Numbered from the stretch's first letter, positions 1-51,045 are shown. The stretch: DNA of 51,045 bases from a virus (IMGVR_UViG_3300023174_000234:1-51045); one strand, 5' to 3'. The notes: a model not told the origin generated them from the sequence alone. Made by a program: numbers and translations.

Positions 1-759
1 ATTTTTACCTACGGCTGTAGCAGTGGCCCTACCAGCACCGGCGCTAGTAGCTATCTTTTTAGCAGCAAGCTTTACACCGGCGAATCTCTTATTCGCAATC
101 TTTCCCATGGCGTCGTCGTCAGATTTTGACATTCTAGAAGCAATATCACCACGACTCATAGCCTTTGTAGCATACGAACCAAGTGTGCTACGACGTAGTT
201 CGTCGAGCTCGGTCTCTTCGCCGATCTTCGCCTTGGGGAAGAACTTGTCGTGAGTGCCGATCGGATCTCTATGAACGGCAGAAGCAAACTTTTGCTTTAC
301 TTCAGACTTCTGAGTGGCGTTATGTAGAGCAAGTAGACGCTTAGCACTATTGTGATCTACATTGACCGTCTTACCAGTAGAAGTTCTGAAAGCACCGCCC
401 TTGGTATCTAAGATCTTCTTTAGCTGTACGAGAGGATGATCCTTCGCTACGGTGTCGGGAGCATCGTCCTTGACGTTGTCGTCAGACTCATTGATCTCTT
501 CTTCGACTAATGAGTCCCAGTCGTAGTCCTCGTTCATCGAGCAACCGCACTTCTTGCAGTTCGAGTCTTCCTTGGCCATGCCGTAGCCACACTCGTCGCA
601 CTTCATCTTGCCTTCGTTGAACATAGCATCAGCTACGAGAGGACGAAGAGCGTCCATGCGCTCACCGATCTTTTCAGCCATAACACTCGAAAAGATTTCT
701 TTTACTGCGAGCGCGTCCTTGTTGACGATAGCTCCGATTAGGTCCTTAATGTCCGCCAT
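1..759 (-). CDS. 67: Prohead core (scaffold) protein, gp67-like, C-terminus beyond the window
   Basis: The frame is open from an ATG at 759 to the window edge (253 residues, no stop), so the C-terminus is missing. The first ~47 residues (MADIKDLIGAIVNKDALAVK...) resemble the start of T4 gp67, a small prohead core protein that is cleaved during head maturation, and the gene sits next to the portal gene as gene 67 does in T4. A four-cysteine knuckle follows (Cys54, 57, 68, 71), then an acidic stretch at ~78-105. From ~185 there is an LDELRRSTLGSYATKA segment followed by a basic tail, a pattern I recall from internal head proteins of T4-like phages. It is much longer than T4 gp67 (80 aa), so it may be a fusion of a core domain with a packaged internal protein. 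The RBS is CAGGAGA. Family call moderately sure; the zinc-knuckle role is unknown. Confidence 0.7.
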   Translation of the reverse strand, partial: MADIKDLIGAIVNKDALAVKEIFSSVMAEKIGERMDALRPLVADAMFNEGKMKCDECGYGMAKEDSNCKKCGCSMNEDYDWDSLVEEEINESDDNVKDDAPDTVAKDHPLVQLKKILDTKGGAFRTSTGKTVNVDHNSAKRLLALHNATQKSEVKQKFASAVHRDPIGTHDKFFPKAKIGEETELDELRRSTLGSYATKAMSRGDIASRMSKSDDDAMGKIANKRFAGVKLAAKKIATSAGAGRATATAVGKN

Positions 760-786
760 GAGAATTCTCCTGGAAATGATTCTTTT

Positions 787-794
787 TATTTATA
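787..794 (-). promoter_or_regulatory. T4-type late promoter, TATAAATA, before the gp67-like gene
   Basis: The minus strand reads a perfect TATAAATA box 28 nt upstream of the ATG at 759. This is the T4 late promoter consensus, recognised in T4 by gp55-RNA polymerase with gp33 and the sliding clamp. It lies in the short gap after the portal stop. Confidence 0.75.
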
Positions 795-807
795 AGAAGT
801 TATTTGT

Positions 808-2445
808 TTACGTAGTAGTCGTAGCCGGAAACTTGTCTATACTCGGCGCAGGTCCTTGATTCTGAGAAGGTGGAGGTGCTCCTCCCTGTGCGTCACCTTG
901 ATCTGCAGATCCATCTGGCGGAGCTCCCGGAGGTGCTCCTGCAGCGTTAGGATCTTCTGGAAGCGGCGGATTGTATATCGGATTGTTCTGCTCTTCCATG
1001 ATCTCTTTGTCGTTCTTCTCGATGTCGTCATCGTTCTGTCGAAGGATGTTGCGACGAACGAAGTCGTTCGAGTAGTACTTACCGACAAACTCTTGAACTT
1101 GATCGGCCAAGACGAGGCGCTTCGTGAGCATCTCACCCTCTTTGAGCTCTTCGAAGTAGTTGTCCATGGCGAATTCGAAGTCGATGTACTGCATCATGTC
1201 CGGCCACTCTTCGGCGGAGATGACCTTCTTTAGGACGAGTTGCTTCTCGAGTGCCTTCAAGAATAGCTGAGAGAATCTCAAGCGTAGACGAGTAATGAAC
1301 TTAGAGAACTTGATCTCCTCGCGAGAGATCTCTGTGGCGAGGCTGTAGTTAGACTCAGGATCGAGGCGATTGATCGGTACATACAGAGACTGATACAACT
1401 TCTTTCGGAAGTACATCACGTCGTCCATCTGACCAAGGTTCTGTCCTGCTGGAAGGGTAGTAATCTCTGTTCCCTTGGATCCTTCGCGGCGAGGGAACCA
1501 GTAGTCCTCGAGCATCGTAATGAACTTACGATCGTCACGAACGTCACCGGTCACCTGATCGTAGATCAAGCGATTCTTGTGCTTGACCATCATGTCACGA
1601 ACGTGCTGCTCGGCTTTGTGCTTAGGTAGGTTGCCGACGTCGATGTAGAAGATGCGACGTTCTGGTGCACGTGTAATACGATAGATTACAGTAGCGTCTT
1701 CGAGGACGCGTAGCTGATTGAGCGGTCTCACTGCTTTGTGAAGGTACGATAGTACCATGGAGTTGTTCTGATCGGTCAGACCAGAAGTGCAGTGTAGGAT
1801 AGAGTCTGTGGCGATCTTAAGACCCTGAGCGGCGGTATAGTCTGACGCAGTACCAGCTGTCGATCCTAATAGGAATCCCTTCTCAGAGTACAAGAAGTAC
1901 TCGTTCTTCGTGGTGGCGAGACTGAAGCCTTCCTTGCGTTGCTTCTCGACTTCGCGAATCTTTCGAATCTTACGAGGATCGATGTAGCGAAGCTGACGAA
2001 TGCCGAGTGATGGATTCTGCTCGTCGATGATGGCGTGATATACTAGACGACCGTCGATATACCAGCGCTTGAAGATCTCGTACGCAGACTTCTCGAAGTC
2101 GAGCAGACGCTTGATCTCCTCGAACTCGGCCTCGATAGTCTTCTTGATGTTAGCTTTCATGTCGAGATTGTCGAGCTTGATTCGAACGACGTTCTCGTCA
2201 CCTACGATGATCGCTTCGTTAGAGATGTCGTCGATCGCGGCCTCTACTTCTGGCTGCAGCGACATCTCTCTGTATCGTGTGATTAGTTCAGCTTCAGAAC
2301 GTGCCGTACCCTCGAGATCGACGTAAGTGCCGTAGGAGCCACCTGCTGCGACTACTACGGCACCGTCGTCTTTTACTTCCGGGGCGAAGGACTCAATATC
2401 TTCGTCCTTCGGCTTCTTCTTTACTTCCCATCCAAAGATTTCCAT
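808..2445 (-). CDS. 20: Portal vertex protein gp20
   Basis: The 545-residue product matches the T4 gp20 family in length (T4 524 aa) and in characteristic blocks such as RQLRYIDPRKIRKIREV and RRIFYIDVGNLPK. Twelve copies form the ring at one head vertex through which the terminase pumps DNA and to which the neck attaches. The N-terminus starts MEIFGWEVKKK and the last ~60 residues are a Pro/Gly/Gln-rich tail that is probably disordered. The gene follows the tail tube gene and precedes the core gene, the T4 order 18-19-20-67. The start at 2445 has AGAGGA upstream. Confidence 0.96.
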   Translation of the reverse strand: MEIFGWEVKKKPKDEDIESFAPEVKDDGAVVVAAGGSYGTYVDLEGTARSEAELITRYREMSLQPEVEAAIDDISNEAIIVGDENVVRIKLDNLDMKANIKKTIEAEFEEIKRLLDFEKSAYEIFKRWYIDGRLVYHAIIDEQNPSLGIRQLRYIDPRKIRKIREVEKQRKEGFSLATTKNEYFLYSEKGFLLGSTAGTASDYTAAQGLKIATDSILHCTSGLTDQNNSMVLSYLHKAVRPLNQLRVLEDATVIYRITRAPERRIFYIDVGNLPKHKAEQHVRDMMVKHKNRLIYDQVTGDVRDDRKFITMLEDYWFPRREGSKGTEITTLPAGQNLGQMDDVMYFRKKLYQSLYVPINRLDPESNYSLATEISREEIKFSKFITRLRLRFSQLFLKALEKQLVLKKVISAEEWPDMMQYIDFEFAMDNYFEELKEGEMLTKRLVLADQVQEFVGKYYSNDFVRRNILRQNDDDIEKNDKEIMEEQNNPIYNPPLPEDPNAAGAPPGAPPDGSADQGDAQGGAPPPSQNQGPAPSIDKFPATTTT

Positions 2446-2486
2446 ATCGATTTAACGTCCTCTATAAGCAGAATGCGCATTCTACC

Positions 2487-2494
2487 TATTTATT
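2487..2494 (-). promoter_or_regulatory. Possible late promoter, AATAAATA, before gene 20
   Basis: The minus strand has AATAAATA, one mismatch from TATAAATA, overlapping the stop of gene 19 and 42 nt before the portal ATG. A perfect 14-nt palindrome (AGAATGCGCATTCT, 2470-2483) lies between the box and the start codon and would fall at the 5' end of the transcript. Confidence 0.4.
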
Positions 2495-3026
2495 AGTCAA
2501 TCAATGTACCGGTGTTTCCACCGTCGACCACGAAGTAGTCGTACTGGAACGTCACTTGGAACTCTTCGATCTTATCAGTGTCACCCCAGTCGAGGTTGAT
2601 CGCAGAGATCGTGACAGGGAATAGACCTGAGAACGTGTACTGACGAAGTGGTGTACCATCCTTACCGTACTGAATGACGTTGGCCTGCGTCTTGTAAGTA
2701 GCAGGAGCGACGGCACTGACGTTGGTCTGAATGGAGTTGATGTAGCTATGCCATCTCTCGAAAGCATCTCTGACGGCGAAGTCTTCGTCGTTCATTACAG
2801 TGACAGACCAGTCACGATAAGTACGATTACCCGCTAGCTTGATCTGACGACCAAAGTATGGAATATTGAAAGTTCCAACATCCGACTCTGGTAGAGAAGT
2901 AGATCTGCATAAGAAGTTGAAGTTAGGAATCAGTCCACCCGGACTCACTACCCTAGCCTCGAACAGTGTAGGGCGAGCCCCTCCGAAACGGAGGGTGCCC
3001 CTGATATCATTAATTGCGAACGCCAT
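2493..3026 (-). CDS. 19: Tail tube protein gp19
   Basis: This 177-residue protein corresponds to T4 gp19 (163 aa), the subunit of the inner tail tube that conducts DNA. Recognisable blocks include FNFLCRSTSLPESDVGTFNI near residue 35 and the closing EEFQVTFQYDYFVVD. It lies directly downstream of the sheath gene with a 21-nt gap and a strong GGAGGAAAT ribosome binding site before the ATG at 3026. The same fold recurs in the tube initiator gp54 at 39.2 kb. Confidence 0.95.
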   Translation of the reverse strand: MAFAINDIRGTLRFGGARPTLFEARVVSPGGLIPNFNFLCRSTSLPESDVGTFNIPYFGRQIKLAGNRTYRDWSVTVMNDEDFAVRDAFERWHSYINSIQTNVSAVAPATYKTQANVIQYGKDGTPLRQYTFSGLFPVTISAINLDWGDTDKIEEFQVTFQYDYFVVDGGNTGTLID

Positions 3027-3047
3027 TTTTATTTCCTCCGTTTAATC

Positions 3048-5060
3048 TTAGAATCTGCCGACGATCTCTTCGAATGCCACGCCGCTGCGAACCGCAACGA
3101 AGTTTAGCTGAATGAAGTTGATCGAGCGAGCCGGCTTAATGTAGATGTCACCGATGAAGCGATTGCTGTCGATGACTTCCGGAGTGTTGTTCGTCTCGTC
3201 GCAGACCACGCGGAAGTCGTAGATGCCTCTACGTCCCTGCACGTCGCGAAGATAAGGCTCGATCAAGTTCTTAAATTGAGACCTCGTGAAGGCATCATTG
3301 AACTCGAAGAGTGTGAACTTCGCGGCGGTAGAAATCGCTTTCTCGAGGACGATGAACAATCTACGTACGTTGATGCGATCAAACGCCGATGGCTTGTTAA
3401 GGAACGTCTTATCACCGTAGAGTACCGTTCCCTGACCGGGGAAAGTGACCACTGGATTGACCGAGGCCTTGTAAAGAGTATCGCGCTGAGCCTGATTAGG
3501 ATTGAAGGCTGGGCGAACGATGTTCTTAATCTGACCACGATTGAAGCCAGCAGGCGACCACCAAGGATCTCTGAGGTTATCAGTACGAGCGGCGGTACCG
3601 GCTACGTCACCGTTTAGCGGAGTGTAGCGATATACGTCGTTGTACTTGTCGTAGCGATACTTGTAACCAGAGTCGACCACCGCGTAAGAAGAAGAGTGCA
3701 GATACGAGATGAACGACTGAATCTGATTGAGAGGTGTTACGCTGCCGACGAGTGAGCTGTCAGGAGAGACGAACACTACGCAGTCTTTACGCTTCTCGCA
3801 GATGTTGTCGATGATGTAGTTTGCGGTAGGAGCAGTTGCAGAAGACTTGCCGGTCAAGATTAGCGAGATGTCGATGTCTTCAGCAGAAGCAAACTTATCT
3901 AGCGCGTAAGCTTTATCTCCGAGAGACATATTAGTCTCAGTCGCAGAGTCTACACCACCAGCAAACGATAGAGATAGAGGAGTGGTGCTAGCGTAAGTAG
4001 TGGCAGAAGCAAGAGATCCGTAGTGACCAGATCTAGTAGAACCACCGTACCACACATACGAAGACTGATTGTTCAGAACGTTCTTTACGTAAGAAGAACC
4101 ACCCTGATCGCCAGTGGTATCAGTAGCAGACGATAGATTCTGGAATACTTCTAGAACGTTGTTTCTCACACCAGTGAAAGCACCATCCTGATCGACCACT
4201 ACGACGTGAAGCTCGTCGCCTACTCCGCCAGCACTAAGAGCATAAGCACTCGTTCCGGGAGCACCATTCACGCGATTATAGAATTCCCAGTAGCGATTTA
4301 GAGCGACTTGAGTAGAAGTATTAGCGTTGACTGTAGTCGTGGTGGATAGAGTATAATTAGTAGTAAGAATTAGATTGGCTGTAGCGGTACCAGCCGTATT
4401 CGTAGTAGCAGTATTTCCATTGAACTGAATATACTGAGTACCATACGTACTAGAGTTACCAACTAGTAAGAAGTCACCAACAGTAAGACTGTTGATGATA
4501 TTAGTGATGGCATTTGCCGCTAGAGTATTAGAGCTACCTGTCGCGTTAATGACAGCTACATTAGATCCAGTGGTGAATGTAATAGTAACGTTGCCGTTAT
4601 CGACACCATATACAGAAGAACTGTAAGCAGTATTAGAGTCACACACTGAGATCTTTAGCGAGTTGCCTAACGCACCGGGATACTTCGCGACGTATAGCCC
4701 TGAACCCGGAGGAGTAGAGTTGTAGTAGTCTACGTTCTTGACGAGAATTGTGCTGGCGCCTGAGGCATTCGTATTTGCTACGGCGTTATACGATACACCA
4801 GAAGTGATAGCGCGTGAGACGTAGAGTGAGTTGCCGTAAGACAAGAAGTCTGCGGCAGTGAAGAACGTCTCATAGTTATTCGCATTCGGCTTGCCGAACT
4901 GCTGAGCTAACTGATCTTCAGTTGAAACGAGAGTAGGATACTCTACCGGTCCCCAGTTAAAGTTACCCGCGATAGCAGCCGTAGAGGTTGATACTGCGGG
5001 GACGATGGTTGTTAAGTCGATTTCCGAGACGTTAACACCAGGGCTTACTTGAAATGCCAT
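3048..5060 (-). CDS. 18: Contractile tail sheath protein gp18
   Basis: The 670-residue product has the T4 gp18 size (659 aa) and its hallmark ends: an N-terminus MAFQVSPGVNVSEIDLTTIV and a conserved C-terminal domain including RRLFIVLEKAISTAAKFTLFE and DRNNTPEVID-like text near residue 630. Hexameric rings of this protein surround the gp19 tube and contract at infection. The middle (~110-260) is rich in Asn, Thr and Ser and looks like a variable surface insertion. A perfect late promoter box lies 56 nt upstream. Confidence 0.97.
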   Translation of the reverse strand: MAFQVSPGVNVSEIDLTTIVPAVSTSTAAIAGNFNWGPVEYPTLVSTEDQLAQQFGKPNANNYETFFTAADFLSYGNSLYVSRAITSGVSYNAVANTNASGASTILVKNVDYYNSTPPGSGLYVAKYPGALGNSLKISVCDSNTAYSSSVYGVDNGNVTITFTTGSNVAVINATGSSNTLAANAITNIINSLTVGDFLLVGNSSTYGTQYIQFNGNTATTNTAGTATANLILTTNYTLSTTTTVNANTSTQVALNRYWEFYNRVNGAPGTSAYALSAGGVGDELHVVVVDQDGAFTGVRNNVLEVFQNLSSATDTTGDQGGSSYVKNVLNNQSSYVWYGGSTRSGHYGSLASATTYASTTPLSLSFAGGVDSATETNMSLGDKAYALDKFASAEDIDISLILTGKSSATAPTANYIIDNICEKRKDCVVFVSPDSSLVGSVTPLNQIQSFISYLHSSSYAVVDSGYKYRYDKYNDVYRYTPLNGDVAGTAARTDNLRDPWWSPAGFNRGQIKNIVRPAFNPNQAQRDTLYKASVNPVVTFPGQGTVLYGDKTFLNKPSAFDRINVRRLFIVLEKAISTAAKFTLFEFNDAFTRSQFKNLIEPYLRDVQGRRGIYDFRVVCDETNNTPEVIDSNRFIGDIYIKPARSINFIQLNFVAVRSGVAFEEIVGRF

Positions 5061-5115
5061 TTTATGTCTCCCTAGATTTTATATATTTGAGCACACATTG
5101 AGCTGATTCTTAGTT

Positions 5116-5123
5116 TATTTATA
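5116..5123 (-). promoter_or_regulatory. T4-type late promoter, TATAAATA, before gene 18
   Basis: A perfect minus-strand TATAAATA lies in the 81-nt gap between genes 17 and 18. It is embedded in an inverted repeat (GATTCTTA at 5106-5113 and TAAGAATC at 5122-5129 on the plus strand). A weaker form of the same arrangement surrounds the box at 787. It should drive the sheath-tube-portal unit. Confidence 0.75.
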
Positions 5124-5141
5124 AGAATCAAATCTGCATTG

Positions 5142-6740
5142 CTATAGTGGCTCAAAAGCGTCATCGTACTCGTAAGGATCACGCCCGTCATCTATAAAAC
5201 CAAACGGTGACAGCTCTTCTTCTATCATCTTTATGTTGTCATCGTGAAGATTCCGCTTCACGTCGGTACTCGATATATCTATAAAGTAGTCCTGATTGGT
5301 CAGCCAAGCGAATAAGACGAGACACATGACCATGTCGTCGTGTCTACCCTCGTCTGCTTGAAACGACTCTCCCTTCTCGATGAAAGTGGAGAGCTCACTC
5401 AAGATGTTAAAGTCATTTATGATGAGACGATCGTTCTCGATCAGAGTCTTTAGCCAAGCACACCCGATTCTCTTTAGCTGCTTCGTCGTACGAACGCCGG
5501 GAGACGACTGAGCAGAACCAAATCCAGCTGTGATTACTTGACCGGCTCTACCCATCATTCGAGACATGAAGATGTTCTCGTATTCTAAGTCGTTTCGAAG
5601 GATGTCTGCTACTTGACCACCGATGTCGTTGATCTCGACTAAGACGTATGCATTGTTGAAATAACTAGCCACGGAGTGAATAATGTTTGGAAACAGCATC
5701 GGAGCTATCTTATTATTGGCATATACGGCGACTACTTTGTACGGGAACGTAGTGCCGTCGATGATTACAAAAGCCGATGAGTCTCCACCTACGCCTCGTG
5801 CTGTATCTACCATGCAGTAGTAGTTGTGATTCTTTTGAGGAACTTCGTAGAGCGATAAGTCGTTACCACGAATCTCGATTGGATTGATAGTCGGAATCAT
5901 CGCCAACTTGTCACCACGAATGAGCGTATTCGAGGATCCTAAGAACTCGCATCCAAACTCCTGTCGAAACTGTTCTTCCGACGTGTTTCGAATAGTCTCT
6001 TCTTTCCACTTCTCGTCGCGGCCGGGAATGTCCCACCAACCTACGTCGACTTGGACGTAAGAGTTTCTACCCTCTTCGCTCTCTTTCCAGATCTTATAGA
6101 ATAGCTCGAGACCACGAGGTGTGGAAGTGATTAGCACCTTAGAAGTATTACCAGAAGAGATCGTCGGATACACAGAAGCGAAGAACTCGTTCTGAACGTG
6201 TGGATCCACGTGAGCGAACTCGTCTAAGTAGATCAAGTTATACGATCCACCGCGAGTAGAGCCGGCAGAAGTAGCAGAGGCCTTGATCTTAGAGCCGTTC
6301 TCTAGTTCAATGGATCTCTTGTTCCACTCTACGACGCCTTGCTGTAACCACTTAGGTAGATTCTCATAGGCCAGCTGAATGCGGCCAAGAATCTCTTGCG
6401 CCTGTTCTGCCTTGTGAGCGAGCACCGCGATGTTGAAGTTCTCGTGAAAGATCACGTGCCAGAGAAGCATGGCCGCCACGGTCGTGGTCTTACCAGACTG
6501 ACGAGGTAGCTTGCATATCACGAAGCGATTGTTGATGATCTTCGATACGATTTCTTTTTGAAAGTTATATAACTCGAATGGCCTGAGACCATGATCGATG
6601 GTCACGATCTTCATGTAAGTTCGAATGAAGTATATAGGATCTTCAGAACACTTAACGAACTCCTTGACTTGCTCAGGAGTCCAGTCGATTCTTACATTCG
6701 CACGCTTTAGATTAGGATTACCAAGATAAAAATCAGGCAT
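5142..6740 (-). CDS. 17: Terminase large subunit gp17 (packaging ATPase and nuclease)
   Basis: This motor subunit translocates DNA into the prohead and cuts concatemers. The ATPase domain shows a Walker A motif LPRQSGKTT (residues 78-86), a Walker B LIYLDEFAH with Asp173-Glu174, and the coupling motif ITSTPRG (204-210). The RNase H-like nuclease domain has VDTARG with Asp312, a second acidic site VEIND around Glu369-Asp372, and RHDD with Asp468-Asp469. Its 532 residues are shorter than T4 gp17 (610 aa), as is usual in T4-like marine phages. The ATG overlaps the stop of gene 16, which implies translational coupling. Confidence 0.97.
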   Translation of the reverse strand: MPDFYLGNPNLKRANVRIDWTPEQVKEFVKCSEDPIYFIRTYMKIVTIDHGLRPFELYNFQKEIVSKIINNRFVICKLPRQSGKTTTVAAMLLWHVIFHENFNIAVLAHKAEQAQEILGRIQLAYENLPKWLQQGVVEWNKRSIELENGSKIKASATSAGSTRGGSYNLIYLDEFAHVDPHVQNEFFASVYPTISSGNTSKVLITSTPRGLELFYKIWKESEEGRNSYVQVDVGWWDIPGRDEKWKEETIRNTSEEQFRQEFGCEFLGSSNTLIRGDKLAMIPTINPIEIRGNDLSLYEVPQKNHNYYCMVDTARGVGGDSSAFVIIDGTTFPYKVVAVYANNKIAPMLFPNIIHSVASYFNNAYVLVEINDIGGQVADILRNDLEYENIFMSRMMGRAGQVITAGFGSAQSSPGVRTTKQLKRIGCAWLKTLIENDRLIINDFNILSELSTFIEKGESFQADEGRHDDMVMCLVLFAWLTNQDYFIDISSTDVKRNLHDDNIKMIEEELSPFGFIDDGRDPYEYDDAFEPL

Positions 6741-7135
6741 TACTTCTCAACTTTATTTTTCAACATCTGTAAGAGCTCAGTCGTAGAGCCGACAAATAAG
6801 TTATTCGTCACGCCACCCTTCGAAGACTGACCGTCGTTCAAGTCTTTGTACTTCTTATTCAAGTCTAACAAGTCTTTATTGGCATTAGAAAGCGTGCTGA
6901 CGAGAGTAGCCACCACTTCGAACGCTCTGGCTTGTTGGCTCGACTTAGCGATCTCGATCATCTCGTCAAGGGCATGAACTCCCTGCTCGATGACTTGCTT
7001 CAAGTTCATGCGAGTATACTGAAAGTCGAGGTGAATGTCATCTTGCATCGGCTCGATGACTAGTTGTCTTGGATTAGTCGATTCCATGGGTGTCAAGTCG
7101 AGTGCTTTCGCGATCTTATCATCTTTTTTAGGCAT
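6740..7135 (-). CDS. 16: Terminase small subunit gp16
   Basis: The 131-residue product lies directly before gene 17, with overlapping stop and start. The central part, roughly residues 45-100, is predicted helical and coiled-coil, with the block ARAFEVVATLVSTLSNANKDL that is typical of gp16 proteins. In T4, gp16 forms rings that recognise DNA and stimulate the gp17 ATPase. It is slightly shorter than T4 gp16 (164 aa). Its start lies within the end of gene 15 (8-nt overlap), part of a compact 13-14-15-16-17 operon. Confidence 0.88.
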   Translation of the reverse strand: MPKKDDKIAKALDLTPMESTNPRQLVIEPMQDDIHLDFQYTRMNLKQVIEQGVHALDEMIEIAKSSQQARAFEVVATLVSTLSNANKDLLDLNKKYKDLNDGQSSKGGVTNNLFVGSTTELLQMLKNKVEK

Positions 7136-7943
7136 CAGGATATTCTTCTAGAATTGTCACATAACCAAAGTCAGTAGCGCCGTCGATGTTGGCGTATGGA
7201 ACGGTGAGAGATGAGTTGGAAGTAGGATATCCGTTGGCTAGCTGGCCGGGATATATCGTAGTCTTAGAGAGTAGAGAATTCATGAGAGTATTAGCAGAAG
7301 TATTGACCGTAGCGATCTTGATGACCTTAGATCTAGCCACTGGACCAAACAGATAACCTTTTAGAGTGAAGTCTAAGTTCCAGACTAGACTCCTACGCTC
7401 CTTGAAAGAACCGTCGTATACGTCGTCGATAGTTATGTTGTTTATCACGATTGGAATGTCTATCTTGTAATCAGGTAGATCATCTAGCAACTTCACTGTG
7501 ATAGTAAATTCTGGAGTGAAGAACGGAAGAATCTGCTCGACTACTCGATTGGCGTCTTCTGCCTGCTTGGACATGATGCTGAGACGAAAGTCGATGTCAT
7601 AAGCCACGGGATTGTAGACTTTGTTGAATACGTTCGTTCTAGTTCCACTCGGAGAGCCTACGTATGATCCAGTAGTCGGGAGTTTTCTGCTTGGATCATA
7701 GGTCATGCGAATCATCTCGAATCCCATGCGAGGAAGCAATACTGCATATCCTCGATCCAGATTAGGGTCGCCTTCTACGCGAGCCAAGAACTTCTCTCTC
7801 GGTCCATAAGAAAGTGGTACCTTGAAAGACTTGTAGTCTGCCGTGGTTCCATCGGTATGATCGATGATGATCTCGTTGAATAGACTTCCAAACAAGACTA
7901 CATATTTTCTAATCGTGGCATTGTAGAACTGTGACTTAAACAT
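7128..7943 (-). CDS. 15: Tail sheath stabiliser / tail completion protein gp15
   Basis: Its 271 residues match T4 gp15 (272 aa). The opening MFKSQFYNATIRKYVVLFG is the usual family signature, and a middle block VAYDIDFRLSIMSKQAEDANR is also conserved. A hexamer of gp15 caps the finished tail and forms the interface with the neck proteins gp13 and gp14. The ATG shares a base with the stop codon of gene 14. Confidence 0.95.
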   Translation of the reverse strand: MFKSQFYNATIRKYVVLFGSLFNEIIIDHTDGTTADYKSFKVPLSYGPREKFLARVEGDPNLDRGYAVLLPRMGFEMIRMTYDPSRKLPTTGSYVGSPSGTRTNVFNKVYNPVAYDIDFRLSIMSKQAEDANRVVEQILPFFTPEFTITVKLLDDLPDYKIDIPIVINNITIDDVYDGSFKERRSLVWNLDFTLKGYLFGPVARSKVIKIATVNTSANTLMNSLLSKTTIYPGQLANGYPTSNSSLTVPYANIDGATDFGYVTILEEYPDA

Positions 7944-8665
7944 TAGTACACTCCAGCTTCAGAGAATGGATTACCTTCGCTAAAGTCTACAAAGTCATCT
8001 GCTTCATTGGTAAACACGTTTATCTGTGACTGACCGTCGATGGTGTCAAGATCATAGTTCTGTACCAAGACATTGCCATCTGTATCAGTTAATTCGTATC
8101 CATCTTCAGTCATGAGAGAGTAGTCGCCCATGTCAGTCGAGTAAGTCACATACTTATCGTCGATCTCTGCAATGCCAGTATTGAAAGTCTCGTTTGAGTA
8201 CTCAAATAATTCACAAGTCAAGTCATACATCTGTAGCGAACCCATCTGATAGAAGATGGCCTCGTGATCTACGAACTTGATCTGAAATACTTTCTTGTTG
8301 AGCGGTAGCCAGATCAAGTCGCCTTCGTTAGGTCTCGTCTGGCCGTTTAGCTGAGTTACTTCGTTGTTGAAAGTCCTGAATGCGACCGTAAAGATTACTT
8401 CGTCTCTAATCTCGAGACCAAACTTCGAGAGGAATTTGCCGTCGCCGCCCCACTTGTCGAAGCTCTTGAGATACATCTCGACTTGATACGAGGCATTATA
8501 CGAGGCACTGTCTTGCTCTCTGAAGACCTCGTTTCTATTCAGAATAGTCCTTGGAAGATAATACATATCGATGCCGTAAACCTTGATGCTCTCGATGACC
8601 AAGTCCTCGATGAGCTTCTGCTCTGCGGCACTGTTAGTATTATTGAAGAAGTAATTGGTCGCCAA
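7943..8665 (-). CDS. 14: Neck protein gp14
   Basis: The 240-residue product aligns by recall with T4 gp14 (256 aa), one of the two proteins that seal the packaged head and join it to the tail. The N-terminal block has VESIKVYGIDMYYLPRTI, followed by the conserved KFGLEIRDEVIFTVA. The C-terminal ~60 residues are acidic and less conserved. It lies between genes 13 and 15, as in T4. Confidence 0.94.
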   Translation of the reverse strand: MATNYFFNNTNSAAEQKLIEDLVIESIKVYGIDMYYLPRTILNRNEVFREQDSASYNASYQVEMYLKSFDKWGGDGKFLSKFGLEIRDEVIFTVAFRTFNNEVTQLNGQTRPNEGDLIWLPLNKKVFQIKFVDHEAIFYQMGSLQMYDLTCELFEYSNETFNTGIAEIDDKYVTYSTDMGDYSLMTEDGYELTDTDGNVLVQNYDLDTIDGQSQINVFTNEADDFVDFSEGNPFSEAGVY

Positions 8666-8669
8666 GAGA

Positions 8670-9410
8670 CTATCCTATGAACATCGTTGCGGGCATACGA
8701 TACGTACGATCCATCTCGGCTTCTAACTCAGCTACTTCTTTCGTGGCGTCGCTGTAGATCTGCTGACCGTTGAACTGAACACCACCGGGTAGATTCATAC
8801 CAGTGAACTTAGTTAGATTCGATCCCCACTGTCTCTTGATCAGCGCAGATGCGTATCTCTGTAACCAGCGATCGCTCCACACTCGAGTATAAGTCTCAGG
8901 ATCTACGACGTTATAAGCTTCAGCGATAATAAACTCGCCGGGAGCTACTTTACCCCAGTCCATGTCGATGTATAGTCTATTCGTTAGACGAGAATATCTA
9001 AGTGGTTGCTTACCAACCAAGATCAACTCGAGTAACTGAATGTGTTGCATGGCCATGTAATATGGCACCATCGACTGAGAAGTCAACGTATAAAGATCGT
9101 TTAAAGCGATCTGATAACGAATGTTAAAGAGGTTGTTCGTGTTGACCGAGCCACCAACGTCGAAGAGATTCATGATACCTAAGACATTGTCAGGCACAGG
9201 AAGATACTTATTTGTTATATCGGTGCTGGTTACTTGATACTTGAAGAAAGTCTTCTCGGAGCCATCAAAGTGAAAGTCCCAGTAGTAAGACAGTGCTTCG
9301 TCTACGCGATCGTCTACTTGATCGTCGTCTACGTTGATCTCTATTACAGGAGCTCCTAGCTTTCTAAGACAAAAGCTCTTGAAGTCTGCTCTACTTGCTG
9401 GGACTGCCAT
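8670..9410 (-). CDS. 13: Neck protein gp13
   Basis: Its 246 residues begin MAVPASRADFKSFCLRKLG and continue with a DDDQVDDRVDEALSYYWDFH block, both typical of the gp13 family (T4 309 aa). gp13 and gp14 form the neck that closes the portal after packaging. The C-terminus is shorter than in T4. Four nucleotides separate it from gene 14, so the two are almost certainly co-translated. Confidence 0.94.
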   Translation of the reverse strand: MAVPASRADFKSFCLRKLGAPVIEINVDDDQVDDRVDEALSYYWDFHFDGSEKTFFKYQVTSTDITNKYLPVPDNVLGIMNLFDVGGSVNTNNLFNIRYQIALNDLYTLTSQSMVPYYMAMQHIQLLELILVGKQPLRYSRLTNRLYIDMDWGKVAPGEFIIAEAYNVVDPETYTRVWSDRWLQRYASALIKRQWGSNLTKFTGMNLPGGVQFNGQQIYSDATKEVAELEAEMDRTYRMPATMFIG

Positions 9411-9411
9411 C

Positions 9412-9984
9412 TTACTTTTTCTTTCTTAAGACTAATGACATTCTGCCAATTTTTCTCTCAGCTGGATCTGTAGATTTCTTATTAGCATACATCTTGCTTT
9501 TTTTGTTCAATGGCACTTCTGTACCGTCCGGATGCTTTCCGACGACTTCCAAGTGTGGATCATCATGAAAATGACTCCACATCTTCTGCGCACCTTCAGA
9601 GTGTCCAGTACCTACGAACTCGACGTCGTGATGCTTTACTAAGTGAGAGTATACGTGACCCATTCTCACCGGAGAACCTTCTCTGCCATGAGCACTCAGA
9701 TACTTCATCTGCGTCTTACCTTCAGGAGTCTTAGAAGTCTCTACTGCGTGTACGACGTGATGAATCTTTCTATCTTTCGGACTCCAAGTAAAGTGAGTGA
9801 CTCCACCGCTACCGTTATCTGAAGAGTGTATCTCTAAGCCGCCGACTTCGCCTACTTTCTTAGCGTTAGACTTGAAGTCTGTAGGCTTGTTATACTTAGT
9901 ATCGCTAGTCACAGAAGTCTCTCGCGAGTCCTTACCTATTCCATTATCCCATGCTTCTCTGACGAATTCTCTAAATGATAACAT
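9412..9984 (-). CDS. Unknown, possible internal virion protein beginning MLSFREFVREA
   Basis: I do not recognise a defined family for this 190-residue, His- and Lys-rich protein (last residues RKKK). Its first residues resemble the short hydrophobic-acidic leader (LSFxxFxxEA) on many internal head proteins of T4-like phages, which may direct packaging into the prohead. A block near residues 105-145 (HVYSHLVKHHDVEF, GTGHSEGAQKMW) recalls GNAT-like phage proteins that carry a ShSxGAxKxW pattern, but this is only a weak impression. It lies between the endolysin and gene 13 with a clear AGGAG ribosome binding site. Confidence is for the gene, not the role. Confidence 0.7.
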   Translation of the reverse strand: MLSFREFVREAWDNGIGKDSRETSVTSDTKYNKPTDFKSNAKKVGEVGGLEIHSSDNGSGGVTHFTWSPKDRKIHHVVHAVETSKTPEGKTQMKYLSAHGREGSPVRMGHVYSHLVKHHDVEFVGTGHSEGAQKMWSHFHDDPHLEVVGKHPDGTEVPLNKKSKMYANKKSTDPAERKIGRMSLVLRKKK

Positions 9985-10004
9985 CGGCTACTCCTGTTTT
10001 GATA

Positions 10005-10012
10005 TATTTATC
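10005..10012 (-). promoter_or_regulatory. Possible late promoter, GATAAATA
   Basis: The minus-strand box differs from TATAAATA at the first base and lies 21 nt before the ATG at 9984. It sits inside an inverted repeat (TTTGATA and TATCAAA) and overlaps the endolysin stop codon. Confidence 0.5.
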
Positions 10013-10622
10013 AAATCAGTACAGACTTAGCAATTTCTAGCTTGTGCTTACGATCGTCGAGACCGATGGTGCCGCCGTTGACTAGCTTAGTAACACCGGT
10101 GATATCGTCTGCGTCTGCCTTGGCATTGATGTTTCTCGTCTTCCAGAACCATGCGGCCGAAGCGAGTGCACCCTCTACAGTCTCGAGATACTTCACTGTA
10201 TCTGGAAGAGATTTACCTGCGGCCGCAGCAAACTTGGTATAGTTCTCTTTACCGGTGAGCTGAATGAATCCACGACCTCGATAGTTCCATCCATCACCAG
10301 AAGCTACGTCTCCGTTGCCTAGACGATTGGCATATACTCTATTGGCAATCATCTGTGGATTACGCGCATGCGACGCTGCGCTCTCTGCGTTAAAGTACTT
10401 TGGAAATATCTTGAGCAGACCGTCAGCTGAGTAGTTTAGATTCTCTGTCATCACGCCGAAGCCGGCGGACTCGTGCATCACCTGAGCCAAGAAGTGAGCC
10501 GCCCTGAGAGGAGTGTTGATCTCGTACTTAGCGAAGACCGCGTTGATACAAGCGGCAACTTCAGCCATGAACTTGGAGTCTTTGCCGTTGATCTTCTTGA
10601 GAGCGTCGAGTGTAATGTTCAT
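10011..10622 (-). CDS. Endolysin, glycoside hydrolase family 19 (chitinase-like lysozyme)
   Basis: The 203 residues form a single GH19 domain that hydrolyses the glycan backbone of peptidoglycan. The catalytic glutamates are visible as Glu51 in QVMHESAGF and Glu60 in MTENLNYS, with the GRGFIQLTGKENY block at 116-128 and the NGGTIGLDDR end motif. There is no signal peptide, so export would depend on a holin. No holin lies beside it; the candidates are 34 kb away at 44.5 kb and 46.4-47.4 kb. It sits in a late unit with virion proteins. Confidence 0.93.
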   Translation of the reverse strand: MNITLDALKKINGKDSKFMAEVAACINAVFAKYEINTPLRAAHFLAQVMHESAGFGVMTENLNYSADGLLKIFPKYFNAESAASHARNPQMIANRVYANRLGNGDVASGDGWNYRGRGFIQLTGKENYTKFAAAAGKSLPDTVKYLETVEGALASAAWFWKTRNINAKADADDITGVTKLVNGGTIGLDDRKHKLEIAKSVLI

Positions 10623-10631
10623 TTGCTTTCC

Positions 10632-10967
10632 TTATCTAGTCACTTGTGGTGTTACGGTTATGACGCCTTCCATGATGCGAATGACTGTATTAGACGCGTC
10701 TGTTGCTTCTACGTCGTACACGTATCTACCGGACGTGACATTAGCTGTAGAAGTAGCATTCATCGATAGAGTCACGACTCCAGTGTTTGACATAGCTACG
10801 TCTAGAGTATATGAAGTATTGGAAGTATAGTACTTTCGAAACATGCTATTTGCAGTATAACCATAGAAGTTAACTACAGCATTGTTCGAGTCTGTAATGG
10901 TGGTGTTGGATATGAAAGTGGTACCTTGATCTAAGACAAGGTTTATCTTTTTCTTTTGAATTGACAT
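10632..10967 (-). CDS. Small beta-rich virion protein (BppU/Ig-like), probable baseplate or fibre accessory
   Basis: This 111-residue protein shows the pattern of small phage virion proteins with an N-terminal fold like BppU. It starts with LVLDQGTTF, has a short YTANSMFRK segment, then alternating strands, and ends SGRYVYDVEA ... IRIMEGVITVTPQVTR. Such proteins decorate tails or baseplates, but the exact partner is unknown. A perfect late promoter lies 32 nt before its start, so it leads a late unit together with the endolysin. Confidence 0.65.
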   Translation of the reverse strand: MSIQKKKINLVLDQGTTFISNTTITDSNNAVVNFYGYTANSMFRKYYTSNTSYTLDVAMSNTGVVTLSMNATSTANVTSGRYVYDVEATDASNTVIRIMEGVITVTPQVTR

Positions 10968-10998
10968 CTTCGACCACTCATAGTTCTACGGTTATTCT

Positions 10999-11006
10999 TA
11001 TTTATA
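10999..11006 (-). promoter_or_regulatory. T4-type late promoter, TATAAATA
   Basis: A perfect minus-strand box in the context CTTATAAATAAG lies between the PAAR gene and the 111-residue virion gene, 32 nt before the latter's ATG. It should drive that gene and the endolysin downstream. Confidence 0.72.
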
Positions 11007-11008
11007 AG

Positions 11009-11296
11009 TTAACCACAGAATACGTCGGGAGATCCATCAGCAGCGTTCGTATTGTTGTGAGTAGTGCTACCTACAGTGTCAGTCTGTGCATCATCACCGA
11101 CTACTATGATGAGCTTATTCTCGACGTACACATTACCAGATAATCCACCGATGAAAGTACCTTTATTACCACCATGACTATCTTTGTCACCGACTACAGC
11201 TGCAAGAATACCATTGACATAGACTGAAGACTGATTCGTGACGTTAGTCTTCGCGCCACAGTTACGTGAATCATTATCTCTATGAACTGCTGGCAT
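11009..11296 (-). CDS. PAAR-like tail spike tip protein (gp5.4-like)
   Basis: The 95-residue protein begins MPAVHRDNDS and has the glycine- and asparagine-rich, repeated VYVNG / VYVENK hairpins of PAAR-repeat proteins, with scattered His and Cys (Cys13, His41, Cys94) that could bind the tip metal. PAAR proteins cap the central spike of contractile injection systems; T4 gp5.4 is the equivalent. It is far from the hub genes at 31-37 kb, but late transcription would coordinate them. Its start overlaps the stop of the Coq4-like gene. Confidence 0.8.
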   Translation of the reverse strand: MPAVHRDNDSRNCGAKTNVTNQSSVYVNGILAAVVGDKDSHGGNKGTFIGGLSGNVYVENKLIIVVGDDAQTDTVGSTTHNNTNAADGSPDVFCG

Positions 11297-12075
11297 TATG
11301 GATACAGCTTCTTATAGTATTGATTATCTACTATATTGTACTTATTCTTGATGTAGTCTACGTCGTCTTCAATGTGATTCTTCCAGTCGACTATAAATAA
11401 GTTACGATTGGCTCTCTTTCCATTTCTGTAACCTTCTAAGCCTATCTTAAATGGTTTGAAGCTCAGAGTCCTAAACGTCTGAGCGATCATCATTCCAAAG
11501 AATATGAGCTTCACCGCAGGAATCTTGAAGTGATGGTATTGATAGGCGTGCACACCTAACTCGCCGTCGGTGTTTGGACCGTATCCGAGCAGCGAGTGAA
11601 AGATGTCATGCTGAGCACCTAGTTGCTGCAAGAACTTAAATGAAGTTCTCTTCGACTCTCGAGAAGCAAATAGTTGACTGATCAGACGTCTCTTGAGTTT
11701 CTCTCTGGGTATCAAGTATAAGTCCGACTTGAGCTGATGATAGTTTCTGTACTGATAGTCAGTAGACTCCATCAGTCTCTGTATGTAGTCGTAGTAAACT
11801 CCACCGAGAGTGTTCTTTGGCAGAGTCTTTAGATAGTCATGATCGAGTAGCGCTACGTCGAGCTCGCACTTCTTCTGATGTAACAGCATGTTTCCTACTG
11901 GATCTCTCAAGACCTCATTCTTAAAGGACATTCCAGTAGGCCATAGAGTGCCGGTGTATATCAATAGAGCGTGTGTAGAAGAACCCTTAGACGGCCAGAA
12001 CACGTTGTAGAAACACGCCTTAAGACCATCTATCCATGATAATGCTATACCGGCAATTCCATAGAATATACGCAT
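11296..12075 (-). CDS. Coq4-family protein (ubiquinone biosynthesis-like)
   Basis: This 259-residue protein carries the Coq4 signature HDxxHx11E exactly: His156, Asp157, His160 and Glu172, in the text HDIFHSLLGYGPNTDGELG. The C-terminal DWKNHIEDDVDYIKNKYNI fits the usual W(x)nR/KxxLxI ending of the family. Coq4 binds zinc at this motif, associates with membranes, organises the coenzyme Q complex and has been linked to C1 decarboxylation and hydroxylation of the quinone head group. Here the gene sits among late tail genes, between the PAAR tip and an unknown, with 1-nt spacing. It could be a metabolic gene or a Coq4 fold reused as a lipid- or membrane-binding virion protein. The family call is strong; the role is open. 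Confidence 0.85.
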   Translation of the reverse strand: MRIFYGIAGIALSWIDGLKACFYNVFWPSKGSSTHALLIYTGTLWPTGMSFKNEVLRDPVGNMLLHQKKCELDVALLDHDYLKTLPKNTLGGVYYDYIQRLMESTDYQYRNYHQLKSDLYLIPREKLKRRLISQLFASRESKRTSFKFLQQLGAQHDIFHSLLGYGPNTDGELGVHAYQYHHFKIPAVKLIFFGMMIAQTFRTLSFKPFKIGLEGYRNGKRANRNLFIVDWKNHIEDDVDYIKNKYNIVDNQYYKKLYP

Positions 12076-12076
12076 G

Positions 12077-12628
12077 TTATTCCCATACTTGAATGATCAG
12101 ACTATCCTTTAGCGCTGAGATGTTTAGTTCTACACCAGCTCCAACTTTAATCATGTCCATTAGTCCACGCTCGGTACCATTAAGAGTTACTTTACCGTCA
12201 GCGACGAAATAATACGTATCGACTTCTCTTATCGGTACTACATTGGTTTCACCGTCCATGAGCTTAATCACGCTTCTCTTGTAGATGATGTTTTCTTTTG
12301 GTGACAGACAGATCCAGTTAGTATCATCTTCATTTGCGCTTAGTCTGTATCGCGTGCTGCTTCTTACTTCATACATTCCCTGTCCTCTCTCGAGGATGTT
12401 AGGAAATGCTAGCTTATTGTTTTCAGACTTTACGGATCCTTTAGTCACTAAGAATATGGCTGGCTGATAGTACATCCATTCCCACTCAGGACCAGTTCCC
12501 GGATACTTAGGAACCCAATCAGGAACGAGTCCATCGAACCAAGTAGTACCTTTAGCTAAGCTAACACCATAGTAGATAGTGAACTTAGGTGTGTCTACAG
12601 TCTGAAAGTTAGCATACAAAAAAGTCAT
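12077..12628 (-). CDS. Unknown protein, possible cupin-like C-terminal barrel
   Basis: I do not recognise this 183-residue protein. The N-terminal half is rich in Trp, Pro and Tyr (VPDWVPKYPGTGPEWEWMYY). The C-terminal half from about residue 130 (DTYYFVADGKVTLNG ... VGAGVEL) reads like strands of a small cupin-type barrel, though the usual metal histidines are missing. It is tightly packed between the Coq4-like gene (1 nt) and a 118-residue unknown (2 nt), so the three are probably one operon with the tail fibre adhesin upstream. Confidence 0.5.
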   Translation of the reverse strand: MTFLYANFQTVDTPKFTIYYGVSLAKGTTWFDGLVPDWVPKYPGTGPEWEWMYYQPAIFLVTKGSVKSENNKLAFPNILERGQGMYEVRSSTRYRLSANEDDTNWICLSPKENIIYKRSVIKLMDGETNVVPIREVDTYYFVADGKVTLNGTERGLMDMIKVGAGVELNISALKDSLIIQVWE

Positions 12629-12630
12629 GA

Positions 12631-12987
12631 TTAAACACTCGCAGTATTTGATTGTTCAGCTAAGAATTCATTATTGAGTTGCAGCATCAACTCATATACA
12701 CCACCAGTGATCGAAGTGCTAGTCGTACTCGTTTCTGCAAATAAAGTAGGATCAACAGTATTTTCAGATCCAACTAGAGAAGATAGCTGATAGTTTGGAT
12801 TCTTAATATTATACCATGTGCTCTGTGGAGCATACGTATTGATATGAGCTTCTATATTATCGAGAGAAGCGGGTGCAGGTATATTCAAACTGATTTCGCT
12901 TAGAGTAGAATCAATAGGAGTATACTGCACTATCATAGTATGAGTTAATTCATTTACTTCTAAAATCTTATACGTATAAGCTTCCAT
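12631..12987 (-). CDS. Unknown small protein of the tail fibre operon
   Basis: The 118-residue product is acidic, with N-terminal strand-like text (YTYKILEVNELTHTMIVQYTP) and a helical C-terminus (YELMLQLNNEFLAEQ). It has no cysteine, signal peptide or membrane segment. It directly follows the glycine-rich adhesin gene, where small fibre-assembly chaperones often lie, and that is a possible but unproven role. Confidence 0.5.
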   Translation of the reverse strand: MEAYTYKILEVNELTHTMIVQYTPIDSTLSEISLNIPAPASLDNIEAHINTYAPQSTWYNIKNPNYQLSSLVGSENTVDPTLFAETSTTSTSITGGVYELMLQLNNEFLAEQSNTASV

Positions 12988-12996
12988 AACTTCCTC

Positions 12997-13755
12997 TTAA
13001 TTTATCTGTGGACCAGTTATGGTTCCAGTTGCAGTTATAACAACAAAGCTAGTTCCGTCGATAGCATTACCGGCTGCACCACCTGCACTCGTACTAGAAC
13101 TACCAGCAGTTCCGGAAGTGCCACCTGCGGCACCATTTGCTGCTCCAGTACCACCACGAAGACCAAATGTGCCAGCAGATGAAGTTGTGCCTGCTGTACC
13201 AGAAGTACCACTGGCTGTACTACCAGAACCACCAGCGCCTAAAGCGCCACCATTGAATCCTTGACCTCCGCCGCCACCACCGCCACCGTATCCAAGTTTA
13301 CCTGTGGCAGTTGCTATACCAGCTCCACCGCCTCCGCCACCGCCTAATATTGAACCAGAGTTTGTTAGCACAACAGCACGAGTAGTTTTTAAGGCCGTAC
13401 CACCAGCGCCACCGGCAGTTGGCGCTGAGAGGATTGCAGTAGCGTTAGCAGAACCACCAGTACCACCAGCACCGCCGGCTCCTTGTACAGTACCACTGTT
13501 TATAATTCTAATTACATCGCGTGTATTCCAACCTGGGCCCGCATCCAACGCAGCAGAAGAAGTAGAAGTAGAATAGACGTATACACCGGAATTGATAGTG
13601 ATAGTGACGTCTAACTTTTTATTTGCAACATAACCAGCTGCAGCAACCGCTTGTGCTCTAACGTTATAGTTAGCAGTATTCGCGGATACAGTCAAGTATA
13701 TTCTAGACGGAGAGCCAGAATCAATTGCTATTCCACCGGGTAGAGCAAATGCCAT
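12997..13755 (-). CDS. Glycine-rich distal tail fibre adhesin (gp38-like)
   Basis: After an N-terminal ~85 residues with beta character, this 252-residue protein contains several long glycine runs (AGGAGGTGG, LGGGGGGGAG, GYGGGGGGGG) separated by short variable Ser/Thr segments. This is the architecture of T2- and S16-type gp38 adhesins, in which glycine-rich strands form a polyglycine type II lattice and the loops between them bind the receptor. It directly follows the long fibre gene (start and stop overlap by one base), as gene 38 follows gene 37. It probably determines host range. The matching proline-rich antisense frames are shadows. Confidence 0.8.
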   Translation of the reverse strand: MAFALPGGIAIDSGSPSRIYLTVSANTANYNVRAQAVAAAGYVANKKLDVTITINSGVYVYSTSTSSAALDAGPGWNTRDVIRIINSGTVQGAGGAGGTGGSANATAILSAPTAGGAGGTALKTTRAVVLTNSGSILGGGGGGGAGIATATGKLGYGGGGGGGGQGFNGGALGAGGSGSTASGTSGTAGTTSSAGTFGLRGGTGAANGAAGGTSGTAGSSSTSAGGAAGNAIDGTSFVVITATGTITGPQIN

Positions 13756-16700
13756 TACCAGACGTCTCCACCGATAACCCAGTTGCCAGTAGATAATCTA
13801 ATTATAGTCGCCATACCGTACTGACCACCAATATTTGCGGTGGATGTGTTAGCACCTACGCCGGTTCTCTTATTAAGAGTACCACCAGCAGCCCAGAAGA
13901 TTACGTTAGCAGCACCAGTCTGCAATATAGTAGCATTAAATCCAGTTACTGCCGAAGCTGGAAGAGTAATTACTGTAGCAATAGTAGCATTAGTGCACTG
14001 ATATATCGATCCACTCTCAGTGTTAGCTACTGTAAAGCTGACGGTCTTCGCAACAGGTGCTGAGATGTAGTCCGTGATACCATTGTTATTTAGATCCAAG
14101 CTACCAGCGGTATTTCCAAGAGTCAATCCATTCAGCGATAGATTAACACCGCTATTGAGGTATAAACTGGAAGCAAATGTCGTTGGAACTGATACTGATA
14201 AGTTCGAAGTGGCAGTATTAGCAAAGATAGACCACACAGGACGAGGAGCACCCGTCGCGTCGGTAGTATAGAACACGAAGTTATCGTCGTTCTGTTGAGT
14301 AAAGTAAACACTATTTCCATTTAGTGTTCTAAACTTGATAGAAGTGGAATTATTTGCAGACAGACCGTTAGTGAAGTACGTATTGACCGCAGAGAACGTT
14401 ATATTACCGGCGATGGTAAAGTTGCCGGTGGTATTCACAGTGTTTACCGGTGAAGTGATAGTATTATTCGATACTGCAGTGATTCGACCCTTCGCGTCAA
14501 CGGTAATAGTCGGAACTGTCGTAGTGTTACCATAAGAACCAGCTACTACACCACTTGTAGCGAGCGTAGCAGTCAGAGCTGCATAAGTTCCACCGATGGT
14601 AACGTCCTGTGCAGCTGAGTTAGCAAACGTCGCAGTCGTTGAGAGTGGCGTATAACCAAGAGCAGTATTGACGTTGATGGCGCTGTTGCTTATCGAAGTC
14701 ACACGACCCTTAGCATCTACTACGATTGAAACAGCGTTGACCGAGCTTCCGTAACCACCAGCAGTAACACCACTGGTAGCAAGAGTTACACCTAGAGAGT
14801 TATACGTACCAGATATCGTAGCGTCTTGTGCCGCGGAGTTGGCAAAAGATGCCGTTGTTGATAGAGGTGTGTAACCAAGAGCAGTATTGACGTTGATAGC
14901 AGCGTTGCTTATTGAAGTCACACGACCTTTAGCATCCACAACAATTGATACGGCATTTACTGAGCTACCGTAACCACCTGCAGTAACACCGCTCTGAGCC
15001 AAGATTGCCCCAAGACTAGCGCTGGAAGTACCAGAGATGATAACGTCTTGAGCCGCGGAGTTAGCAAACACGCCGTTGAAAGTACCACCATTTGCGGTAA
15101 GTGTACCAGTTATGCTTACTGTATTTGAAAATGTTGCAGCTCCAGTGACAGCTATAGTATTAGAGAATGTGGCTGCACCAGTAACGCCGAGTGTATTAGT
15201 GAGTGTTGCGACGCCAACTACACTGAGTGTATTGGAGAATGCAGCTGTTCCTACTACTCCAAGAGTACCAGCTACGTTAGCGTTGTTAAAGTAAGCTGCT
15301 GCACCAGGTCCATTGGCATAGAGATTCTTAACGATACCTACACCACCTGCGATTCTGACAGAACCTGTAGTCGTAGAAGTTGAGTCTACAGTAGAAGTTA
15401 CACCGACACCAATTGTCGATACGTTATTGAAGTACGCAGTTCCAGCTAGAGAATTAGCGTAGATGGACTTATCTACACCTAGACCACCCAATACAATAAG
15501 TGCGCCAGTCGTCGTAGCAGTAGACTCAACAGTAGAAGATACTCTAACACCTACGGCAGTTACGTTATTGAAGTACGCGGCTGAAGTGAATAGATTTGCG
15601 TAGATGTTGTTACCAACACCCAGACCACCCTTTATCACGATCGCCGCGTTAGTAACTCCGTTAGCCTCGAGCGGGCTACTGAATACTAAGTTGCCAGATA
15701 GTGTACGTGAGTCTGTATTCTGTACGAAGTTGTTTCCAGAAACACCAGTCAAGAACAACGCGTTGTTAACCGACTGTGTAGAGATGGCTGAGTTAACGAG
15801 CTGTAGAGTTATAGAAGTTACACGGCCACGATCGTCTACCGTAACTACAGGATAAGAAGCTGAGTCACCGTAAGTACCGGCAGTACCGATGGCTTTTAGA
15901 TTAGCTCCGAGGCTATTGAACGCGCCTGAGATGATGACGTCTTGACCAGCAGAGTTAGCGTGAGCGACAGTCGTGTTGACGTACGACGTTGGAGCTAGGC
16001 CGCCTAGAGTATTTGCGTTGGAAGCAGTTCCAGTGTAGTAAGAAGAGTTTACTGATACTGAGTTAAAGTACAAAGTTCCAGTTAAGCCTAAATTACCAGA
16101 AATGTTAGCGTTAGTGAGGAACGTGTTTCCGGTTACGTATAGTGTATTCGAAAGAGATGTGTTACCAGTTACACTAAGAGTATTAGAGAATGCACCAGCA
16201 CCTGTAACAGTTAGAGTATTAGATAGAGTAGCTGCGCCAGTGACCGCGATCGTATTGGCAAACGTTACTGCTCCGGTAGCACCGAGCGTGCTAGAGAAAG
16301 TAGCTGCACCAGTTACAGCGATCGTATTAGATAGAGTCGAGGCACCGATGACGTTTAGAGTATTAGCAAACGTCACTGCACCGGTTGCTCCAAGCGTACT
16401 AGCGAAAGTAGCCGGGCCAGTGTGTGTTGAAGTATTAGAGAAAGTAGCTGCACCAGTTACAGCGATCGTATTAGATAGTGTAGCTGCTCCAGTGACCGCG
16501 AGAGTGCTAGATAATGTAGCTGCACCGGTGATGCCGACTGTATTAGAGAATGTAGCCGCACCAGTAGCTGAAATCGTATTGGATAGAGTAGTCGCACCAG
16601 TAACTGCGAGAGTGGATCCTAGAGTAGCAGCACCAGTAAGATTCAACGTGCTTCCAAGCGTAGCTGCACCACCAACTCCAAGAGTACCAGCGACGTTGGA

Positions 16701-17396
16701 GTTATTAAAGAACGCACCAGCACCGGTACCATTAGCGTATAGATTTTTAGCGATTCCTGCACCACCGGCAACATTAAAAGCACCGGTAGTTATGCTAGTA
16801 GAATCTACCGTTGAGTTAACAATAACGTCGATGGCTGCTACGTTATTAAAATAAGCTGTAGCTGTAGTTGAGTTAGCGTACAAGCTTTTAGCAATACCAA
16901 CACCACCAGATATCTTTACTGAGCCAGTAGAAGTACTAGTAGAGTCATCGACAGAGCTAGATGTAATAGTATTAGAGAGTGTAGTCGCACCAGTTACAGC
17001 CACAGTATTGGAGAATGTAGCAGCACCAGTAGTCGCTAGAGTACTCGATAGAGTAGCAGCGCCAGTGATACCGACAGTATTAGATATCGTAGTTGCACCA
17101 GTTACAGCCACAGTATTGGAGAATGTAGCAGCACCAGTTACGGCTACTGTGTTAGATATCGTAGTTGCGCCAGTGACTGATAGGGTGTTAGAGAACGTGA
17201 TAGCGCCGGTTACTGACAGCGTATTAGCGTTAATTGTGTTAGCAAAGAATAAACCAGTGACGTAAGCATTACCTACAGCTGGGCTTCCTCCCGTAGTTAC
17301 CGTATTGCTCGACATCGCATACGCTAATTCGTTCGTTCTTGAACGCCAATAGTCAAACGTATTGGTAATTAGAGTATTAGCAACAGAAATAGTCAT
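13755..17396 (-). CDS. Long tail fibre protein with 12-residue repeats
   Basis: The 1213 residues are dominated by repeats. Units of 12 residues close to TLAVTGAATFSN occur in three blocks (about 59-144, 237-428 and 710-763). Copies of a ~40-residue unit (STVDSTSTTTG ... YANG ... AYFNNV) lie between the blocks, and three ~70-residue units with DAKGRVTSIS follow at about 779-985. Such repeats build long, thin trimeric beta shafts. The C-terminal ~200 residues (LPASAVTGFNATI ... GNWVIGGDVW) look like a distal domain that would hold the adhesin encoded next. Only the first ~50 residues could attach to the baseplate. Confidence 0.9.
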   Translation of the reverse strand: MTISVANTLITNTFDYWRSRTNELAYAMSSNTVTTGGSPAVGNAYVTGLFFANTINANTLSVTGAITFSNTLSVTGATTISNTVAVTGAATFSNTVAVTGATTISNTVGITGAATLSSTLATTGAATFSNTVAVTGATTLSNTITSSSVDDSTSTSTGSVKISGGVGIAKSLYANSTTATAYFNNVAAIDVIVNSTVDSTSITTGAFNVAGGAGIAKNLYANGTGAGAFFNNSNVAGTLGVGGAATLGSTLNLTGAATLGSTLAVTGATTLSNTISATGAATFSNTVGITGAATLSSTLAVTGAATLSNTIAVTGAATFSNTSTHTGPATFASTLGATGAVTFANTLNVIGASTLSNTIAVTGAATFSSTLGATGAVTFANTIAVTGAATLSNTLTVTGAGAFSNTLSVTGNTSLSNTLYVTGNTFLTNANISGNLGLTGTLYFNSVSVNSSYYTGTASNANTLGGLAPTSYVNTTVAHANSAGQDVIISGAFNSLGANLKAIGTAGTYGDSASYPVVTVDDRGRVTSITLQLVNSAISTQSVNNALFLTGVSGNNFVQNTDSRTLSGNLVFSSPLEANGVTNAAIVIKGGLGVGNNIYANLFTSAAYFNNVTAVGVRVSSTVESTATTTGALIVLGGLGVDKSIYANSLAGTAYFNNVSTIGVGVTSTVDSTSTTTGSVRIAGGVGIVKNLYANGPGAAAYFNNANVAGTLGVVGTAAFSNTLSVVGVATLTNTLGVTGAATFSNTIAVTGAATFSNTVSITGTLTANGGTFNGVFANSAAQDVIISGTSSASLGAILAQSGVTAGGYGSSVNAVSIVVDAKGRVTSISNAAINVNTALGYTPLSTTASFANSAAQDATISGTYNSLGVTLATSGVTAGGYGSSVNAVSIVVDAKGRVTSISNSAINVNTALGYTPLSTTATFANSAAQDVTIGGTYAALTATLATSGVVAGSYGNTTTVPTITVDAKGRITAVSNNTITSPVNTVNTTGNFTIAGNITFSAVNTYFTNGLSANNSTSIKFRTLNGNSVYFTQQNDDNFVFYTTDATGAPRPVWSIFANTATSNLSVSVPTTFASSLYLNSGVNLSLNGLTLGNTAGSLDLNNNGITDYISAPVAKTVSFTVANTESGSIYQCTNATIATVITLPASAVTGFNATILQTGAANVIFWAAGGTLNKRTGVGANTSTANIGGQYGMATIIRLSTGNWVIGGDVW
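14442..15062 (-). repeat. Three ~70-codon tandem repeats in the tail fibre gene
   Basis: These encode three successive copies of a unit running from SAAQDVTISGTYNSLG to DAKGRVTSIS and on to NVNTALGYTPLSTT. The first two copies are nearly identical at DNA level, which suggests recent duplication; the third has diverged. A related fourth copy (VDDRGRVTSIT) stands apart near residue 520. Confidence 0.8.
15108..15269 (-). repeat. 36-bp tandem repeats, block 3 of the tail fibre gene
   Basis: About four to five units of 36 bp encode variants of T-LSVTGAATFSN (protein residues ~710-763). Confidence 0.8.
16113..16688 (-). repeat. 36-bp tandem repeats, block 2 of the tail fibre gene
   Basis: About sixteen 36-bp units encode 12-residue repeats (protein residues ~237-428), with invariant TG at positions 5-6 of the unit and SNT or SST at the end. 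It is the longest repeat block and a likely site of unequal recombination that would change fibre length. Confidence 0.85.
16965..17222 (-). repeat. 36-bp tandem repeats, block 1 of the tail fibre gene
   Basis: About seven 36-bp units encode residues ~59-144 with the same VTGAATxSNT core. Confidence 0.85.
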
Positions 17397-17399
17397 CTA

Positions 17400-17618
17400 T
17401 TATTCTTTCCTGAGAAGTTCTCTAAGTAGACTCTTGATCTCATTTATATCTGACTTGAGGTGACTAACGTCATTTTCAATTGTATTTATTTTGTTTAAAT
17501 GACTTCTCTGTTTTTTATAAGCTTCGAGAGCTGTCATACTCGTATTGAGTATGGCTCCCGTCTCATTGTCTTTGATGAGATCTGGTCTATCTTCAATCTT
17601 ATAATATTTATCATCCAT
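17400..17618 (-). CDS. Small conserved protein with C-terminal coiled coil
   Basis: This 72-residue protein starts MDDKYYKIEDRPDLIKDNET and continues with an ALEAYKKQR segment, a pattern I recall in small proteins beside structural genes of T4-like phages. Residues ~42-72 form a heptad-like helix (IENDVSHLKSDINEIKSLL), so it probably oligomerises. It sits between the long fibre and the tail protein with 2-3 nt gaps. The function is unknown. Confidence 0.7.
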   Translation of the reverse strand: MDDKYYKIEDRPDLIKDNETGAILNTSMTALEAYKKQRSHLNKINTIENDVSHLKSDINEIKSLLRELLRKE

Positions 17619-17620
17619 CT

Positions 17621-19723
17621 TTATGTCTGCAATGCTATGGCTCTGAGATCATGAATCTTTGGTGTGAATACTGGATTGTCGCTGTGTAGAGTCATCTTGA
17701 TCTGGAATGTCTTGTACTTGACGTAAGTAACGCCGTTTCCGTCAGTATAAGTCAGACCATTCGGAAGGACCTGCGAGTAGTTTAGACCGGAGTAAGAAGT
17801 AGTGAAAGGTGAGTCGACGGTCATAGAAGTAGAGTTTGCGATCGATACTATGTACTTCTGTTCTCCGTTAACAGAGATGTAGTTACTCACTACTAGCTCG
17901 GTATTAAACGCCGTACCAGAACCGGTGACAAGACCACTGTTATTACTTACTGTAACGGTACCAGTCTTCTGCACGAGATTTGTGATGTTCAAGAAGCCGT
18001 TAGTCTGAGGCGGAATCACTGAAGCTGCATAGTTGAAAGAGTTAGAAGTAGTAGCTACTTGTGAATTGGTGGTAAGAGTCATGTACGAAGAGTTCGTGAT
18101 CGTGCTGACCGTACCAATTATGACGTTTGAATTGTTATATACGATGTATCCGGGCTGTAGCTGAGTATTGAATGCAGAAGCATTAGCTCCCGTGATCACG
18201 TTCGAAGTGAGAGTACCTGTAACAGTCCCAGTTCCTCTCAAGTAAAGAGCCGGATCATTCACGGTGTTCTGCATAGAGAACGAGTACTCTATTAGATTGT
18301 CAGAATCTAGAGCGTCGCTGTAAGTAGCCGGATTGTCATTAGTCAGAAGAGTCCAAGTCTTCTGAGATAGAGGAGCAGAGTCCTGAGCGCTCAAGAACTT
18401 GGCGTAGATCTTCAAGTCAGTGCTCGGAGGTCTCCAAGCAGTTACGTATACCTTGAGATCTTCGGCGTCCTGACCGGAAGCGAGTACGATTGGCTTTGAG
18501 ATGTACTTAGAGGCCACTGTTCCAGTGTTAAAGTACTCCATGTAGACGTTAGCGCCGACACCGTCCAAGTGATTGGTGACGACCATCGCCTGAGATAGCA
18601 CTTGATCCAACATCGGTGAGATGTAATCAGAGTTACTCTGTAGAGTAGCCGTGATGCTTATCGGAGACTTGCGTGGGAGTGTGGTGATACTCTTGCTGTA
18701 ACTAGGCAGTGTTCTCTCTACGTCGTTGAAAGTATTCTCTACGCCGTTTCTTACAGAAGGCGTAGTCCCGGCGACGGCATAAGATCCATTGGATCCTGTG
18801 ATACCGTTGTACGTATATGTAATAGAAGTTCCGGCCGGAAGAGTCTCAACGAATCTTGGAGATACGATGTGATACTTCAAGTCGTCGATGCTGTAGATGG
18901 TCGCATTGGCGATTCGAGTACCTACGCTCGAGTTAGCATAAGCGACAGTCGCGTTACCATCACCATTAGGTCTGAATATCTGTATAGTATTACCGGCGCC
19001 AAACTTACCGGTAGAGTTTTTTAGATAGATCGTATTATTATTAGCGTGAGAGTAATAGATGACGCCGTATAGATTGGTATTTACGACCGTAGAGTTACCA
19101 CCAAACACGACGTCGCCGGCTCTCATCGAGCCAGAAGTCAGATTGGCTATGGTGAAGTACTCGTTATTCGCGGAATTGAATACGACTGTCGCCGTAGACT
19201 GAGTGAACTTATATCTGTTTACGGTGAATTGTAGATACTTAGCCGGATTGAAAGACCAATTTCCACCAGTACTTCCGGTGTACAGACCAGTCAGAGTGAT
19301 CTGCCCAGTCGGCTGAGGAATAGAGCTAGTAGCTCCTAAGATCAAGTCGTTGATTCCGCGCGTGGCAGTGAACAGCTTATAATCTACACTGTTGCCGTCA
19401 GGCTTTATGAGAAGAGCGTACTCCCTATTCGTCAATAGGGCAACTGGATTGTCAAACGTAAACTTAGTAAAATTAGTAGTAGTCTTCGTCGCCGTAGTTC
19501 CAATCGCCGTGATTTCATCAGATCTCAGGTGCTTCTGTCCGTATGGAGATACTTTCGAAATATCTGGTTGACCACCGTTGATTTCACAGATCATTATAGT
19601 CATGCCAAAAGTCGGAGACTTGGCAGATATGGCGATCCGTATAGATTCTATGAATACTTGGCTTACAGAAGCCGGAGCACCGGTTATCTTAAAGCCTTGA
19701 GCCATAGGAATTAAATTAGGCAT
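17621..19723 (-). CDS. Tail structural protein, apparent C-terminal half of a DUF4815-type protein
   Basis: The first ~180 residues of this 700-residue protein (MAQGFKI ... SVSQVFIESIRIAISAKS ... MICEINGGQPD, then FDNPVALLTNREYALLI and LQFTVNRYKF) correspond, as I recall the family, to the region after the DUF4815 portion of the single large tail protein in many T4-like marine phages. There the text reads roughly PLAQSF ... GxFITSIDxFFxSK ... NGxP ... EYxxV ... LKFxxYRA. Here that region is a separate ORF starting 26 nt after the 1618-residue protein ends. The rest alternates Asn/Thr/Ser-rich beta segments and probably lies at the baseplate periphery. Confidence 0.72.
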   Translation of the reverse strand: MPNLIPMAQGFKITGAPASVSQVFIESIRIAISAKSPTFGMTIMICEINGGQPDISKVSPYGQKHLRSDEITAIGTTATKTTTNFTKFTFDNPVALLTNREYALLIKPDGNSVDYKLFTATRGINDLILGATSSIPQPTGQITLTGLYTGSTGGNWSFNPAKYLQFTVNRYKFTQSTATVVFNSANNEYFTIANLTSGSMRAGDVVFGGNSTVVNTNLYGVIYYSHANNNTIYLKNSTGKFGAGNTIQIFRPNGDGNATVAYANSSVGTRIANATIYSIDDLKYHIVSPRFVETLPAGTSITYTYNGITGSNGSYAVAGTTPSVRNGVENTFNDVERTLPSYSKSITTLPRKSPISITATLQSNSDYISPMLDQVLSQAMVVTNHLDGVGANVYMEYFNTGTVASKYISKPIVLASGQDAEDLKVYVTAWRPPSTDLKIYAKFLSAQDSAPLSQKTWTLLTNDNPATYSDALDSDNLIEYSFSMQNTVNDPALYLRGTGTVTGTLTSNVITGANASAFNTQLQPGYIVYNNSNVIIGTVSTITNSSYMTLTTNSQVATTSNSFNYAASVIPPQTNGFLNITNLVQKTGTVTVSNNSGLVTGSGTAFNTELVVSNYISVNGEQKYIVSIANSTSMTVDSPFTTSYSGLNYSQVLPNGLTYTDGNGVTYVKYKTFQIKMTLHSDNPVFTPKIHDLRAIALQT

Positions 19724-19749
19724 CTATTCAACCTTTTATTTTGCAGTTC

Positions 19750-22700
19750 TTAAAAACGGCGATACTTACAAATTCTATTGGCGAACCCGATTGTCGTATA
19801 TAGGCCATTAATTAGCGTTTGAACGAACTTATTCTTTGATAAGAATACTTTCGCGAGGACTCCGTTAAAATCTTTATTATCTATATACAGATTATTCATA
19901 ACGTACGAGCCCAATAGAAGATTATCGGTGCTCTCAGCCATTCTAAACTGTAGGTCTAACACGTCTTGAACGCTGGCTAGGCCTAGCTCGTAGATCTTTC
20001 TGAGCCAACCACCGTCGCCGATGATCGTAGTAGTACCAAATCCATTTACGATATAAGTGTTGTCGCCGTCTACCCAGAGGTTATACGTGACTTCATCACA
20101 GTTATCATCAGTGATCTGTGGATTTACGATGGCCTCCGTCTTACCTAGCCACGGATATCTCTTCGAGACATACACTGGATCTACTGATGATAGCTTGCCA
20201 TCGATGTAGACTGGGTGATTTAGAGTAGCGAAAGGCGCGTACTGAGTAGTGGGCGAGTAAAGCTTAGTATTGACTCTGAACTGCTCGACGAAAGTCACCG
20301 TGTTGATCTTAGTTCCGTCGTAGTTGTATACTCTGTCACCGATTACGACGTTAGAGATCTTCTTCAGTCTTCCATTAGCCATCTTGACCATGGTTCCAGC
20401 CGTGAAGCACACACCACCGCCGCCAGCCGCGGCTGCTCCAGCTGCACCCGCGGCTGAAGCGGAAGAAGAAGCGATACCGGATCCGATGCCTACTGCCGTA
20501 GTAGTCGGCAGAATAGTCTTGGGGCAATGTACCTTAATTCTATCCGCAGTGAACGACGTATACGCGTATGTAGAGACCTGATCGGTGTAACCAAGCTCTG
20601 CCGCCTGTAGAGCGGCCTCGCTGATGAACGCGCCGTTCGCGTCTGCGAGAGCGAACATGATCTGACCGGTCTGAATCTTTCCTGCAGGAATGGTGTACTT
20701 ACCGTAGATGGCTCCGTTCGCGTTAGTTCTTAGAGTAGCACCAAAGTTACCTGTGCGATACACTATAGCGTGATTAGAAGTATCAGTGACGCTCGTATTG
20801 GGTAGTCCTGGAGCGGTGTACTGAGCCCAGAGCATGCCTTCTAGATATGGATACACTACGGTATTCGGTCTCATCGAAGTCGCCTTGAAGGCCATGATAG
20901 TATCGGCCATGTAAGGAACGATCGTCTGCGTGGCGCTAGTAGTAGTCTCAGTGATAGAAGAAGTCTGCTGAGTCTGCGTACCATTTAGATTCATGTTGCT
21001 GGTAGTGCCGCTCGTCTGACTAGGCTTATTCTGCTGATAGTTAGCATTATTCGTGCGACCCTTATCGCTGCCGCCGGCAGGATCATAGTTAGAGCCGTAG
21101 TTTAGATTGCTGACGTTATTAGCGGCATTCTGCAAGTTTCGAGTAGCGTCTGTCGAAGACTGTACTTGAGGTTGTGTGTCCTTGTCCACCTGATGAACCT
21201 GTGGAGGAAACACATACATGTGAGCAGAAGTGAAGTCCGGCTTGTCTGATACTCGCGTGATCTCACTAGTGAATAGCTGCTGGAAATACACGTTCGATTC
21301 GTAGTTCAGCGTGAAGCTAGATCCGATATTATTGGCGTTAGTCATCGTGTACTTAGTTAGCGCCTGTCTGTCGGTAGTCGTGATGGCTCGCGCATGATTC
21401 TCATACACGTGAATGCCGACTCTGTACTCCTGATTAGAGATGTCGCCGTACGCGTGTGAAGTAAAGGTCTCTACGAAGATGCCGTTCTTGAATCGATTGA
21501 GACCGTCTGCAGTTGGAATCTGCATGTCAGTAGCGGCTTTCTCGAGTAAGCTCAGAGAAGTATAGTACTCTAGCTTGGAGATTCGCTCCTCAAGGGTACC
21601 GATGTCAGACATGGTATACCTGCGTATGCTCACAGGAGTCATCTCGTTGGCGTACGTCGTGTCGCGAATGATGCCTACTGACTGCTTATTGACGTTAGTC
21701 TGAACTAGCTGCTCTTCTGTAGTCAGCGAGGGATACGGCTTGATGTTGATGTAAGCGATAGTCAAGAGATCAGGCGGAGGAGTGACTCCGCGTGGAGCTT
21801 CAGAGGCCTCGCCCTTCCGGAAGTTTACGTTGCCCTTAGGATCGATGTAGATTAACTCGTTTCTTCCGATATAGTACTCGATATTCGAAGAAAGAACCGT
21901 ATCAGGAGCGGGAACGTATAGGCCAGAGATGCTGTTGGTGTCTAGCTGCCAAGTAGAAGTGTTGTTTGCAGGATTGACTGTAGCCAGCGCGCTGTTGCCA
22001 GTTATCACAGCAGTATTGCTGACGAATGGCCTGAAGTCTACGTAGTTTCTGAGATTCCTATAGTTCTGTGAAGAGTCAGTGTACACAGGAATGTCTTGAG
22101 TTCTAATAGTAGTATTAGAATCAGCCAAGTCGTTAATTGGATATGAGTCTACAGTAAAGAAACTCGTGCCATACGTGTAATCCGGCTTAAACGAGTCAAA
22201 CACTACCATGATCTTGGTATTGCTGTCTACCGGTGCACCCGGTAGTGGATACAGAGCAGCCAAGTCGTAGTGAGTGTCACGCTGACCGTTATCGAAGTAG
22301 AACTTGTTTAGATAGTCGACGTTCGTGTTCGCGTACGTGGTGCCGACGTATACGTGCTTTAACTTCTGAACGTTTGGAACACCAAGAGACCATGGTCCAG
22401 TAGATCCGCCGGTATTATTCGACGTGTCGATGTTTACTACGATGTCCTCGAGACTCGTGATGTTGGCAGGAATGGCCTGCGTGCGAAGCATCTCGTAGTA
22501 GATCGTCACGTTCGACGTGCTGTTTAGAGCACCAACGATGCCGAATCCAGTGTTGATCGTAGCCTGAGTAGTAGAAGTCACGTTGATGGAGCGAGTGGCA
22601 CCACCTACCATCGTGCTGTCGAACGGGAATACGTATCCAGCAGGAATATACTTAAACGCGCCGTTAGCTACGTATGAGTTAGCTACTGCATCCACAGTTA

Positions 22701-24606
22701 AGAAAGTAGCATTCGTGACGCTGACTACTCTACGAATGTCTCCACCAGTTCCAAAAGTAGAACCTGTAGTCGTAGCGAACTGAATGTACTCTCCAGGTGA
22801 GAGTTGACTTGTAAACGAAGTAGAAGTTCCTGTTACGTTCGCGCCAGTTACTGAGACCGTGCCAGTTATATTCGCGGCAGATCTATTCGTCTGAGTGGCG
22901 ATGACCATGAATCGAGTAGCACCAGAGTCAGTGATGTTTCCGATACCGTAGTTCAGTACTTCAGTACCAGTCGCGCCGCCTCTGCCGCTTAGCGTGAGTG
23001 GAATTAGACCAGTCGTAGCCATTGTAGCGAATGCACGCGTGCGTACTACCTGTGAGGTGTTGTGCGCGTTACCAGCATAAGTGACCGTCTTTACGGCGTT
23101 CTTACCGAAGCCAAAGGTGTAGTTAGTTCCCTCTGAGCTATAGATCGTGGCCTGATTATTGTTTAAGACCAAGTCGGCTACGCCGGTGACACCACCGCTG
23201 TTGAAGTATATCGACTTAGCGTTGTTGGTGAAGCTGTAGCCAGCGTTCATCTTCACGTTAAAGAGATACACATAGTACTGTGCAGTAGGAGTACCGGGCT
23301 GACCGGTGCGATTTAATACAGTCCTCAGGTTAGCAGTACCGATGGCAGTGCCGGTCGGAGTAAGAGAAGAGAATCTTCTTCCAGTGAGAGCCTGCTGAGC
23401 CGTGTTGTAGATCGTCACTGACTCGGCCTGAGTAAAGTCAAAGGCACCAGCCAACTCATTTACGATGACGTAGTTTCCATAAGCCACCTGCAGAGAAGTA
23501 GCATAGTTTAGAGTATCAGTTCCTCGAGCAGTAGAGACTACGTAGGGTCTGCTGAGCTCGATGGGATAGCCCTTCACGTATCCCTTGCCGGGACTGATGA
23601 CGACGTCGAGTGAGTAGGGATCAGAAGTATTAGCGCGAGTGAAGACGTTGAATGGCTTCACGACGAAGTTACCAGTCGAGTCATAAGTCCTGCTGGCGAT
23701 GTCGTCTCCGACTCGTGAAAGCTGAGGATTCGTGAGAACTCGAATGGCGTTGCCGTTCTCAAAGTTGATGATAGGCAAGAAGCCAATCGTATTCGCGGCT
23801 ACAGAAGTATTACTGATAACTAGATTCGCTACGAGCTTCACTCTATCGGCGCCCGGCGCGTTGTAGTTCGAGTAGCCGAGAGCGTTGTCGTTGAGGCTCG
23901 TGTCAGAGGCAGCGGTGACAATGGACTCTGTGACGTCGAATCCACCTACGAGATCGTCTACGACATATGAGTTAGAAGATACGATTACCGTCTGAGGATC
24001 TACTGTTAAGAAGTAACCACGCTTGTATACGATACCAGATCCTACGGTAAGACCGTATGCTAGAGTAGTGGCAGTCGTACCCGCAGAAGTATTAGAGTAA
24101 GTGTATACGTTACCGACAGCGTTATCTGATGCATCCGTGATCGTGAGTAGCTCGTTATTCGAGAACGTCTTGATATCAGAAGCAGAGATCGCCGCGTTAG
24201 ATCCACTGTTTAGATAATACAGATATAAGATATTCGTATTAGGATATGCAGAAGTAGTGCCACGGCTCGGATACGCTACTTTAGCTTGTAGGCCTGTATT
24301 TACGCTGGTTACTTTATAGTCAGTAAATCCATCGATTACGATGAGAGCGCCGTTGGCATAGGTATCTTCGAGGCGAATACCATTCAAGAATGGAATCTGA
24401 GTGATAGAGCATCCATCGATAACAGATCCGGGCTTGTATACTGAGTCGCCGAATCGCTCGATCTGCGTCTGAATGATGGTCTGAAGTTGAGTTAACTCGC
24501 GAGCTTGAACTGCTGTAGCTGGCTTGAAGAGAATTCTGTAATACTTCTTCGTCTCATCGAAGTCATCGAAGTAAGGAGATACGTTAAAATTTGTAGATAG
24601 AGGCAT
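19750..24606 (-). CDS. DUF4815-type tail/baseplate protein ending in a Hint (intein-like) domain
   Basis: The 1618-residue product begins MPLSTNFNVSPYFDDFDETK and YRILFKPATAVQARELTQLQ, the usual DUF4815 opening of large tail proteins in T4-like phages. At ~1260-1380 it has the conserved MAFKATSMRPNTVVYPYLEG block and a TNANGAIYGKYTIPAG segment. An Ala/Gly/Ser linker (~1383-1399) then leads to a Hint domain starting at Cys1400, with ~75 further residues after it. The expected continuation of the tail protein is encoded by the next ORF. It occupies the place of T4 genes 9-12, which have no evident homologues here. The RBS is weak, and a TATAAATA lies 81 nt upstream inside gene 8. Confidence 0.85.
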   Translation of the reverse strand: MPLSTNFNVSPYFDDFDETKKYYRILFKPATAVQARELTQLQTIIQTQIERFGDSVYKPGSVIDGCSITQIPFLNGIRLEDTYANGALIVIDGFTDYKVTSVNTGLQAKVAYPSRGTTSAYPNTNILYLYYLNSGSNAAISASDIKTFSNNELLTITDASDNAVGNVYTYSNTSAGTTATTLAYGLTVGSGIVYKRGYFLTVDPQTVIVSSNSYVVDDLVGGFDVTESIVTAASDTSLNDNALGYSNYNAPGADRVKLVANLVISNTSVAANTIGFLPIINFENGNAIRVLTNPQLSRVGDDIASRTYDSTGNFVVKPFNVFTRANTSDPYSLDVVISPGKGYVKGYPIELSRPYVVSTARGTDTLNYATSLQVAYGNYVIVNELAGAFDFTQAESVTIYNTAQQALTGRRFSSLTPTGTAIGTANLRTVLNRTGQPGTPTAQYYVYLFNVKMNAGYSFTNNAKSIYFNSGGVTGVADLVLNNNQATIYSSEGTNYTFGFGKNAVKTVTYAGNAHNTSQVVRTRAFATMATTGLIPLTLSGRGGATGTEVLNYGIGNITDSGATRFMVIATQTNRSAANITGTVSVTGANVTGTSTSFTSQLSPGEYIQFATTTGSTFGTGGDIRRVVSVTNATFLTVDAVANSYVANGAFKYIPAGYVFPFDSTMVGGATRSINVTSTTQATINTGFGIVGALNSTSNVTIYYEMLRTQAIPANITSLEDIVVNIDTSNNTGGSTGPWSLGVPNVQKLKHVYVGTTYANTNVDYLNKFYFDNGQRDTHYDLAALYPLPGAPVDSNTKIMVVFDSFKPDYTYGTSFFTVDSYPINDLADSNTTIRTQDIPVYTDSSQNYRNLRNYVDFRPFVSNTAVITGNSALATVNPANNTSTWQLDTNSISGLYVPAPDTVLSSNIEYYIGRNELIYIDPKGNVNFRKGEASEAPRGVTPPPDLLTIAYINIKPYPSLTTEEQLVQTNVNKQSVGIIRDTTYANEMTPVSIRRYTMSDIGTLEERISKLEYYTSLSLLEKAATDMQIPTADGLNRFKNGIFVETFTSHAYGDISNQEYRVGIHVYENHARAITTTDRQALTKYTMTNANNIGSSFTLNYESNVYFQQLFTSEITRVSDKPDFTSAHMYVFPPQVHQVDKDTQPQVQSSTDATRNLQNAANNVSNLNYGSNYDPAGGSDKGRTNNANYQQNKPSQTSGTTSNMNLNGTQTQQTSSITETTTSATQTIVPYMADTIMAFKATSMRPNTVVYPYLEGMLWAQYTAPGLPNTSVTDTSNHAIVYRTGNFGATLRTNANGAIYGKYTIPAGKIQTGQIMFALADANGAFISEAALQAAELGYTDQVSTYAYTSFTADRIKVHCPKTILPTTTAVGIGSGIASSSASAAGAAGAAAAGGGGVCFTAGTMVKMANGRLKKISNVVIGDRVYNYDGTKINTVTFVEQFRVNTKLYSPTTQYAPFATLNHPVYIDGKLSSVDPVYVSKRYPWLGKTEAIVNPQITDDNCDEVTYNLWVDGDNTYIVNGFGTTTIIGDGGWLRKIYELGLASVQDVLDLQFRMAESTDNLLLGSYVMNNLYIDNKDFNGVLAKVFLSKNKFVQTLINGLYTTIGFANRICKYRRF
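19984..20409 (-). other. Hint (hedgehog/intein) domain coding segment
   Basis: Residues 1400-1541 of the tail protein carry the Hint blocks. Block A is CFTAGTMVKMANGRLKKISN with the nucleophile Cys1400 after four glycines and a valine. Block B is TLNH with Thr1461 and His1464, the TxxH pair that promotes the N-S acyl shift. Block F is NTYIVNGFGTTT at 1517-1528. The terminal HN plus Cys/Ser/Thr of a splicing intein is absent and no homing endonuclease is present, so cleavage after residue 1399 is more likely than splicing. Confidence 0.85.
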
Positions 24607-24615
24607 CTCATACCC

Positions 24616-26199
24616 TTAAAATTGAATAGCTAATTTGATCTCTTCGTTCGAAGAAGTGCTTCTCGTGACACCGTTTCCAGATAAATTATTTATATACACT
24701 ACATCTGATAGTACAGGGTCTAGTTGGCCATAACTGTTAATTCCAGTTATAGTATACGTGACTAAGTTTCCTTGAAGTGATCCGTATATTACTTCGCCGT
24801 TGGCAAAAGTCTTATCACCGACTATATATGCGCTGTTGGCATAAGGTCCAACTTTTACGTAGTAACCGATGTGCCCGTTTCCGACTAACATTTCATTATT
24901 TGAGAATGTCGGAGTCGAGCTAAGATTGACACTTAGTAGCTGAGAGAAGCTTCCGTTGCTGTATCTAGTAGTCGGAGCAGCTCTATTCTTAGGATCTACT
25001 ATCAGACCGATAGTATTATAAGTGACGTTTGGAATAAAGTTGGCATCAGTATTCGCGAACTGAGCATAGACACCCATGGTATCTACGGCGAGTTCTGAGA
25101 ATACATCTGCGCCATGACCTTTCGGTGGAGAGATGATAGGTCTCGCCGTAGCTCCGGAGCCACTGTTAAATTGATTATAAATCTGTGCTGTAGCTCGAGT
25201 ATAACCACTTCCTCTATTCAACACGACGATCTGATTTACTGTGTTAGCGATAGAGACGTTAGCCCACGCTGTAGCTCCAGTGCCGTCCCCTTCGATCTTT
25301 ACGTAAGGACCGATCTGAAACGAGGCATAGTTATTTGCTACCTGTGACACAGAGTCGATAGGAACATCTGTTCGAACGTAGATATAGTTATATACGTCTG
25401 TGTACGAATCAGTGATTCTTCTTAAGAAAGTATTAGATACGATAGCCGCGGTGCTTATGATGTATAAGTAAGAGTTCTGATACGCGTTTAAGCCTGTCGA
25501 GATGACGCTCGTATTACTCGTGATTTGAAAAGTAGTAGAGTTAACGACCTTGGCGATGGTGCCATTGAGTGAGACGTATCCGCTACCAGCGTTTTCTACT
25601 GAGATGAAACTGATGCCATCATTTGCAGCGGCGGCAGATATGTTATTCGCAAACACCGGCATCTTAGTCGTAGTCGCGAACTTATTCCAGTCAGTGGCAC
25701 TGATGGTATACATGTAATTCCATGTGTATCCATCACTCGTGGTGAACGGTCCACCTATAGGATTATTTGACTGAGATACCGATGGATCGATCTTAGAAGT
25801 TCCTGCATCATTGTTCCAGATGCACTTATAGATGTGCTTGGCTTGACCTGGAACGGATGCGTTACTCACTACATAAAAATCGCTATCGTATAAGTCAGAA
25901 TTGGCGCTATCGTAGAAGCTGTAGAAAGTGTTATTCGCCCAGTCTATTCTACGAGTCATGTATGCGAAGTTATTAGCGTCGGCTGAACTCGTAGCTCCTG
26001 TCGTAGATAGCTGCTTACCGAACATCATCTCTCGTTGAGCTCTATAGACAGCCTCTTCATAGTTCTCATTTACTGTAGTATTCGACGCGTGATCAGAAGC
26101 TCCACCTACGAACATGTATATACGCATATCGTTATTAGCGATACCAGTAAAGAAAGACTTGATGGCGTTTTTCTTGAAATTCTTGAGTATCTTACCCAT
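24616..26199 (-). CDS. 8: Baseplate wedge protein gp8
   Basis: This 527-residue protein is longer than T4 gp8 (334 aa) but keeps its landmarks: a TRRIDWANNTFYSFYD segment, the DFYVVSN ... HIYKCIWNN strand pair, a DGYTWNYMYTIS block, and the closing VYINNLSGNGVTRSTSSNEEIKLAIQF (in T4 the end reads similarly around MENRPPI). It lies in the T4 order 6-7-8. The insertion at ~230-440 is Asn/Ser-rich. The RBS is AGAGG. Confidence 0.85.
   Translation of the reverse strand: MGKILKNFKKNAIKSFFTGIANNDMRIYMFVGGASDHASNTTVNENYEEAVYRAQREMMFGKQLSTTGATSSADANNFAYMTRRIDWANNTFYSFYDSANSDLYDSDFYVVSNASVPGQAKHIYKCIWNNDAGTSKIDPSVSQSNNPIGGPFTTSDGYTWNYMYTISATDWNKFATTTKMPVFANNISAAAANDGISFISVENAGSGYVSLNGTIAKVVNSTTFQITSNTSVISTGLNAYQNSYLYIISTAAIVSNTFLRRITDSYTDVYNYIYVRTDVPIDSVSQVANNYASFQIGPYVKIEGDGTGATAWANVSIANTVNQIVVLNRGSGYTRATAQIYNQFNSGSGATARPIISPPKGHGADVFSELAVDTMGVYAQFANTDANFIPNVTYNTIGLIVDPKNRAAPTTRYSNGSFSQLLSVNLSSTPTFSNNEMLVGNGHIGYYVKVGPYANSAYIVGDKTFANGEVIYGSLQGNLVTYTITGINSYGQLDPVLSDVVYINNLSGNGVTRSTSSNEEIKLAIQF
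24687..24694 (-). promoter_or_regulatory. Possible internal late promoter, TATAAATA, within gene 8
   Basis: A perfect minus-strand box lies inside the end of gene 8 (codons for Tyr-Ile-Asn), 81 nt before the DUF4815 gene. The same bases encode conserved residues, so it may be a coincidence. Confidence 0.3.
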
Positions 26200-26210
26200 A
26201 AAAGCCTCTA

Positions 26211-28346
26211 CTATGTGTTCGCAATAGATACGCTAGATTCACTTATAGTACTCGTCTGATCATCAAGTATATATGGTGTTCCAAATAACTCCATGCCTGA
26301 GATGTGGAACACCTTCTTTATGACTTCCACATACTTCTCGAAAGGAATACCTGACTTGATCGAGTATGAGAAGTCTTGATAGAAATAGCTGTCTTGAATG
26401 TACTTATCAGAGTTCAAGAATCCTCGAGTAGTAGACCAGTAACCCTCTTCGAATCCAATTGCGCTCTTGATGACTCGACCAGTTACGACATTTGATGAAC
26501 TCTGACCGATCACGGCTATTAGTTCTGCACCAGTTCCATTCGCTGTCTGAATCTTTACGATGGGAGGAGTCTGATAACCAGATCCAGAAGCCACGATGAC
26601 TGTATTAACGACTGCTCCCGAAGAATTAGTGTTGATGTATCCATTAGCAGGTGCAGAAGTACCACCGCCGACTACGACGAGTGGTTCACCGTTCTGATAT
26701 CCAGTTCCTGCAGATCGAATCAATACATTGCTTAGAGCTCGGCCACGAATTAGATATACTAAGTCACCGGTGCCAAACGACAGTCCAGAAGTCGTCACCG
26801 TAACATTAGCGATAACGTTATTACCGATATTAACTTTAGCTTGAATGTACTCGTCTTCGCCTAGATTATTCGTTTGATTAGGATCTAGATACTGAGGAAA
26901 TGGAACACTCGATGACCAGAGAGGTCTAGCTAATCTATAGGCAGCATACGTATTACTCTGGAGAGTTGTCGGATAGTCGTCAAGAGTCATGTGCGTATCG
27001 TTAGCGACAGAAGTCACAATTCTATACTCATACGTAGACTCGGTGTACTTATCATTAATTATCTTGATGTAAGTATTTCCAGCAAAATACGTTGTAAAAG
27101 AAGTACCAGTGCCAACTACATTAGCAGAAGAATTAGAGAAGCTTATGTTACCACTTAAGTAAGCGCTGTCGACTACGTCTCTGACTGTTACGATAGGATC
27201 TACTGAATAACCAGCACCTGCGCTATCTGTAGTGACAGATCTAATAGATCCATATTCTTTTGTTTGATATAGAATAGCAGTACTTATAGGCGAAGCTGAA
27301 TTAGCAGCATAACTATTATTCATGTCATATACGGTAGCATTTATGAGAGTATTCTGAAATCCTGCTATCAGCTGTGTAGAATAAGTAACCTGCTCGAGGG
27401 CACCGCCGCTGCGATTGAAGATGTCATAGCTAAATGCCGCGTTCGATCCTGACTTCGGGTTACCTAGTCTAGATATAAATTTCTGTGCAGACGTGGTAAA
27501 TCCATATCCGCCTTCGTTCAAGATGAAGTTCAAGCCGGGCTTAGGACCAACATTTTTTGCTAAGAATCTAGCACTAGCACCCAACGCGGTCTGAATCTCT
27601 AATACGTCGCCCGTGTAAAATCCGTCGCCACCATCTTGAATCTCGAGATCGCTAAGTGATCCGACGATGGTAGGATACAACGCTATATCAGCAGGTTTCT
27701 GCAAGACTCCGTTGACGAATAGAGTCTGAGGAACCAGCGCCTCGTTTAATAGAAACGTGCCGATGATGTTCGTGACGTAGAATATCTGAGAGTAACGGCC
27801 GTTGATGTTTCTTCTGACGTAGTTCTCGGCCACGGCTGTAGCACCAGAGACTACGCCGACGATCACACCAGCTTCCATGCCAAAGCTCTTTGGCGAGTCA
27901 GTTATCTCGATATACTTCTGCTCGATCCAAGTTCCATCAGACGGCTTTAGCACGTCGTCTTTTGGAACATAGATCTCTATGTTCTCGTTATAGAGTAACT
28001 TAAATAATAACTTATATCCTTCTATGGTACCCTTAGACCTATAGACGTCGAGAATGTGCCTGACCAAGAACTTCTTGTCGCCCTTGAAGTACAGAGGCAT
28101 GCCATAGAGATACTTGTTCTGAAAGTGAGTCACGTACTCATCGAGAGTCGTGTCGATGTCTCTATAGTCGAGTAGATTTCTAGACTTTCTGATTACCGCG
28201 TCAGACTCATTAGACTCCATCCACTCGTAGTACGCCTTCATAAACTGAATGAACATGTCTCCTTCTTCTCGATAGAAAGAAGGAAACTGCGAGCTTACGA
28301 ACGTCGATATCTTTTTTTGAATAGATGGATCTAAGAAGTGAGACAT
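26211..28346 (-). CDS. 7: Baseplate wedge protein, gp7 position
   Basis: The 711-residue protein begins MSHFLDPSIQKKISTFVSSQFPSFY and has an acidic-aromatic helical region with FIQFMKAYYEWME, plus VRHILDVYRSKGTIEGYKLLF at ~92-112. This is the start I associate with the large wedge protein between gp6 and gp8 in T4-like marine phages. T4 gp7 is longer (1032 aa), so the identification rests mainly on gene order. The middle contains GxGYxxxP repeats typical of beta-rich tail proteins, for example GSGYQTPPIVKI. It starts one base after gene 6 ends. Confidence 0.7.
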   Translation of the reverse strand: MSHFLDPSIQKKISTFVSSQFPSFYREEGDMFIQFMKAYYEWMESNESDAVIRKSRNLLDYRDIDTTLDEYVTHFQNKYLYGMPLYFKGDKKFLVRHILDVYRSKGTIEGYKLLFKLLYNENIEIYVPKDDVLKPSDGTWIEQKYIEITDSPKSFGMEAGVIVGVVSGATAVAENYVRRNINGRYSQIFYVTNIIGTFLLNEALVPQTLFVNGVLQKPADIALYPTIVGSLSDLEIQDGGDGFYTGDVLEIQTALGASARFLAKNVGPKPGLNFILNEGGYGFTTSAQKFISRLGNPKSGSNAAFSYDIFNRSGGALEQVTYSTQLIAGFQNTLINATVYDMNNSYAANSASPISTAILYQTKEYGSIRSVTTDSAGAGYSVDPIVTVRDVVDSAYLSGNISFSNSSANVVGTGTSFTTYFAGNTYIKIINDKYTESTYEYRIVTSVANDTHMTLDDYPTTLQSNTYAAYRLARPLWSSSVPFPQYLDPNQTNNLGEDEYIQAKVNIGNNVIANVTVTTSGLSFGTGDLVYLIRGRALSNVLIRSAGTGYQNGEPLVVVGGGTSAPANGYINTNSSGAVVNTVIVASGSGYQTPPIVKIQTANGTGAELIAVIGQSSSNVVTGRVIKSAIGFEEGYWSTTRGFLNSDKYIQDSYFYQDFSYSIKSGIPFEKYVEVIKKVFHISGMELFGTPYILDDQTSTISESSVSIANT

Positions 28347-28347
28347 C

Positions 28348-30138
28348 TTATGTAGTCGCCGTTTCTACTGTGACTGTTACGTCTGCTGGATCGATGGTCA
28401 AGATCTGATCACGCTGTATTAATATATCTTGCTGTGAAGCAGTGTATGCAAATAGAGAGATATAATTGTTATAAGCAGTCACAGTCAAGTTAGCGATGAC
28501 TATCTCACCAGTTGGATAATCGATAGTGCCTATAGCAGTCTGAGTAGATCCAGCTATTAGATATATCAATCCAGATCCATCATCTTTGATGTTAGCCGCA
28601 GTGCTCACGCCATCGATGTCGACATAAAACGTAGATGAATTGATACTCGAATCGGTGATAGAAGTAGTCAGATATATCGGATTGTGAAACTGTACTACCG
28701 TGGAATATGGAGAATTAATAGTTGGTAGCAATCTCTTCGACATCTGGACTATGGTATCGTTAGCCAAGACACTCGTATCAGAGGCGTCGATGGCGGCGGT
28801 CAGCTTGCTGAATCTCATGTTCTGATTAAAGTTCTGAAGATTAGTGGCGCTGAAAGAGCTAACCGCAGAGATCACAGCAGACCTGATGTCAGAAGTAGTC
28901 TTCGTCGTGAGAGACTGATTATAATACACAGTAGTATCAACTTTTACGTATATGTAGTCTGGCTCTTGAAACACTGGTGTAATGGACAGAGGCATCTTGT
29001 CTCTGAGATAGTTCTCGATAGAGAGCTTCGTAGAGTCTGGAGTCTTATCAGAACCGAATGACTTGGTGACGATAATAATTCTTCCGTATTGCTTCGGCGT
29101 ATCTTCTTCTCCACCGAATACGGCCACTGACTCGATAGAAGGAAAGTTAGACTTGATCAGAGAGACGTAGTCTTCTTTTGTCACTGCTCTATCCTGAGTC
29201 GCGTAGTATCGCGGAGCATTAAACTTAATAGACTCGATAGATTCTCTATCAGAACCACCAGAAGAGACAGAAATAGTAGAGATTCTAATAGAATTAGGTT
29301 GTACGGCGCTGCCGTCATCTGCATACGCAGTGTCTAACGCAGTGAAAGAACCTGCATAGTCACCTTCTTCTCCAAGCGTGTCACGATAGTTGATCTTTAC
29401 TACGTTGCCTGGAGTCAATGATCTACCAGTCACGCCGTTACCAAATACGACTTCGTATTTACCAGCACCGTACCCTTGAATGAAGTATGAGTTAGACGTA
29501 GAAGTAAGTCCGTATAGAGTATCAGACCTAGAATAAGTATAAAAAGTATTCGTGCTGACGCTAGACTTTACTTGAACGTCGATGCTGGAAGTATCTAAGT
29601 TTGCAGAAGCTAAGACGTATCTGGTCTTAGTCGCTGTAGTATTCGCTTCAGTAAAGTATTCAGTGGTTACTTTACCCTCGTAGATGCTCACGTTCGCGGA
29701 GATGAATCCAGTAGTTCTGGAGATCGTATGAGCTTCCTGAGTAGCAAATAAGTAGTTCTTACTATTCAACTTAGTAGTAATTCTATAGTTCTTAGGAATA
29801 GTGACATAAGCGGCAGTATTAGCTAGCCCAGTCAGAGTCATAGTGACTACGGCACGTGACGAACTACGTGAAGTCGGAATGTAGTTGAGTTCTTTGGCGT
29901 GAGAATACGCCGACTCGAATAGTGTAGAACTATCCAAGAACATCTCAGATCCGATCATGTTCATGTAGAACGCGTTCAGATACGTATTATAAGCTAAGAT
30001 GTCGAGTAGTACAGAAAAGTTTGAGCCGTCAAAGTTGTAGTCAGCAAATTTCGGTTGCGACTGTAGGTATGTCTTTAAGTTAGCTCTGTATGTATCGAAG
30101 TTGAGCTCAGCCGTAGTTATGAAACCGTTAGCGGCCAT
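28348..30138 (-). CDS. 6: Baseplate wedge protein gp6
   Basis: Its 596 residues correspond to T4 gp6 (660 aa), the protein that forms the inner ring of the baseplate with gp7 and gp53. Diagnostic text includes DGSNFSVLLDILAYNTYLNAFYMNM and SAYSHAKELNYIP near the N-terminus, and the J-like block YYATQDRAVTKEDYVSLIKSNFP around residues 300-325. It starts at the stop codon of gene 25 (one-base overlap), as expected for coupled wedge genes. Confidence 0.95.
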   Translation of the reverse strand: MAANGFITTAELNFDTYRANLKTYLQSQPKFADYNFDGSNFSVLLDILAYNTYLNAFYMNMIGSEMFLDSSTLFESAYSHAKELNYIPTSRSSSRAVVTMTLTGLANTAAYVTIPKNYRITTKLNSKNYLFATQEAHTISRTTGFISANVSIYEGKVTTEYFTEANTTATKTRYVLASANLDTSSIDVQVKSSVSTNTFYTYSRSDTLYGLTSTSNSYFIQGYGAGKYEVVFGNGVTGRSLTPGNVVKINYRDTLGEEGDYAGSFTALDTAYADDGSAVQPNSIRISTISVSSGGSDRESIESIKFNAPRYYATQDRAVTKEDYVSLIKSNFPSIESVAVFGGEEDTPKQYGRIIIVTKSFGSDKTPDSTKLSIENYLRDKMPLSITPVFQEPDYIYVKVDTTVYYNQSLTTKTTSDIRSAVISAVSSFSATNLQNFNQNMRFSKLTAAIDASDTSVLANDTIVQMSKRLLPTINSPYSTVVQFHNPIYLTTSITDSSINSSTFYVDIDGVSTAANIKDDGSGLIYLIAGSTQTAIGTIDYPTGEIVIANLTVTAYNNYISLFAYTASQQDILIQRDQILTIDPADVTVTVETATT

Positions 30139-30539
30139 TATCTAATCCTATTGAGTAGAACCGAGAAAGTAATTGCGTTTGGATTATTTATTACCGTAAA
30201 AACGATTGTCGCAGAATAAGCATTCTGATCTGGTTTAGCTGAGACGTATACTTCATGAGTAAGAGCTCTCGGCTCGTAGTTTGTTATAGCGTCTTTGATT
30301 GCATTCTTAATAAGATCTTCCGTGACAAATGAGATTGGCTCGAAGAGGTACTTAGATAGACCTGCGCCGAATCTCGGATTCCAGAATCTCTCATAGATGC
30401 CAGTGAGACATATATTCTTGATCGATCTCTTTACTGATTCTTCATTAGTCAGTCTAGCTAAGTCACTACTCACGGGATGAATATCAAAGTCGATTCTAAA
30501 GTCACTGTATATCGTATTGTCGTTTAGAGCTTTAGCCAT
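30138..30539 (-). CDS. 25: Baseplate wedge protein gp25 (lysozyme-like fold)
   Basis: The 133 residues match T4 gp25 (132 aa), which nucleates sheath assembly at the baseplate. The opening IYSDFRIDFDIHPVSSDL, the central IKNICLTGIYERFWNPRFG and the ALTHEVYVS region are typical. It has the gp25 fold but no catalytic residues of lysozyme, like its relatives. Genes 25 and 6 are adjacent in many contractile tails. Confidence 0.96.
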   Translation of the reverse strand: MAKALNDNTIYSDFRIDFDIHPVSSDLARLTNEESVKRSIKNICLTGIYERFWNPRFGAGLSKYLFEPISFVTEDLIKNAIKDAITNYEPRALTHEVYVSAKPDQNAYSATIVFTVINNPNAITFSVLLNRIR

Positions 30540-30541
30540 TT

Positions 30542-31651
30542 CTATACAGCCTTAGAGTTTCTTTTAGTTATATATTCGGCGACCGTACCAGCCATAGTAA
30601 ATCCTTTATCAAAAGTATCATTACCGTATGGCTTAGAGTCGGAACTGGCGAATGACTGAGTGGCCGCAGAAGAGTAAGATATCATGGCGTCTCTGTCATT
30701 AAATCTCAGAGTCTCAGTAGGAGAAGCACCAGATAGTCCGGCGATGTCGTTGACTGAGCTGAAAGTAGAAGAGATGACCATCGACGCGCCGGGAATGAGA
30801 TTATTCAGAGCCTGATCTAGAGCGTTCTGTAATAAGGCAGTGCCGCCGCCGAGTCCGTTTAGCGCAGAAGCCGGTGATATCGAAGAGAGCGATCCATTAA
30901 ATCCTTGTGCAGTACTCAAGATCGATGTAACTGAAGAAGTCATACTTGACAGACCACCGCCACCCAACACAGAAGAAGCTACACTCGTGATTGAACTCGA
31001 TAGTAGAGCAGACGTCGGATCAGTAAACGAGAAAGTAGAAAAAGTCCTGAGCACGTCAGAGACTGGAACGCTGCCTCCGAATCCACCGGAAGTCAAGCTG
31101 GTGAGAGAGCTGACCATGCTAGACAGACCGGTAATAGAAGACTGAAGACTATCTGGAAGAGAGAGATTCAATAAGTTAGTGATGGCAGTCAGTGCGATCG
31201 TAGCAAGACTGCCGCTTATGAGAGCAGAAGCTCCGGTCACGTTCTTGAACTGCCCGCCGTATAGTAGAGCACCTGTGACTCCGGCTACGTTCTGAACTCC
31301 GCTAAACACGGGATTAGTGTTGAAGTCGTGAAAGTTCATTCCTGATCCGTGCTGAGGAGTCGGAAACTGACCCATTCTTCTAGGCAGAGCCTGATCCATG
31401 CAGACTTTAGCGATAGCGCCTTGACCGAAGTATCTCATGCCGGCGACCGATGGCTTAGTCATCAACGGATTCTTAGACAACACGTTAGCGGCTATTCGAG
31501 TACCACCGGTCACAGATGGATAAGACCCTCCGTATGACTGGGCGAGAGTCTCTGTAGTAGTGGCGAATGGCTCGGCTATTCTATTAAAGAAGACGTGATC
31601 TTCTGTTCGAATGTGTCCTAAGAGATAAGCCGCATTTGTAAATACTGACAT
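30542..31651 (-). CDS. Unknown virion protein of the hub cluster, Ser/Gly-rich
   Basis: This 369-residue protein lies between the M15-peptidase hub protein and gp25, a place where T4-like marine phages often carry an unassigned structural gene. The first ~110 residues are globular (HVFFNRIAEPFATTTE, RRMGQFPTPQHGSGMNFHDF). The middle (~170-300) is almost only Ser, Leu, Thr, Ala and Gly, with hydrophobic periodicity. The C-terminal 45 residues are more ordered (GFTMAGTVAEYITKR). No catalytic motif is visible. It is probably a baseplate or hub accessory. Confidence 0.6.
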   Translation of the reverse strand: MSVFTNAAYLLGHIRTEDHVFFNRIAEPFATTTETLAQSYGGSYPSVTGGTRIAANVLSKNPLMTKPSVAGMRYFGQGAIAKVCMDQALPRRMGQFPTPQHGSGMNFHDFNTNPVFSGVQNVAGVTGALLYGGQFKNVTGASALISGSLATIALTAITNLLNLSLPDSLQSSITGLSSMVSSLTSLTSGGFGGSVPVSDVLRTFSTFSFTDPTSALLSSSITSVASSVLGGGGLSSMTSSVTSILSTAQGFNGSLSSISPASALNGLGGGTALLQNALDQALNNLIPGASMVISSTFSSVNDIAGLSGASPTETLRFNDRDAMISYSSAATQSFASSDSKPYGNDTFDKGFTMAGTVAEYITKRNSKAV

Positions 31652-31659
31652 TTCAATTC

Positions 31660-32421
31660 CTAACCTACGAGGACTAGCTTATTTGCGTATTGCTTATCGT
31701 TGACGTAAGTAGCGATGAGAGGATTGGCGAGAGATCCTTGATTGCTACCAATAGATCCGAGTTGCACGTGACACCACTTAGAGGCTCCGCGACTCTCAAG
31801 GAGTAACATGGTAAATCTTCCTTTTAAGTTGGTCGCTATCCATTGCGCTAAGTCGTACGAAGAAGCTCCCGCTTGAATATCTGCCGCATATCCATTTGGA
31901 TGATTAGAACTCGATCCGACACTACCCGGAACTTTAGCTCTCCAACCAGAAGTGATCTGTATACTTCCAAACTGAGACTTGATCGGATCTAAACAATTTA
32001 CAGCTAAGTTAGTCAAATTGTAAATTATGTCTTGAGAAAGAAGATTCTTGTTTGCTCTGTTTAGAGGTCCACTCGTAGAACCAGCGAACGCTAAGTCAGC
32101 TAGCGTAAAGTACTGTGATATCTTCGCAGTCTCTTGACTTGGATTGACGAGCGCATTTCTATCGATAGGTGTCAACTCTGCACCTACTGCAGGCGGAACT
32201 GCAGACAGAGAACCCGGCGGTGTTACATTGAATCCTTGATTGATACTCTCTTCATTCGTACTCTCAGTAGTTCCGGTAGAACCAGTGACGAGTTCTTCAT
32301 CTGGATGAATACCGAAGATGTGAACTCTGACGCGATTCGAGTTTAGTGGGTCGTTGACGTCTTTTACCTTGCCGACGAACCACTTGTACTGATTTCCGTA
32401 ATAATCTTTTTGATCAAACAT
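31660..32421 (-). CDS. Baseplate hub protein with OB-fold and M15 (D-Ala-D-Ala peptidase-like) domain
   Basis: Residues 1-40 (YKWFVGKVKDVNDPLNSNRVRVHIFG) are the OB-fold start of gp5-type spike proteins. A Ser/Thr/Pro-rich linker leads to an M15-type peptidase domain at ~100-253. The zinc ligands are visible as His174 and Asp181 in HPNGYAAD and His218 in WCHV, with Glu209 as the likely general base. This would cut peptide cross-links during entry. It replaces the lysozyme domain of T4 gp5 in this ORF; a separate lysozyme-bearing hub protein is encoded 2 kb upstream in the operon. Its start overlaps the stop of the beta-helix spike gene. Confidence 0.85.
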   Translation of the reverse strand: MFDQKDYYGNQYKWFVGKVKDVNDPLNSNRVRVHIFGIHPDEELVTGSTGTTESTNEESINQGFNVTPPGSLSAVPPAVGAELTPIDRNALVNPSQETAKISQYFTLADLAFAGSTSGPLNRANKNLLSQDIIYNLTNLAVNCLDPIKSQFGSIQITSGWRAKVPGSVGSSSNHPNGYAADIQAGASSYDLAQWIATNLKGRFTMLLLESRGASKWCHVQLGSIGSNQGSLANPLIATYVNDKQYANKLVLVG

Positions 32422-33788
32422 TAGACGACTCCTGGATTCCAGCCACTCTGTGTGTCAGTAACGTTGGACTTAAGATTATCAGTATCTACTTCAGATAGCA
32501 CAGAACCAGTAGTCACCGGTGGATACTCGATTCCCTTCTCTGCGAGACGATCTAAGATGGCCTTCGGCGGCTTTCCGTTCTCGCCGCCCTCAGAGTATAA
32601 CATGTAGATCTGTTCTGCGCTAACGATGTTATCGATCTCGCCGTCAGTAGCCACGAAGTCGCTGAGAGAATCAAGTATCAGACTCTTGTCAGGTAGCTCA
32701 GGATAAGTCGCGGGTGCTGGAATTCCTACACCCGGAGCAGATGAGGTATTGGCTGCTGACCTCGAACTCGCATTCCAGTCTATTCTTGGCGCATATCCGT
32801 TGATGTTAGTTCCACCGGTGAGATACACGTATTTCTTCGAGTCTATGCTAAAGTTTTCGTCTGATGCCATCTGAATGGCGGCTTTAGCATTGACTTTGAT
32901 GCCAGAATCCACTACGATGCTCAACGAAGCCTTCGATCCGATGCTGACGTTAGCTGCTGCAGTGAGGTCTAACAGGGCCTGAGAAGATATGCTCGTATTA
33001 CCCTTAGACGTCATGGAGTACGAACCTAGCGTAGAGTGCACGGCGTTGTTGTTAGTCAAGTGCAGCATCTGACCGATAGAACTCACCTGATAGATTCCCT
33101 TAGTCAGGTTATTGTGATCGCCTCCCGTCTCGAGTTTTCTGTCTCCAGTTACTTGATCTCGCGAGTTGCCGGTGATGATCTGCCTGTGATCTCCACCAAT
33201 CATCTGAGACTGATCACTCGCAGTCACGGCGTGTCGATCACCCATGATCTCTTCGTTGTAGTCTCCGTCGACGTACTTCGACATGTCGCCATGCACGTTC
33301 ATGATCATCTCAGTCGTATCAAAGATGATGCTACCAGCCTTGAACTTCATGGCGCCAGTCGCAGTAATGGCATAGTCGCCTTGAATCACGATCTGATTAT
33401 CACCGTTGATCGAGAGATACATTCCCTTTGCTGATACTAAGCGAATAGATCCGTCATCAGAGAGTTCGATGGCCGCACCAGCCTTCGATTGAACACGCAC
33501 AGTCTCATTTCCAGGGGCGTTGCCCATGATCACGAAGTGACCACCTACGGTGCTGAATACCTGATCAGAGGTGTGAGGAGTGTAAGTGGTTCCCGGTACA
33601 CCGATAGGAAGAGCACTCGTAGGATCTTGATGCTTATTGAGTGCTGCCGACGGTGCAGAAGTATTGAAGCCAGCTGGAGTCTGAAGTCTATTCTTAGCCG
33701 TGATCTCCGAGCCGGCGGTATTGTAGTCATACCCGTTAGGAAATCCGCTGTCTTTACTCGAGTTGTATCCTGCCATGTCGATTTCCAA
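32421..33788 (-). CDS. Central spike protein, gp5 C-terminal / VgrG-like beta-helix
   Basis: The 455 residues are dominated by short strand repeats at about 80-340 (VRVQSKAGAAIELSDDGSI, VDGDYNEEIMGDRHAV, QMIGGDHRQIITGNSRDQV) that match the triple-stranded beta-helix of T4 gp5 and VgrG needles. There is no enzymatic domain. The C-terminal ~100 residues after a Pro-rich hinge (GVGIPAPATYPELPDK) contain a small helical domain. The first five residues (MEIDM) include a second possible start (MAGYNSS) with similar spacing; both are in frame. It presumably receives the PAAR protein at its tip. Confidence 0.83.
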   Translation of the reverse strand: MEIDMAGYNSSKDSGFPNGYDYNTAGSEITAKNRLQTPAGFNTSAPSAALNKHQDPTSALPIGVPGTTYTPHTSDQVFSTVGGHFVIMGNAPGNETVRVQSKAGAAIELSDDGSIRLVSAKGMYLSINGDNQIVIQGDYAITATGAMKFKAGSIIFDTTEMIMNVHGDMSKYVDGDYNEEIMGDRHAVTASDQSQMIGGDHRQIITGNSRDQVTGDRKLETGGDHNNLTKGIYQVSSIGQMLHLTNNNAVHSTLGSYSMTSKGNTSISSQALLDLTAAANVSIGSKASLSIVVDSGIKVNAKAAIQMASDENFSIDSKKYVYLTGGTNINGYAPRIDWNASSRSAANTSSAPGVGIPAPATYPELPDKSLILDSLSDFVATDGEIDNIVSAEQIYMLYSEGGENGKPPKAILDRLAEKGIEYPPVTTGSVLSEVDTDNLKSNVTDTQSGWNPGVV

Positions 33789-34136
33789 TTATATGAATAA
33801 GTCTGAGTTCACGAATAGATTTCTATTTAAAGAGAAGCAGTAGTCTATCAAGACCTTTAGAGTAGTCATCTGTGCAGGAGAGTAGTACGGAAAGATATTT
33901 TCTTGTACTGCGGCTCCTTCCCACTCGTGACTGCCACCTTCTAATATGAAGTTTATAGTAGGAGAGCTAGGATTATTTACCGCCACGTAACCATTCGAGA
34001 ATACGAATATAGAGTTGTATGGCACAGAAGAAGGGCTATCTGATCCTCTCTTGCTACCACTCGAAGTCACAGAGATATCGGTGCACTTTCCGGCTATTAG
34101 ACTCAAGAAATTTTTAGCTACCGAGACATTAGCCAT
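33789..34136 (-). CDS. Unknown small protein of the hub operon
   Basis: The 115-residue product lies between the lysozyme hub protein and the spike protein with 0-2 nt gaps, so it is co-translated with them. It has a basic Ser-rich stretch near residues 24-36 and a C-terminal half with aromatic strands (HEWEGAAVQENIFPYY, IDYCFSLNRNLFV). No family is recognised. A hub assembly or adaptor role would fit the context only. Confidence 0.55.
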   Translation of the reverse strand: MANVSVAKNFLSLIAGKCTDISVTSSGSKRGSDSPSSVPYNSIFVFSNGYVAVNNPSSPTINFILEGGSHEWEGAAVQENIFPYYSPAQMTTLKVLIDYCFSLNRNLFVNSDLFI

Positions 34137-34138
34137 TA

Positions 34139-35176
34139 TTAACCCTTTGGCTCAGACGTAGGACTATTAGTAAATGACTGATATATCAGAGTGGCATTTT
34201 GAATTCGCTTCTTTAATATATCTACTCTCACTGGTTTACCACTCGAGTTAAGATACTTCTCGTCAAATTGACAACCAGATCCAGTCTCACGTAGAGCCTG
34301 AGCACTAAAGTCTTCACCACGCTCATAGTGCGCGAATGCTATGGCTGCGTCTTGCGGTGTTCGTGTATTCTGTAGCATCTTTTCGGCTTTACCAGAATAC
34401 TGTGGCATCTCTTTCAATTCTTTTACTATATAACCTAGCTGAACTTCAAGTCTTTCTATCTCTCCGTTGCCATACTGATTCGCGAAGGCTCTAAGAGAGT
34501 CTTGTCTGGGTCCTCTCCACTGCGCTATGCCATACGCTCCTTGACCACCGCCAGATGAGTTAAAAGCCTTGGTATTCAATCCTGATCCAGACTCTACTTG
34601 CAGACAACCTAAGATTCCTGCAGCTTGCTCGGCCGTGTAACCAGACTTGATCAAGAAAGCCATGCCCTTCTCGACGTTAGATCCAGTCAGATTTTCTATG
34701 ACATTATTCGTAGTGTTGACGACATTCTCTGTTACAGCAGTAGATAGATTGGTAGATAGTTGACCTACGTAGCTACCTTTGCCGGGTCCACCCGGAAGCG
34801 TGCCAATGATGATGGGTTGCTGACAGTCGTCGCCGTCTGCGAAGAATCCTACTACCCAAGACTCAGGATGTAAGCCGTGCTTGTTTACACCAATTCCAGA
34901 CTGGCCAGAAGAAGTAGTAGGCATCATGACGAGCGCCCAAGGAAGATCTCCCTGATTCATCTTCGATCTATAAGCAGATCCGTTTGGCGCTTGTGTAGGA
35001 ACAGGTGGTGGAGGCTCTATGATAGCCGCTACGGCAGTCTGTATAGTATTAGCTACTCCTATTAGACCTAACGCGGAGCGAGCGTCTTTAATGATAGTCT
35101 CGGCAGTAGATATGGTCTCGTCAATGATATTCTGTTTATCTGCGGCTACTGCAACATCTCTAGCGTCATCTGCCAT
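34139..35176 (-). CDS. 5: Baseplate hub OB-fold protein with tail lysozyme domain (gp5-like)
   Basis: This 345-residue protein has a helical N-terminal leader (~1-50), a Pro-rich hinge, a gp5-type OB-fold at ~78-130 (PWALVMMPTT, SWVVGFFADGDDCQQPIIIG), and a C-terminal phage tail lysozyme domain at ~168-340. The catalytic glutamate is probably Glu195 in LGCLQVESGSG, followed by the characteristic GAYGIAQWRGPRQ. It should digest glycan strands locally as the tube penetrates. In T4 the OB-fold, lysozyme and needle are one polypeptide; here the needle is separate. It follows the gp27-like hub gene. Confidence 0.85.
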   Translation of the reverse strand: MADDARDVAVAADKQNIIDETISTAETIIKDARSALGLIGVANTIQTAVAAIIEPPPPVPTQAPNGSAYRSKMNQGDLPWALVMMPTTSSGQSGIGVNKHGLHPESWVVGFFADGDDCQQPIIIGTLPGGPGKGSYVGQLSTNLSTAVTENVVNTTNNVIENLTGSNVEKGMAFLIKSGYTAEQAAGILGCLQVESGSGLNTKAFNSSGGGQGAYGIAQWRGPRQDSLRAFANQYGNGEIERLEVQLGYIVKELKEMPQYSGKAEKMLQNTRTPQDAAIAFAHYERGEDFSAQALRETGSGCQFDEKYLNSSGKPVRVDILKKRIQNATLIYQSFTNSPTSEPKG

Positions 35177-35179
35177 GAT

Positions 35180-36667
35180 TTAGTTCTCTCTCGCTGGATT
35201 CGTCACCGCGGCAGATGTGCCCGGAGTATATGTCTGCTTAGTTTCGATAGAAGAAGAATAAGTGTCTCTACTCAGATTCATCACCATAGTGTACTCTCCA
35301 CCTAGAGATATGGCGTGCTTAATATCGGTCACCAGATATTCACCGGTGAGATATTGATCTTCGTCGTTAGGTGTAGTAAACCCTTGAGCAGCTGGTATCT
35401 TGATAGCGATGACGTCTCCGGCCTGAACACGCGTGTCACCTATGGCGCTTACTGTAATATTTATCTGAGCCATGGCAGACTGCATTCTTAGAGCTTCATT
35501 GTACTTCTCTGAGAAGTAGTGCGGAGCATTCGGATAGTCTCCTTGATCTTGAACGATCGCGTACTTGATCTTAGTCTTAGTGCCCTTACCATTATCTTTC
35601 GTCAGAGATAAGTTTTGAAATTCTTTACTGTTGAAGTTGTTTGGACTATTACCATATATCTCACTCGTTAATACCGTACTCGGAGTAGATATGATCTCTT
35701 TATTATACACGTCGATTTGATATAACTCGTTCTCAAAGTAACCGCCGAGGATCTTCTGAAAAGTAGAGTATCTCTTATTCACAGTCAAAGAAGTTAATAC
35801 TCGTTGCTGAGCATTGACTGGAAGATTAAACGATGACATGGCTTGAGCGTTGTAGTTTGGAATGTAGTAATACGTCTTTATTACTCGAGGATAGTTCTCA
35901 TCAGTATTACCTGGATATCCATGATTCATTGATTGTTCGAACTGATACTTGATCATCTGACCGACGGTGTTAAAATAGAATCCATCGAATCTCTCGAAGA
36001 ACACGAAGTAAGACCCATTACCGTACTCTGTGGCTACCGCTCGCTTAGTCATCCACAAGAGAGTGTCGAGTGGCTTCATGTTAGGAACGATGAACTTAAA
36101 CGCGCCCTTCGAGGCCTCTGGCTGATCTAAGTCAGTCATTCCCTTGAGCTTCTTGCCATTCGCGGTCATATTCAACTCATTCTCGAGTAGTATACCTATC
36201 GCATTGGTGTACGTAGTATTATACGCGGCTTGTATTCTCTTCTTGACGTTGTCTAGCATCTCGACTGAATACAGATTTAAGATGTAGATCGACTCACTTC
36301 CTTTTGAGCTCACTACTTGCTTCTCTACTTTATCGACACAAAATATTAGTCTGTAAGTATCATCTTCATCTCTGTCTATCTCATTGACTACACCAGTAGA
36401 ACCTTGTATAGTCGGAGACCATGATATCTCTATAGTCTCTTCACCTACTAAGGGAAAATTTGTGTGAAGACTGACTGCGTCATACAGCATCAAGTTAGCC
36501 TTCATAAAAGGCTGAAATATAGACTGATAGATGCTAAAGCCGGCTAACATATTCGTCACATCTATTGACTCGCCGTTTATCTTTCGAAAGATAATACTTT
36601 GAATGTCTAGACGATAGTTACCGATAGACTCTACTTGTCTCTGACCTGATGTGTATTCGCTCGACAT
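35180..36667 (-). CDS. 27: Baseplate hub protein, gp27-like
   Basis: The 495-residue protein has the hub architecture: an N-terminal beta domain (YRLDIQSIIFRKINGESIDVTNM), a central domain with FKFIVPNMKPLDTLLWMTKRAV, and a C-terminal domain ending in GDVIAIKIP ... DQYLTGEYLVTDIKH ... YTMVMNLSRDTY. These correspond to the tube-like domains of gp27 and gpD/VgrG proteins, which link the tail tube to the spike. It is longer than T4 gp27 (391 aa). It precedes the gp5-like gene and follows gene 53. Confidence 0.82.
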   Translation of the reverse strand: MSSEYTSGQRQVESIGNYRLDIQSIIFRKINGESIDVTNMLAGFSIYQSIFQPFMKANLMLYDAVSLHTNFPLVGEETIEISWSPTIQGSTGVVNEIDRDEDDTYRLIFCVDKVEKQVVSSKGSESIYILNLYSVEMLDNVKKRIQAAYNTTYTNAIGILLENELNMTANGKKLKGMTDLDQPEASKGAFKFIVPNMKPLDTLLWMTKRAVATEYGNGSYFVFFERFDGFYFNTVGQMIKYQFEQSMNHGYPGNTDENYPRVIKTYYYIPNYNAQAMSSFNLPVNAQQRVLTSLTVNKRYSTFQKILGGYFENELYQIDVYNKEIISTPSTVLTSEIYGNSPNNFNSKEFQNLSLTKDNGKGTKTKIKYAIVQDQGDYPNAPHYFSEKYNEALRMQSAMAQINITVSAIGDTRVQAGDVIAIKIPAAQGFTTPNDEDQYLTGEYLVTDIKHAISLGGEYTMVMNLSRDTYSSSIETKQTYTPGTSAAVTNPAREN

Positions 36668-36669
36668 CT

Positions 36670-37239
36670 TTAATTCTTAAATATGTTAGAGATTTCACGA
36701 TTTATCTGTGATAGATAAGTCGAGTCTAGAAGTCTTATGTTTCGATTATCGTCGTTCTTTTCCAGCTCGTAGTCGTATGCATTCTTAGCGGTCCAGAGAT
36801 TCACCTGAAAAGATGGATCATTGGCTACCTTATAGTCGTACGTGATGGTATCCATCTTATAACTCAAGTTATACTCATACTCAGGATCGTCTGGATTTAC
36901 ACTCGAGTTATAGACGTAGTATACGATCTCTTCCATGGCTGCTGGAATTGAACCATACTTTTTAACTACAAATTCTTCGAACTGAAAATTATCCATGGGC
37001 CACTCGAAGTATGGGTCTATTATACTATTACTGAAGTACACTATCCATGTGTAATCAGAGTGACCATAGTAGTCGAATGCTATAGTGTCGGGTCTCTCTC
37101 CATCTCTGACGACGTAAGTATAAAAGGCTCCGATAGTATCAATTACCGACTTAAAGAACTGAGACTTTAAGATGATATTTCTGGTAGCTGAGTCGTTATA
37201 GTTTATGAGTGGAAAATTAGAAAAGTATTTTTGTGACAT
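36670..37239 (-). CDS. 53: Baseplate wedge protein gp53
   Basis: The 189 residues are the size of T4 gp53 (196 aa). The family text is clear: QKYFSNFPLINYND at the start, GERPDTIAFDYYGHSDYTWIVYFSN in the LysM-like part, and FEEFVVKKYGS after it. gp53 joins neighbouring wedges into the hexagonal baseplate. It sits between genes 48 and 27. Confidence 0.94.
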   Translation of the reverse strand: MSQKYFSNFPLINYNDSATRNIILKSQFFKSVIDTIGAFYTYVVRDGERPDTIAFDYYGHSDYTWIVYFSNSIIDPYFEWPMDNFQFEEFVVKKYGSIPAAMEEIVYYVYNSSVNPDDPEYEYNLSYKMDTITYDYKVANDPSFQVNLWTAKNAYDYELEKNDDNRNIRLLDSTYLSQINREISNIFKN

Positions 37240-37247
37240 CTTTTTTC

Positions 37248-38141
37248 CTACTGCGCTAATTCATTACCAGGAATAGTACGTGATGAACCACCATAATCTT
37301 CTGCAGTCCTGATAGCGACTTCTTTAAGAGTAATAGTCAGACTCATCGATGTAGGAGCACCATCTCTATAAAAAGTTGGATGACCTTCTGCGGCATAGTT
37401 TATTTGCACGTCAGTTATGACAGTTCTCTTAGTTCCAAATACAAATTTCTCTATACCATTTCCTAAGAAGTCGACTTGTACTTCTAGTGGATAGTCCATG
37501 GCTATTTTACCAAAGATATAATTAGGTAGAGCTGCTCTACGTATGTAATTGAATATCTCACTAAGAGCTCTGCTGTCACTCGAAGATCGAGGTGAGAAAT
37601 CCCAGCTATACTGAAATCCGCGTAGTTCCACACCAGTAAAAAGAACTGTGGCATGCGGATTTGTTATGACTCCAGTAAATGCACCTCTTTCACCTGCATT
37701 TGCTAGATCAGCTGAAGCATTAGTTAAAAATCTACCAGCTAAGTTATCAAACTGTGCACCATATTCTGCTAATTTTGAACCAATTTTTCCAATACCCTTA
37801 TTAGCCAATACACTCATGTTATCGCTTAACATCTGTAAACTGTTTTGTAATAGATCATTACCTTGTTTAAGAGAAGAAGCTGCAGATAAAAACGAGCCTA
37901 TGTATGGAGATTCAAAGTCAGAATGAGAAATACTCTGAGCTTCTGCTAATTGCTTGGGCAGAGGAAGTACTATAGCTGCTTCAGGAGTCTGCTCACCAGA
38001 CTTATAAGCTATCTCTCTGCTATACCTAGAAAACCTTAACACAGATACGTATGGAGTATTGTAGATATCGCCGGGATAGCTCATGATAGCTCCCTTAGGA
38101 TTTCCAAGCTTTCCTATTACATTCTGTGGAGCGGTTCCCAT
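37248..38141 (-). CDS. 48: Baseplate tail tube cap protein gp48
   Basis: The ATG at 38141 (MGTAPQNVIGK) is chosen because it has an AGG ribosome binding site seven bases upstream; a TTG ten codons earlier has none. The 297-residue product carries the gp48/gp54 block FTGVELRGFQYSWDFSPRSS near the middle and RRAALPNYIFGK after it. gp48 sits on the hub and, with gp54, starts the tail tube. A late promoter box 41 nt upstream serves it and the baseplate genes after it. Confidence 0.9.
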   Translation of the reverse strand: MGTAPQNVIGKLGNPKGAIMSYPGDIYNTPYVSVLRFSRYSREIAYKSGEQTPEAAIVLPLPKQLAEAQSISHSDFESPYIGSFLSAASSLKQGNDLLQNSLQMLSDNMSVLANKGIGKIGSKLAEYGAQFDNLAGRFLTNASADLANAGERGAFTGVITNPHATVLFTGVELRGFQYSWDFSPRSSSDSRALSEIFNYIRRAALPNYIFGKIAMDYPLEVQVDFLGNGIEKFVFGTKRTVITDVQINYAAEGHPTFYRDGAPTSMSLTITLKEVAIRTAEDYGGSSRTIPGNELAQ

Positions 38142-38160
38142 ATGAGACCTATAATTTTGA

Positions 38161-38168
38161 GATAAATA
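38161..38168 (+). promoter_or_regulatory. Late promoter, GATAAATA, for the rightward unit
   Basis: The plus-strand box (one mismatch to TATAAATA) lies 32 nt before gene 4, back-to-back with the leftward box at 38182-38189. Together they form a divergent late promoter pair within 30 bp. Confidence 0.6.
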
Positions 38169-38181
38169 CAATTACTTAGTT

Positions 38182-38189
38182 TATTTATA
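38182..38189 (-). promoter_or_regulatory. T4-type late promoter, TATAAATA, for gene 48 leftward unit
   Basis: A perfect minus-strand box 41 nt before the gene 48 ATG, in the same context (TATAAATAAACTAAG) as the box before gene 18. It is the only strong late box before the long 48-53-27-5-25-6-7-8 unit. Confidence 0.75.
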
Positions 38190-38199
38190 CGGCGATGAG

Positions 38200-38637
38200 A
38201 TGAGTTATCAAGGACCTTTTAAGCCAAGAAATCCTGAGAAGTATCAAGGTAATCCACATAATATCACATATCGAAGTCTGTGGGAACTCAAGTTAATGAG
38301 ATATCTCGACGATCACGATGATGTGATATCATGGGGAAGCGAAGAGATAGCGATACCATATAGATCTCCAGTAGATGGAAGAATACATCGATACTTTCCA
38401 GACTTCGTAGTCAAGAAGAAGAATAGAGATGGAACAACGTCTACTATAATGATAGAGGTAAAGCCGAGAGCACAGACGATGGAACCTAAGGTTCAAAAGA
38501 GAGCCACGAAGAAGTACATCAATGAAGTCATGACTTGGGGCGTGAATCAAGCGAAGTGGAAAGCAGCCGAGAACTACTGTCAAGATAGAATGTGGAAGTT
38601 TCAACTAATGACTGAGAAAGAGCTTGGAATAAGTTAA
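38200..38637 (+). CDS. 4: Head completion protein gp4 (nuclease-like)
   Basis: The 145-residue protein is a close relative of T4 gp4 (150 aa): both have the FKPxNPxKYxGxP ... SLWELKLMxYLD opening and the PYRSPxDxRxHRYFPDF block. The residues Pro67-Asp68 and Glu86-x-Lys88 (IEVKPR) form a PD-(D/E)xK-type nuclease core, with Glu29 as a further acidic site. gp4 acts after packaging, before tails attach. It is the first gene of a plus-strand unit and its stop overlaps the next start (TAATG). Confidence 0.95.
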   Translation: MSYQGPFKPRNPEKYQGNPHNITYRSLWELKLMRYLDDHDDVISWGSEEIAIPYRSPVDGRIHRYFPDFVVKKKNRDGTTSTIMIEVKPRAQTMEPKVQKRATKKYINEVMTWGVNQAKWKAAENYCQDRMWKFQLMTEKELGIS

Positions 38638-39230
38638 TGCAATACAGCCAGTTTGCAAATATTCTAACGCGTGGAGTCTCTGAGGGATACATTCCCGGAA
38701 GAGAGCAACAGTCGCGTAATTGGTTCAGAACACAGGCATCAGAAATTAGAAGAGTAAACGAGAGTAGCCTGTATAAGTCTGAGATAGTAAGATCGAGAGT
38801 GCTACCCGGATTCATGTATCTCTTCGCGTACAATCCAAAGTACAAAGAAGAGTTACCATACTACGACATGTTGCCTCTCATATTTCCATTTGAAATAGAT
38901 AGCTCCGGATTTACCGGCATCAACTTTCACTATCTCGATCTGAACTCGCGAGCCAAGTTGATGGATTCGCTGTATCTTCTAGTAACCAATAAAGACTATG
39001 ACGAGAAGACCAGACTGAGACTGACTTATGCCACACTCAAGCAAGTTAGTAAGATACCATTTTATAAAGCTTGCACGAAGAGATATCTCTATAGTCAAGT
39101 CAGATCACGATATATACTTATTCCAGCAAATGAGTGGGATATAGCTCTCTTCTTACCTCTCGAGAGATTCGCCAAGAAATCAAAGACCACTGTCTTTAAC
39201 GACAGCAAAAAGATAATAGCGAGAAAATAA
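38637..39230 (+). CDS. Conserved virion-associated protein of unknown function
   Basis: I recognise the type but not a function. The 197-residue protein includes FMYLFAYNPKYKEELPYYDMLPLIFPF, then GINFHYLDLNSRAKLMDSLY, and an end with IPANEWDIALFLPLERF and KKIIARK. Similar proteins are found between gp4 and gp54 in T4-like marine phages, often detected in virions. Stop-start overlaps with both neighbours make co-translation likely. Confidence 0.75.
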   Translation: MQYSQFANILTRGVSEGYIPGREQQSRNWFRTQASEIRRVNESSLYKSEIVRSRVLPGFMYLFAYNPKYKEELPYYDMLPLIFPFEIDSSGFTGINFHYLDLNSRAKLMDSLYLLVTNKDYDEKTRLRLTYATLKQVSKIPFYKACTKRYLYSQVRSRYILIPANEWDIALFLPLERFAKKSKTTVFNDSKKIIARK

Positions 39231-40054
39231 TGGCCGACATCTTTCCGATCAACAAGATGATAAGTAAGCTAAAGGTAGCACCGCTACAACCTGCTTATTT
39301 TAGAGTGACTATAACTGCTCCACATCTAACTGGATTAATAGCCAGCGATAGCATCTCGATGTATTGTCAGCGCGCGCAGCTACCCGGCATTCAGTTTCAA
39401 GCTTCTTCTGTTAGACAGTCAGGCGTCGGTAACATTGAGAGACGCCCGACTGATACAGACTTTCAAGACTTTCAGGGCGTGTTTATCTGCGACGGCGATG
39501 GAGAGATCATAAAGTTCTTTCATCGCTGGATGCAGAGCATATACAAGTTTGATGCAGTGAATGGTCTAAATCAACAGACGAATAGAGGACTCAAGACTTA
39601 TACGTTCGAGTATCCTGAAAATTATGAGTCTACTATCGAGATAACACAGTATCAAGTAGGAAATGATTCTGATCGATCTGCTTCAGGCGTAGGATCTAAT
39701 CTAAGGACTTCAGCAGAAGTTCCTGTAGTTACGTATACACTAAATCGTGCTTATCCTCATCAGATAGGAGCGTTGACTTCTGACTGGGCTGCTCAAAATG
39801 AGTATCACTTGCTTCCAGTTAATTTTCACTATCAATCATGGTCGAGTAACTATCTAGATAAAGGAAGCTCATACGACGTCCCAGATACGTATAATGCTCC
39901 AACTCTAGATATCTACAACAGCGTATTAGAATCAGTGGCTAAAGCTGTTGGCGAAACTACGCCCGGGCAATTAGTTAAAGCTGGAGTAGATGGATTATAT
40001 AATTCAATGGGTATTTCATCTAGAGAACCCAGAGAGCGTGCGACAAAAATATAA
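39230..40054 (+). CDS. 54: Baseplate tail tube initiator gp54
   Basis: The 274-residue product has an N-terminal tube-like domain (MYCQRAQLPGIQFQASSVRQSG) that resembles the gp19 tail tube protein above, followed by a hub-facing C-terminal part. In T4, gp54 (320 aa) polymerises on gp48 and starts the gp19 tube. Its place, next to the chaperone-like and tape-measure-like genes, is what tail-tube initiation requires. Confidence 0.85.
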   Translation: MADIFPINKMISKLKVAPLQPAYFRVTITAPHLTGLIASDSISMYCQRAQLPGIQFQASSVRQSGVGNIERRPTDTDFQDFQGVFICDGDGEIIKFFHRWMQSIYKFDAVNGLNQQTNRGLKTYTFEYPENYESTIEITQYQVGNDSDRSASGVGSNLRTSAEVPVVTYTLNRAYPHQIGALTSDWAAQNEYHLLPVNFHYQSWSSNYLDKGSSYDVPDTYNAPTLDIYNSVLESVAKAVGETTPGQLVKAGVDGLYNSMGISSREPRERATKI

Positions 40055-40063
40055 AGGTGAAAA

Positions 40064-40780
40064 ATGGCGCTGCCTAAGATTAATCATCCGACGTTTAGCC
40101 TAGAATTAATATCTTCTGGAAAGACTATTCGTTATAGACCATTTACAGTAAAAGAAGAGAAGATCCTTCTCGTAGCCCAGAGCTCTCAAGATAGAACACA
40201 GATCATTGAAGCCATCAGGCAAGTTATCTCTATGTGTGTGATCAATGAAGACTTTGACGTCAATAAGATTCCTAGCTTTGATCTCGAATACATCTTCATA
40301 AATCTACGATCTAAGTCTGTAAATAATATCGTAGAAATAGTGTTAAGAGATAATGAAGACGAAAAAGACTATACTTTTGAAGTTAATTTAGACGAGATTA
40401 AGATAGTCAAAAAAGAAAATCACACTAAAAAAATTCAAATCATGGATGACCTCGGCATCGTCATGCGTTATCCTAACTTCAATGAAGCTAATATGTTATT
40501 TGATGATTCAGATGACGAAGATTATGTTACGTCTATGCTTAAGATGATATCACGATGCATCGACGTCATATATCAAGGTGAAAAGTTATATAAAGCAGGA
40601 GAAGACTTTACTGAAGAAGAAGCTTTCAACTTTATAAACGAATTACCAGTAGACTCAAGTGATAAGTTTAGAGAGTTCTTTGATAACTTTCCTGAGATAG
40701 AATATGTGATAGAATACAAGAATTCTCTAGGAAATGATAGAACTTATAAACTAACAGGAATCAATAGTTTTTTTTTCTAA
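40064..40780 (+). CDS. 26: gp26-type baseplate hub assembly / tail assembly chaperone, frame-0 product
   Basis: This 238-residue protein belongs by recall to the T4 gp26-type family: it has the TIRYRPFTVKEEKILLVAQSS opening, VINEDFDVNKIPSFDLEYIFI, and an acidic helical C-terminus. T4 gp26 (208 aa) takes part in hub assembly. The gene ends in a run of nine T followed by CTAA, giving the last residues SFFF. A -1 shift there continues into the following 57-codon frame. The position just before the probable tape measure matches the G/GT chaperone genes of lambdoid and other tailed phages. The RBS is AAGGTG. Confidence 0.82.
   Translation: MALPKINHPTFSLELISSGKTIRYRPFTVKEEKILLVAQSSQDRTQIIEAIRQVISMCVINEDFDVNKIPSFDLEYIFINLRSKSVNNIVEIVLRDNEDEKDYTFEVNLDEIKIVKKENHTKKIQIMDDLGIVMRYPNFNEANMLFDDSDDEDYVTSMLKMISRCIDVIYQGEKLYKAGEDFTEEEAFNFINELPVDSSDKFREFFDNFPEIEYVIEYKNSLGNDRTYKLTGINSFFF
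40768..40777 (+). other. Probable -1 frameshift slippery site (T9C)
   Basis: The last codons before the frame-0 stop read TTT TTT TTC TAA. Slipping back one base on T-TTT-TTC yields CTA ATA ATG and enters the following frame without a stop. The fusion would be 297 residues. No Shine-Dalgarno sequence precedes the ATG at 40783. Confidence 0.7.
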
Positions 40781-40782
40781 TA

Positions 40783-40956
40783 ATGGGATACATTGACTTA
40801 GCTACTTATTATAAGCTTCACTTTTCTTTGATGCAGTATCATAAATATAGTCTATCAGATATCGATAGTATGTATCCCTTCGAGAGAGACATATACACTG
40901 AATTGCTTCGCGAGTACTTGAATAAGCTCGAAGAAGATAATTCCAGAGGAAGATAA
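40783..40956 (+). CDS. Downstream chaperone frame (GT-like extension), 57 codons
   Basis: The 57-codon frame begins MGYIDLATYYKLHFSLMQYHK and continues with DIDSMYPFERDIYTELLREYL. This is the pattern of the T domain in GT-type tail assembly chaperones (an aromatic helix, then xMxPxERxxYxxLLxxYL). It is in the -1 frame relative to the gp26-type gene and starts two codons after the T-run. Because it lacks a ribosome binding site, translation by frameshift or by tight coupling at the TAATAATG junction is more likely than free initiation. Confidence 0.75.
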   Translation: MGYIDLATYYKLHFSLMQYHKYSLSDIDSMYPFERDIYTELLREYLNKLEEDNSRGR

Positions 40957-40962
40957 TAAGTC

Positions 40963-42648
40963 ATGGCACTCCCAGAATTACCGCAGTCTAGATACGCCAC
41001 TGCAGCCGCGACGAGAGCTCGCACAGTAGGAGATATCGCTCTAGACAAGTATGATGCTGGGTCTGCTGGTGTGATGGGAAGTTATGCTCAAGCCGCTAAA
41101 GAGAAGATGGCGGCGAGCTCTATGCGTATGAAAGAGAGATTTGATCCTCTCAACATGGTGCAAGGCCTAACCGGAAGTCGACTACTGACTACTGCTGCCG
41201 GTAGAATGATGGGTAGAAAATCAGAAGACGTAGACTACTTTAGAGATAAAGCTACTCAAAGAGATACTGCGCGCAATCCCGGTGGATATCAAGACATCGC
41301 TGCTGCAGCAAAAGATAAAGTTCAATCAGAGGGTCAAAAGAAACTTCTCGAGAGCCAGACTAAGATAAACAACTTAGTGCTAACTGGAAAGACTACATTA
41401 TATCCAAAAGAAGATATAGTAGATGGTCTTAACGATCTATACGACTTGATAGACGAGAGAATGCCAGTCGGAGGTGGAGTAAGTTATGCTTCTAGAGCTG
41501 GACAAGAAAGCCAAGCTGTAGCTTCACCTGTAGCTGCTGGCGGTGGCGGTTCAAGCTTAGGCGACTTAGGAACGAGCGTTGCCGAAAATTTAGGTAAAAA
41601 AGCTCTAAAAGCCGGCGGTCGAGCTTTAAGAGGTGCAGGAAATCTTGCTATGCGTGGGCTAAGCGGGGCTGGTAACTTACTAAGAACAGCTGCTACTCCA
41701 TTAGTTGGATCAGTAGGTCTTGGTACTTTAGCCACCGGGGGTGCAGTTGCCGCAGCTACTACTGCACCACTTGTTGCAGCGGCTCTTAAAGTTGAAGATA
41801 ATAATATTGTAGCTGATGCTACTCCAAGACCAATACCATCTGAATTACAAAAAGATCCGAAATACGGATATCTAAAAGACTTGACTAGTTATGATCCAAA
41901 ACCATTCTTAAATTTAAATTACGATAAAGATGATGGTACTCGAGCTGCTAAAGCTGAGCAATTTATTAGATCTATGGCTAGTAAAATACCTGCTGAAGAT
42001 AGAGCTGAATTTACTAAAATGATAGATCGCCAAGTTCTAGGTGGCAAAAATCTAGAACCAAATCTAATGATGCAATCATTTCGAGATTTAGTTCTCAATT
42101 ATATGAATCAAAAAGTTAATTCTAAAAAGACTGGTAGTGATGCATCATTTGTAGCTAATAAAGATTTAGCACAAACAAATCTAGAAACTGAAGCAAATCG
42201 TCAATCTGATTTAACTGCCGCTGCAGCTAGAACTGCTTCGACAGTAAGTCCAGAAATGAAAGATGTTGCAATTCCATCTTCATATAAAGGTGATTTACGT
42301 AGATTTCAGGCTGATATATCAAAAGCTGCACAAGGTAATGCTACATCATTGGCTAGACTTAAAGCTGCAGGTGTCGATGCCGAAGGTAAGCCACTGCAGA
42401 GTACTCAGACTGTAGCACCAATTCCTGCAGTAGAAAATAATATGAATAATCTAGAACAAGCTCGAACTTCCGCAACTACGCAACAAGCCTCGGCTCCAGT
42501 GATTATAAATGCTGGCGGTGGTGGACAAGGCACGTCAAGTTCTCAATCAGCACCGGCTGTACCACCACCGGGAACAGCTACAACTAATGGTACTGTAAAT
42601 AGATTCGAAGACAAACTTATGGGCGGCAACGCGGACTACGTACCATAA
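40963..42648 (+). CDS. 29: Probable tail tape measure / tail length protein (gp29-like)
   Basis: The 561-residue length is close to T4 gp29 (590 aa), which sets tail length. The N-terminal ~100 residues are basic and helical with ERFDPLNMVQGLTGSRLLTTAAGRMMGRKSEDVDYF, a block I recall from hub/tape-measure proteins of T4-like marine phages. A Gly/Ala-rich stretch with a hydrophobic segment lies at ~225-270 (a possible pore or membrane-active element). The C-terminal ~270 residues are Ala-, Thr- and Gln-rich and probably extended. It follows the chaperone pair with an AGAGGAAG ribosome binding site. Confidence 0.72.
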   Translation: MALPELPQSRYATAAATRARTVGDIALDKYDAGSAGVMGSYAQAAKEKMAASSMRMKERFDPLNMVQGLTGSRLLTTAAGRMMGRKSEDVDYFRDKATQRDTARNPGGYQDIAAAAKDKVQSEGQKKLLESQTKINNLVLTGKTTLYPKEDIVDGLNDLYDLIDERMPVGGGVSYASRAGQESQAVASPVAAGGGGSSLGDLGTSVAENLGKKALKAGGRALRGAGNLAMRGLSGAGNLLRTAATPLVGSVGLGTLATGGAVAAATTAPLVAAALKVEDNNIVADATPRPIPSELQKDPKYGYLKDLTSYDPKPFLNLNYDKDDGTRAAKAEQFIRSMASKIPAEDRAEFTKMIDRQVLGGKNLEPNLMMQSFRDLVLNYMNQKVNSKKTGSDASFVANKDLAQTNLETEANRQSDLTAAAARTASTVSPEMKDVAIPSSYKGDLRRFQADISKAAQGNATSLARLKAAGVDAEGKPLQSTQTVAPIPAVENNMNNLEQARTSATTQQASAPVIINAGGGGQGTSSSQSAPAVPPPGTATTNGTVNRFEDKLMGGNADYVP

Positions 42649-42653
42649 AAAAA

Positions 42654-42671
42654 GGGAGGCTTTCGCCTCCC
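42654..42671. terminator. Bidirectional rho-independent terminator
   Basis: A perfect 7-bp stem GGGAGGC/GCCTCCC with a TTTC loop separates the convergent tape-measure and gene 32 units. On the minus strand it is followed by seven U; on the plus strand by a U-rich tail (TCTTTCTT) with an A-run before the stem. It should stop both transcripts. Confidence 0.93.
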
Positions 42672-42677
42672 TCTTTC

Positions 42678-43574
42678 TTAGTCTTCCTCTGAGAGCTTCT
42701 TGAAGAACGAGATGTTATCGTCGTCGTCTTCATCGTCTGCCTGCCATGCTGGCGCAGCAGCAGCCTTGGGCTTCGACGGAGGAGTATAAGTCTCCTCCTC
42801 TTCTGCTCGAGGCTTGGTGTCGATCTTCGTGTTCAAGACCTTGTTTAGCTTGGCCTTGAGCTCGTCGTACGTCTTGAAGTTAGAGGCGTCAAGGAAAGTC
42901 TTGAGAGAGTACTCCTTCTTCCAGATGGCCTCGAGCTTGTCATCATCCTCGTCGAGAGGAGAGACCGAGTCGAACTCCGACTTATCGTAGTTGCGATAGC
43001 CCTCTACCTGACGAATCTTGAGCTTGAAGTTAGCACCAGCCCAGAGATCAAAGGGATTAACTGGCTTCTCGTCTTGGAAAGATGGATTCATCAGATCGTT
43101 GATCTTATCGAAGATCTTCTTACCGTACTTGAAGAGAAACACTTTGCCGTTGTTCTCTGGCTTGGCAGGATCGTTCACTACGTAGATGTTCGAGATGTAG
43201 TGAAGGCGACGCTTCTGAGCGCGAGCCTGCTTGCGAGTGGGAGAGTTGTCGTCCGAAGAGACGTTCCAGAGAGCAGAGTTTAGCTCAGCCACCGGGTCCT
43301 TCTGGCCAATCGTCGTAAGCGAGTTCTCGATGTACCAGCCACCGGGCCCCTGAAATCCGTGATCCCAAATACGAACAAACGGAACATCTTCTTCGCCTGG
43401 CGCTGGAAGGAAGCGAATGACCGCATATCCGTTACCAGCCTTGTCTACTTCCGGCTTCCAGAATCGATCGTCAGCAGAGGACTTCTCGTTGCTGTTGCCC
43501 AGCTTAGATAGCTCAGAGTTGAGCTTCTCGAAAGTGTTGTTGCGATTACGCTTTAGTGCTGCAAAGTCTACCAT
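42678..43574 (-). CDS. 32: Single-stranded DNA-binding protein gp32
   Basis: The ATG at 43574 (MVDFAALKRNR) has GGAG eight bases upstream; the frame extends 17 codons further without a plausible start. The 298 residues match T4 gp32 (301 aa). The N-terminal basic region, the core with YAVIRFLPAPGEED and HGFQGPGGWYIENSLTTIG, and an acidic C-terminus (DDEDDDDN ... KLSEED) that recruits partner proteins are all present. The zinc-binding cysteines of T4 gp32 are missing. It follows gene 59 and is closed by the terminator at 42654. Confidence 0.96.
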   Translation of the reverse strand: MVDFAALKRNRNNTFEKLNSELSKLGNSNEKSSADDRFWKPEVDKAGNGYAVIRFLPAPGEEDVPFVRIWDHGFQGPGGWYIENSLTTIGQKDPVAELNSALWNVSSDDNSPTRKQARAQKRRLHYISNIYVVNDPAKPENNGKVFLFKYGKKIFDKINDLMNPSFQDEKPVNPFDLWAGANFKLKIRQVEGYRNYDKSEFDSVSPLDEDDDKLEAIWKKEYSLKTFLDASNFKTYDELKAKLNKVLNTKIDTKPRAEEEETYTPPSKPKAAAAPAWQADDEDDDDNISFFKKLSEED

Positions 43575-43645
43575 TATTGTACTCCGTATAGCGATATATT
43601 GCGTTGTATAACATCTTATCCACAAGGCTCATGATGTATACTCTA

Positions 43646-43674
43646 TTTATACTACATTCAACCGTGAATGTCAA
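43646..43674 (-). promoter_or_regulatory. Sigma-70-type (early) promoter for gene 32
   Basis: The minus strand reads TTGACA, exactly 17 nt, then TATAAA, about 72 nt before the gene 32 start. The -35 overlaps the last codons of gene 59. The -10 is part of a TATAAATA, so it could also serve as a late promoter. Confidence 0.8.
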
Positions 43675-44246
43675 CAAAATCTTTGTTTCAGTATCTTCTT
43701 GTATTTCTCCTTCTCGTAGTTCATGAATGGCCTGTACTTAAAACACTTCATCGAGATCGTCGGCCAGATCACTGGATCCTCGATGTTCTTCTGCCAGTAC
43801 TTGAAGCAACTCACGAGGTCATTGATGATGATTAACGTCTCTATGCAGATCTCGCCTTGACAGTAGAGCTGGAGGAGATATGGCCGCTCGCCATTCTTGA
43901 CTAAGATGTTCTCGTCGAAGTCGTCCTTGAGCTTATCCAGATCCTGCTTAAAGACGTAAGCGAGAGACTGATTTCGCTTCAGCCAGTTCGTGTACCTGAC
44001 CTCGCCTTGTTCTTGATCGAGGTCGCCGACCCACTTCACCTCGTCGTCGACGAAGTTGGCTAAGATGTAACTAAATGGATCTTTCTTCTTCGTGAGTCGT
44101 TGAAAGAAGTACTTGTCTTTACGAGCCTCAAAAGAACTCACTTTGACCGGTACTTTACCATTGTATTTATGATAGTCGTATCCGTCTTTGGTGAAGTGAT
44201 TCTTCAGAGCTAGGTAAGTCTGATAGACTTCGAATGAACTCATCAT
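43671..44246 (-). CDS. 59: Helicase loader gp59
   Basis: The 191-residue protein is the size of T4 gp59 (217 aa, slightly shorter) and shares its landmarks: an N-terminal SxxVYxxYLxxKxH helix (here FEVYQTYLALKNHF), a RKDKYFFQRL motif, and a C-terminal region with WPTISMKCFKYRPFM. gp59 binds fork DNA and gp32 and loads the gp41 helicase. The neighbourhood of gp33 and gp32 reproduces the T4 33-59-32 order. The start has two adjacent ATGs; the RBS is weak. Confidence 0.9.
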   Translation of the reverse strand: MMSSFEVYQTYLALKNHFTKDGYDYHKYNGKVPVKVSSFEARKDKYFFQRLTKKKDPFSYILANFVDDEVKWVGDLDQEQGEVRYTNWLKRNQSLAYVFKQDLDKLKDDFDENILVKNGERPYLLQLYCQGEICIETLIIINDLVSCFKYWQKNIEDPVIWPTISMKCFKYRPFMNYEKEKYKKILKQRFC

Positions 44247-44249
44247 TTC

Positions 44250-44483
44250 TCACAATGGAAGTTTGGCGGTCTTCTCGAGTAGATTGAGCTTCTGACACTC
44301 GTCTTCGAGCTTTGACTTCATGACCGAGTTGTGTTTGATAAGTGAGGCTACGACTTCTACGTCGATGTTGTTCTGTTCTACATACAACATGATGGCGTCG
44401 AGATATTCGATATTGTGTTTGGTGACTATCTTCTCGATATCGTATGAGAATTCTAAGGGTGACTTAATAGAATTGATTTGCAT
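44250..44483 (-). CDS. 33: Late transcription co-activator gp33
   Basis: The ATG at 44483 has an ideal GGAGGA site; a TTG four codons earlier lies inside that site and is rejected. The 77 residues resemble the C-terminal two-thirds of T4 gp33 (112 aa): IEKIVTKHNIEYLDAIMLYVEQNNI compares with T4 IEKMVEEFGMSYLEATTAFLEENSI. T4 gp33 binds the polymerase flap and ties it to the sliding clamp at TATAAATA promoters. Its last residues here are TAKLPL rather than the T4 LDFLL clamp motif. Neighbour of gene 59, as in T4. Confidence 0.88.
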   Translation of the reverse strand: MQINSIKSPLEFSYDIEKIVTKHNIEYLDAIMLYVEQNNIDVEVVASLIKHNSVMKSKLEDECQKLNLLEKTAKLPL

Positions 44484-44504
44484 GTATTCCTCCAATATAG
44501 AATG

Positions 44505-44533
44505 ATTCTATCATACCTTGGAAGAAATGTACA
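44505..44533 (-). promoter_or_regulatory. Early-type promoter for the gp33-gp59 unit
   Basis: The minus strand reads TGTACA, 17 nt, then TAGAAT, starting right after the holin gene. It is 22 nt upstream of the gp33 ATG, and belongs to the same family as the sites at 46316, 49147 and 49538. Confidence 0.7.
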
Positions 44534-44842
44534 CTACTTATTGATTCTATTGGAGATGAGCTTGTCGAATACGAGAGAAGCTCTTGATTCGATGAGGTCT
44601 AAGATGGGGAAAGAAGCGAATCCGGCTACCATGAGTGTGCCGTCGCGATATTGAAAGTCCTGAGGAAGAAAGCTGCCGACCAAGTTGCCGACGAAGAAAC
44701 CTAAGATGATACTTCCAATAATGAAGAAGAACGATAGCGGTCTACCCTTGATCGAAGAGTAGACCGCATTTGCTACTGCACCAAAAGCCCCGATCGTGCC
44801 GGAGATGAGATAGAATTTCAGTTGTGGCTCTAACTCGTCCAT
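44534..44842 (-). CDS. Holin-like membrane protein, three transmembrane segments
   Basis: This 102-residue protein has three hydrophobic segments (about 10-28, 36-58 and 70-86), with a short Lys/Arg loop after the first (SIKGRP) and a C-terminal basic tail. The size, topology and a V-A-N-A-V-Y-S-S stretch resemble the LydA-type holin superfamily. It sits between the SleB hydrolase side and the replication genes, and a late-type box (CATAAATA) lies 30 nt upstream, which suits a lysis gene. Experimental proof of holin activity would be needed. Confidence 0.65.
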   Translation of the reverse strand: MDELEPQLKFYLISGTIGAFGAVANAVYSSIKGRPLSFFFIIGSIILGFFVGNLVGSFLPQDFQYRDGTLMVAGFASFPILDLIESRASLVFDKLISNRINK

Positions 44843-44871
44843 TGCATGGGCTCCTAGTGTCTACATAGATT

Positions 44872-44879
44872 TATTTATG
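44872..44879 (-). promoter_or_regulatory. Possible late promoter, CATAAATA, before the holin-like gene
   Basis: One mismatch to TATAAATA, 30 nt before the ATG at 44842, in the gap after the 58-residue gene stop. Confidence 0.5.
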
Positions 44880-44882
44880 CAA

Positions 44883-45059
44883 TCACTTATCCCACTCGTC
44901 CTTGCGACCCTTCAGTCCAAGACGAGCATGAAGACGAATCTGATTCATCATCTGTGAGTCAATATTCTTCGCTTGAGTCAGCTCGATGATGCGATCAAAC
45001 ATCTCCCAGCACCAGAGAATCTCTGCGTCTTTGAACTTTACTTCATCTGGTTCTATCAT
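44883..45059 (-). CDS. Unknown 58-residue protein, Met/Trp-rich helix
   Basis: The small frame reads MIEPDEVKFKDAEILWCWEM and ends GLKGRKDEWDK. It is probably one or two helices with an acidic start and a basic end. Its ATG overlaps the stop of the SleB-like gene (ATGA), and GGAGAT provides a ribosome binding site, so it is very likely translated. No family is recognised. Confidence 0.6.
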   Translation of the reverse strand: MIEPDEVKFKDAEILWCWEMFDRIIELTQAKNIDSQMMNQIRLHARLGLKGRKDEWDK

Positions 45060-45586
45060 GGTAATCTCCTATAGAATATGTGATCCCTAATGACCACAGT
45101 CTTCTCCATGTTCTTTCTCCAGCTTGGCCTTACGTACCGCGCGTGATAGAAAGTCGCACCATTCGTCACATCAGCAACGTATCCATGATACGTATTGTGT
45201 GCTACTCGAGATGCAATCTCCCAACTCTCAGGATCGTCTACGACCCTATAAGACTCACTCTTACAGAGATAAGAGAACTGGCACCTACGATTAATCTTCT
45301 GGTGCACTACTTCACACACGTTCTTGCTAAATCGCGAATCTCGTGTGCGATTCATTATTACTTGACCGACCGCTATCATGCCTTTGACTGATTGGTTGCG
45401 AGCTTCGAAATAGATCGCGTCAGTGAGGCAGTTTAGTTCGCTCTTCTTACGAAGAGCCTCTACATTAATTGAATCAACTCTTACAGTATGCGCATCAGCA
45501 TTCTTACTGGTGCTAGTATCAGTGATGGTCATCGCGGTCGTAATAATGAGAAGAGCAAGGCTCTTCCTTATTACGGGGTTGAGCAT
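45056..45586 (-). CDS. SleB/CwlJ-type cell wall hydrolase with N-terminal hydrophobic segment
   Basis: The 176-residue protein has a hydrophobic N-terminus (residues ~9-21, LALLIITTAMTIT) that could be a signal or signal-anchor sequence. The Hydrolase_2 domain follows, with LTDAIYFEARNQ (catalytic Glu61), GMIAVGQVIMNRTRDSRF, and CQFSYLC. Such enzymes are lytic transglycosylase-like and cleave peptidoglycan. It is a second lytic enzyme besides the GH19 endolysin at 10.0 kb and, unlike that one, may reach the periplasm without a holin. The RBS is AAGGA. Confidence 0.88.
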   Translation of the reverse strand: MLNPVIRKSLALLIITTAMTITDTSTSKNADAHTVRVDSINVEALRKKSELNCLTDAIYFEARNQSVKGMIAVGQVIMNRTRDSRFSKNVCEVVHQKINRRCQFSYLCKSESYRVVDDPESWEIASRVAHNTYHGYVADVTNGATFYHARYVRPSWRKNMEKTVVIRDHIFYRRLP

Positions 45587-45614
45587 CTTCTGTCCTTATG
45601 TTGTTGAAGAAAGT

Positions 45615-45662
45615 GGGGTAGGACCCCTGTACAGTTGATCTTCGCGGCTCGAGTCCTACCCC
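45615..45662 (-). other. Perfect 10-bp stem with 28-nt loop, function unknown
   Basis: GGGGTAGGAC and GTCCTACCCC pair perfectly across a 28-nt loop that contains the palindrome CTGTACAG. It lies between the 65-residue gene and the SleB-like gene. No U-tract follows on either strand, so it is not a standard terminator. It could be an RNA processing or stabilising element. Confidence 0.5.
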
Positions 45663-45672
45663 TAGCGAAGCT

Positions 45673-45870
45673 CTACTTCTTCTCGATAAAGTTCTTATAC
45701 TCTTCAGCTAGAACAAAAACATCATCGTTAGTAGGATATTTAGGCAGCACCAAGTTACCCTTAGTGGGGAAATTTTTGGCCTCTTCAATCTTAGCGTAGT
45801 AATATGACGTGAGACTATCACGAGCGAATGCAAGAAGTTCGAAGCGAAGTTCATACGGTGATTTAGTCAT
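45673..45870 (-). CDS. Small conserved protein, unknown function
   Basis: The start at 45870 (MTKSPYELRFELLAFARDSL) is supported by AGGA seven bases upstream; the frame extends 17 codons further into tmRNA-adjacent sequence and is not counted. The 65-residue protein, with a helix at 5-28 and a C-terminal VLPKYPTNDDVFVLAEEY, resembles small proteins common in T4-like cyanophages, for which no function is known to me. It is the first protein gene after the tmRNA. Confidence 0.7.
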   Translation of the reverse strand: MTKSPYELRFELLAFARDSLTSYYYAKIEEAKNFPTKGNLVLPKYPTNDDVFVLAEEYKNFIEKK

Positions 45871-45897
45871 GATATATCCTGTGTGTATGTGTGTTAT

Positions 45898-45990
45898 GCG
45901 AAAGCAACTCACTTTCGCCAAAGTAACACCGGCTGCTCAAGATTGCGATTCTACTTTAGACTTACTACCGATGTTACCATGGCGAAAGTG
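45898..45990 (-). other. Alternative hairpins at the 3' end of the tmRNA region
   Basis: An 11-bp pair (45910-45920 with 45980-45990) is extended by a further 10 positions (45923-45932 with 45968-45977). The only mismatch is C-A on the plus strand but G-U in the minus-strand RNA, which supports transcription leftward. A competing 7-bp hairpin (45898-45904 with 45912-45918) shares one arm. Confidence 0.65.
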
Positions 45991-46308
45991 GTGGAGGGTT
46001 TCTGTTTCCAAGTACCCTCCGAACTCAGCTTAGGCCGCTAGGGCGTAGGCAATACCTTCGTTGTCGTTGGCATTTGTAGTTTTTGATCCGATAACGGCGG
46101 TATCATGCCGGATGTCTCGCTTTGACTTTACTACACACGTCGATCCTATTTCGCCCCCATCAGGTATACATTAACTTGGTTATATGAGGTCTTTGAAGTT
46201 ATCTCTTGATCCTTTCGGACTGCACTCAAAGGCTAATGTATACTTGGTGGAGGCGACGGGTACTGCCCCCGTGTCCGTAATGCTTATTCCTCTCGGGTCA
46301 TCAACATC
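45910..46308 (-). ncRNA. ssrA: Circularly permuted two-piece tmRNA (ssrA), alphaproteobacterial type
   Basis: Read on the minus strand, the acceptor piece comes first: T-arm ACGGG/CCCGT (46272-46256) with loop GGCAGTA, the 3' acceptor strand CGCCTCC (46255-46249), then A and an encoded CCA (46245-46247). After an 86-nt intervening segment the coding piece begins at 46158 with GGGGGCGAAATAGGATCGA. GGGGGCG pairs with CGCCTCC over 7 bp, including a G-U at the third pair, the alanine identity element. The tag frame (46071-46030) reads ANDNEGIAYALAA then TAA. A 7-bp hairpin (45993-45999 with 46014-46020) and a long helix (45910-45990) follow. tmRNA with SmpB rescues stalled ribosomes and tags proteins. 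Exact ends of the pieces are inferred. Confidence 0.93.
46030..46071 (-). other. tmRNA proteolysis tag reading frame
   Basis: Thirteen codons and a stop encode ANDNEGIAYALAA; the charged alanine would precede them. The AND start and the LAA end match the SmpB-dependent tag pattern recognised by ClpXP-type proteases. Confidence 0.93.
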
Positions 46309-46313
46309 AAGTC

Positions 46314-46344
46314 TATTTATACCATACTCCAGATGGAATGTACA
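46314..46344 (-). promoter_or_regulatory. Dual promoter for the tmRNA: TGTACA-17-TATAAA overlapping TATAAATA
   Basis: The minus strand has TGTACA (46339-46344), 17 nt, and TATAAA (46316-46321). The same bases form a perfect late box TATAAATA (46314-46321). Transcription would start near 46308, just before the acceptor piece. Confidence 0.75.
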
Positions 46345-46358
46345 CATCTATTTTCGGA

Positions 46359-46366
46359 GATAAATA
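46359..46366 (+). promoter_or_regulatory. Possible late promoter, GATAAATA, for the rightward membrane-protein genes
   Basis: A plus-strand box with one mismatch, 36 nt before the ATG at 46402 and divergent from the tmRNA promoter. Confidence 0.5.
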
Positions 46367-46401
46367 AGACGATATTAGAAACTGACGTGCGAGCAAAAAC
46401 A

Positions 46402-46848
46402 ATGGAACTTGATCATATCTTAGCGATCGTAAACATCTTCGCTAACGCCGCCATCGGCGTATCTCTTGCTGCTTTCTACATCTTACTCTATGGGAATCAT
46501 GATAGTATCGTGCATAAGTGGCCTATCGTTCAGCACTGGTCCATCAAGATCGGTCTAGTCATGGCTGTAGCGTGTTCTTTCTGGAACGCGATGCATGTGG
46601 TAGTCAGACATATCATGCCTAGAGATCCGGGAAGCGAGATTATTGACTTTGTAAATACTCCGCCCGGTGAGATCATCATGAATGTTGGTTTAGCAATTAT
46701 CTTTACTTGGGCAGTTTATTTTCATAAGTATCACTTTCTTGAAGCGATGGCAAAAGTCAAAAAGACCGTGAGAACAAAAACCGTACCAAAAGCAAAGGCT
46801 AAGACCACAAATGGCAGAAGTAAACTTCCTCCAAGAAGTAGGAATTAA
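46402..46848 (+). CDS. Membrane protein with three transmembrane segments and a basic tail
   Basis: The start is placed at 46402 (MELDHILAIVNIF) because the late promoter box lies downstream of the more distal ATG at 46333. The 148-residue protein has hydrophobic segments at about 7-29, 48-68 and 92-110. A C-terminal stretch of Lys, Arg and Thr residues follows. It overlaps the next membrane-protein gene by 38 nt, so the two are coupled. Possible roles are holin, antiholin or superinfection exclusion; nothing in the sequence decides. Confidence 0.62.
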   Translation: MELDHILAIVNIFANAAIGVSLAAFYILLYGNHDSIVHKWPIVQHWSIKIGLVMAVACSFWNAMHVVVRHIMPRDPGSEIIDFVNTPPGEIIMNVGLAIIFTWAVYFHKYHFLEAMAKVKKTVRTKTVPKAKAKTTNGRSKLPPRSRN

Positions 46849-47173
46849 TGCAGGGCTTGTGGTGTCTGGACTCTTTGGATCACTGTTAACTATTAAAAAA
46901 GGACACGCGACGAAGCTTAGCGCGATAGCTCTAAGTATAGCGACCGGAGTAGGTAGTGCAAACTACATCACTCCGATCGTTGCAGACTCTTTGAATCTTA
47001 CTAACAGAAACATGACATTCGGTATCGCTTTTATACTCGGATTCTTAGGTCTTCGTGGCATAGAGATGGTGCTCGAGAAAGTAATTCCTCAGGCAGCAGA
47101 AGAAGTCAAGAAGACTACGAGAACACCGGCTAAGAAGCCAGCGGTTAGAAAGAAGCCAACTCCTAAGAAATAG
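46811..47173 (+). CDS. Holin-like membrane protein with a lysine-rich tail
   Basis: The 120 residues include hydrophobic segments at ~11-28, 36-58 and 70-87, with basic residues between the first two (IKKGHATK). A C-terminal tail (RTPAKKPAVRKKPTPKK) should face the cytoplasm. This topology is common in phage holins, but no specific family is identified. It overlaps the gene before and precedes the next by 8 nt, forming a three-gene membrane cassette driven from 46359. Confidence 0.6.
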   Translation: MAEVNFLQEVGINAGLVVSGLFGSLLTIKKGHATKLSAIALSIATGVGSANYITPIVADSLNLTNRNMTFGIAFILGFLGLRGIEMVLEKVIPQAAEEVKKTTRTPAKKPAVRKKPTPKK

Positions 47174-47181
47174 GTGAACCG

Positions 47182-47430
47182 ATGTCAGTCAAGTCTACGA
47201 TCATGCAGCTCTTTACCGGCAAAGACAACAAGACTCTCGATCTGGGCAGAGTCCTGTGGGCGAAGGCCGTTCTGGTATTCTTGGGTGTCGCCGGATACCA
47301 AGTGTATCAAGGAACTCCAATAGACTTCATGAACTTCGGGACCGGCATCGCCGCCGTACTCGCCGCGGGCGGCGCTGCTATCGGTCTCAAGTCCAGCACG
47401 GAACCAGACAACAACTCAGATACCGTATAA
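47182..47430 (+). CDS. Small membrane protein with two transmembrane segments
   Basis: The 82-residue protein has hydrophobic segments at ~27-42 and 51-69 (FMNFGTGIAAVLAAGGAAIGL), separated by a short YQGTPIDF turn. The charged N-terminus MSVKSTIMQLFTGKDNK suggests an amphipathic anchor. Such two-segment proteins occur as class II holins. Its last 15 nt overlap the end of the convergent nuclease gene. A GGTGAACC site supports the start. Confidence 0.6.
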   Translation: MSVKSTIMQLFTGKDNKTLDLGRVLWAKAVLVFLGVAGYQVYQGTPIDFMNFGTGIAAVLAAGGAAIGLKSSTEPDNNSDTV

Positions 47431-48150
47431 CTGAGTATACTCAGCACGTACTTCCATGAGTTCTTCGACGTAGTCATCTCGCTTCTTCACGAAGATCTGA
47501 GCGGGATGATCGTCTACGCCTACGATCACGACTAAGCGACTAATAGGAATACCAGTCATCTCTTCGAACATCACCGCATATCCTGCGGTCTGCATGAAGT
47601 AGTTCTGAATGTACTTCTCTTCTTTTGGCTTGGCCGCGGTCTTGAAGTCGATGATCGATAGCTTACCACCAAACTCGCCGATACAGTCTACGCGACCAGC
47701 CATGCGCAGGAAGTCAGAGTATAAGCATGCTTCTTGTACTCTGATTTTTCCGATGTGCTCGTCGAAGACGTAGCGCATAGAGTCTAGCATAGTTCGATCG
47801 TAGAAGCTATACTGAGTGATAGTCTCTCCCAAGGCGTTATTCAGATACTCTTCGCACATCTTGTGTACACGCGTACCACGAGCCGCGGCTCGACGAGAGA
47901 TGGCATTGGCTTCTGCTTCGCCGATGCTCGTTCTCCACTTAGCGAGAGATAGCCTACTCCGGATTCCGAGTACCGTAGTAATCGACGGGTAGGGCTGACC
48001 AGAGGGTGTGATGTACATCCTCTGGCCTTCTCGCTCTACTACGTCCAACTCAGCGATGGAGATTGGGTCGTGTTCGAAGGTCTTAGATGAGACCCAGTTT
48101 GGTTTTTGAAATGATGTATTCACGTACTGTTCCACTTCTAACGATATCAT
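47416..48150 (-). CDS. MGME1/RecB-like PD-(D/E)xK exonuclease
   Basis: The 244-residue protein shows the RecB-type nuclease core: GTRVHKMCEEYL with His96, an acidic Glu140, GRVDCIGEF with Asp155, IIDFK with Asp168 and Lys170, and the Gln motif MQTAGYAVMFEE near 187. These residues form a single-metal-site active centre for degrading linear DNA, as in mitochondrial MGME1 and related phage exonucleases. Its first 23 codons overlap the end of phoH by 68 nt. A GTG at 48123 is an alternative start. The enzyme probably acts in recombination or host DNA turnover. Confidence 0.85.
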   Translation of the reverse strand: MISLEVEQYVNTSFQKPNWVSSKTFEHDPISIAELDVVEREGQRMYITPSGQPYPSITTVLGIRSRLSLAKWRTSIGEAEANAISRRAAARGTRVHKMCEEYLNNALGETITQYSFYDRTMLDSMRYVFDEHIGKIRVQEACLYSDFLRMAGRVDCIGEFGGKLSIIDFKTAAKPKEEKYIQNYFMQTAGYAVMFEEMTGIPISRLVVIVGVDDHPAQIFVKKRDDYVEELMEVRAEYTQLYGI

Positions 48151-48853
48151 CTTCAGTTAGCTCTACGTGAGCAAACGACTTCATTCTTCCTAAGATGTCC
48201 ATGAAGTCTAGTAGTCCTTGACGCTCATCTTTAAATCTTAGATCAGACTGCCTGAAGTCTCCACAGATCATGATCTTAGTGTTGTCACCCATGCGAGTGA
48301 TGACCGAGTCAAGCTCATGAAAAGTATTGTTCTGGCACTCGTCTAGAATTATCACGCAGTCAGAGAGAGTCACGCCTCTAATAAACGAGGTAGGCATGAA
48401 CTCGATTATGCCTTTCTGCTTGAGTACTTCGTATGCGTCTCCGCGGCCAAACAACTCCGTACAGATGGAGTAGTAAGGAGCCTCGTATTCTTTAGTCTTT
48501 TCTGCTTTATTACCTGGAAGGAAGCCCATGTCTCTCGTAGGAACCACGGATCTAACGATTATGACTTTCTTGAAGTTGTAGAGGTTCATCACCTCGTTGA
48601 GTGCTAAGTAGAGAGATATAAAAGTCTTGCCAGTACCGGGAAGCCCGTGTATGAGAATGTTCTTATCTTCATTGTAGTGTTTGAAGATATAGTCTTGATT
48701 ATTCGTGACAGGATTGATACGCTTTAGACTGAGATTCTGCTTATTCTTATCACCAATCTTATTGACGTTATTTTCTCTCTTCAACTTTTTCCTTTGGCTT
48801 CTCGTGAGAGTAGTGGTAGTGGTAAACGTTAGGTCTTCTACTAGCGCTTCCAT
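48083..48853 (-). CDS. phoH: PhoH-like P-loop ATPase
   Basis: Residues 70-77 read GLPGTGKT (Walker A) and 167-174 VIILDECQ (Walker B with Asp171-Glu172). Arginine-rich segments and the VRSVVPTRDMGFLPGNKAEK block at ~100-119 are typical of PhoH. The N-terminal ~50 residues are basic and Thr-rich. PhoH is common in marine phages; its role is uncertain, with RNA or nucleic-acid-linked ATPase activity proposed. It is the middle gene of a minus-strand operon with the nuclease downstream. The RBS is AAGGA. Confidence 0.93.
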   Translation of the reverse strand: MEALVEDLTFTTTTTLTRSQRKKLKRENNVNKIGDKNKQNLSLKRINPVTNNQDYIFKHYNEDKNILIHGLPGTGKTFISLYLALNEVMNLYNFKKVIIVRSVVPTRDMGFLPGNKAEKTKEYEAPYYSICTELFGRGDAYEVLKQKGIIEFMPTSFIRGVTLSDCVIILDECQNNTFHELDSVITRMGDNTKIMICGDFRQSDLRFKDERQGLLDFMDILGRMKSFAHVELTEDDIVRSGTVREYIISKTKLGLI

Positions 48854-48865
48854 TAATGGTTCCTT

Positions 48866-49102
48866 CTACCAAGTATTGATGTTGCTCTTCCTGTTTCTTT
48901 TCTTGATATCTTTAAGCAGGTCACGAAATCCACCCTCTGGCTTCTTAAGGCCAAGGCGAGTCGGATCTCCTAATGCAGGAGCGTGCAAGATCGTCTGTTT
49001 AATGTGAGGGTTTAGTTGGAGATACTCTTCTTTTGCGGCGATAGACATGAAGTCTTCAAAGTGTTCATCTGTTTCAGTATTATGAAACGTGTAAATGGGC
49101 AT
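48866..49102 (-). CDS. Small conserved T4-like protein, FmdB-like start without cysteines
   Basis: The 78-residue protein begins MPIYTFHNTETDEHFEDFMSI, like the FmdB-type zinc ribbon, but has no zinc cysteines, so the ribbon must be absent or reduced. The middle KEEYLQLNPHIKQTI and a C-terminal GDPTRLGLKKPEGGFRDLL are common to a small family in T4-like cyanophages with unknown function. It precedes phoH with 12 nt. The RBS is GGAGATC. Confidence 0.72.
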   Translation of the reverse strand: MPIYTFHNTETDEHFEDFMSIAAKEEYLQLNPHIKQTILHAPALGDPTRLGLKKPEGGFRDLLKDIKKRNRKSNINTW

Positions 49103-49146
49103 GAGATCTCCTATTGAGTCACTGTATACATCTTATACTCATATTT

Positions 49147-49175
49147 ATTCTACCAAAGATCTCAGAAGATGTACA
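49147..49175 (-). promoter_or_regulatory. Early-type promoter for the 78-aa gene-phoH-nuclease operon
   Basis: The minus strand has TGTACA, 17 nt, then TAGAAT, about 45 nt before the ATG at 49102. Its -35 abuts the rightward box CATAAATA. Confidence 0.72.
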
Positions 49176-49183
49176 CATAAATA
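49176..49183 (+). promoter_or_regulatory. Possible late promoter, CATAAATA, for the rightward unit
   Basis: One mismatch to TATAAATA, 31 nt before the ATG at 49214. A 6-bp hairpin (TTCCAA/TTGGAA, 49190-49208) lies between box and start and covers the only weak ribosome binding site. Confidence 0.45.
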
Positions 49184-49213
49184 AAAGGATTCCAACTTCC
49201 GATTGGAAAGTCC

Positions 49214-49534
49214 ATGACTGTATTACAATTTCCAAAGAAAAATGATCTACCATCTACTGCCGAAGAAGCAAAAGAGAAGCTTCTGGAGGTGAGGAGTAGA
49301 TTCGCTCTCGACATATCTACGGATATATTCGAGACCGTGATATCAGAGATGATGAATTATGGTATCAAAGTACGTACTGACGACATCTATCAAAAAGATC
49401 TCGTATTCCTAGCAGAGTCACTTAACTCCATTCTTCTGAGATACGTCGGCGGAAAGCATGACTTTCAAGAGATAGCCGAGAAGCTAATTAACATCGAAGA
49501 CGAAGACGAAGAAAGCGACGATAAAGAAGAATAG
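49214..49534 (+). CDS. Unknown small acidic protein
   Basis: The 106-residue product has an N-terminal VLQFPKKNDLP, helical middle (FALDISTDIFETVISEMMNYGI) and a very acidic end (DEDEESDDKEE) that may mimic DNA or bind a basic partner. I recall similar small proteins in T4-like cyanophages with no function. It precedes RNase H. A hairpin covers the start region. Confidence 0.65.
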   Translation: MTVLQFPKKNDLPSTAEEAKEKLLEVRSRFALDISTDIFETVISEMMNYGIKVRTDDIYQKDLVFLAESLNSILLRYVGGKHDFQEIAEKLINIEDEDEESDDKEE

Positions 49535-49537
49535 TGA

Positions 49538-49566
49538 TGTACATCTCTAAAAAAATGTGATATATA
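49538..49566 (+). promoter_or_regulatory. Early-type promoter for RNase H
   Basis: TGTACA (49538-49543), exactly 17 nt, then TATATA (49561-49566), 34 nt before the RNase H start. It is the plus-strand member of the 17-nt-spaced family. Confidence 0.7.
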
Positions 49567-49599
49567 TTGAGTATCTGAATATATCATAACGGACTTGAC

Positions 49600-50466
49600 A
49601 TGATCATCGTCGACTTAAATCAAGTCTGCATCTCTAACTTAATGGTGCAGATAGGCAATCATCAAAACACGAAGCTCGAAGAGACTCTGCTTCGTCACAT
49701 GATTCTAAATTCCATTCGAGGAATTAATCGTAAGTTCTCGAGTGAGTATGGTGAATTGATCATCGCGTGTGACAGTCGTAAGAACTGGCGGCGTGAGGTA
49801 TTTCCCTTCTACAAGGCGAATCGTCGCAAGGATCGCGACTCGTCTGAGCTCGACTGGCAGGAGATCTTTCAGTCTCTGAATAAGATCCGCGCCGAGCTTC
49901 GAGACTTCTTTCCATACCGCGTGCTCGAGGTCGAAGGAGCAGAAGCCGACGACGTAATCGCCACTCTGTGCAAGAAGCACGGCGTGCATCTCATGGGCGA
50001 GAACACTGAGAAGATCTTGATCGTCTCCGGTGACAAGGACTTCGGACAGCTACAGTCTTACGCCAACGTAGAGCAGTACGATCCGGTAAAGAAGAAGTTC
50101 ATCAAGACTCCGAATCCTACTCGCTTCATCATGGAGCACATCATTCGTGGTGATCGTGGTGACGGTGTACCTAATTTCCTGAGCTCTGATGACTGCTTGG
50201 TCACAGGTGAGCGTCAGAAGCCAATCACTACCAAGAAGATCGAGGCTTGGGTCAGACAGAAGCCTGAGGAGTTCTGCGACGAGAAGATGCTTCGCGGATA
50301 CAGGCGCAATCAGCAACTAATCGACTTCGCATTTATTCCTGATACTCTGGAAGAAGAGATCATGAATAAATATGTTCAAGAGCAAGGTAAGAATCGCTCT
50401 AAGCTGTTTAACTATTTCATAGAATACAAGTTAAAGAATCTTATGGAATACATCAATGAATTTTGA
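49600..50466 (+). CDS. rnh: RNase H (T4 Rnh-type 5'-3' exonuclease)
   Basis: This 288-residue enzyme of the FEN-1/5'-nuclease family removes RNA primers from lagging-strand fragments. Metal-binding residues are visible: Asp5 in MIIVDLNQ, Asp58 in IIACDSRKNWRREVFP, Glu115 with Asp117-Asp118 in EGAEADDVIATL, Asp145 and Asp147 in IVSGDKDFGQLQ, and Asp185 and Asp188 in RGDRGDGVPNF. T4 Rnh is 305 aa. It opens the operon after its own promoter at 49538; the next gene starts 8 nt after its stop. The start has no clear ribosome binding site (GGACTTGAC). Confidence 0.96.
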   Translation: MIIVDLNQVCISNLMVQIGNHQNTKLEETLLRHMILNSIRGINRKFSSEYGELIIACDSRKNWRREVFPFYKANRRKDRDSSELDWQEIFQSLNKIRAELRDFFPYRVLEVEGAEADDVIATLCKKHGVHLMGENTEKILIVSGDKDFGQLQSYANVEQYDPVKKKFIKTPNPTRFIMEHIIRGDRGDGVPNFLSSDDCLVTGERQKPITTKKIEAWVRQKPEEFCDEKMLRGYRRNQQLIDFAFIPDTLEEEIMNKYVQEQGKNRSKLFNYFIEYKLKNLMEYINEF

Positions 50467-50474
50467 GGTTTACG

Positions 50475-50888
50475 ATGCCTAATAGGACAGTGTACTACGT
50501 TCTCGGTAAGATCAATGAATTACCGAAAGCAGAGAGAGCCATGGCTCTAGCGACCAACGATTATCCTGCAGTCAGAGCAGTCTTGGTCCATATGTTCCAC
50601 CCGGATATTAAGTTCTTGCTACCTGAGGGCGAGCCTCCGTACAAGAAGAGCCAGTTCGAAGATCCTGGCCGGCTGTATGTCGACTACAAGAAGTTCTATC
50701 TCTTCTGCGACGGCGGCCATCCATCTATTACTCAACACAAGCGCGAACAGTTATTCGTAAATCTTCTGGAGTCAGTCGATCCAGACGAAGCAGAGCTTCT
50801 CATTGCGATGAAAGAGAAGAAGAGTCCTTTTAAGAATATCACACCCGCACTAGTCAAGGAGGCCTTTCCAGGGTTGCTACCAACATGA
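50475..50888 (+). CDS. DUF6433-like conserved T4-type protein
   Basis: The ATG at 50475 (MPNRTVYYVLGK) has GAGG seven bases upstream, so the TTG at 50463 is not used. The 137-residue protein contains PAVRAVLVHMFHPDIKFLLPEGEPPYK, FYLFCDGGHPSITQHKREQLFVNLLESV and an ending ITPALVKEAFPGL, a pattern I recall from the DUF6433 family common in T4-like phages. The role is unknown. It overlaps the following gene (ATGA). Confidence 0.82.
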   Translation: MPNRTVYYVLGKINELPKAERAMALATNDYPAVRAVLVHMFHPDIKFLLPEGEPPYKKSQFEDPGRLYVDYKKFYLFCDGGHPSITQHKREQLFVNLLESVDPDEAELLIAMKEKKSPFKNITPALVKEAFPGLLPT

Positions 50889-51045
50889 AAAGACGCAATA
50901 CGCAGAAGTTTTGGGACGAAGACGACTACGGCAATCATTTCGATTACGAGTCTTACAGAAAAGTTGAAGAGGATCGGCAGAGGAAACAAACCCGACACAT
51001 GAAGAACGCGTTGCGGGCAAAGAATATTCAAGCTTTGGATGACTA
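50885..51045 (+). CDS. Small basic protein, 3' end at or beyond the window
   Basis: The frame starts with ATGA overlap and reads MKRRNTQKFWDEDDYGNHFD, then YRKVEEDRQRKQTRH and ends in KNIQALDDY-like text at the window edge (53 codons plus TA, possibly the stop). Small proteins with the same MKRxNxxxxWDxxDYG start follow DUF6433 genes in many T4-like phages. Function unknown. Confidence 0.65.
   Translation, partial: MKRRNTQKFWDEDDYGNHFDYESYRKVEEDRQRKQTRHMKNALRAKNIQALDD

What the first reader, a model, noticed from the sequence alone, without database searches (positions are those of the whole stretch)
19621..20409. Hint (intein-like) domain at the break point of a split DUF4815 tail protein
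Residues 1400-1541 carry Hint block A (CFTAGT after four Gly), block B (TLNH) and block F (NTYIVNGFGTTT). In the T4-like marine phage family as I recall it, the DUF4815 protein continues after the MRPNTVVYPYLEG and TNANGAIYGKYTIP blocks directly into a PLAQSF ... SIDxFFxSK ... NGxP region. Here that continuation is a separate 700-residue ORF (17621-19723), and the Hint domain sits exactly at the end of the first half. Either a degenerate intein split the gene, or the domain processes the virion protein, for instance by cleaving at Cys1400 or attaching the N-part to a nucleophile on the second half. The terminal HN-C/S/T is absent and no endonuclease is present.
Basis: partly seen in the sequence, partly recalled or inferred. 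Interest (0 to 1): 0.86.

Follow-up and report, generated by a model that had tools for sequence, protein, structure and literature searches.

The report
Self-processing domain on phage baseplate protein
A structural protein of an uncultured T4-like virus of bacteria is encoded as two pieces, and the first piece ends in a member of a newly recognised family of intein-like self-processing domains; related phages carry such domains again and again at this same joint, which suggests that the joint is processed after translation, although no reaction has yet been shown.

Summary
Residues 1400-1526 of the 1618-aa DUF4815 (VrlC-type baseplate) protein form a Hint domain: confident AlphaFold model (pLDDT 92.9), best PDB matches the BIL2 domain of Tetrahymena BUBL1. 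The 700-aa ORF downstream is the C part of the same protein family, in another frame, with its own start.

Outside the window the case grows. I found 31 distinct relatives of this Hint subtype. All keep Cys1 and block-B Thr/His, all lack the terminal His-Asn, and they continue into a conserved helical tail of about 90 residues and a stop. Hint and tail are under purifying selection. In 21 DUF4815 loci this subtype ends the fragment upstream of a separate C part. At the same joint 32 other loci carry canonical Hints in frame, often in tandem, ending HN-Lys/Arg. A third Hint type without a Pfam model ends the N part in further phages, including cultured Stenotrophomonas phage DLP6.

Most likely the domain works like a type-B BIL or Hedgehog domain: N-S shift at Val1399-Cys1400 and release of a ~150-kDa N part. 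Chemistry is inferred, not shown. An accidental degenerate intein is unlikely; ligation to an amine stays open.

The parts
19750..24606 (-). N part of DUF4815/VrlC-type baseplate protein, 1618 aa, ending in Hint plus helical tail
   Evidence: PF16075 3e-49 and phrog_358 6.9e-198
20836..20874 (-). MRPNTVVYPYLEG block (start of the M segment of the family)
   Evidence: sequence; homologous block in relatives
20410..20490 (-). Gly/Ala/Ser-rich linker, residues 1373-1399, ending GGGGV just before Cys1400
   Evidence: sequence
20029..20409 (-). Hint domain, residues 1400-1526 (Cys1400; block B Thr1461-x-x-His1464; block F YNLWVDGDNTYIVNG; no block G His-Asn)
   Evidence: AlphaFold model pLDDT 92.9; Foldseek PDB; invariant columns
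20407..20409 (-). Cys1400, predicted N-S acyl shift nucleophile
   Evidence: invariant in 31 of 31 relatives
20212..20226 (-). block B TLNHP with catalytic-type Thr1461 and His1464
   Evidence: T and H invariant in 31 of 31
19753..20028 (-). C-terminal helical tail (residues 1527-1618; five helices in the model), conserved together with the Hint
   Evidence: dN/dS in relatives 0.02-0.49
19732..19737 (-). possible weak Shine-Dalgarno AAAAGG upstream of the C part
   Evidence: sequence inspection
17621..19723 (-). C part of the DUF4815/VrlC-type protein, 700 aa, starts MPNLIPMAQGF
   Evidence: phrog_358 1750-2023; C-block alignment and HMM

Best explanation
The window encodes a baseplate protein of the DUF4815/VrlC family in two pieces. 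The first piece (1618 aa) ends in an autoprocessing module: a Hint domain with intact N-terminal chemistry (Cys1400, Thr1461, His1464), without the C-terminal His-Asn, followed by a five-helix tail. I propose that after folding the Val1399-Cys1400 bond shifts to a thioester and is then resolved, releasing a ~150-kDa N part with a flexible Gly/Ala-rich end and a ~25-kDa Hint-tail fragment. The 700-aa C part is translated separately, so Asn cyclisation, which would free a C-terminal flank, is no longer needed; that would explain the uniform loss of His-Asn in this subtype. In relatives, canonical Hints sit in frame at the same joint and would separate, or occasionally splice, the N and C parts. 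Shown: domain identity, family split, conservation, selection, recurrence. Inferred: cleavage and its role in maturation.
For: Fold: model pLDDT 92.9; best PDB hits BIL2 6tmm/6y75, then Vint, gp41-1 intein, BIL 2lwy, Hedgehog. Cys1 and block-B T and H invariant, HN absent, in all 31 distinct relatives, on several kinds of host protein. This subtype is always the last Hint: 48 of 48 ORFs, with 15 residues or fewer after the aligned tail. Purifying selection on Hint and tail (dN/dS 0.02-0.49). The joint is a recurrent Hint site: 32 in-frame, 21 split with this subtype, 6 split with HN-type, 2 split with the third type, among 113 loci; a tree needs at least 19 Hint changes and 7 changes of this subtype, at least 5 of them forced by well-supported branches. 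Literature: type-B BILs lack block G and cleave without splicing (PMC4031507); [quoted passage not shown]
Against: No biochemical or proteomic evidence. Most relatives are one piece without any Hint, so processing at this joint is not generally required. In the unbiased sample Hint and split are not significantly associated, and 9 of 11 splits have no Hint. Loci with this Hint were found by searching for the Hint, so their number is not a frequency. The role of the tail is unknown.
Confidence: 0.52

Rival explanations
1. The Hint thioester is passed to an amine or other nucleophile: the N part becomes covalently joined to the separate C part, to another virion protein, or to a small molecule chosen by the helical tail, as Hedgehog does with cholesterol and Tetrahymena BIL2 does with lysine.
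For: Nearest solved structure is BIL2, which makes lysine isopeptide bonds (PMC8616854); a BIL can trans-splice without a nucleophilic side chain (Aranko 2013, title cited in PMC4031507). Hint without Asn plus a conserved C-terminal helical module parallels the Hedgehog arrangement. One clade's C part starts M-K-P-I-G-Q-T-F, resembling HN-K-DPLAQTF of in-frame relatives.
Against: No conserved nucleophile at the start of C parts: window MPNLIPMAQGF, L016 MAYALSQTF, L041 MLGFDLAQTF. The same Hint-tail ends unrelated phage proteins with no such C part. The tail's helices are not strongly hydrophobic.
Confidence: 0.22
2. The domain no longer reacts and works as a folded C-terminal cap, or as an assembly or trimerisation helper, that stays in the virion.
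For: A different helical C-terminal domain ends the N part in L054 without a Hint; L158 and L171 have an S74-like chaperone sequence after Hints (recognised by eye), so C-terminal assembly domains are common in these proteins.
Against: Invariance of exactly the Cys1, Thr and His of the N-S shift over strongly diverged relatives is not expected of an inert cap.
Confidence: 0.17
3. A degenerate intein relic whose decay broke the gene; no present function.
For: No His-Asn, no endonuclease; canonical in-frame Hints occupy the same joint in relatives, and in-frame or HN-type Hints are close neighbours of some split clades (L153 beside the L019 group, L154 beside L033/L036).
Against: 31 relatives share one architecture with dN/dS well below 1 for Hint and tail, on several host proteins; decay would not give this.
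Confidence: 0.06
4. The split and the Hint are unrelated: the family splits often, and Hints are common on phage virion proteins, so their meeting here carries no joint meaning (the Hint may still be active).
For: 9 of 11 unbiased splits lack a Hint; Hints end other phage proteins too.
Against: Three distinct Hint types lie at the same joint of this family, with multiple changes on the tree.
Confidence: 0.15

Closest known systems
Bacterial intein-like (BIL) domains, type B (Amitai et al. 2003, as summarised in PMC4031507)
   Same: Cys1, TxxH block B, YNL-type block F, no block G; small, no endonuclease
   Different: Fixed ~90-residue helical tail; on phage baseplate and tail proteins; cleavage untested
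BIL2 of Tetrahymena BUBL1 (6tmm, 6y75)
   Same: Closest solved fold (E 5e-8, TM to target 0.63-0.67)
   Different: Has C-terminal Asn and ubiquitin-like flanks; forms lysine isopeptide bonds
Hedgehog C-terminal (Hog) autoprocessing domain
   Same: Hint without splicing Asn, followed by a further C-terminal module (the latter from general knowledge)
   Different: Weaker structural match (E 4e-4 to 6e-4); no evidence of sterol or any adduct; tail not compared with the sterol-recognition region
Inteins (class 1-3)
   Same: Same fold, blocks A, B, F
   Different: No His-Asn, no C-extein, no +1 nucleophile, no endonuclease; no splicing product possible from this ORF alone
VrlC/DUF4815 proteins of T4-like marine phages (phrog_358; described as integral to two-layered baseplates, PMC7029224)
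   Same: Both window ORFs are parts of this family
   Different: Two genes instead of one, with Hint-tail on the first

Membership tests
Hint superfamily | Hint fold with blocks A, B, F | tested here: met
   AlphaFold model and Foldseek; profile vs PDB
Class 1 intein | C-terminal His-Asn followed by Cys/Ser/Thr | tested here: not met
   VNGFGTTTIIGDGG in place of HN; HN absent in all 31 relatives
Class 1 intein | C-extein in the same ORF, allowing splicing | tested here: not met
   tail then stop; C part in another frame behind a stop
BIL type A | terminal His-Asn without +1 nucleophile | tested here: not met
   no HN in the window domain; in-frame relatives do meet it
BIL type B | Hint lacking block G similarity | tested here: met
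   definition from PMC4031507
BIL type B | autocleavage uncoupled from splicing | not testable with these tools
   needs biochemistry
Hedgehog Hog domain | Cys1 thioester resolved by sterol or other adduct through a C-terminal recognition region | not testable with these tools
   a conserved helical tail exists but no ligand evidence
Hedgehog Hog domain | catalytic Asp (D46) that activates the sterol | not tested
   -
DUF4815/VrlC family (phrog_358) | N part and C part homologous to one-piece members | tested here: met

The most novel reading that the evidence does not exclude
A phage counterpart of Hedgehog processing: a Hint plus adduct-recognition tail that leaves a virion baseplate protein with a covalently attached C-terminal molecule, or welds it to the separately made C part or another subunit.
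Probability: 0.2. Interest if true: 0.92.

Novelty: new variant of a known kind. Interest (0 to 1): 0.72.

Why it matters
Autoprocessing domains at one fixed joint of a widespread baseplate protein, in three distinct types, in frame, in tandem and at a split, would mean that many T4-like phages of aquatic environments mature their baseplate through protein self-cleavage or ligation. I found no description of this in the papers searched. It is directly testable: one fragment expressed in E. coli decides whether the bond is cut. If an adduct is found, it would be a viral analogue of Hedgehog chemistry and a source of new ligation tools.

Tried and rejected
Homology of the helical tail with another C-terminal helical domain of phage proteins ('ICTxLYxLG'): looked alike by eye, rejected by profile comparison (hhalign probability 0.5%). 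Read-through or frameshift joining of the two ORFs: excluded by frame and the stop just before the second ATG. Relatives in cellular genomes: the genome-contig scan with the 4-sequence alignment found none. Close relatives of the C part in viral contigs: none by single-sequence scan. Canonical or window-type Hints in cultured phages: no canonical match; the window Hint only matched a terminase gene weakly. Significant Hint-split association in the unbiased sample: not found, p = 0.17. Transmembrane tail: not supported, maximum 19-residue hydropathy 0.2-1.6. Relatives search on the own genome: not available for a virus record. The DLP6 paper names a VlrC protein but mentions no intein and no mass spectrometry.

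Full report
The window is a 51-kb uncultured virus record with T4-like baseplate genes on the minus strand: wedge-like proteins at 26211-28346 and 24616-26199, then the 1618-aa and 700-aa ORFs studied here, then a fibre-like ORF.

The 1618-aa protein matches DUF4815 (3e-49) and phrog_358 positions 1-1338 of 2056. The 700-aa protein matches phrog_358 positions 1750-2023. The C part aligns over about 200 residues with the C part of one-piece proteins such as that of Rhizobium phage RHph_I1_18, including the (D)PLAQSF, FFxSK and NGxP motifs. Most of the family is one piece: of 56 informative junctions sampled by the N terminus or taken from cultured phages, 43 are one piece without Hint, 9 are split without Hint, 2 have an in-frame Hint and 2 are split with a third Hint type. 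Here the two ORFs lie in different frames, 26 bp apart, with a stop just before the second start.

The Hint domain is real. Single-sequence Pfam scores are below the curated cut-offs, but a 30-sequence alignment gives a profile that matches PI-SceI and the Clostridium BIL structure at 5e-5 to 9e-5. The AlphaFold model is confident (mean pLDDT 92.9, pTM 0.87): a beta Hint domain and five helices after it. Foldseek against the PDB returns Tetrahymena BIL2 (5e-8), Vint, gp41-1 intein, BIL 2lwy and Hedgehog (4e-4 to 6e-4).

It is a family, not a one-off. A scan of IMG/VR contigs with an alignment found 40 loci, a few of them fragments and one (L051) a different, HN-type Hint. In 31 distinct members, Cys1, Phe2, block-B Thr and His, and the YNLW and DGD of block F are invariant, and none has the terminal His-Asn. 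Apart from one cut off by the contig end (L035), all run on into the helical tail and a stop. In all 48 ORFs with this subtype no canonical Hint follows it. Pairwise dN/dS for Hint and tail is 0.02-0.49 where it could be computed. The same Hint-tail also ends a 496-aa phage protein next to a gp25-like gene, a Gly-rich protein of apparently short-tailed phages, a collagen-like protein and a 372-aa protein.

The joint is a Hint hot spot. In 21 DUF4815 loci this subtype ends a fragment upstream of a separate C part; the break may lie just before (D)PxAQTF, inside the M block or before it. L073, L070 and 30 more loci are one ORF across the joint with canonical Hints in frame, running from Cys to HN-(K/R) and then, after a linker of varying length, DPLAQSF. 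They often stand in tandem; L170 has four, and another protein (L157) has six plus one of the window subtype. Among 82 distinct canonical Hints all have Cys1, 79 end in HN by the script, and the next residue is Lys in 60 and Arg in 14. A third type (GGGGGCV..CSTTAP..ILHHN), without Pfam hit and lacking the block-B His, ends the N part in Stenotrophomonas phage DLP6 and in contigs such as L103, L128 and L213-L221; its model (pLDDT 83.4) matches the Ssp DnaB intein with TM-score 0.83. On a tree of 113 C blocks the Hint state needs at least 19 changes and the window subtype 7, of which at least 5 are forced by well-supported branches. The tree has 196 columns and many weak forks, the window is a long branch, and Hint-bearing loci were collected by searching for Hints, so the counts are not frequencies.

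Mechanism. Canonical type-A BILs cleave more than they splice; type-B BILs lack block G and only cleave (PMC4031507); Hedgehog uses only the N-S shift (PMC7664689); BIL2 passes its flank to a lysine (PMC8616854). With the C part already separate, only the N-terminal reaction is useful, which fits the kept Cys1 and TxxH and the lost His-Asn. I therefore favour cleavage at Val1399-Cys1400, leaving ~150-kDa and ~25-kDa pieces (masses). Ligation to an amine or a small molecule remains possible, an inert cap less so. VrlC is described as an integral part of two-layered baseplates, directly beside the host-recognition gene cluster in pelagiphages (PMC7029224), so processing here could matter for baseplate assembly or rearrangement; that last step is conjecture.

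Noticed in passing
L157 ORF at 1570 (1838 aa): Six tandem canonical Hints followed by one of the window subtype in a single phage ORF; the linkers between them are often a single Lys.
   Followed up: partly
82 canonical Hints: The residue after HN is Lys or Arg in 74 of 82 phage Hints, where inteins need Cys, Ser or Thr; the reason is unknown.
   Followed up: partly
L045/L046/L034: A 496-aa phage protein just upstream of a gp25-like gene ends in the same Hint-tail; by eye it looks like a gp5-type baseplate hub protein.
   Followed up: no
L158, L171: Hints followed by sequence that looks like the S74 self-cleaving chaperone of tail fibres (SDxRLKxxI).
   Followed up: no
L054, L154, L177, L181, L191, L194, L200: A C-terminal 'ICTxLYxLG' helical domain, often right after a Hint; the L054 copy has no Pfam, PHROG or NCBIfam match.
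   Followed up: partly
A7 family: L103, L128, L213-L249 and cultured Stenotrophomonas, Xanthomonas and Erwinia phages: A Hint-fold domain preceded by a Gly run, without block-B His and without a Pfam model, at the C terminus of phage proteins.
   Followed up: yes
window 13755-17396 (-): 1213-aa protein of short repeats (NTLxVTGAxTxSNT), probably a fibre.
   Followed up: no
L010, L013, L110, L125, L126: The DUF4815 gene is split before the MRP block without any Hint, so the family breaks easily at more than one place.
   Followed up: partly
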